This document shows, in pieces, positions 1-33,968 of a DNA stretch of 33,968 nt. How positions within the stretch are numbered: the stretch's first letter is position 1; each line of letters opens with the position of its first letter. This DNA is from Acidiferrobacteraceae bacterium (GTDB lineage: Bacteria > Pseudomonadota > Gammaproteobacteria > Acidiferrobacterales > SZUA-150). Location: contig QIGL01000066.1 in the NCBI GenBank assembly GCA_003228915.1, positions 1-33,968 of the forward strand. Direction: 5' to 3'. The position numbers and the translations under genes were made by a program. A model generated the notes under the pieces. The model did not search any database. It was not told the DNA's origin and worked only from the letters and a program-made list of their open reading frames with translations.

Positions 1-74
1 TTGAGAAAAATCCCAACCATGCTAATGGAAAAAAGGATGGCGCCAAGAATTAAATAATAATTTAAAGGAATCAC
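1..74 (-). CDS. nuoK: NADH-quinone oxidoreductase subunit K (partial, N-terminus only)
   Basis: Only the first 24 codons lie in the window; the rest continues beyond position 1. The minus strand reads MIPLNYYLILGAILFSISMV and onward from a GTG codon at 74-72, the typical N-terminus and first membrane helix of NuoK. NuoK is a small three-helix subunit of the proton-pumping arm of complex I. The GTG overlaps the nuoJ stop codon (GTGA), which implies translational coupling and explains the non-ATG start. The identity is clear from the N-terminus and from its place directly after nuoJ. Confidence 0.9.
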   Translation of the reverse strand, partial: MIPLNYYLILGAILFSISMVGIFL

Positions 75-676
75 GGTCTGCGCTCCGATGGCATCTTGAT
101 AATACGTAAACGATCTTTGGCCTGGACCCTGATCTGCTCGCCAGGATCCTGGTGTTTGGTCGTCTTGCGCTTGCGCATTGTCAGGGAGATAGCGGCAATA
201 ATTGCCACGACCAGTATTAACGCAGCAATCTCAAACGGGTACACATAAAAGGTATAAAGCAGGCGACCCAGCTCCCGGGTGTTACTATATGCCGCGTCGT
301 GGCCTGCCGGTTCTGGCATGCGCTCCAGACCAAACAGGTCATTGCTCAGGATGATAGCCATCTCCATTAGTAACAGCACACCAACCAGCCCGCCAATAGG
401 CAGATATTCACCAAAACCCTCCCGAAGTTTAACCAGGTTAATATCCAGCATCATGACCACAAACAGGAACAGGACCATGACCGCACCGACATAAACGAGC
501 ACCAGGGTAATGGCAAGAAACTCAGCTTCCAGTAATAACCAGAGCGCCGCGGCATTAAAAAATGCTAGCACTAAAAACAGTGCGGCCTTAACCGGATTCC
601 GGATTGTAATCACCATGGTCGCCGCAAACACCAGGGTGCCGGAAAAAACAAAAAATAAAAGCTGTTCAAAATTCAT
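71..676 (-). CDS. nuoJ: NADH-quinone oxidoreductase subunit J
   Basis: This 201-residue membrane protein is the NuoJ (ND6-like) subunit of complex I, part of the membrane arm that couples quinone reduction to proton pumping. It has about five hydrophobic helices: roughly residues 5-25, 28-48, 52-77, 90-112 and 143-165. The third contains the glycine-rich YVGAVMVLFLFVVMML stretch that is the family hallmark and carries the flexible pi-bulge region. The C-terminal 35 residues are basic and soluble. It starts at ATG 12 bases after nuoI and its stop overlaps the start of nuoK. Confidence 0.96.
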   Translation of the reverse strand: MNFEQLLFFVFSGTLVFAATMVITIRNPVKAALFLVLAFFNAAALWLLLEAEFLAITLVLVYVGAVMVLFLFVVMMLDINLVKLREGFGEYLPIGGLVGVLLLMEMAIILSNDLFGLERMPEPAGHDAAYSNTRELGRLLYTFYVYPFEIAALILVVAIIAAISLTMRKRKTTKHQDPGEQIRVQAKDRLRIIKMPSERRP

Positions 677-688
677 CTTAAATAGGTC

Positions 689-1177
689 CTATCGATACCT
701 GGCATCTTTTTCACGATCAGCCGCAATTTGTCTTTCGTGTTTATCGCCCACGGCCAGCAACATTTCCTTGGTGTAATAAAGATCACCTCTTTTCTCGCCG
801 TGATAGTCAAATACTCTTGTCTCAACAATCGAGTCCACCGGGCACGCCTCTTCACAGAATCCGCAAAAAATACATTTTGTCAGATCAATATCATAACGGG
901 TTGTACGGCGCGTCCCGTCCTCACGTTGTTCTGACTCAATGGTAATTGCCAGTGCCGGACAAATTGCTTCGCAGAGCTTGCAGGCGATACATCTTTCTTC
1001 GCCATTTGGATATCGGCGTAACGCATGCAGGCCTCGAAAACGGTAAGACTGGGGAGTGCGCTCATCCGGGTAAAAAATAGTATTTTTGCGGGACCACATG
1101 ATTTTCATAGTCACCCCGAGCCCCATGAGCAACTCCCAAAGTGTAAAACTTTTTACATAATGTTTGAGCGTATTCAT
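689..1177 (-). CDS. nuoI: NADH-quinone oxidoreductase subunit I (two [4Fe-4S] clusters)
   Basis: NuoI, 162 residues, carries clusters N6a and N6b, which pass electrons from the peripheral arm of complex I towards NuoB and the quinone. Two ferredoxin motifs are complete: Cys63, 66, 69 with Cys73-Pro, and Cys102, 105, 108 with Cys112-Pro. The N-terminal 30 residues form the amphipathic segment that lies on the membrane. The gene sits between nuoH (14-base gap) and nuoJ (12-base gap). The ATG start has only a weak ribosome binding site, so translation probably depends on coupling to nuoH. Confidence 0.97.
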
Positions 1178-1191
1178 ATCAACATGCCCCG

Positions 1192-2265
1192 CTAGTGAAA
1201 AAAGTCGCCATAAGGTGTCAGGAACATGGCACTGCCCATGACAATAATCCAGACCAGGGTAACCGGTATCAGAATTTTCCAGCCCAGGCGCATGATTTGA
1301 TCATAACGATAGCGAGGAAAAGTAGCCCGGAACCAGAGGAAAAAGAATGCAAAAAAAGCAATCTTGCCCAGTAACCAGACAATATTTGGAATCCAGTTAA
1401 ACGGGGCAACATCCCATATGGGATGCCAGCCACCGAGAAACATGATGGCAGTTAAAGTAGATATCAAAATAATATTGGCATATTCTGCCAGGAAAAATAC
1501 AGCGAAGGTCATGCCGGAGTACTCAACATGAAAACCCGCCACGATTTCTGATTCACCTTCGGCCACATCAAAGGGCGCCCGGTTGGTCTCGGCTACACCA
1601 GATATAAAATAAACAAGAAATAGCGGGAATAATGGCCAGATATACCAATCCGTAAAATTGCCTGACTGGGCCGTGACAATGTCGTGCAGATTCAAACTAC
1701 CAGCGGCCATCAAGACGCCGACCAGGGCAAAACCCATGGCGATCTCATAGGAAACAATCTGGGCTGCGGAACGCATAGCACCAAGAAATGCATATTTCGA
1801 GTTGGATGCCCAGCCCGCGATAATGACACCGTAAACACCAACAGAAGTTAGGGCCAGGATATACAGCAAGCTGGCATCAACATTGGCCAGTACCAGCCCG
1901 TCATCAAATGGGATGACTGCCCAGGCAGCTAAAGCCGGGCCAATGGATAAAATTGGCGCAATAATAAATAAGAACTTGTTGGCATTGGTCGGCAGAATAA
2001 TTTCTTTAAACATCAGCTTGACGGCATCGGCAATAGGCTGCAACCAGCCTCGGGGGCCAACCCGGTTAGGTCCAATACGTGCCTGCATGTAGCCAATGAG
2101 TTTGCGTTCGGCAAAAGTCAGGTAAGCGACAGCCAACATCAGGGGCACCGTGATAGTGACAATCAGGATAAGGGTAGACGACCCGGTATGCACCCAGGAC
2201 TGCAACCACTCTGGCAATCCAATCCAGGCAGTCAAGCCATCAATGATGTCCATGATGGTGTTCAC
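1192..2265 (-). CDS. nuoH: NADH-quinone oxidoreductase subunit H
   Basis: NuoH (ND1), 357 residues, is the membrane subunit that forms much of the quinone-binding cavity where the peripheral and membrane arms meet. Family signatures are present: the loop [19 protein letters not shown] near residues 64-82 and the acidic loop [20 protein letters not shown] followed by HVEYSG in the middle of the protein. Eight or so hydrophobic helices are visible. The start is a GTG at 2265-2263 that overlaps the nuoG stop (GTGA); an in-frame ATG four codons later (2253) is a weaker alternative because no Shine-Dalgarno precedes it. Confidence 0.96.
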
Positions 2266-4691
2266 AATTTACTCACACTGGCTTGCCCACAAGCCCCAAG
2301 CGCAGAAGTCTCGTTATAACCGGCAGGCACCCAGATACAGGCGTCTGGTATAGACTCATCTATTTCAACGTTTATTTGCGCATCACCTTCCAGCATCCGG
2401 ACACGAATCAAATCATCCTGTTTAATATTCAATTTTGCTGCCTGGTCACTATTCACCCGCGCCCTGGCGCCAGGGTTATCATGAGTCAACTGTAACGCGG
2501 ACGCCCGACGGACAATAATATCGGTGCGATATATCGGTAACTCGGCCAGTCGATAAAGATTAAAAATTTTACCGCCCAGTTTTTTCGGCATTTTCACTTG
2601 CTTCAAAACGTTGTCAGATTGGCTGTTATTACTGATCACAATATTCATTTCTTTTCTAACGTCATCGATAGAATTGTAATCAAACCCTTCGAGCTCGAAA
2701 TAATTTCCCAGTACCCTGAGAATTTTCCATGCAGGACGAGATTCACCCTGGGGGGTGACGGTGCTGCGATAGGTCTGCATTTTGCCTTCGCAATTTATAT
2801 GGGTACCTGCCGTCTCAAAAAACGTTGCCATTGGCAGCATGACACTGGCGCAATCCAGCGCCAGTTCACCGGCACCAGGTTTGAACGGCGTCAACATGGT
2901 AATAAATTCTGCGCTTTCCATGGCCAGACGAGCCCGTCCGGCATCAATACAGTCCAGTGCTGGCTCCAGGCCAAGCATGATGTAGGCCTTCAATGGCTCT
3001 TTAATCATGTCGTGCGCAGTCGAGCCTGTTTTATCGGTGGCCGAATTATTGGTGCCACGATGTGGTACGCAACCAGCCAGCCAGGCACCAGCACTATTTG
3101 CCTGCGCCATGAATCCAATTTTTGCACCCGAGAAATTGGCAACCAGTTGTGCCAGTGCCCTGAACTGGGACGAATGACTATTTGAAAAAGCATAATTACC
3201 CAGCAAAATTGTTGCCGGAGATTGTTTTGACAATATTTTTGCCATTGCCTGTTCGGTATCACCGGGCGTGACCTTGGCCAGTAATTTAATAGCATCACCA
3301 GGAAGCGATTTTCCGGTTTCATCAGCAAGCGCTTTTACAAGGCCAGCCAATGATTCCAGCATTTGTTGCGGGGTACCGATAGTTTGTAATTCAGGCTGCC
3401 GGGTAAAGTCATAATTAACCGGGTTAATGACCATCAGGCTGGCACCATTCTGTTGTGCCTTGCGAAGCCGCAAGCCAATCAGTGGCTGATCTTTGCGTAT
3501 GTTCGAGCCAATAAGCAATATCGATTTCGATTCTTCCAGTGACTGCAAGCTTTGGCCCAACCCGGGAAAATCGGGCATTAGTTCGTCATCAGAAAAATCC
3601 AATTGGCCCGTTCTGTGATCAACATTACCCGTACCAAGCGCCCTCAATAATTTTTGTAACAAATAAAATTCTTCAGTGGCGCAATGTGGTGCAGCCAGTG
3701 CACCAATATTGTCGATGCCATGCTGCTCAATAACTTTACTCAAGCCTCTTAAGGTAAACTCGAGCGCGCTATTCCAGTCGGTTTCCTGCCATTCATTATC
3801 TACCTTAATCATCGGCATCGTCAGGCGATCGCCATGATTGTTGGCTTCATAACTAAATCGATCTCGATCCGAAATCCAGGTTTCGTTTACCTCGTTATTT
3901 TCTCGAGCAATAACTCGCATAACCTTGTTGTCACGGGTATGCACTGTAATATTTGCACCGACATTATCATGAGGGCTGATAGAATCGCATTTTATTAACT
4001 CCCAGGGTCGTGCAGAGTAGCGAAAAGGTTTTGAAGTCAGGGCACCTACGGGACACAAATCGATAATGTTGCCAGACAATTCAGAATCAATACTTTTCTC
4101 AATGTAAGTGCCAATCTTGGTATGTTCGCCCCTGCCGGTGGCGCCCATTTCCATAATACCAGCCACTTCCTGGCCAAAACGTACACAACGGGTGCAATGA
4201 ATGCAGCGCGTCATTTCGGTTGCAATTAAGGGTCCAATATCTTTATCAACAACAACACGCTTGGCTTCCTGGTAACGGGAATTATCACCACCGTAACCAA
4301 CTGCCAGATCCTGCAATGTACACTCACCACCCTGATCACAAATTGGGCAATCGAGGGGATGGTTAATCAATAAAAATTCCATGACGCCTTTTTGAGCGCG
4401 CTTGGCAACTTCCGATTGGGTAAAAACTTTCATGCCCTCGGCAACTGGCGTGGCACAGGCAGGTAATGGCTTGGGCGCTTTTTCAACCTCTACCAGGCAC
4501 ATGCGGCAGTTTGCCGCGACCGTTAAATTCTTGTGATAACAAAATCGTGGAATAACAATACCTGCAGCATCCGCGGCCCTGATTAACATGGAGCCCTTTT
4601 CTGCTGTTACAGTCTGGCCGTCAATTTCAAAACTGACTATGTCATTTTTGATTTGGTCTTCGGCAGCTACCTTGTCAGTTGTTGTACTCAT
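2262..4691 (-). CDS. nuoG: NADH-quinone oxidoreductase subunit G
   Basis: NuoG, 809 residues, is the large iron-sulfur subunit of the electron-input module of complex I. The N-terminus binds a [2Fe-2S] cluster (Cys51, 62, 65, 79). It is followed by the His111-Cys115-Cys118-Cys124 ligand set of cluster N5 and by Cys163, 166, 169 with Cys213 for cluster N4. The remainder is a molybdopterin-oxidoreductase-like fold that has lost its cofactor role. In the region where E. coli NuoG binds the extra cluster N7, only Cys235 remains, so N7 is probably absent, as in mitochondrial-type enzymes. The start ATG directly abuts the nuoF stop codon. Confidence 0.97.
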
Positions 4692-5966
4692 TTATTTGGT
4701 GCCCGGCAGGCAAGTGCCGTTTTCGATGTGATATTCAAATTCACTACGAAAATGTTTTAGAAAACCCTGCACCGGCATGGCCGCGGCATCACCCAGCGCA
4801 CAGATAGTTCGACCGGCAATTTTTTCTGTGATGTCATCCAGCAATGCAAGATCCTCAATATGGCCATGGCCATGTTCAATACGATTGACAACGCGCGACA
4901 TCCAGCCGGTGCCCTCACGACAAGGCGTACACTGTCCGCACGATTCTTCATAATAAAAGTGAGATATACGCGCCAGGGCCCGCACCATGCAAGTGGTTTC
5001 ATCCATAACAATTACCGCTCCCGAACCCAGCATTGATCCGGCCTGGGCGATGGAGTCGTAGTCCATGGTCAGCTCCATCATTTGTAAGCCAGGGATTACC
5101 GGCGCGGAAGAACCGCCCGGGATCACTGCCTTCAAGCGGTTGCCATTTTTAACGCCGCCGGCCAGTTCCAGTAAGTCAGAAAATGGCATACCCATGGGCA
5201 CTTCGTAATTACCAGGTTTATTAACATGCCCGGAAACTGAAAAAAGTTTGACGCCGCCATTATTGGGCTTACCCAGTTCCAGGAACCACTTGCCACTGTT
5301 TTGCAGAATCATCGGTACCGAGGCCAGTGTTTCTGTATTATTGATGGTGGTGGGTTTACCGTATAAACCATAATTCGCCGGAAACGGCGGTTTGTAGCGA
5401 GGTTGACCTTTTTTGCCTTCAAGCGATTCAAGCAGCGCCGTTTCTTCTCCGCAAATATAGGCGCCGGCACCAAGATGATTGTAAAGATCAAATTGAAATC
5501 CCGATCCTAAAATATCTTTACCCAGCAGACCGGCCTGGTAGGCCTCTTCCAGCGCACCTTCACAACGCTCATAAGGTTCCCAGAATTCACCGCGGATATA
5601 GTTATAGCCCGCACTGGCACCGATACAGTAGCCGGCAATAATCATCCCTTCTATTAGCGCATGGGGATTGTAACGAAGAATATCGCGATCCTTACAGGTA
5701 CCAGGCTCACCTTCATCGGAATTACAAACAATATATTTTTGGCCGGGTGCGGTCCGTGGCATGAAACTCCATTTGAGACCGGTCGGAAAACCGGCACCAC
5801 CACGTCCCCTTAATGCCGAAGCCTTAAGTTCTTCTATAATTTCTTCAGGTGGCGTTTTTTTCTTGAGAATACGTTTTAATACCTCATAACCACCCTGCTG
5901 CTGGTAAGACTCAAGTGTCCAGCAATTATCGGCATCAATGTTATTAAAACAGACTTGTACGCTCAC
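4692..5966 (-). CDS. nuoF: NADH-quinone oxidoreductase subunit F (NADH/FMN-binding)
   Basis: NuoF, 424 residues, oxidises NADH, holds the FMN and passes electrons to cluster N3. The FMN/NADH site motifs are visible: [15 protein letters not shown] near residues 54-68 and [13 protein letters not shown] in the middle. The N3 ligands are Cys343, 346 and 349 with Cys389. The start is a GTG at 5966-5964, supported by a good Shine-Dalgarno (GGAG six bases upstream) that lies across the end of nuoE. The gene follows nuoE by three bases and abuts nuoG, so E-F-G form one translational block, which matches their physical assembly as the NADH dehydrogenase module. Confidence 0.97.
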
Positions 5967-5969
5967 AAC

Positions 5970-6482
5970 TTACTCCAGACCAGCCAACAGCTGGTCAATG
6001 GTTTCCGGTGTCAGGTTTTCGATATATTCGTTACCAATTTGCATCATGGGCGCACCGACACAGGCGCCCAGGCACTCCACTTCTCTCAAGGTTATTTTTC
6101 CATCTGCCGTAGTTTCGCCCAGCTTGATGCCCAGGCGTTTTTCAAAATGGGCAACCACTTCTTCGGAGCCACACAACATGCAGGAAATATTTGTACAAAT
6201 ACTGATCTTATGTCGGCCAATCGGCTCGAGTTCGTACATTGAATAGAATGTAGCAACTTCATATACGGCAATGGGTGGCATTTCCAAATAGGCCGCAATG
6301 GCGTCCATCAACTGTGTATTCAACCAGCCGCCATTTTGATCCTGAACAATTCTCAAGGCGGCCATTACCGCGCTCTGCTTTTGATCGGCAGGATACTTGG
6401 CTATCCACTTGTCGATTTCCTCTCTCGTCGCAAGCGTCAACATTTCAATTTTTAAATTTAGTGCGGCCTGGGTATTAATCAT
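5970..6482 (-). CDS. nuoE: NADH-quinone oxidoreductase subunit E ([2Fe-2S])
   Basis: NuoE, 170 residues, is the 24-kDa type thioredoxin-fold subunit that carries [2Fe-2S] cluster N1a next to NuoF. The four ligands are Cys96, Cys101, Cys137 and Cys141, in the contexts CTNISC and CLGAC. The N-terminal helical half (residues 19-85) has the typical [15 protein letters not shown] lead-in to the cluster domain. The ATG overlaps the nuoD stop (ATGA). Length and motifs are ordinary for the family. Confidence 0.97.
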
Positions 6483-7732
6483 CGATCAATCTCCCCGAAA
6501 ACAATATCCTGGGTGCCGATGATTGCGACAACATCTGCCAGCATGTGGCCACGGCTCATCTCGTCAAGAGCAGACAGGTGGGCAAAACCAGGTGGGCGAA
6601 TTTTCAGTCGGTAGGGTTTATTGGCGCCATCTGATACCAGGTAAACACCAAACTCACCCTTAGGATGTTCAATACAGGAATACACTTCACCTTTCGGCAC
6701 ACAAAAACCTTCAGTAAAAAATTTAAAGTGATGAATCAGGGACTCCATATCATCCTTCATGCTGACTCTATCTGGTGGCGCGACTTTATGATTGTCGGCA
6801 ATAATTTCGCCATCATTTTTTTTCAGCCACTCAACACATTGCCTGATAATCCGGTTAGATTGGCGCATTTCTTCAATGCGCACCAGGTATCGATCATAAC
6901 AGTCGCCATTAGTACCAATGGGAATATCAAAATCCATGCGATCGTAAATTTCGTAAGGTTGTTTCTTGCGCAGATCCCAGGCAATACCAGAACCACGCAA
7001 CATAGGTCCTGTAAATCCCAGCTGCAGGGCCCGTTCTTGCGAAACCACACCAATGCCCACTGTTCTTTGTTTCCAGATTCTATTGTCAGTTAATAAAGTT
7101 TCGTACTCATCAACCCGACCCGGGAAGCGTTCGGTAAAATCCCAGATGAAATCGAGCAATGTGCCCTGCCTGTTCTCATTTAATTTGGCAACTTCTTTGG
7201 CATTATGCCATTTGGATTTTTCATACTTTGGCATACTGTCAGGCAAGTCGCGATTGACGCCGCCAACCCGGTAGTAGGTTGCATGGAGACGGGCGCCGGA
7301 TACGGCTTCGTAACAATCCATTAATTCTTCACGTTCGCGAAAACAATAGAGGAAAATCGACATCGCACCCACGTCAAGGGCGTGCGTACCCAGCCAAAGT
7401 AAATGATTCAGGATACGGGTAATCTCATCGAACAATACCCGGATATACTGCGCCCTTAATGGCACATCAATCTCAAGTAATTTTTCGATGGCACTTACAT
7501 AAGCATGCTCATTACACATCATGGACACATAATCCAGGCGATCCATGTAACCAATGCTCTGGGAATAAATCTTTGTCTCGACCAGTTTTTCCGTGGCACG
7601 GTGCAACAGTCCGATATGTGGATCTGCCCTTTCAATTACCTCGCCATCCATCTCAAGCACCAGGCGCAACACACCATGTGCCGCCGGGTGTTGCGGACCA
7701 AAATTCATTGTGTAATTACGAATCTCAGCCAC
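6479..7732 (-). CDS. nuoD: NADH-quinone oxidoreductase subunit D
   Basis: NuoD, 417 residues from the chosen start, is the 49-kDa type subunit that with NuoB lines the quinone-reduction site. The family signature [17 protein letters not shown] is at the N-terminus, with [12 protein letters not shown] just after it. NuoD is not fused to NuoC here, unlike in E. coli. An ATG at 7741 extends the frame by three codons, but the GGGAGG Shine-Dalgarno would then touch the start codon. The GTG at 7732 gives a nine-base spacing and the N-terminus [11 protein letters not shown], so I prefer it. The overlap with nuoC is then 8 bases. Confidence 0.95.
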
Positions 7733-8336
7733 CGAAACCATCCTCCCGAATAATACGTGGTGTCAGAATCCGCGGCTCAATTGATACGGGCTCGTATACA
7801 ACCCGTTTTTTCTCAGGGTCGTATCGTGTCTCAACATGCCCCGAGATTGGAAAATCTTTTCTAAAGGGATAGCCCACGAAACCATAATCTGTGAGTATTC
7901 TGCGTAAGTCTGGATGCCCTTCAAAAATTATGCCGAATAAATCAAAGGCCTCGCGCTCGAACCAGTTAGCGACGCTCCAGATATCAACGACCGAGTCAAC
8001 GACGGGTAAATCTGTATCCAGAAAAACACGCAACCGCAGGCGACGATTGTGTTTTATCGATAACAGATGATATATAACCGCGAATCGATTTGGGCTGGAC
8101 TGTTCTGGTGCGACTGACGAGTCATCAAGACCATATAATAAGTAGTCAACACCACACACATCGATGAGTTGCTCACAAGCATAGTACTCGTGGTCACGCA
8201 AAACCTGGCAAATTTTTAACAGGTCTCCGGCAGCAACTTCGACAGTCAACTCACCATGATGTTCTACGCAGTTTACAATACTGTCGCCAAAATCTTCTTT
8301 CAGACGATCGGAAACATTTTGTAAGGAGAAGCTCAT
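7725..8336 (-). CDS. nuoC: NADH-quinone oxidoreductase subunit C
   Basis: NuoC, 203 residues, is the 30-kDa type structural subunit of the connecting module of complex I. It has no cofactor. The signature [21 protein letters not shown] is present near residues 124-145, followed by the [14 protein letters not shown] segment that contacts NuoD. The gene is separate from nuoD, with an 8-base overlap in another frame. The ATG start has no evident Shine-Dalgarno; the 36-base gap after nuoB holds nothing else I recognise. Confidence 0.95.
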
Positions 8337-8372
8337 TGATGAATAGATAATAAATTGGTTATTTAATGTAGA

Positions 8373-8849
8373 TTAACGTGCAATCGTATTTGTTCTTCTG
8401 ATTTTATTTTGCAGTTGCAGAATGCCATACAACAATGCTTCTGGTGTTGGTGGACAGCCAGGCACATAAACATCTACGGGTACGATGCGATCACAACCAC
8501 GAACAACAGAATAAGAGTAATGGTAATAACCGCCGCCATTGGCACAGGAGCCCATGGAAATAACCCAGCGTGGCTCGGCCATTTGGTCATAAACTTTTCG
8601 TAACGCTGGCGCCATTTTGTTTACCAGGGTGCCGGCAACAATCATCACATCTGATTGCCGTGGGCTGGGTCGAAATAACATGCCAAAACGATCGAGGTCA
8701 TAACGAGAGGCCCCTGCCTGCATCATTTCAATTGCACAACAAGCCAGCCCAAAAGTCATTGGCCATTGCGAACCCGTACGCGCCCAGTTAATAAGCGAGT
8801 CCATAGAGGTGGTTACAAAACCTTTTTCGAGTACGCCTTCTATTCCCAT
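8373..8849 (-). CDS. nuoB: NADH-quinone oxidoreductase subunit B (cluster N2)
   Basis: NuoB, 158 residues, holds [4Fe-4S] cluster N2, the last carrier before quinone. The ligands are the tandem Cys37-Cys38 (in [11 protein letters not shown]), Cys102 (in [15 protein letters not shown]) and Cys132 (in YVPGCPP), all in the expected spacing. The start ATG overlaps the end of nuoA by 10 bases and has a GGGAG ribosome binding site seven bases upstream, inside nuoA. The length is ordinary for the 20-kDa type subunit. Confidence 0.97.
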
Positions 8850-9196
8850 TCAAGGGCTCCCTTTTTCCATTCGTAAACAAAACCAATGATCAGGATGCCC
8901 AGGAACAGCATCATTGCCAGGAATCCAAACATGCCAATTTCTTCAAGCGCAACGGCCCAGGGAAACAGGAAAGCAATTTCAAGATCGAAGATTATAAAAA
9001 GTATCGCAACCAGGTAGTAACGCACATCAAATTTCATGCGTGTATCTTCAAATGATTCAAAGCCACATTCGTAGGGCGAAAGCTTCTCACTGTCGGGTCG
9101 ATTAGGTGCCATCATGGCGCCCATAGCCACCATTACGACGCCCACCAGGACACCGACAATAATAAAAATCAAAATAGGTAGGTAATTTTCCAGCAT
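8840..9196 (-). CDS. nuoA: NADH-quinone oxidoreductase subunit A
   Basis: NuoA, 118 residues, is a three-helix membrane subunit (ND3 type) next to NuoH at the quinone chamber. Hydrophobic segments lie at about residues 5-30, 62-82 and 87-110. The conserved loop [20 protein letters not shown] (about residues 39-58) contains the family cysteine, and the FLFPWAV motif follows helix two. This is the first gene of the nuo operon. The ATG is about 50 bases downstream of the candidate -10 element described separately. Confidence 0.96.
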
Positions 9197-9246
9197 CTTT
9201 TAAATTCTATAATAATTGTTTTGCATGCCTGCTAAAAAACCCGGCC

Positions 9247-9276
9247 AGTCTAGGCTTTGAGGTCGATTAAAGTCAA
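9247..9276 (-). promoter_or_regulatory. Candidate sigma-70 promoter for the nuo operon
   Basis: On the minus strand a -35-like TTGACT (9276-9271) and a -10-like TAGACT (9252-9247) are separated by 18 bases, about 50 bases upstream of nuoA. It lies downstream of the intrinsic terminator at 9337-9363, so the nuo operon needs its own promoter about here. The match is moderate (5/6 and 4/6), so this is only a candidate. Confidence 0.35.
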
Positions 9277-9336
9277 GTTTGCTACAACCATATAATCACT
9301 GTCTATTCAACAAGTTGGATAGATTTCTAAGGGTAT

Positions 9337-9363
9337 AAAAAACCCCTATCCCTGATTTAGGGG
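9337..9363 (-). terminator. Intrinsic terminator after tRNA-Leu
   Basis: On the minus strand the sequence CCCCTA - nine-base loop - TAGGGG is followed directly by TTTTTT (9342-9337). This is a compact Rho-independent terminator. It would end the transcript that carries secG and tRNA-Leu before the nuo operon. The 3' half of the hairpin is part of the CTAG-rich repeat next to it. Confidence 0.65.
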
Positions 9364-9455
9364 ACTAAGGGACTAGGGGACTAGGGGCTAAGAGCCAGGA
9401 GCCAGGAGCTAGTAACGAGGGATGAGCCCCTAGCCACTAGCGACCAGGGGCTAGG
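9358..9455. repeat. CTAG-rich tandem and inverted repeat block
   Basis: About 100 bases between the tRNA-Leu 3' end and the terminator consist of degenerate 7-8-base units (GGGACTAA, GGGACTAG, GGGACTAG, GGGCTAAG), then AGCCAGG units, then inverted units (CCCCTAG, CACTAG, GGGGCTAG). The tetramer CTAG occurs six times here although it is rare in most proteobacterial DNA. No coding potential is evident. It looks like an interspersed repeat rather than a gene or operator. Confidence 0.7.
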
Positions 9456-9459
9456 ATGT

Positions 9460-9544
9460 TGGTGCCGAAGGCGGGACTCGAACCCGCACGGCTCGCGCCA
9501 CTGCCCCCTCAAGACAGCGTGTCTACCAGTTCCACCACTTCGGC
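9460..9544 (-). tRNA. tRNA-Leu (anticodon GAG)
   Basis: The minus strand folds as a class II tRNA. The acceptor stem is GCCGAAG paired with CTTCGGC, the 3' end ACCA is encoded, and the T arm is GCGGG-TTCGAGT-CCCGC. A long variable arm is built on GGC/GCC. The anticodon loop TTGAGGG gives anticodon GAG (9510-9508), which reads CUC/CUU leucine codons. It lies 18 bases after secG on the same strand, the classical gammaproteobacterial secG-leuU arrangement, so it is probably cotranscribed with secG and released by tRNA processing. Confidence 0.95.
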
Positions 9545-9562
9545 AAATATATTAAGAAGTAA

Positions 9563-9943
9563 CTACTTAGGGACATCCGGCACACCTTCTTGAGGTGCTA
9601 TCTTGTTAGCTTTTTTAGGGCCAATATCATCTATTGGCGCTATTGGGTTTTTTTGCGTCGCAGGTGTCACTGGCGCTTCAATTTGATCGGTCACACTGCT
9701 GGTCCTGGCCTTTGGTGATAAAAAGTAGCCAAGTGACAGGCTGGTAATAAAAAATACGGTTGCCAGGCCTGCTGTCATACGCGACATAAAGTTGGCAGAG
9801 CCACCACTACCAAAGACTGATTGTGATCCGCCGCCGCCGCCGAAGGCCGCACCTGCATCCGCCCCTTTACCATGCTGTAACAAAACCAGGCCCACCAGGG
9901 CAATGGCTGCGAGCACATGAATGACCAAAACAATATCTTGCAT
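9563..9943 (-). CDS. secG: Preprotein translocase subunit SecG
   Basis: SecG, 126 residues, is the small accessory subunit of the SecYEG protein-conducting channel in the inner membrane. Two hydrophobic helices (about residues 3-21 and 55-73) flank the glycine-rich [20 protein letters not shown] loop that defines the family. The C-terminal 50 residues are a proline- and lysine-rich cytoplasmic tail that varies between species. The gene lies between tpiA (51-base gap) and tRNA-Leu, the usual context in gammaproteobacteria. The Shine-Dalgarno is weak. Confidence 0.95.
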
Positions 9944-9994
9944 AACTTGATTATCTTTGAAGTTTAAATTTAATAATATGTACTAATGTAAGTC

Positions 9995-10747
9995 TCAACC
10001 AGCGGCTTTTGCGATACCCAGAAAATCTTCCGCTTTCAACGAAGCGCCACCAATCAGGCCGCCATCTATATCTGGCTGGGCAATCAATTCGGCCGCGTTA
10101 TCCGGCTTCATGCTACCGCCATATAATAGTCTGATACCAGCCGCCACACCTGCATCAAGGCCAACAAGTTTACCCCGAATATAGGCATGGACTTCCTGCG
10201 CCATTTCCGGTGTTGCGGTTTTACCGGTGCCGATCGCCCAAACCGGCTCATAGGCAATGACAGCATTGGCGAAAGAGGCAATGCCGTGGGCATCCAGCAC
10301 TTCATCAAGCTGCCGGTTAATTACCGACTCGGTTGCATTTTCGGCTCTTTCTTCCAGTGATTCACCCACGCAAAGAATTGGGGTCAAGCCATTGTCCTGG
10401 GCAGCACCAAACTTCATGGCCACCACGTTATCGTCTTCGCCATAGTAACTACGGCGCTCTGAATGGCCAACAATGGCATAAGTACAGCCAAAATCCTTCA
10501 GCATCGGGCCCGACACCTCTCCCGTATAGGCCCCGGAATGATGGGTATCCAGGTTCTGACCGCCCCATTTAACCGGAGAACCAGCCAGTTTACTGGCCAC
10601 AGCCGGGATCAGGATAAATGGCGGACAAACAGCCAATTCGGCACTTTTTACGTCTGCCAAACCAGCCAGAATTCCGTCCAGCAATTTACTGGCATCTGCC
10701 TGATCGCCATTCATTTTCCAGTTTCCTGCAACCAGTGGTTGACGCAT
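9995..10747 (-). CDS. tpiA: Triosephosphate isomerase
   Basis: TIM interconverts dihydroxyacetone phosphate and glyceraldehyde 3-phosphate in glycolysis and gluconeogenesis. From the chosen start it is 250 residues. The catalytic set is complete: Asn9 and Lys11 in AGNWKMNG, His95 in VGHSERR, and Glu167 in AYEPVWAIGTGKTA, the last followed by the mobile loop. An upstream in-frame ATG at 10759 adds METG. I prefer 10747 because GGAG lies six bases before it (formed by the upstream ATG-GAG itself) and because MRQPLVAGNWKMNG matches the family N-terminus. The gene lies between glmM and secG, as in Pseudomonas. Confidence 0.96.
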   Translation of the reverse strand: MRQPLVAGNWKMNGDQADASKLLDGILAGLADVKSAELAVCPPFILIPAVASKLAGSPVKWGGQNLDTHHSGAYTGEVSGPMLKDFGCTYAIVGHSERRSYYGEDDNVVAMKFGAAQDNGLTPILCVGESLEERAENATESVINRQLDEVLDAHGIASFANAVIAYEPVWAIGTGKTATPEMAQEVHAYIRGKLVGLDAGVAAGIRLLYGGSMKPDNAAELIAQPDIDGGLIGGASLKAEDFLGIAKAAG

Positions 10748-10919
10748 ACCTGTCTCCATTTGAACCTAATTTGTAAGCCTGAGCATATGACCCATTACTT
10801 AATCTATTAACTAAGGAATTCTTGTAGGAATTAATTGGGAAAAACGGCGGCGATGTTACCGATCGAGACCGGATAAAGCAATACTTGCGCCCTTTCCCGG
10901 CTATTTTAATGCCCGTTAT

Positions 10920-12284
10920 TTATGCCTGGACCGCCTCGCCCGCCGCTTCCTTCACCGCACTGGCCAGGTTGTTGGTGAGTCGGTTGACCATTAATTCATC
11001 ACAGCCTTCGACCATCACCCGAATTACAGGTTCAGTGCCAGAGGCGCGCAATAATACCCGGCCCTTGTCAGCCAGCTCTTTCTCGGCAGCGGCAATGGCA
11101 TCCTTAATTTTTTCTGATGCATGAACATCAAAACTATTCTTTGCGTGTACCTCGCGGGGAATGCTGACATTGACCATATTCTGGGGGAACAGCTCCATAC
11201 CGGCTTTGAGATCTGCCAATGGTTTGCCCGTCTGGACCATCACGGCCAGGGCTTCCAGGGCGCATATAATACCGTCTCCCGTGGTGCTTTTATCGAGGCA
11301 AATAATATGGCCAGAGGACTCACCGCCCAATTCCCAGCCTTCTTGTCTTAGCAAATTCATGACATATCGGTCACCAACTGATGCCCGCTTAAAGGGGATA
11401 TGGCTTGCCTGAAAGGCCTGCTCCAGGCCCAGATTAGTCATTAATGTCCCGACAATGCCGCCATTCAGGCGCTGGTTTTGTTTTCTGGCCATGCCAATGA
11501 CATACAATATTTGATCACCATCGGCCAGGTTACCCTTGTCATCCACCATGATAAGTCGGTCACCGTCCCCATCCAGGGCGATGCCCACATCGGCACGAAA
11601 TTCCTGCACTTTACTCTGCAAGGCTTCCGGGCTGGTTGATCCGCAATCCTGGTTAATATTAAAACCGTCAGGCTCATTGGAGATGGCAATCACATCGGCG
11701 CCAAGCTCTGAAAACACGTGGGGCGCTACCTGGTAAGCGGCGCCATTAGCGCAATCAAGTACGATTCGGATGCCTTCCAGATCCATCCGACTGGGAAAGG
11801 TGCTTTTGCAAAATTCCACGTAGCGGCCGGCGGCATCGGGATAACGCTTGGCGTTACCCAATTCGGCAGAACTCACCGTTTCCAGGGGTTGCTCCATCAT
11901 GGCTTCTATTTCGGCCTCGACCTCATCGGGTAATTTGGTGCCTTGCGAGGAAAAGAATTTAATCCCGTTATCTTCATATGGATTGTGTGACGCTGAAATT
12001 ACAATACCGGCTCGCGCTCTTGCAGTGCGGGTTAAATAGGCAATGCCCGGGGTCGGCATGGGGCCTAATAAACGGACATCAACACCCGCGGCAGACAAGC
12101 CCGATTCCAGTGCTGACTCGAGTAAATAACCGGATATGCGCGTATCTTTACCAATTAATACCTTGCCACTACGACCTAATACGCGACCGGCAGCCCAGCC
12201 CAGCTTTAACATACGCTCGGGGGTAATGGGTTCTTCGCCCACGCGTCCACGGACACCGTCTGTGCCAAAATAACGTCTTTTCAT
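10920..12284 (-). CDS. glmM: Phosphoglucosamine mutase
   Basis: GlmM converts glucosamine-6-phosphate to glucosamine-1-phosphate on the way to UDP-GlcNAc for peptidoglycan and LPS. The 454-residue protein shows the four alpha-D-phosphohexomutase segments: the phosphoserine loop ISASHNP with Ser99, the metal loop DGDGDR at 238-243, the sugar-binding GESSGH at 321-326 and the phosphate-binding RASGTEP at 413-419. The N-terminal [11 protein letters not shown] is typical of GlmM rather than of PgmA or ManB. A good AGGAG ribosome binding site lies nine bases before the ATG. A 119-base gap separates it from folP and holds a candidate promoter. Confidence 0.97.
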
Positions 12285-12332
12285 TGCATGTTTCTCCTGT
12301 CCAGCCCCAATCGATTCAGTGCTTATGCCTTA

Positions 12333-12360
12333 AGTATAGGGCGCTTCTGTTATTAGTCAT
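12333..12360 (-). promoter_or_regulatory. Candidate promoter for glmM
   Basis: On the minus strand ATGACT (12360-12355) and TATACT (12338-12333) are separated by 16 bases, about 50 bases upstream of glmM. The -10 match is good (5/6) and the -35 moderate (4/6). The gap after folP is long enough to need or host such a promoter. No hairpin terminator is evident in the gap. Confidence 0.35.
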
Positions 12361-12403
12361 TACTATTCGCCGCTTGACCCTGTTATATCAGTCTCCCGCG
12401 ATA

Positions 12404-13243
12404 TCATTCACCTGGACAGGAATGAACCATAGTCACTGCCTCTGTCATCCTGATCGCATCACGGGTTTCAGCCACATCATGGACCCGCAATATTGCAGCA
12501 CCGTTTTGCACTGCCATCACTGCCAGGGCCAGGCTGGCAGACAAGCGCTGGTTCGTTGATTTGCCCAGGACTTTTCCAATCAGTGATTTACGCGATAAGC
12601 CAGCCAATATTGGCAAACCAAGATCCTTGAATAACGATAGATTCCTTAATAGTTCCAGATTATGGGCTACTGACTTGCCAAATCCAAATCCGGGATCAAT
12701 GACCAGTTTGTCCTGCTTCAGGCCTGCCTCAAGACAGGCCGAGATGCGATCCCCGAGAAAGGTTTTTACCTCGGCTGTTACATTTCTATAAACAGGATCT
12801 ATTTGCATGGTTTCGGGTTGGCCCTGCATATGCATCAGGCAAACAGGCACGTCCAGTTGCAAGGCCATCTCCATGGCCCCGCTGGCCTGGAGCGCATTGA
12901 TATCATTAATAAAGCCGGCGCCGGCATTGATGGCAGCCGACATTACCTCGGGTTTGCAGGTATCAATTGAAATCGGACAATCAACCACACGGGATAAACG
13001 TTCAATGACAGGTAAAACCCGGTCCAGCTCCTGTGCAATCGAAACCGGGTCGGCCCCGGGGCGTGACGATTCGCCGCCGATATCAATTATGTCAGCACCA
13101 TTGGCGGCCATAAGCTCGCCATGTTTGACCGCTTCATCGACACCCAAAAAAAGACCCCCGTCAGAAAATGAATCGGGGGTGATATTCAGTACGCCCATAA
13201 TCGCGACCTTGTTAAGGTTCAGCGAACGGCCGGCACAATCCAT
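12404..13243 (-). CDS. folP: Dihydropteroate synthase
   Basis: FolP condenses p-aminobenzoate with dihydropterin pyrophosphate in folate synthesis and is the sulfonamide target. The 279-residue TIM-barrel protein carries the pterin-site signature NITPDSFSDGG (residues 20-30), then DIIDIGGESSRPGA, the DINAL motif, the DPGFGFGK loop and GLSRKS near the C-terminus. The ATG at 13243 is preceded in frame by a TTG (13246); neither has a clear Shine-Dalgarno. The ATG gives an N-terminus that aligns with E. coli FolP, so I use it. It follows ftsH by 30 bases, the conserved ftsH-folP-glmM order. Confidence 0.96.
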   Translation of the reverse strand: MDCAGRSLNLNKVAIMGVLNITPDSFSDGGLFLGVDEAVKHGELMAANGADIIDIGGESSRPGADPVSIAQELDRVLPVIERLSRVVDCPISIDTCKPEVMSAAINAGAGFINDINALQASGAMEMALQLDVPVCLMHMQGQPETMQIDPVYRNVTAEVKTFLGDRISACLEAGLKQDKLVIDPGFGFGKSVAHNLELLRNLSLFKDLGLPILAGLSRKSLIGKVLGKSTNQRLSASLALAVMAVQNGAAILRVHDVAETRDAIRMTEAVTMVHSCPGE

Positions 13244-13273
13244 CAAGGGTTTTAACTAGTCAACAAGTGCCGG

Positions 13274-15190
13274 TTAATGCTCTCCGGCAGGTGTGTCCAG
13301 GTTAGGTTTCACATCCGGCTTTTTACCCTTGCCAGTAGAGCCTGTATCAGACCCCGGCTTGGTGCCATTAGCGCTCTCTGGCGGTTGCGGTTTTTTACCC
13401 GCCATTACGTCGTCGATCTGCGTTGCATCGAGTGTTTCCCACTCCAGCAATGATTTTGTCATTAATTCAATTTTGTCACGATTATCTTCAATGATTTTAC
13501 GGGCAATCTTGTATTGCTCGTCAATGATACGACGAATTTCATCATCTACTTGTTGCGCCGTGGCATCACTGAGATTCTTGTGGGTAGTCACATCACGACC
13601 AAGGAATACTTCGCTTTCATTTTCACCATAAACCCGGGTGCCCATGACATCACTCATGCCCCAACGCACGACCATATTGCGGGCAAGATCGGTGGCGCGC
13701 TCAAAATCATTGGTCGCGCCAGTGGTCATTTGACCCATAAATACTTCCTCGGCAATACGACCACCCATTAATACGGAGATGGTAGATAACAGGGAATCGC
13801 GGTCATGACTATAACGATCCTCTTCCGGTAATTGCATGGTCACACCCAGGGAGCGGCCGCGGGGAATGATGGTCACTTTATGGACTGGATCGGTATTAGG
13901 CAAAACTTTGGCCACGACCGTATGGCCGGACTCATGGTATGCCGTATTCATGCGTTCTCTTTCAGGCATGACAATTGAGCGTCGCTCCGCACCCATGATG
14001 ACCTTGTCCTTGGCCTTCTCAAAATCATCCATATCGACAAGTCGTTTACTGGCGCGAGCAGCAAACAGGGCCGCCTCATTAACCAGGTTAGACAAGTCGG
14101 CACCGGAAAAACCGGGTGTGCCGCGGGCCAGGATAGTAGAATCTACATTATCATCGATGGGTACTTTCCTCATATGTACTTTTAATATGAGTGAACGACC
14201 ACGAATATCTGGTAATGGCACATAAACCTGGCGATCAAATCGACCGGGGCGAAGTAAGGCAGGATCCAGGACATCGGGACGGTTCGTGGCAGCAATCACA
14301 ATCACGCCTTCATTGCCTTCAAATCCATCCATCTCTACCAAAAGCTGGTTGAGGGTTTGTTCGCGTTCGTCATGACCGCCGCCCAGACCGGCGCCACGTT
14401 GACGACCGACGGCATCAATTTCATCAATGAATATAATGCAGGGCGCATGTTTTTTGGCCTGCTCAAACATATCGCGCACTCTTGATGCGCCGACACCGAC
14501 AAACATTTCGACAAAATCTGAACCAGAGATAGAAAAGAATGGCACTTTGGCTTCGCCGGCAATCGCCCTGGCAAGCAATGTTTTACCGGTTCCGGGATTA
14601 CCCGTTAACATAACACCACTGGGAATACGGCCACCCAATTTCTGAAACTTGGCCGGCTCTCTTAAAAATTCAACCAGCTCGCTAACTTCTTCTTTTGCCT
14701 CTTCAATACCGGCAACATCATCAAACGTTACCTTGTTCTGGTCTTCGGATAACATGCGCGCTTTGCTCTTGCCAAAGCTCATTGCGCCCCGGCCGCCGGC
14801 ACCGCCCTGCATCTGGCGCATAAAAAATATCCAGAATCCTATTAACAGAAGTACCGGTGCAAAATTCAAAAATATACTGAGCAATAAAGAGGGCTTTTCT
14901 TCCTCTTTGGCAATAATTGTTACCTTGTTATCAAGTAACTCGCCAATAAGCGATGTGTTGTTGGTCTCGGGACTGAAGGTCTTGAATTTAATACCATCTT
15001 TGGTTTCACCGAGAATATAACTGCCCTGCAAGGTAACTGTGCCAATTTCGCTAAGTTTTACCTTGGACATAAAATCAGAGTAATTTAAATTATTTGATTG
15101 CTCCTGGCGACTGCCAAAATTATTAAATACAGACATCAGAACAATGGCAATGACAAGCCAAAGCAGCATATTTTTCGTCAGGTTATTCAA
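13274..15190 (-). CDS. ftsH: ATP-dependent zinc metalloprotease FtsH
   Basis: FtsH is a membrane-anchored AAA+ protease that degrades misfolded membrane proteins and, in gammaproteobacteria, short-lived regulators such as sigma-32 and LpxC. The 638-residue protein has two membrane helices (about 8-24 and 105-124) around a periplasmic domain. The Walker A is GNPGTGKT (197-204), the Walker B IIFIDE (252-257), the second region of homology ends at about 320, and the zinc site is HESGH (419-423). The second Walker A position is Asn198 rather than the usual Pro, which the GxxxxGKT consensus allows. The start is a TTG with GAGG six bases upstream, giving [15 protein letters not shown]. Confidence 0.96.
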
Positions 15191-15371
15191 TTGACACCTC
15201 TTGTGATATTCCCGTATTTAGTCCCGTCTATCGCAAAATCTATTACTCTAAGTATATTAGCTTAATTGTTACCACCAATTACCGCTAGTTTAGTATTTTG
15301 CCAGTGTTATGTCTTGTCCTGGAATATTGCCTGGCCAAATTATAGCCTAACAAGCAATTCTTCCCTGTTTA

Positions 15372-15998
15372 TTACCCTGTCTTCTTACCCAAACCTAGCA
15401 AGTAGACCTCACGGCTATTGCTGCGAGAGGCCTTCGGTTTGCTGGTCGCGATTCTGCCAAAACCCGATGTTATAACATGTCGTAATTCTGGAAAACCTGA
15501 ACCTTGAAAGGTCTTTATCAGCAAATTACCGCCCGGTTTAAGTGTTTTTAGGGCAAAATCAACGGCCAACTCGGACAAATACATGGCCCGTGGCTGATCA
15601 ACGCCCCCGATACCACTCATATTGGGGGCCATATCAGATATTACAAGGTCAATTTGTTGATCGCCCAACTCAGCCGTTAACAGGTCAATCGAGTTTTGTT
15701 CGGTAAAATCTCCCAGTATAAATGTCACATTGTTAATTGCTGCCATGTCGAGAATATCCAGGGCAAAAAGACTGCCATGGTGACCCACTTTTTTGACTGC
15801 ATACTGGGACCAGCCACCTGGCGCCGCCCCCAGATCCACCACGTTAAAACCTGGGCGAATCAAGTGGTAACGTGCATCTATTTCCTTAAGCTTATAGACG
15901 GCACGGGAGCGATAACCCTCTTTTTGCGCCTGCTTAACATAAATGTCGGAAAGATGACGCTGCATCCATTTTTTACTTTTTTGTCGTCTACTTGTCAT
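15372..15998 (-). CDS. rlmE: 23S rRNA (uridine-2'-O)-methyltransferase RlmE
   Basis: RlmE (RrmJ/FtsJ) methylates the ribose of U2552 in the A loop of 23S rRNA on the 50S subunit. The 208-residue Rossmann-fold enzyme shows the SAM motif VVDLGAAPGGWSQY and the complete catalytic tetrad Lys36, Asp122 (SDMAPNMSG), Lys162 (IKTFQG) and Glu197 (SREVYL), each two positions before its E. coli counterpart. It lies upstream of ftsH on the same strand, the conserved rlmE-ftsH pair; the 181-base gap to ftsH is longer than usual and may hold an internal promoter (a TATAAT hexamer at 15344-15339 has no good -35 partner). Confidence 0.97.
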   Translation of the reverse strand: MTSRRQKSKKWMQRHLSDIYVKQAQKEGYRSRAVYKLKEIDARYHLIRPGFNVVDLGAAPGGWSQYAVKKVGHHGSLFALDILDMAAINNVTFILGDFTEQNSIDLLTAELGDQQIDLVISDMAPNMSGIGGVDQPRAMYLSELAVDFALKTLKPGGNLLIKTFQGSGFPELRHVITSGFGRIATSKPKASRSNSREVYLLGLGKKTG

Positions 15999-16145
15999 AA
16001 ATGCTTGTTTCGTAGAGTAAGGAACGGCATGATTACTGTCTAAACATCAAGACGATCAACAAATACTTTCAATAAAGATTTGTATCTATAATTATAGAGC
16101 TATCAACTATAGAGATACCAATACGGGATACTAACGACATACAAC

Positions 16146-16439
16146 ATGCCGCTCACAGGAAAACAAAAAAACCAGCTACGGGGACTTGCCCATAAACTCA
16201 AACCCATTGTGGCCATCGGTTCAGGGGGTTACTCCGAATCTATAAAAGCTGAACTTGACTCGGCGCTGGCACACCACGAACTGTTAAAACTTAAATTGCC
16301 GGCACTGGTAAAAGCTGATCGCGATCAGCTACTAACTACCATTTGCAGCGAAACCAATTCAGAAGTTGTCCAGGTAATTGGTCATATTGTGGTGCTGTAT
16401 CGCCCGGCAACCGATCCGACTATTAAACTGGCAAAATAA
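16146..16439 (+). CDS. yhbY: Ribosome assembly RNA-binding protein YhbY (CRM domain)
   Basis: This 97-residue protein is a single CRS1/YhbY (CRM) domain, a pre-50S-associated RNA-binding protein. It starts MPLTGKQKNQLRGLAHKLKP and contains the GxxG RNA-binding loop VAIGSGGYSES near residues 24-34, then the LKLKLPALVKADRDQLL region that matches the E. coli family pattern. It is divergent from rlmE and convergent with the DUF4149 gene, the standard neighbourhood. There is no clear Shine-Dalgarno before the ATG. A U-rich tract follows the stop, but I see no stem before it. Confidence 0.94.
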   Translation: MPLTGKQKNQLRGLAHKLKPIVAIGSGGYSESIKAELDSALAHHELLKLKLPALVKADRDQLLTTICSETNSEVVQVIGHIVVLYRPATDPTIKLAK

Positions 16440-16472
16440 CCTGGTTTTTTAATTTTTCTGTGAATTTTTCCG

Positions 16473-16964
16473 TTAGTTTTTCTGGTGACTGTTTTTTCCA
16501 GGAAATTTTATAGCCTGGTAAGTCAGCACCAAAATTAATCCCAGCAAACTGTTAACAAGAAAAAGTGCGCTGGAAAATCCATGCAGCCTGGCAAACTTTA
16601 CGTAAACTTCGCTCCCCTGCTCAAGCGCTGGTTGCAGAATTTTTAAATTGCGCATTGCTTCAGCCAGGTAAAACTCACCAAATATCGTAATGAGCAATGC
16701 TGCCAGTAACGCCCAGACTTGCCATGACCGCATTACTTTTCTGCCCGGTAAAATAATTTTCAGCAGCAATAATATTAACAAACAGCTTATGCCAATATAA
16801 CTTGTGACCTGGAATAGTCGGCCGGCAACTTCGCCGGCTACCTGGCGTTCCAGATTTGCGAACAGGATTGGTACGACCACGTACCCGCTCATCCACATCC
16901 CGCCAACCCATATGGTTAAGGCTAGACGCTCCAGCATGTTCCATCGACTTAACGGACTTAACAT
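16473..16964 (-). CDS. DUF4149-type integral membrane protein
   Basis: A small membrane protein of unknown function, 163 residues from the chosen start. Four hydrophobic helices are visible: around LALTIWVGGMWMSGYVVVPI, SYIGISCLLILLLLKIIL, WALLAALLITIFGEFYLA and FSSALFLVNSLLGLILVLTY. The pattern WVGGMW near the start of helix one and a glutamate in helix three suit the DUF4149 family, which typically sits beside greA and yhbY in gammaproteobacteria, as here. The frame runs open to a TTG at 17015, but that start has no ribosome binding site and encodes a polar extension; ATG 16964 or ATG 16937 is more likely. No function can be inferred. Confidence 0.75.
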   Translation of the reverse strand: MLSPLSRWNMLERLALTIWVGGMWMSGYVVVPILFANLERQVAGEVAGRLFQVTSYIGISCLLILLLLKIILPGRKVMRSWQVWALLAALLITIFGEFYLAEAMRNLKILQPALEQGSEVYVKFARLHGFSSALFLVNSLLGLILVLTYQAIKFPGKNSHQKN

Positions 16965-17020
16965 GAAATTAATATAGAATGATTTGTGATTAAAAACAAA
17001 ATCCGGGCGAGGCAAAAAAA

Positions 17021-17497
17021 TTATTTGTAGCGCACACCCAGAATTTCATAAGTATGAACACCGCCAGGGATTTGAATATCCACAATATCGCCATCTTCCT
17101 TGCCAATCAAAGCCCGCGCGATAGGTGAATTAATGGAAATTTTACCTGCTTCTACACTTGCTTCGTCATCACCCACAATCTGGTAGGTCACTTTTTCATC
17201 GGTACTCTCATTGAGCAAGTCCAGGGTTGCGCCGAATACGACGCGCCCTTCAGCATTTAATTTGGTGGGATCAATGACCTGGGCAGTAGATAATTTGGCT
17301 TCAATTTCCTTGATCCTGCCTTCCGCGAAACTTTGCTGCTCCCGTGCGGCATGGTATTCGGCATTTTCGGACAAATCACCATGGGCACGTGCTTCGGCAA
17401 TGTCCTGGATAATTCTTGGACGGTCAACTTTCTTGAGTTTATCAAGCTCTGCCCGTAGCTTTTCTGCGCCGAGTACTGTCATAGGTACCTTGATCAC
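17021..17497 (-). CDS. greA: Transcription elongation factor GreA
   Basis: GreA rescues backtracked RNA polymerase by stimulating cleavage of the nascent transcript in the secondary channel. The 158-residue protein has the N-terminal coiled coil (about residues 8-75), whose tip carries the acidic catalytic pair Asp41 and Glu44 in [17 protein letters not shown], and the C-terminal FKBP-like domain. The start is a GTG (17497-17495) that overlaps the carB stop (GTGA), with GGGAG upstream. It gives MIKVPMT, which aligns with E. coli MQAIPMT, so the internal ATG at codon 6 is not needed. The overlap implies coupling to carB. Confidence 0.97.
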
Positions 17498-20400
17498 GTT
17501 TCCATCTCCCTATTCATATTCTGGTGCAGATCCTGCAAACGATAAATAGAAATTTCGTCATCACGAAATTCACGTAGTGCCTCGGCGGCGGCTCGCGCCG
17601 CTGCCAAAGTCGTGTAATTTGTTACCTTGTGTTGTGTAGCAACACGACGAATTAAAGATGCATCTTCCAGGCTTTGTTTGTCAGATACCGTGTTCACAAT
17701 TATATCAATTTCATCGTTGGTTAGCATGTCAACTATATGGGGCCTGCCTTCTGATACCTTGTTAACCGATGTCACCGGCACACCGGCCGCTTCCAGTACC
17801 GCCGCCGTCCCGCGCGTTGCCAGTAACTGGTATGAGTGTTCACTGAAAAAACGGGCGATATCCACGATCGCCGCCTGGTCTGCGTCTTTCACACTGACAA
17901 ACATTTTACCCGTTTGTGGAATATTGGCGCCCGCTGCCACCTGCGACTTGTAAAATGCTTCGCCAAATGTCTCGCCAACACCCATCACTTCACCTGTTGA
18001 TTTCATCTCAGGGCCCAACATCGTATCGACACCGGGAAATTTAATAAAGGGAAATACTGCTTCCTTGACATAAAAATGGGCAGGAATAATTTCTTTTCTG
18101 ATTCCCTGCGCTTTCAGGCTTTTACCCGTCATACAACGGGCAGCAATCTTGGCCAGGGGACGGCCCGTAGCCTTGGAAACAAAGGGCACGGTACGTGATG
18201 CCCGGGGATTAACCTCCAGCACGTATATATCATCACCCTTGATGGCAAACTGGATATTCATTAACCCAACCACCTTCAAACCATGGGCCAGGGCAACGGT
18301 TTGTTTTCTGAGTCGATTTTGTATTTTGGCTGACAAACTAAATGGTGGCAGTGAGCAGGCAGAATCGCCGGAGTGTACGCCCGCCTCTTCAATATGCTCC
18401 ATGATGCCGCCGATCACCACGTCTTTACCATCACAGATGGCATCAACATCTACTTCAATTGCATCGTTAAGGAACTTGTCCAGCAATACCGGGGAGTCGT
18501 CAGAAACATCCACGGCAAACCGCATGTATCGCTCCAGGTCCTCAAGGTTATGGACAATCTCCATGGCCCGGCCGCCAAGTACATAAGAAGGCCTGACAAC
18601 CATTGGAAAGCCAATTTTTTTTGCCTTGCGCAATGCCGACTTAACATCAATTGCAGTCTGGTTTGGTGGCTGCAACAAGTCCAGGCGTTTGATTAATCTT
18701 TGAAAACGTTTTCGATCCTCGGCCAGATCAATAGAGTCCGGACTGGTGCCGATAATTGGCGTGCCTGCTGCTTCCAGGCCCCTGGATAATTTTAACGGGG
18801 TCTGGCCACCGTACTGGACAATCACACCTTTGGGATTTTCGATGTGGACTATCTCAAGCACGTCTTCCAGCGTAAGTGGTTCAAAATAAAGCCGGTCAGA
18901 GGTATCGTAATCCGTTGATACAGTTTCAGGATTACAATTGATCATAATTGTCTGGTAGCCATCATCGCGCATTGCAAATGCCGCGTGCACACAGCAATAG
19001 TCAAACTCGATCCCCTGGCCGATTCTATTGGGGCCACCACCAAGGACAATTATTTTGTCACGCGCTTCGGGTGCGGCTTCACACTCTTCTTCATAAGTGG
19101 AGTACATGTAGGCCGTAGCCGAGGCAAATTCTGCGGCACAGGAATCAACTCTTTTGTAAACTGGTCGGATATCCAGCTTATGTCGTATTTTACGAAATTT
19201 TTCTTCGCGGGTGTTTAATAGCTTTGCGATGCGCCGATCAGAAAACCCTTTTCGTTTCCAGCCATAAACTTTTTTACGGCTTAATTTTTTACCGGCTGAG
19301 CGTATTATTAGTTTCTCGGTTTTGATTAAATCTTCAATTTGCACCAGGAACCACGGGTCAATTTTGGTAATTTCAAATATTTGATCCAGTTTAAATCCAT
19401 ACCTGAAAGCATCGGCCACATGCCAGATTCGTTCGGCACAAGGTTTGGTTAAGTCATAACGCAGCTTGTCTTTAATCAGCGATTTTCTGGTCGCAGGGTT
19501 ATGTTCGTTTTCAATCAGTGCTGTATCAACGAAAGAATCAAAACCATCAACACCCACTTCCAGACTCCGTAACGCCTTTTGCAGTGATTCCTGGAACGTC
19601 CGGCCAATGGCCATTGCTTCACCAACTGATTTCATTTGCGTGGTCAAAACCGGGTCGGCCTTGGGAAATTTTTCAAATGTAAATCTTGGAATCTTGGTTA
19701 CTACGTAATCGATGGTGGGCTCAAATGAAGCAGGTGTCACGCCACCGGTAATATCATTTTTTAATTCATCCAGGGTGTAGCCCACTGCCAGTTTGGCGGC
19801 CACTTTAGCAATCGGGAAACCGGTTGCCTTTGAGGCCAGTGCCGAACTACGAGAGACCCGCGGGTTCATCTCGATTATTATCATGCGACCATCTTCAGGG
19901 TTGATGGCAAATTGAACATTGGAACCGCCAGTATCGACACCAATCTCGCGCAATACCGCAATACTGGCATTACGCATTATCTGGTATTCCTTGTCGGTCA
20001 GGGTTTGTGCCGGTGCAACGGTTATGGAGTCGCCAGTATGGACGCCCATGGGATCCAGATTTTCAATTGAACAAATGATAATGCAATTATCCTGGTGATC
20101 ACGCACCACTTCCATTTCATATTCTTTCCAGCCGGCGATTGATTCTTCAATCAACAACTCGCTGGTGGGCGAGGCGTCCAGGCCGCGCTCACAAATTTCT
20201 GTGAACTCTTTGCGGTTGTAAGCAACACCGCCGCCACTACCGCCCATGGTAAACGAGGGCCGGATAATAACCGGGAATCCCAATGCCGCCTGCACCTGGT
20301 GGGCCTCTTCAAGACTGTGACCAATGGCGCCCCGTGGTGTATCCAGGCCAATCTTGTGCATGGCCTTGGCAAACTGCTCGCGATCTTCGGCTTTGTCGAT

Positions 20401-20766
20401 GGCCTCTTTTGAGGCGCCGATTAACTCGACATTAAACTTTTTGAGTATGCCATGACGATCAAGATCAAGGGCGCAATTGAGGCCGGTCTGGCCACCCATG
20501 GTTGGCAATAACGCATCGGGCCGTTCTTTTTCAATAATCTTGCTAACACTACGCCAGTCAACGGGCTCGATGTAGGTAGCATCGGCCGTTTCAGGGTCAG
20601 TCATAATCGTCGCCGGGTTGGAGTTAACCAGTATCACCCGGTAACCTTCTTCTTTGAGCGCCTTGCACGCCTGGGCACCGGAATAGTCAAACTCACAGGC
20701 CTGGCCGATAACAATCGGGCCGGCACCAATAATAAGTATACTTTTTATGTCAGTACGTTTTGGCAT
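17494..20766 (-). CDS. carB: Carbamoyl phosphate synthase large subunit
   Basis: CarB makes carbamoyl phosphate from bicarbonate, ammonia (channelled from CarA) and two ATP, feeding arginine and pyrimidine synthesis. The 1090-residue protein has the usual internal duplication: an ATP-grasp half beginning with [19 protein letters not shown], a central oligomerisation domain, a second ATP-grasp half beginning [20 protein letters not shown] (about residue 575), and a C-terminal MGS-like regulatory domain from about residue 955. It is slightly longer than E. coli CarB (1073). It overlaps greA by four bases and is separated from carA by a 208-base gap occupied by a repeat element. Confidence 0.97.
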
Positions 20767-20798
20767 AAGAATCTAAAATTCAAATATAAAAAATCAAT

Positions 20799-20947
20799 GG
20801 ACAGGATTAACAAGATTTACAGGATTAAAAAAATAAAATATTTTCATTATTTCATTCAAACCTTTTTGGGTTGTCTTCGCCCTGTTTACTGTCTGAAAAG
20901 TGTATTTGTAGAGTAATCATAATCCTGTTAATCCCGTAAATCCTGTC
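20799..20947. repeat. Inverted-repeat element of the GACAGGATT type between carA and carB
   Basis: Two arms of 27-29 bases face each other: 20799-20827 (GGACAGGATTAAC, AAGATTTACAGGATTA) and 20921-20947, whose reverse complement reads GACAGGATTTACGGGATTAA and then CAGGATT. Each arm is itself built from near-repeated GATTWAC units. About 93 bases of AT-rich DNA without a good reading frame separate them. It fills most of the carA-carB gap and could fold into a long stem in the carAB transcript. I recall similar GACAGGATT palindromes scattered in many environmental proteobacteria, but cannot confirm copy number here. Confidence 0.7.
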
Positions 20948-20974
20948 AAAATAATTTTTTGAGTTTGTAAATAA

Positions 20975-22117
20975 TTATTTCTTCATCATATCAATAAATC
21001 TGTCGAACATGGGCGCGACGTCATGGGGTCCGGGACTGGCCTCGGGGTGACCCTGGAAAGAATAGGCCAGTACATCGGTCCGGGAAATCCCCTGAATCGT
21101 GCCATCAAATAAAGAACGATGCGTGACCTCGAGGTTAGCGGGTATCGAGTTTTCATCAACAGCAAACCCATGGTTCTGACTGGTGATCATTACTTTTTTA
21201 CTGTCCAGATCTTGCACCGGATGGTTAGCGCCATGATGACCAAATTTCATTTTCACGGTTTTTGCACCGGAAGCCAATGACAACAACTGGTGCCCGAGGC
21301 AGATACCAAATATGGGAATGCCCGATGAAGTTAATTGTTTGATCGCCTCAATTGCGTAAGCACAAGGCTCCGGATCGCCCGGGCCATTGGAAAGAAAAAT
21401 GCCATCGGGTTTTAAGGCCAGCACATCATTGGCACTGGTAGTTGCGGGCACGACTGTCAATTTACAGCCACGCTCGGCTAACATACGCAGGATATTTCGT
21501 TTAACGCCAAAATCATAAGCGACAACATGAAAATTATAATCTTCAGCTGATCTGTGTGGCTTGTTATAACCTTCGCCCAACTGCCAGACACCCTCATCCC
21601 ATTCGTAAGTTTTATTGGTGGTCACGTCTTTTGCCAGATCAAGACCCGCCAGTCCTGTTGCTGCACCGGCCATTGTAATTGCCTCACCCTTGCGAATGCG
21701 TTCTCCCCTGGCGGCGGCAATAATGCAACCCCGTTGAGCGCCTTTTTCTCTGAGTAATCGCGTCAAGCGGCGGGTATCAATATCGGCAATGGCCACCACC
21801 TGGTGTTTTTGGAGAAATTCGGGCAAGGATTCCGTAGCCCGCCAGTTACTTTGCAACAATGGCAGGTCTCTTATAATAAGACCGGCAGCGTGAACTGTTT
21901 CCGCCTCCATATCTTCCGGGTTAGTGCCGGTATTGCCAATATGCGGGTAAGTCAGGGTGACGATCTGGCGGGCATAAGAGGGGTCAGTCAGGATTTCCTG
22001 GTAACCGGTCATGGCGGTATTAAACACCACCTCGCCCGTGGTTTCTCCGGCAACGCCAACCGCGGTCCCTGGAAACAGGGAACCATCTTCAAGGGCGAGC
22101 AATGCTGGCTGGGACAA
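20975..22117 (-). CDS. carA: Carbamoyl phosphate synthase small subunit (glutamine amidotransferase)
   Basis: CarA hydrolyses glutamine and delivers ammonia to CarB. The 380-residue protein has the N-terminal CPSase small-subunit domain ([37 protein letters not shown]) and a C-terminal class I amidotransferase domain with nucleophile Cys273 in GICLGHQLL and the His357/Glu359 pair in [11 protein letters not shown]. The frame has no upstream ATG: a stop codon lies just before a TTG at 22132. A second TTG at 22117 has GGGGG eight bases upstream and gives [12 protein letters not shown], matching family N-termini, so I chose it. The non-ATG start and a nearby hairpin suggest limited or regulated translation. 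Confidence 0.94.
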
Positions 22118-22145
22118 CCGGTAAACCCCCAATATTCAGACATAC

Positions 22146-22177
22146 AAAAACGGAAGAGGCGTAGGCTTCTCCCGTTT
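22146..22177 (-). terminator. Terminator-like hairpin just upstream of carA
   Basis: On the minus strand AAACGGGAGA (22177-22168) pairs with TCTTCCGTTT (22157-22148), a 10-bp stem with one G-U pair, and is followed by more T (the run extends to 22146). It ends about 30 bases before the likely carA start. It could end dapB transcripts or act as an attenuator or 5'-UTR hairpin for carA. The U tract partly overlaps the stem, so termination strength is uncertain. Confidence 0.4.
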
Positions 22178-22300
22178 ATAATATATTATTCAATAACTTA
22201 CGGGCTAGAACGACGGCCCTGCTGGGACAGCATCTTACGTCAGGCTTATGTTAAATGCAATTTGGAAAAACAAAAAAAACCGGGCCATGCAAACCCTGTC

Positions 22301-23107
<807 letters not shown>

Positions 23108-23299
23108 TTACCTAAAACCTGCCGCTCGAAATCTATTGGTTAAGCCCAGTCCCTGGTTAAATACTGTTCGAAAAACAAAGAATATGAGGTCTGACCACAA
23201 TAAACAAGCCGGAAACAGCACCGGGCAAGCAAACCCTTTATGCTGGTATCAAATCATGTAAAATAGAATTTTGTTCTAACGATAAGGCGTGATCGAGTA

Positions 23300-24019
23300 A
23301 TGGATGTGCTGACTACTTATTTTGAATGGAAGCCCTATTACAATGAAATTCTCGTTCACTTACTGGTTGCTACCCTGGTAGGCGGCCTGATTGGTCTTGA
23401 GCGCACCATGCATGGCCGGCCCGCCGGTTTTCGCACCCATACCCTGGTTTGTCTTTCTTCCAGTTTACTAATGTTGCTGACCGTATATCAGGTGCAACTA
23501 TTACCTCAAATACCCATTGAGACTATTCGCATTGATCCTACTCGCATGGGCCAGGGAATTATGACTGGTATTGGTTTTCTCGGTGCCGGCGTTATTATGA
23601 AAGAAGGCATCACCGTAAGGGGTTTGACCACTGCCGCCTCAATCTGGATTACCGCTGCAATTGGAATTTTAATTGGTGTTGGTTTTTATTTTGCTGCGTT
23701 TGCCTCAACCATACTGGCCCTGGGTGCGCTATCAGTATTCCGCGCGATTGAATCTGTCATACCCTCTACCTATTACGGACGGTTAAATGTCAGGAGTTTA
23801 AAGAAAGATCTAATTAACGAAATACAATTATGCGAGCTGGTAAAAGCACGTAACTTTGGCTATTCAACTGCCAGCTACAAAATGCTGGATGACGGGAAGT
23901 ACCTGGAATACCGGGTAACGTTACGAACGCGCGACAAGAAAAATTTTGGCTTGCTGGCTGGTGACCTGGCGACTACTAACCAGATAACTGAATTCAGCTT
24001 ATCGCCAATTGGTAATTAA
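23300..24019 (+). CDS. MgtC/SapB family membrane protein
   Basis: A 239-residue protein with an MgtC-type N-terminal membrane domain and a soluble C-terminal domain from about residue 165. Signature blocks are GGLIGLERTMHGRPAGFRTH (28-47) and TGIGFLGAGVIMKEGITVRG followed by LTTAASIW; the arginines and acidic residue of the first block are conserved family positions. About four to five helices span residues 17-155. MgtC proteins help survival at low magnesium or in macrophages, in part by acting on F-type ATP synthase or the PhoR kinase, but environmental homologues are largely uncharacterised. It is the only plus-strand gene between dnaJ and dapB, so it probably has its own promoter. The start has GAG close upstream. 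Confidence 0.88.
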   Translation: MDVLTTYFEWKPYYNEILVHLLVATLVGGLIGLERTMHGRPAGFRTHTLVCLSSSLLMLLTVYQVQLLPQIPIETIRIDPTRMGQGIMTGIGFLGAGVIMKEGITVRGLTTAASIWITAAIGILIGVGFYFAAFASTILALGALSVFRAIESVIPSTYYGRLNVRSLKKDLINEIQLCELVKARNFGYSTASYKMLDDGKYLEYRVTLRTRDKKNFGLLAGDLATTNQITEFSLSPIGN

Positions 24020-24052
24020 GATAAAGTTAAGTCTTTATCAAAAAAAATCAGG

Positions 24053-25180
24053 TTACTTAAAAAATTGTTTTACCGCGCCCAGCCATGAATGCTCCCTGGG
24101 GTGATGACGGGAAGCGCCCTCACGTGTTAGCTCACTGAATTCCTTGAGCAGCTCTTTTTGTTTTCCTGTCAGCTTAACCGGTGTTTCGATACTTATTTTA
24201 CAATAAAGATCGCCAACATGACCGTTGCGAACGTTACGTACGCCTTTGCTCTTTAGCCTGAATAATTTTTCACTTTGAGTGCCGGCAGGAATTTTTAACT
24301 TAGCCTTGCCATCAAGCGTCGGAATCTCCAGTTCTCCACCCAGGGCAGCCATTGAAAAATCAATTGGCATGTCAAAATGCAAATCATCGTTATCTCTCTG
24401 GAATATAGGATGGGGCTTCAGGCTGATCTGAACGTACAGGTCACCGGCAGGCCCGCCACGTTCGCCAGCCTCACCTTCACCTGATAATCGAATCTGGTCA
24501 CCCTCATCAACGCCCCCAGGCACCTTGACCGATAAGGTTTTGCTATGACGCACCCGACCTTTGCCGAGACAGTCGCCACAGGGACTGGAAATAATCTTGC
24601 CCGAGCCCTGGCACTTGGGGCAACTTTGCTGGATCGAGAAAAAACCCTGTTGCATCCGCACCTGGCCATGGCCACCACAAGTCTGGCAAGTTGTCGGCGA
24701 AGTACCTTTTTTGGCGCCACTGCCATCACAAGTTTTACAGGTTGCCAGGGCTGGCACACGGATTTTTACTTCAGTGCCATGGACGGCATCTTCCAGGCTC
24801 AACTCAAGGTTGTAGCGAAGATCGGCGCCCCGATATACCTTTTTGCCACCTGCACGACCACCACCAAACACATCGCCAAACACATCGCCAAAAATGTCGG
24901 CAAACCCGGCGCCATGAACACCACCGGCACCGGCAGCACCGGCACCCATAGACGGGTCAGTGCCCGCATGACCAAACTGGTCGTATGCTGCACGTTTTTG
25001 TGGGTCGCTTAAAATTTCATAGGCCTCTTTGGCCTGCTTGAAATTACGATCTGCTTCCTTGTTATCAGGATTTCGATCTGGATGCCATTTCATGGCATGG
25101 CGCCGATAGGCCTTTTTAATCTCGGCCTCGGTCGCGTTGCGCTCGACATCCAGCGCTTCGTAATAATCCTGTTTAGACAT
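24053..25180 (-). CDS. dnaJ: Chaperone protein DnaJ
   Basis: DnaJ delivers unfolded substrates to DnaK and stimulates its ATPase. From the chosen start it has 375 residues. The J domain contains the His-Pro-Asp motif at 33-35, followed by a Gly-rich linker. Four CxxCxGxG zinc motifs follow ([32 protein letters not shown]), then the two-part C-terminal substrate domain. ATG 25180 gives MSKQDYYE, matching family N-termini; an ATG nine bases upstream (25189) is in frame but has no ribosome binding site. The gene follows dnaK after a strong intercistronic hairpin, which may keep DnaJ levels below DnaK. Confidence 0.96.
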
Positions 25181-25214
25181 AGTATCCATTTGAAATAATT
25201 TTTTTAATTAACGC

Positions 25215-25249
25215 AAAAGCACGGCAGGTAAAAATTTCCCCCGCCGTGC
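25215..25249 (-). terminator. dnaK-dnaJ intercistronic hairpin (partial terminator)
   Basis: On the minus strand GCACGGCGGG (25249-25240) pairs with CCTGCCGTGC (25228-25219), a 10-bp stem with one G-U pair and an 11-base loop, followed by TTTT (25218-25215). It lies between the dnaK stop and the dnaJ start. The short U tract suggests partial termination or protection of the dnaK 3' end rather than complete stop. Confidence 0.6.
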
Positions 25250-25274
25250 CCCGCTTAACAACTCGTGCTGAATT

Positions 25275-27221
25275 TTACTTCTTGTCCTTTTCGTCTTCGA
25301 CTTCCTCAAATTCAGCATCGACGACATTGTCATCTTTTTTGCTTTCATCAGTGCCAGCTGATTCTGCCCCAGCACCAGCAGCAGCGCCATCAGCCTGGGC
25401 ATTGGCATCGGCGTACATTTGCTCTGCCATCTTATGACTGGCTTCAGTCAACGCCTGGGTTTTTGCTTCAATTGCTTCTTTGTCATCATCCTTAAGCGCT
25501 TCTTCAAGCTCCTTGATCGCCGATTCAATTTTTTCTTTCTCGGCACTATCAAGTTTATCGCCCATTTCACCCATGGATTTATTGACGCTGTGAATCATGC
25601 CATCAGCCTGGTTCCTGACCTCTACCATCTCGCGGACTTTACGATCTTCTTCGGCATGACTTTCGGCATCAGCCACCATGTTATTAATTTCGTCATCAGA
25701 TAGCCCTGAACTGGACTTAATGACAATCTTGTTTTCTTTGCCGGTTGCCTTGTCTTTTGCAGAGACATGCATAATACCATTGGCATCAATATCAAAACTG
25801 ACCTCAATCTGGGGTATGCCCCGGGGTGCAGGCGGTATATCGGACAAATCAAAACGACCAAGAGACTTGTTGCCAGATGCCACTTCCCGCTCACCTTGCA
25901 ATACATGTACGGTTACAGCGGACTGGTTATCATCGGCTGTTGAAAAAACCTGTGAAGCCTTGGTCGGGATAGTCGTATTTTTTTCAATAAGCTTGGTCAT
26001 GATCCCGCCCATGGTTTCTATGCCCAGCGATAAAGGTGTTACGTCCAGTAACAGGACATCTTTGACATCACCGCCCAGAACACCGGCCTGGATCGAGGCA
26101 CCAGCTGCAACCGCTTCATCTGGATTAACGTCCTTGCGTGACTCTTTGCCAAAGAAATCTTTAACGGCTTCCTGGACCTTGGGCATCCGGGTCTGACCGC
26201 CAACGAGAATGACATCATCAATTTCGGATGCCGATAAACCCGCATCCTTCAATGCAGTTTTGCAAGGGCCGATGGTGCGAACAATCAGGTCATCAACCAG
26301 TGATTCCATCTTGGCACGGGTTATCTTGAGATTTAAATGTTTTGGCCCGCTGGCATCTGCAGTGATGTACGGTAAATTGACATCAGTTTGCTGACTTGTA
26401 GATAGCTCAATTTTTGCTTTCTCGGCAGCCTCTTTTAAACGCTGCAATGCGATTGGGTCAGTATGCAAATCCATACTGTTATCTTTCTTGAATTCATCGG
26501 CCAGGTAATCGATCAGGCGCAAATCAAAATCTTCACCACCAAGAAAGGTATCACCATTGGTTGATAACACTTCAAACTGGTGCTCGCCATCTACTTCCGC
26601 GATTTCAATAATCGAAATATCAAAAGTACCACCGCCCAGGTCATAGACGGCGACTTTGCGATCGCCTTCTTTTTTGTCCATACCAAAGGCCAGTGCCGCT
26701 GCCGTCGGCTCATTGATAATTCTTTTAACGTCCAGGCCGGCAATCTTGCCCGCATCTTTGGTGGCCTGGCGCTGGGAATCGTTAAAATAGGCAGGCACTG
26801 TTATAACCGCCTCGGTTACTTCTTCGCCCAGGTATTCTTCAGCGGTTTTTTTCATTTTCTGCAGGACGCGCGCCGAAATCTCCGGTGGCGCCATTTGCTT
26901 GCCATTGATTTCTACCCAGGCATCACCATTTTTGGCTTTGACGATTTTATATGGCATCAACTTAACGTCTCGTTGCACCACTTTTTCATCAAACTTTCTG
27001 CCAATCAATCGTTTGGTGGCATAAACCGTATTATGAGGATTGGTGACGGCCTGTCTTTTGGCAGATTGACCAACTAACACCTCATCGTCTTCTGTGAAGG
27101 CAACAATAGAAGGCGTGGTTCGGTCACCCTCGCTATTTTCTATAACGCGGGTCTTGCCGCCTTCCATGACTGACACACAGGAGTTGGTGGTGCCCAGATC
27201 AATACCTATTATCTTTCCCAT
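25275..27221 (-). CDS. dnaK: Chaperone protein DnaK (Hsp70)
   Basis: DnaK is the central ATP-dependent Hsp70 chaperone. The 648-residue protein begins [21 protein letters not shown] (phosphate loop 1) and contains [15 protein letters not shown], the [13 protein letters not shown]-type segment (here [14 protein letters not shown]), the [14 protein letters not shown] interdomain linker region and the helical lid. It ends in the acidic [10 protein letters not shown] tail expected for DnaK rather than HscA. The ribosome binding site is strong (AGAGGA eight bases before the ATG). The gene follows grpE after 135 bases that hold its own sigma-32-like promoter. Confidence 0.98.
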
Positions 27222-27302
27222 TATTCAAGTCCTCTAGAAATCTATAAATTTGTTTAAAATCTTACTTAAAAATCTTATAAGTTGCCTGATAGTTATGGTT
27301 AC

Positions 27303-27330
27303 GAATGGGGCCCAAATGAATGTTTTCAAG
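27303..27330 (-). promoter_or_regulatory. Sigma-32-type heat-shock promoter of dnaK
   Basis: On the minus strand CTTGAAA (27330-27324) is followed after 13 bases by CCCCATTC (27310-27303). This matches the RpoH consensus CTTGAAA-N11-16-CCCCATNT almost exactly. The start site would lie about 75 bases upstream of dnaK, in the grpE-dnaK gap. Confidence 0.8.
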
Positions 27331-27356
27331 GTCTTGGACACCAATTACCCTGCTCA

Positions 27357-28001
27357 TCAGGACGAATTCGCCTCATTTTCGGCTGATTTTTGGTCGTTTT
27401 CCTCGTTCTTGCCATTACCGCCCCCTTTCGAGACAGTCACCATGGCGGGTCGTAACAATCGATCATTGAGGGTAAAACCTTTCTGGACCACAGAAATCAC
27501 ATGATTGGCGGCGACCTTGTCTGACTCAAGCATACTAATAGCCTGATGCAAGTCAGGGTTAAATTTCTCACCGTCCGGGCTCACCATATTTATTTGAAAT
27601 TTCTCGAATACTGAATCAATTTGCTTGAGCGTCAAATCCAGGCCTTCATGCATTTTTTTCAGGGCTTCCTGGTTGTCTTCCTTGAAATCCACCGATCGCG
27701 CCAATTCCAGGCAATCCCTTATTGACAGGACTTCGGCGGCAAACTTTTCGACAGCAAATTTACGGGCATTCTGGACGTCATTTTCGGCTCGCCGCCGGAC
27801 ATTTTCTGTTTCGGCGGTCGCCCGCAGAAATTTATCTTTAATGTCGGCAAGCTCTGCATTCAATGTTTCCATCTCGGCCGGTAAATCGTAGCCATTTTCA
27901 TCTGACTGCTCCGCGGTTTCCTGGTTGGTATCAGCTGATTCAGCGGCCTGTTTTTCATCTTGTGCAGCGTCTGGCTGTGTCTTGTTCTTCTTTTTGGTCA
28001 T
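27357..28001 (-). CDS. grpE: Nucleotide exchange factor GrpE
   Basis: GrpE releases ADP from DnaK and so resets its cycle. The 214-residue protein has an acidic, low-complexity N-terminus (about 1-45), a long helix/coiled coil (about 46-110, with FLRATAETENVRRRAENDVQ) and the C-terminal beta domain with the signature VISVVQKGFTLNDRLLRPAMVTV. The C-terminal tail is again polar (GGGNGKNEENDQKSAENEAN). It sits between hrcA and dnaK, the usual hrcA-grpE-dnaK-dnaJ order, and has a sigma-32-like promoter directly upstream. Confidence 0.97.
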   Translation of the reverse strand: MTKKKNKTQPDAAQDEKQAAESADTNQETAEQSDENGYDLPAEMETLNAELADIKDKFLRATAETENVRRRAENDVQNARKFAVEKFAAEVLSIRDCLELARSVDFKEDNQEALKKMHEGLDLTLKQIDSVFEKFQINMVSPDGEKFNPDLHQAISMLESDKVAANHVISVVQKGFTLNDRLLRPAMVTVSKGGGNGKNEENDQKSAENEANSS

Positions 28002-28049
28002 TTATCCTGTTGCTCCAATTAAATATTCACTTGGTAAAATCTTGCCCAT

Positions 28050-28078
28050 ATAGTGGGATTAAATTTGAAAGTTTCAAG
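28050..28078 (-). promoter_or_regulatory. Sigma-32-type heat-shock promoter of grpE
   Basis: On the minus strand CTTGAAA (28078-28072) and CCCACTAT (28057-28050) are separated by 14 bases. The -35 is a perfect RpoH element and the -10 close to CCCATNT. It begins 12 bases after the hrcA stop codon, so grpE can be induced separately from hrcA. Confidence 0.7.
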
Positions 28079-28090
28079 CGTCTTTTGCAG

Positions 28091-29131
28091 TTATTCATTA
28101 TCGCCACTAAGCGCACCACTGATTAATTTTGCCGTGATATCCACAATCGGGATGACCCGTTCATAGGACATGCGGGTCGGTCCAATCACGCCCAATGTGC
28201 CCACAATCCTGTTATCAACCTCGTAAGACGCTGTTACGACACTGCAATCCTCAAGGGCCTCGTAGCCAGATTCACGGCCAATGAAAATATTCACGCCTTC
28301 ACAACGCATACTCTGATCCAGTAAATGCAGTAAATCCCGCTTGGTGCCAAACACATCAAATAACCGCCTTAATGTTTTGACGTCGCCCATGTCCGGGATA
28401 TCCATAAGATTGGATTCACCACTAACCACCAGCCCTTCATCTTGAGATTCTGCAAATACCTGCTGTGCCATTTCGACAGCAACACGCATACTTTTTTGCA
28501 TACTCTCACTGTCTCGCTCCATTTCTTTGAGCAACAAACGTTTGACTTCACCCAGGGTCCGTCCAGCGAATTCGGCATTAAAAAAATTAGCCGCTTCGAC
28601 AAGCTCAGAATCACTGTATTTGCGACCAGTATCAAATACGCGATTTTGCACCTGTCCGTCCCGGGCAATTAAAATGACCAGGATGCGCTTTGCCGACAAA
28701 CGCACAAATTCAATTTGTCTAAAAGCTGAGATCTCTTCTCTCCTCGGCACAGAAACAACTGCGGCCAGCTGGGTAAGTTGGGACAACATAGACGATGCAT
28801 TGGCGATCACGTGTTGTTGATCAACGCCATCTGTCAGCTCGCCCTGGAGCTGGCTTACCGTAGAAAGATCCATACTCTCAACGCTCAATAAACTATCGAC
28901 AAATAGTCGATATCCTGCCTGGGTGGGAACACGGCCAGACGAGGTATGGGGCGATCGAATCAGGCCCATGTCTTCAAGCTCAGCCATAACATTGCGAATG
29001 GTTGCCGGGCTTAATTCCAGGCCTGCCTGGGTCGCCAGTGTCCGGGAACCCACAGGTGCACCGCCTGATATGTATTGCTCGATCAGCGTTTTTAGCAGTA
29101 TTTCTGCCCGTGAATTGAGTGGTGTTGCCAT
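28091..29131 (-). CDS. hrcA: Heat-inducible transcription repressor HrcA
   Basis: HrcA binds CIRCE operators and represses heat-shock genes until GroE is titrated by unfolded protein. The 346-residue protein has the N-terminal winged helix (about 1-75), including SPATIRNVMAELEDMGLIRSPHTSSGRVPTQAGYR, the most conserved part of the family. A GAF-like domain and dimerisation region follow, ending with GVIGPTRMSYERVIPIVD. A GAGG ribosome binding site lies five bases before the ATG. A CIRCE element sits 14 bases upstream of the start, so it should control its own synthesis. It heads the hrcA-grpE-dnaK-dnaJ cluster. Confidence 0.97.
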   Translation of the reverse strand: MATPLNSRAEILLKTLIEQYISGGAPVGSRTLATQAGLELSPATIRNVMAELEDMGLIRSPHTSSGRVPTQAGYRLFVDSLLSVESMDLSTVSQLQGELTDGVDQQHVIANASSMLSQLTQLAAVVSVPRREEISAFRQIEFVRLSAKRILVILIARDGQVQNRVFDTGRKYSDSELVEAANFFNAEFAGRTLGEVKRLLLKEMERDSESMQKSMRVAVEMAQQVFAESQDEGLVVSGESNLMDIPDMGDVKTLRRLFDVFGTKRDLLHLLDQSMRCEGVNIFIGRESGYEALEDCSVVTASYEVDNRIVGTLGVIGPTRMSYERVIPIVDITAKLISGALSGDNE

Positions 29132-29144
29132 TGTTACCTCGATA

Positions 29145-29171
29145 CTGGCACTCTATATATGGGAGTGCCAA
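29145..29171 (-). promoter_or_regulatory. CIRCE operator (HrcA binding site) upstream of hrcA
   Basis: The minus strand reads TTGGCACTC - CCATATATA - GAGTGCCAG, an inverted repeat of 9 bases around a 9-base spacer. This fits CIRCE (TTAGCACTC-N9-GAGTGCTAA), with the inner GCACTC/GAGTGC cores intact. The spacer holds a TATATA that could be the hrcA -10, so HrcA binding would block polymerase directly. No second CIRCE is seen before grpE or dnaK. Confidence 0.88.
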
Positions 29172-29290
29172 GGAAAGCTAACAATCGGCTTACGGGCTGT
29201 CAACTGCAATACCCTATTGCGCCCAATGGTTGTTTAATAATGGCTTTAAATATTTAAATCACCCCATAAACACCATTTTATGGAAAGGTG

Positions 29291-29319
29291 GTGTCAGCGA
29301 CGGACAAGCACGGCATAAT
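29291..29319 (+). promoter_or_regulatory. Candidate nadK promoter giving a leaderless message
   Basis: GTGTCA (29291-29296) and CATAAT (29314-29319) are spaced by 17 bases, and the -10 ends six bases before the ATG of nadK at 29326. Initiation at the usual distance would fall on the start codon itself. No Shine-Dalgarno precedes the ATG, which agrees with a leaderless transcript. This is a pattern match only. Confidence 0.4.
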
Positions 29320-29325
29320 CGCCCC

Positions 29326-30204
29326 ATGAAAACAAAATTAAACACCATCGGCCTGATTGGTAAATATGGCCAGGAACAACTTGGCCAAGACATGCGTCGC
29401 CTGGCAGAATTTTTACTGGCCAGGAATTTGCGTGTTATCGCCGAAAATGACACCGCCAGGCTCATTAATCTTCCCGAGGTTAAAGGCGAAAAAATAGAAA
29501 GCATCGGTGAAAAAATCGACCTGGCAATCGTTATTGGTGGTGACGGTACCATGTTGTATGTGGCCAGGAACCTGGCGGATTTCGAAGTCCCCCTGGTAGG
29601 CATAAATCAGGGTCGACTTGGGTTTCTGACAGATATCGCACCCGGCATGATGCTGGAAGAAGTCGGTAAAATTCTTGACGGGGATTTCGCAAGTGAAATC
29701 CGTTTCATGCTCCACGCCGAAGTCATGCGTGCCGGGAAAATTGTCCATACCGCGGTTGCCTTTAATGACGTGGTCATAAACAAAGGCGAACTGGCGCGAC
29801 TCATCGAATTCGAAGTTTACCTTGATGGAGAATTTGTCAATAATATTCGTGCCGACGGCATGATAGTCGCAACCCCGACGGGTTCTACCGCTTATGCCCT
29901 GTCGGCTGGTGGACCAATACTGCACCCGACCCTGGCCGCAATGGCGGTGGTACCTGTCTGCCCCCATACCCTTAGCGACCGGCCAATTGTCGTCAGCAGT
30001 GATAGTGTTATTGAGACAATTATTCTTGAGCTTGGCGATCAACGTTCATATTTAACGCTGGACGGTCAGGCCAGTGTTTCACTGCAGGATCATGATCACG
30101 TGTATGTACGAAAACTTACTCACCCACTGGAGCTTATTCATCCTTCCGGGCGCAGCCACTTTGATGTTTTAAGGGCTAAACTTCACTGGGGTGAAAAACT
30201 GTAG
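29326..30204 (+). CDS. nadK: NAD kinase
   Basis: NadK phosphorylates NAD to NADP. From the chosen start it has 292 residues, the usual length. It shows the GGDGT motif (71-75), the NQGRLGFLTD stretch, the conserved NDVVINKG segment and DGMIVATPTGSTAYALSAGGP, which binds NAD and forms the active-site cleft. The frame is open 32 codons further upstream to 29230, but that extension shows no resemblance to the family, so MKTKLNTIGLIGKYG is the likely start. It is divergent from hrcA and is followed by recN after three bases. Confidence 0.96.
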   Translation: MKTKLNTIGLIGKYGQEQLGQDMRRLAEFLLARNLRVIAENDTARLINLPEVKGEKIESIGEKIDLAIVIGGDGTMLYVARNLADFEVPLVGINQGRLGFLTDIAPGMMLEEVGKILDGDFASEIRFMLHAEVMRAGKIVHTAVAFNDVVINKGELARLIEFEVYLDGEFVNNIRADGMIVATPTGSTAYALSAGGPILHPTLAAMAVVPVCPHTLSDRPIVVSSDSVIETIILELGDQRSYLTLDGQASVSLQDHDHVYVRKLTHPLELIHPSGRSHFDVLRAKLHWGEKL

Positions 30205-30207
30205 GCC

Positions 30208-31881
30208 ATGCTTTCACATTTATTTATCAGAAATTTTGCCATCGTCGATCAGCTGGAACTGACACTCGAAAGTGGCCTGTCAGTATTAACCGGTGAAACC
30301 GGCGCAGGAAAATCGATATTGATTGACGCCCTGTCATTGGCCCTGGGTGATCGGGCAAATACCAGTGTTATTCGCCAAGGCGCCGAGAATGCAGAAGTAA
30401 TCGCCAATTTTGAATTATCAGCCAGCCATGATGCCCAGCAGTGGTTACATGCCCAGGAACTTGAGAGTGATGGTGACTGTATAATTCGACGCGTTATTTA
30501 CCTGGAAAAATCTTCCCGGGCCTATATCAATGGCAGGCCAGTACCGGTGCAACAACTGAAAGAACTGGGTAGTCTGCTGGTGGATATCCATGGTCAGCAT
30601 GAACATCAATCGCTGCTCAAGCGAGACACGCAAAGACAAATTCTTGACGATTACGCCGGCATCCATGCACAAGTTATTTCGATATCAGGTATTTATGACG
30701 AAATCAGGAAACTGGAAACCAGAATTTCCTCCCTGAAAACACAATCCAGTGATCAACAGGCACGGGTAGAATTATTAAAGTACCAGGTCAATGAGCTGGA
30801 ACTACTGGCACTGGCGACCGGTGAGATTCAAAAAATAGAGCAAGAACATAAACGCCTGGCGAATGGCGCCGAGATAATTGAAGGCACCCGGGCCGCAACA
30901 TTTTTGCTTTACCAGGACGAAGAAAACTCTGTCGATCATTCCCTGAACCAGACCATCAATAAACTGGAACACCTGGCACAACATGATGCCAGGTTGGGGC
31001 CTGCCATCACCTTGCTCAATGATGCCGCTATACAAATCAGGGAAGCGGCTGATTTGCTAGGCAAGTACAGTGATGACCTCGATCTTGATCCGGAGCGACT
31101 GCAATGGCTGGATCAACGTCTCGGCACCGCCCATGACCTGGCACGCAAGCACCAGGTAAAACCAGATGAGCTGCCAGCAAAACTTGAAGCATTGACACTC
31201 GAATTATCTGATATTGAAAATGCCGATATTAATCTTGAGAAACTTGAAACAGAACTGACAGCGTTTAAAAAAGAATATTTAGCGCAAGCCGACGTTATTA
31301 GCAAAAAAAGAACTGGTGCGGCTGCAAGCCTTGGCAAAAAAATATCATCTTATATGGGCGAGCTTGGCATGGAAGGTGGCTTGTTTGAGATCCAGCTTGA
31401 ACCTTTCGCCGATAATGATTTTGGCAGCAAAGGACTTGAGCGTATTAATTTTTATGTTAGCGCCAATCCGGGACAACCGGTACAACCAATCACAAAAGTT
31501 GCCTCTGGTGGCGAGCTTTCAAGAATCAGCCTGGCCCTCCAGGTCGTCATCGCATCTATCGGCCGAATACCAACCATGATATTTGATGAGGTAGATGTGG
31601 GCGTCGGCGGTCGAGTCGCTGAAATCGTCGGCAAATTATTGCGCGAGCTGGGAAATTCTCGCCAGGTTATTTGCGTAACACACCTGGCCCAGGTAGCGGC
31701 GCAAGGTAATCGGCATTTCCAGGTGAGCAAACGTACTGAATCAAATTCAACACAGACACGAATTGAATCGCTGCCCGAAAATGATCGCGTCAGGGAAATA
31801 GCGCGCATGATTGGTGGCATTGAGATCAGCAAACAAACCCTCGACCATGCCGAAGATATGCTCAATCGTGCTACCACATAA
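30208..31881 (+). CDS. recN: DNA repair protein RecN
   Basis: RecN is an SMC-like ATPase that acts early in double-strand break repair. The 557-residue protein has the Walker A GETGAGKS (29-36) close to the N-terminus, two long coiled-coil arms (about 150-230 and 270-375), the ABC signature in ASGGELSRISLALQVV and a Walker B in PTMIFDEVDVGVGG near residue 455. The start follows the nadK stop by three bases, so the two are probably cotranscribed. I see no LexA-type operator near this junction. nadK-recN pairing is common in gammaproteobacteria. Confidence 0.96.
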   Translation: MLSHLFIRNFAIVDQLELTLESGLSVLTGETGAGKSILIDALSLALGDRANTSVIRQGAENAEVIANFELSASHDAQQWLHAQELESDGDCIIRRVIYLEKSSRAYINGRPVPVQQLKELGSLLVDIHGQHEHQSLLKRDTQRQILDDYAGIHAQVISISGIYDEIRKLETRISSLKTQSSDQQARVELLKYQVNELELLALATGEIQKIEQEHKRLANGAEIIEGTRAATFLLYQDEENSVDHSLNQTINKLEHLAQHDARLGPAITLLNDAAIQIREAADLLGKYSDDLDLDPERLQWLDQRLGTAHDLARKHQVKPDELPAKLEALTLELSDIENADINLEKLETELTAFKKEYLAQADVISKKRTGAAASLGKKISSYMGELGMEGGLFEIQLEPFADNDFGSKGLERINFYVSANPGQPVQPITKVASGGELSRISLALQVVIASIGRIPTMIFDEVDVGVGGRVAEIVGKLLRELGNSRQVICVTHLAQVAAQGNRHFQVSKRTESNSTQTRIESLPENDRVREIARMIGGIEISKQTLDHAEDMLNRATT

Positions 31882-31889
31882 AATATCCA

Positions 31890-32363
31890 ATGCCTGGAAC
31901 TAAAACAGCGGTGCTGGTGCGGCCTGCCAACATCCATGATGTCATATACATTTATGACCTGGTGGATAGTTACGCCCATATGGGCAATTTACTGCCACGG
32001 CCAATGAGCGAACTATATCGCCACTTGCGTGATTTTTTTGTCGTAGTCGAGAACAATAAAGTCGTTGGCTGTGGCGCATTGGAGATATTTACAGAAACAT
32101 TAGGTGAAGTCAGAAGCCTGGTTGTAGTAGCAAACAAAAAAGGACAGGGTATTGGTAAAAAACTGGTTCAGCATATTATCGAAGAAGCACGTATCATTGG
32201 TCTAAAGCAAATCATGGCGCTGACTTATGTACCCGATTTTTTTCATACACTTGGCTTTAAAACCGTTAAAAAAGATACCCTGCCTGAAAAAGTATGGGGA
32301 ATTTGCGTCAAGTGCTACAAATTTAATAATTGCGACGAAATAGCGGTCGTGATTGATATATAA
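31890..32363 (+). CDS. Short ArgA-like GNAT acetyltransferase (probable N-acetylglutamate synthase)
   Basis: A 157-residue single-domain GNAT protein. The acetyl-CoA loop is KKGQGIGKKL (residues 83-92), preceded by the EVRSLVVV strand. The N-terminus VRPANIHDVIYIYDLV, the NLLPRP motif, VVGCGALEIF, the IMALTYVPDFFHTLGF segment and the C-terminal CVKCYKFNNCDEIAVV resemble the short-form N-acetylglutamate synthases (ArgA-like, lacking the amino-acid kinase domain) annotated in deltaproteobacteria and mycobacteria. If so, it makes N-acetylglutamate for arginine synthesis. Three cysteines near the C-terminus are typical of this group. It follows recN by eight bases without a Shine-Dalgarno, so may be coupled to it. 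Substrate is an inference from resemblance. Confidence 0.75.
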   Translation: MPGTKTAVLVRPANIHDVIYIYDLVDSYAHMGNLLPRPMSELYRHLRDFFVVVENNKVVGCGALEIFTETLGEVRSLVVVANKKGQGIGKKLVQHIIEEARIIGLKQIMALTYVPDFFHTLGFKTVKKDTLPEKVWGICVKCYKFNNCDEIAVVIDI

Positions 32364-32367
32364 GAAT

Positions 32368-32504
32368 TAAGGAAGCTCTGATCAATTGTCATCTCGACCG
32401 CAGTGGAGAGATCTCATGCCACGGAACTTCAGTAGCATCAGGAAGTGACAAGATTCCTCCGCTTCGGTCGGAATGATAAACATATATTGATCAGAGCTTC
32501 CTTA
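32368..32504. mobile_element. MITE-like element with 19-bp perfect terminal inverted repeats
   Basis: The 137-base element starts with TAAGGAAGCTCTGATCAAT (32368-32386) and ends with its exact reverse complement (32486-32504). The outermost TA on each side could be a target-site duplication, as made by IS630/Tc1-mariner-type transposases. Inside, GTCATCTCGACCGCAGTGGA and the facing TCCTCCGCTTCGGTCGGAAT form a second, imperfect inverted repeat. It has no reading frame for a transposase, so it would be non-autonomous. It lies five bases after the ArgA-like gene and could fold into a long hairpin at the 3' end of its message. Confidence 0.8.
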
Positions 32505-32552
32505 GTAGATAAAATATTAAACACCTGTAATTATTGCTACGATTATCAGAAT

Positions 32553-32984
32553 TTATTCTTCAGAGCATTTACCATTTTTCTTCATACCAACACAGACGCC
32601 ATAAAAATGCATGGTGTGCTCCTCGATGACAAACCCTTTTTCTTTGGCAATATCGCGCTGCCGTTGCTCAATCTGTTCATCGTAAAATTCAAACACCTTG
32701 CTGCACTTTACACACAGCATATGGTCATGATGGTGGCCATGATTCATTTCGTAAACTGACCGGCCACCTTCAAAATTATGCCGGATCAACAAGCCTGCTT
32801 CCTCAAATTGCGTTAACACCCTGTAAACAGTCGCAAGCCCAACGTCCTCCCCGGCCTCTACCAGGTTTTTAAAGACATCATCTGCACCGAGATGGCCGCC
32901 AGCCATTTCCAGGATTGATAATATTTTCAAGCGCGGCAAGGTTGCCTTGAGGCCTGCTTTTTTAAGATCATTCTTGTCAGTCAT
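32553..32984 (-). CDS. fur: Ferric uptake regulator Fur
   Basis: Fur is the Fe(II)-dependent repressor of iron-uptake genes. The 143-residue protein has the N-terminal winged helix (about 1-82, with the recognition segment ATVYRVLTQFEEAGLL). A metal-binding dimerisation domain follows, with the His-rich NHGHHHDHMLC (81-91), the Cys91-x2-Cys94 pair and a second Cys131...Cys140 pair. The pattern is Fur rather than Zur or PerR, and the neighbouring divergent bamE supports this. An AGGAT ribosome binding site lies six bases before the ATG. Confidence 0.95.
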   Translation of the reverse strand: MTDKNDLKKAGLKATLPRLKILSILEMAGGHLGADDVFKNLVEAGEDVGLATVYRVLTQFEEAGLLIRHNFEGGRSVYEMNHGHHHDHMLCVKCSKVFEFYDEQIEQRQRDIAKEKGFVIEEHTMHFYGVCVGMKKNGKCSEE

Positions 32985-33022
32985 ATCTGTATCCTATCTC
33001 TTTTTTAGTTTTCAACCTATTG

Positions 33023-33046
33023 TGATTGCCTGATTACCTGATTGCC
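33023..33046. repeat. Three tandem 8-bp repeats in the fur leader
   Basis: TGATTGCC, TGATTACC and TGATTGCC follow each other without gaps, about 40 bases upstream of the fur start. They may be simple slippage products or regulator half-sites. Confidence 0.6.
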
Positions 33047-33062
33047 TCAAAATAGCCCAATT

Positions 33063-33082
33063 GACAATACTGGTGTATTATC
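33063..33082. promoter_or_regulatory. Dyad in the fur-bamE intergenic region (candidate operator)
   Basis: GACAATAC-TGGT-GTATTATC is an inverted repeat with one mismatch, centred between the divergent fur and bamE genes. The outer GATAAT/ATTGTC hexamers recall Fur-box ends, but the spacing is one base longer than in the standard 19-bp box. It overlaps TTGACA and TATTAT hexamers that could belong to promoters. Confidence 0.4.
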
Positions 33083-33193
33083 CGGGTCGCTGAGCTGCAC
33101 CTGGCGGGCTCCCCCTAATAATAAATGATGAATAAATGCCAAATGAAACCGGTACCAAGCCAGGAAGGTACCAGTCTAGACAGGAATAATGCT

Positions 33194-33601
33194 GTGTACA
33201 AACTTACAATTATCGTGCTTTTACTGTTCACAAGCGCCTGCAAGATTCTATATGTTCCGGATATACAACAGGGGAATGTTATTACCAACAAAATGCTGGA
33301 ACAGCTTAAGATTGGCATGAACCAGAAACAGGTAAAATTTATACTGGGTACGCCCCTCGTTAAAGATCCATTTCATAAAGATCGCTGGGACTATTTTTAT
33401 TCATATAAAAATAATAAAAACAATACGTTCAAAAAAAGCCGGGTTACTGTGTTTTTCGAAAATGGAAAAATGGTAACACTCGATGTCGTGCCAAAAAGAA
33501 CCAAGGAAAATGCAGCCGACTATGAGATTACAATCAATCCGGAAGTTTATGACGGAGGCAGAGGCGGTGGTGGTGGCGGTGGCGGTGGTCACGGTCATTA
33601 A
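33194..33601 (+). CDS. bamE: Outer membrane protein assembly factor BamE (lipoprotein)
   Basis: BamE (SmpA/OmlA) is a lipoprotein of the BAM complex that inserts beta-barrel proteins into the outer membrane. From GTG 33194 it has 135 residues: a short signal peptide MYKLTIIVLLLFTSAC with lipidated Cys16, then YVPDIQQGN, KIGMNQKQVKFILGTPLVKDPF and RWDYFYSY, which align with E. coli BamE. The frame is open to ATG 33125, but that adds 23 polar residues before the signal peptide and has no ribosome binding site, whereas the GTG has AGGA eight bases upstream. The last 15 residues are a Gly/His tail (GGRGGGGGGGGGHGH) not found in E. coli BamE. It is divergent from fur, as in Pseudomonas. Confidence 0.92.
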   Translation: MYKLTIIVLLLFTSACKILYVPDIQQGNVITNKMLEQLKIGMNQKQVKFILGTPLVKDPFHKDRWDYFYSYKNNKNNTFKKSRVTVFFENGKMVTLDVVPKRTKENAADYEITINPEVYDGGRGGGGGGGGGHGH

Positions 33602-33626
33602 TCAAAAGTGAATGCGCTTGTATAAT

Positions 33627-33864
33627 TAAGAGAGCTCTGATCAATATATGTTTGTCATTCCGACATATACTTGTCATTCCGACCGAAGCGGAGGAATCTT
33701 GTCACTTCCTGATACTACTGAAGTTCCGTGGGTTAAGATCTCTCCACTGGGGTCGAGATGACAGAGGAATCTTGCAACTTCCCGATATGTTTGTCATTCC
33801 GACCGAAGCGGAGGAATCTTGTCACTTCCTGATACTACTGAAGTTCCGTGGGTTGAGATCTCTC
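33627..33864. mobile_element. Tandemly duplicated, inverted relative of the MITE-like element
   Basis: The block begins with TAAGAGAGCTCTGATCAAT (two differences from the terminal repeat of the element at 32368-32504) and reads through in the opposite orientation: GTCATTCCGACCGAAGCGGA, then GATCTCTCC and GTCGAGATGAC. A 74-base segment at 33671-33744 recurs at 33791-33864 with one difference, a period of 120 bases. The motif TTGTCATTCCGAC is additionally doubled at 33652 and 33671. No terminal inverted repeat is found at the right end. There is no gene here. Confidence 0.75.
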
Positions 33865-33968
33865 GGCAACTGCGCTATGCGCCGGGCATGGATGCCCAAG
33901 TGCCACGTAGTACAAGGAGGTGCGAGAGTGGCCGTTGCTCTAGCTCCTCCATCTGACCGCCAGGGATG
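33865..33968. repeat. Unclassified non-coding repeat-like DNA at the window edge
   Basis: The stretch 33602-33968 has no gene. After the second MITE-like unit breaks off at 33864, unrelated DNA begins. It contains GGAGGTGCGAGAG facing CTCTAGCTCCTCC as an imperfect hairpin, and the similar motifs CATGGATG and CAGGGATG. It looks like another interspersed palindromic repeat, cut by the window end, but I cannot identify it. Confidence 0.4.

Follow-up and report, generated by a model that had tools for sequence, protein, structure and literature searches.

The element described here lies at positions 32371–32501 of the window, by which we mean the whole 33,968-nt stretch of DNA that was analysed. 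Upstream of it runs a gene for a GNAT N-acetyltransferase (31890–32363, plus strand; NF005840, 188 bits; PF00583), and the convergent gene downstream encodes Fur (32553–32984, minus strand; NF006999, 181 bits; PF01475). Between the two, an inverted repeat begins 5 bases past the stop codon of the acetyltransferase gene (31890–32363), the distance given in a preliminary description of this sequence. Its arms (32368–32386 and 32486–32504) are 19 nt each, 100% complementary and 99 nt apart, which agrees with the perfect 19-bp ends reported there. The extent of 137 bp proposed at the same time was too wide: the 19-bp repeat is real, but comparison with other full-length copies places the element proper at 131 bp with 16-bp terminal inverted repeats. 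The conserved unit of the aligned full-length copies starts with GGAAG and finishes with CTTCC, and the outer TTA and TAA letters of the 19-bp arms are part of the flanking TTAA (32367–32370) and TTAG (32502–32505). By a 4-bp rule taken from the flank pairs of other genomes, these flanks would be the left and right copies of a YTAR target duplication, the right one being identical to the left at three of four letters.

The left terminal repeat, GGAAGCTCTGATCAAT (32371–32386, plus strand), and the right one (32486–32501, minus strand) were delimited by the alignment of copies, and a complete IS described below has the same ends. The core between them is free of genes and consists of an inverted pair of palindromes with TGTC tags, the right arm having TATC in the window copy where the nine-copy consensus has TGTC. 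The left arm (32387–32415, plus strand), delimited from the sequence and the copies, is a CGTC-like palindrome with a TGTC tag and an ATCTC...GAGAT stem; longer copies contain this stretch as a tandem repeat. In the predicted fold, a loop (32416–32449) joins it to the right arm (32450–32478, minus strand; sequence and fold), a second CGTC-like palindrome in the opposite orientation with an ATTCC...GGAAT stem. An AT-rich spacer (32479–32485) follows, part of the 19-bp unit that longer copies repeat in tandem on their right side. The RNA fold of 32364–32510 has a predicted energy of −68.1 kcal/mol (z −8.7), a value reached by 0 of 200 shuffles. The Rfam search of the window returned no family except one tRNA.

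Copies in the source genome

BLAST of the element against its own 2.66-Mb assembly returned 67 matches at E ≤ 0.001, and in the best full-length ones (93–95% identical) similarity ends at the element's ends. The 12-base end motif with at most one mismatch matched 90 times in this genome, and the reversed motif 8 times. Full-length copies occupy 44 rows of 131–464 bp, one row being a compound of two. Counts vary with the filter, from 46 rows in the alignment (including one false pairing inside the GNAT gene and the one compound) to 42 copies with at least 400 nt of flank for placement, 44 rows for repeat units and 45 copies for polarity. The earlier proposal of a MITE from a large family whose ends are intact is thereby borne out, as the element is short and non-coding and has conserved ends throughout its many copies. 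The proposal that it is young is made doubtful by the mean difference of 9.9% among the nine 131-bp copies; the window copy itself departs from their consensus at 5 of 131 bases.

A second copy stands within the window (33626–33968, minus strand), longer than the first, opposite to it in orientation and cut by the contig end. It comprises TTAA (33626–33629), a terminal repeat (33630–33645), a core (33665–33763), a second core (33785–33864) and an inserted module that starts at about 33866, the contig (C19) ending at base 33968. Several contigs of the source assembly begin or finish within copies of the element, and these repeats therefore probably break the assembly. The phages and plasmids searched for the element yielded no match.

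Terminal repeats, transposase and target duplication

Of 369 genomes sampled evenly across the class, 38 contain the exact end GGAARCTCTGATYAAT, the source genome being one of them, with 46 matches there and 409 summed over the other 37; the reversed pattern had 0 matches. Scanning named genome contigs gave at least 103 stretches with the end motif. One of them, from Gammaproteobacteria bacterium clean1713 (locus L199), holds the complete IS that the preliminary description had proposed to look for: it is 1174 bp long (496–1669) and bears the ends GGAARCTCTGATYAAT. Its transposase gene (639–1613) is intact and encodes 324 aa matching NF033581 (IS5 family) at 371 bits (cut-off 140), with the domains PF05598 and PF01609. 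The element thus has terminal repeats in common with an IS5-family IS. Locus L154 holds a decayed second IS of this kind, degenerate in sequence. The ends of ISs of the same order with related transposases have diverged slightly from those of the element (GGCAC...); three of the four that are readable are flanked by CTAA/CTAA, CTAG/CTAG and TTAG/TTAG, and the fourth (L223) by TTAA/TTAG.

Transposases of the L199 type are present in 19 of 60 relatives, and none was found in the source genome or in G001–G005. PF01609 (IS4/IS5) and PF13358 (IS630) were without a match in the source genome, whose assembly is fragmented and 96% complete. With neither an IS5- nor an IS630-type transposase found there, the copies look orphaned, although repeats are what fragmented assemblies lose, and because no IS5-type transposase was found in the assembly, the family is probably no longer moving in this genome.

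The flanks distinguish between two kinds of insertion. A 2-bp TA duplication implies that the Y and R letters vary independently between the two sides, and a 4-bp YTAR duplication implies that they agree. Among the 95 pairs from outside the source genome, YTAR flanks both ends in 61, and in 53 of these 61 the two 4-mers are identical. The two sides match significantly at the variable Y (p = 8e-6) and R (p = 2e-6) positions, in a sample part of which is biased because its search pattern demanded TAA beside at least one end. For the family outside the source genome, the flanks therefore show the 4-bp YTAR duplication characteristic of an IS5-type MITE. In the source genome itself, most aligned copies are preceded by YTAA and followed by TTAR, and the duplication signal is weak (YTAR on both sides in 19 of 40 pairs, 13 of the 19 identical; p = 0.035 at Y and 0.27 at R). 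The copies there are about 10% diverged, which blurs it. By themselves these copies do not settle the choice between TA and YTAR, and the flanks of the window copy differ (TTAA/TTAG).

An IS630/Tc1-type MITE duplicating TA, the origin favoured in the preliminary description, would account for the TA on both sides of most copies. It would also directly explain the flanks that fit a 2-bp TA better, namely CTAA/TTAG at L006, at L021 and around the L199 IS, and TTAA/TTAG at L001 and L008. We nevertheless consider this origin very unlikely: in other genomes the agreement between the left and right 4-mers reaches past TA at both variable positions, so the duplication is not of TA only, the IS found with the element's ends encodes an IS5-family transposase, and PF13358 is unmatched in the source genome, where no IS630-type transposase with these ends came to light.

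Our preferred reading, to which we assign a probability of about 0.87, is that of a non-autonomous IS5-type MITE, the ends of which would be used in trans by an IS5-family transposase for insertion at YTAR. This IS5-type reading is well supported. A transposase of the NF033581 type would recognise the 16-bp ends in trans, mobilisation being assigned by class, and insertion at YTAR would leave the 4-bp duplication.

CGTC-like palindromes inside and outside the frame

The arms had been likened to GTCATTCC-type palindromes of many genomes, and this likeness is upheld by the genomes in which the same frame holds such palindromes. In G358 and G165, canonical CGTC palindromes stand in head-to-head pairs within the frame, several copies having YTAR on both sides. 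In 13 of the 369 sampled genomes, GTCAT is found no more than 25 nt from an end (43 matches in the source genome and 59 summed over the other 12), and the distance is at most 30 nt in 6 of 29 loci, one each from 29 other genomes, drawn by the end motif alone. Among all 1024 five-letter words in this 29-locus sample, only the overlapping TCATT (8) ranks above GTCAT, the mean being 0.76. Like CGTC REPs, whose tags are CGTC or TGTC/CCTC, the element has its TGTC tags outside and a head-to-head dimer. In place of an uninterrupted 8–9 bp stem and a CCA tail, the window arms have interrupted stems (−8.0 and −6.9 kcal/mol versus a canonical −13.6) and the tails CTC and CTT, and we therefore name them CGTC-like rather than members. 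One locus of G358 (L285) contains a 387-bp frame with several CGTC-type palindromes in series and CTCA on each side.

Interiors within the same ends vary, including a 160-bp type in Thiotrichales bin10046, one of 110 bp in a Thiogranum MAG, a 104-bp type in Ca. Sacchlamyda and others. Very large families occur in G218 (177 exact matches to the end), G202 (53) and G071 (40), and GTCAT-type interiors are few or absent in them. A minimal element of fifty bases in G099 (L252, 1501–1550) consists of two ends around GTCATTGCAATGAC, forms a perfect palindrome and has CTAT on each side. In Gammaproteobacteria S140_26 (L183, 3426–3571), the element's ends surround a different palindrome, GTTCGCCCTGAGCTTGTCGAAGGG, which we take to be another common intergenic repeat.

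The CGTC-tagged REPs form a superfamily that includes the neisserial dRS3, and the accessible parts of the survey by Di Nocera et al. (2013, PMC3733652) describe them without a dedicated transposase and mostly without linked repeats, raising other movers as a question. The same parts report palindromic frames around the CGTC-1 dimers of H. neapolitanus and interpret them as targets. If read in this way, a REP-type palindrome dimer would have spread by itself, and the common ends would be a preferred target palindrome that it entered; the dozens of CGTC-type palindromes found outside the frame would also fit. We regard such self-spreading as most improbable, given that the same ends hold unrelated interiors (the bin10046 160-bp and Ca. 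Sacchlamyda 104-bp types) as well as the transposase gene of L199, and that the YTAR duplications lie outside the ends, so that the moved unit includes the ends.

The idea that all CGTC dimers are framed by IS5-type ends was rejected, as such a frame was seen at none of 60 loci across eight genomes (0 of 12 in the source genome). In nine end-bearing genomes, an IS5-type end lay near 6 of 30 sampled loci, representing 4 distinct elements with one loose one-sided match among them. Most such palindromes stand outside the frame, which is therefore one route for some of them and no general answer. Several of the canonical CGTC palindromes outside IS5-type frames in the source genome (L328–L339) have a 5' flank like CCACTACTGTCCCACAACTC, and this shared flank is perhaps another repeat family.

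Placement, remodelling and comparison with known repeats

Full-length copies differ in their internal make-up. Two or more left units are present in 11 of the 44 full-length rows (one of them the compound), with a maximum of 8, and two or more right units in 24 of 44, with a maximum of 6. Fourteen of the 44 contain an inserted module, identifiable by either CGACTCCATGG or a second motif, and a similar module lies inside frame palindromes in G233 and G225 (L242 and L287). The sister genome G001 contains the element at two sites. One copy there and the copy on contig C18 of the source genome have a common insertion site: the flanks align through the element and the outer ends agree, the core aligns much better when flipped (145.5 versus 82.5 unflipped), and the G001 copy is 19 bp longer. 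This flipped orthologous core shows that MITEs with long hairpins are restructured once they have inserted. Polarity is the usual one in 42 of 45 source-genome copies, and none is clearly flipped. The empty site that the preliminary description had proposed to seek was found in G001, where the element is absent from the window's orthologous site, with a spacer too diverged for a base-by-base view of the duplication.

All 42 source-genome copies with sufficient flank lie outside ORFs, 27 in tandem, 12 in convergent and 2 in divergent gaps and 1 at an edge, according to a rough ORF call; for comparison, 25 of the window's 32 adjacent ORF pairs are tandem, against 3 convergent and 4 divergent ones. 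The near absence from divergent gaps and the 0 of 42 in ORFs would suit a domesticated structural RNA or bidirectional terminator that is under selection and a transposon no more. The strong hairpin, the window copy's position between convergent genes 5 bases past a stop codon, and the one insertion conserved in two species would suit it as well. Such domestication seems unlikely to us, since the accessible text of PMC3733652 reports a similar placement bias for REPs generally, orthologous copies differ in the orientation and length of their core, copies differ by 10%, and the window copy is missing from the sister genome. No intrinsic-terminator-like site was called within the element by a caller that allows loops of 3–8 only. 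The element may act as a 3' hairpin, as the preliminary description suggested, on the transcript of the GNAT gene or of fur.

Returning to the IS5-type MITE, the inverted pair of CGTC-like palindromes would fold as one long hairpin, and growth and flipping of the core may proceed by slippage or template switching at inverted and direct repeats. Copies would persist as 3'-flanking hairpins and may shape transcript ends. A broader scenario, which we offer tentatively and at somewhat less than even odds, is that IS5-type ends repeatedly captured CGTC dimers in unrelated bacteria, giving some of them a transposase in trans, after which the core evolves in place by arm growth, by insertion of a palindromic module that distant genomes have in common, and by inversion.

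Many bacteria carry CGTC-type palindromes as intergenic repeats, and their mover was left open by the 2013 survey, as far as its accessible parts extend (PMC3733652). Frames of IS5-type ends with matching YTAR around CGTC dimers in several genomes make one answer about the mover directly testable, and the flipped orthologous core bears on the interconversion of REP dimers, MITEs and mosaic repeats. The combination of frame and palindrome and the remodelling in place are the parts worth following. In the accessible portion of the literature, no description of such an IS5-type-end frame around a CGTC-type core was met, and the motif letters were unmatched.

Compared with CGTC REPs as described in the accessible parts of PMC3733652, the element is alike in its two head-to-head palindromes, its TGTC tags on the outside and its intergenic position mainly in tandem and convergent gaps, and differs in its interrupted stems, a tail other than CCA and transposon ends at its borders. 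QMITE2 of Coxiella burnetii (PMC5896051) is likewise a MITE that carries a REP and lies mainly in 3' regions; unlike the element, it has a GTAG-type REP and direct repeats of 7–11 nt, and IS5-type ends are unmentioned in the accessible text. With the IS5 family NF033581 (transpos_IS5_4), the element shares the YTAR duplication and its ends, which match those of the L199 IS exactly or almost exactly, whereas it is without a transposase and its interior is unrelated to that IS. The BOX elements of Streptococcus pneumoniae and foldback transposons are modular or inverted-repeat structures with variable internal direct repeats, and the element resembles them in outline.
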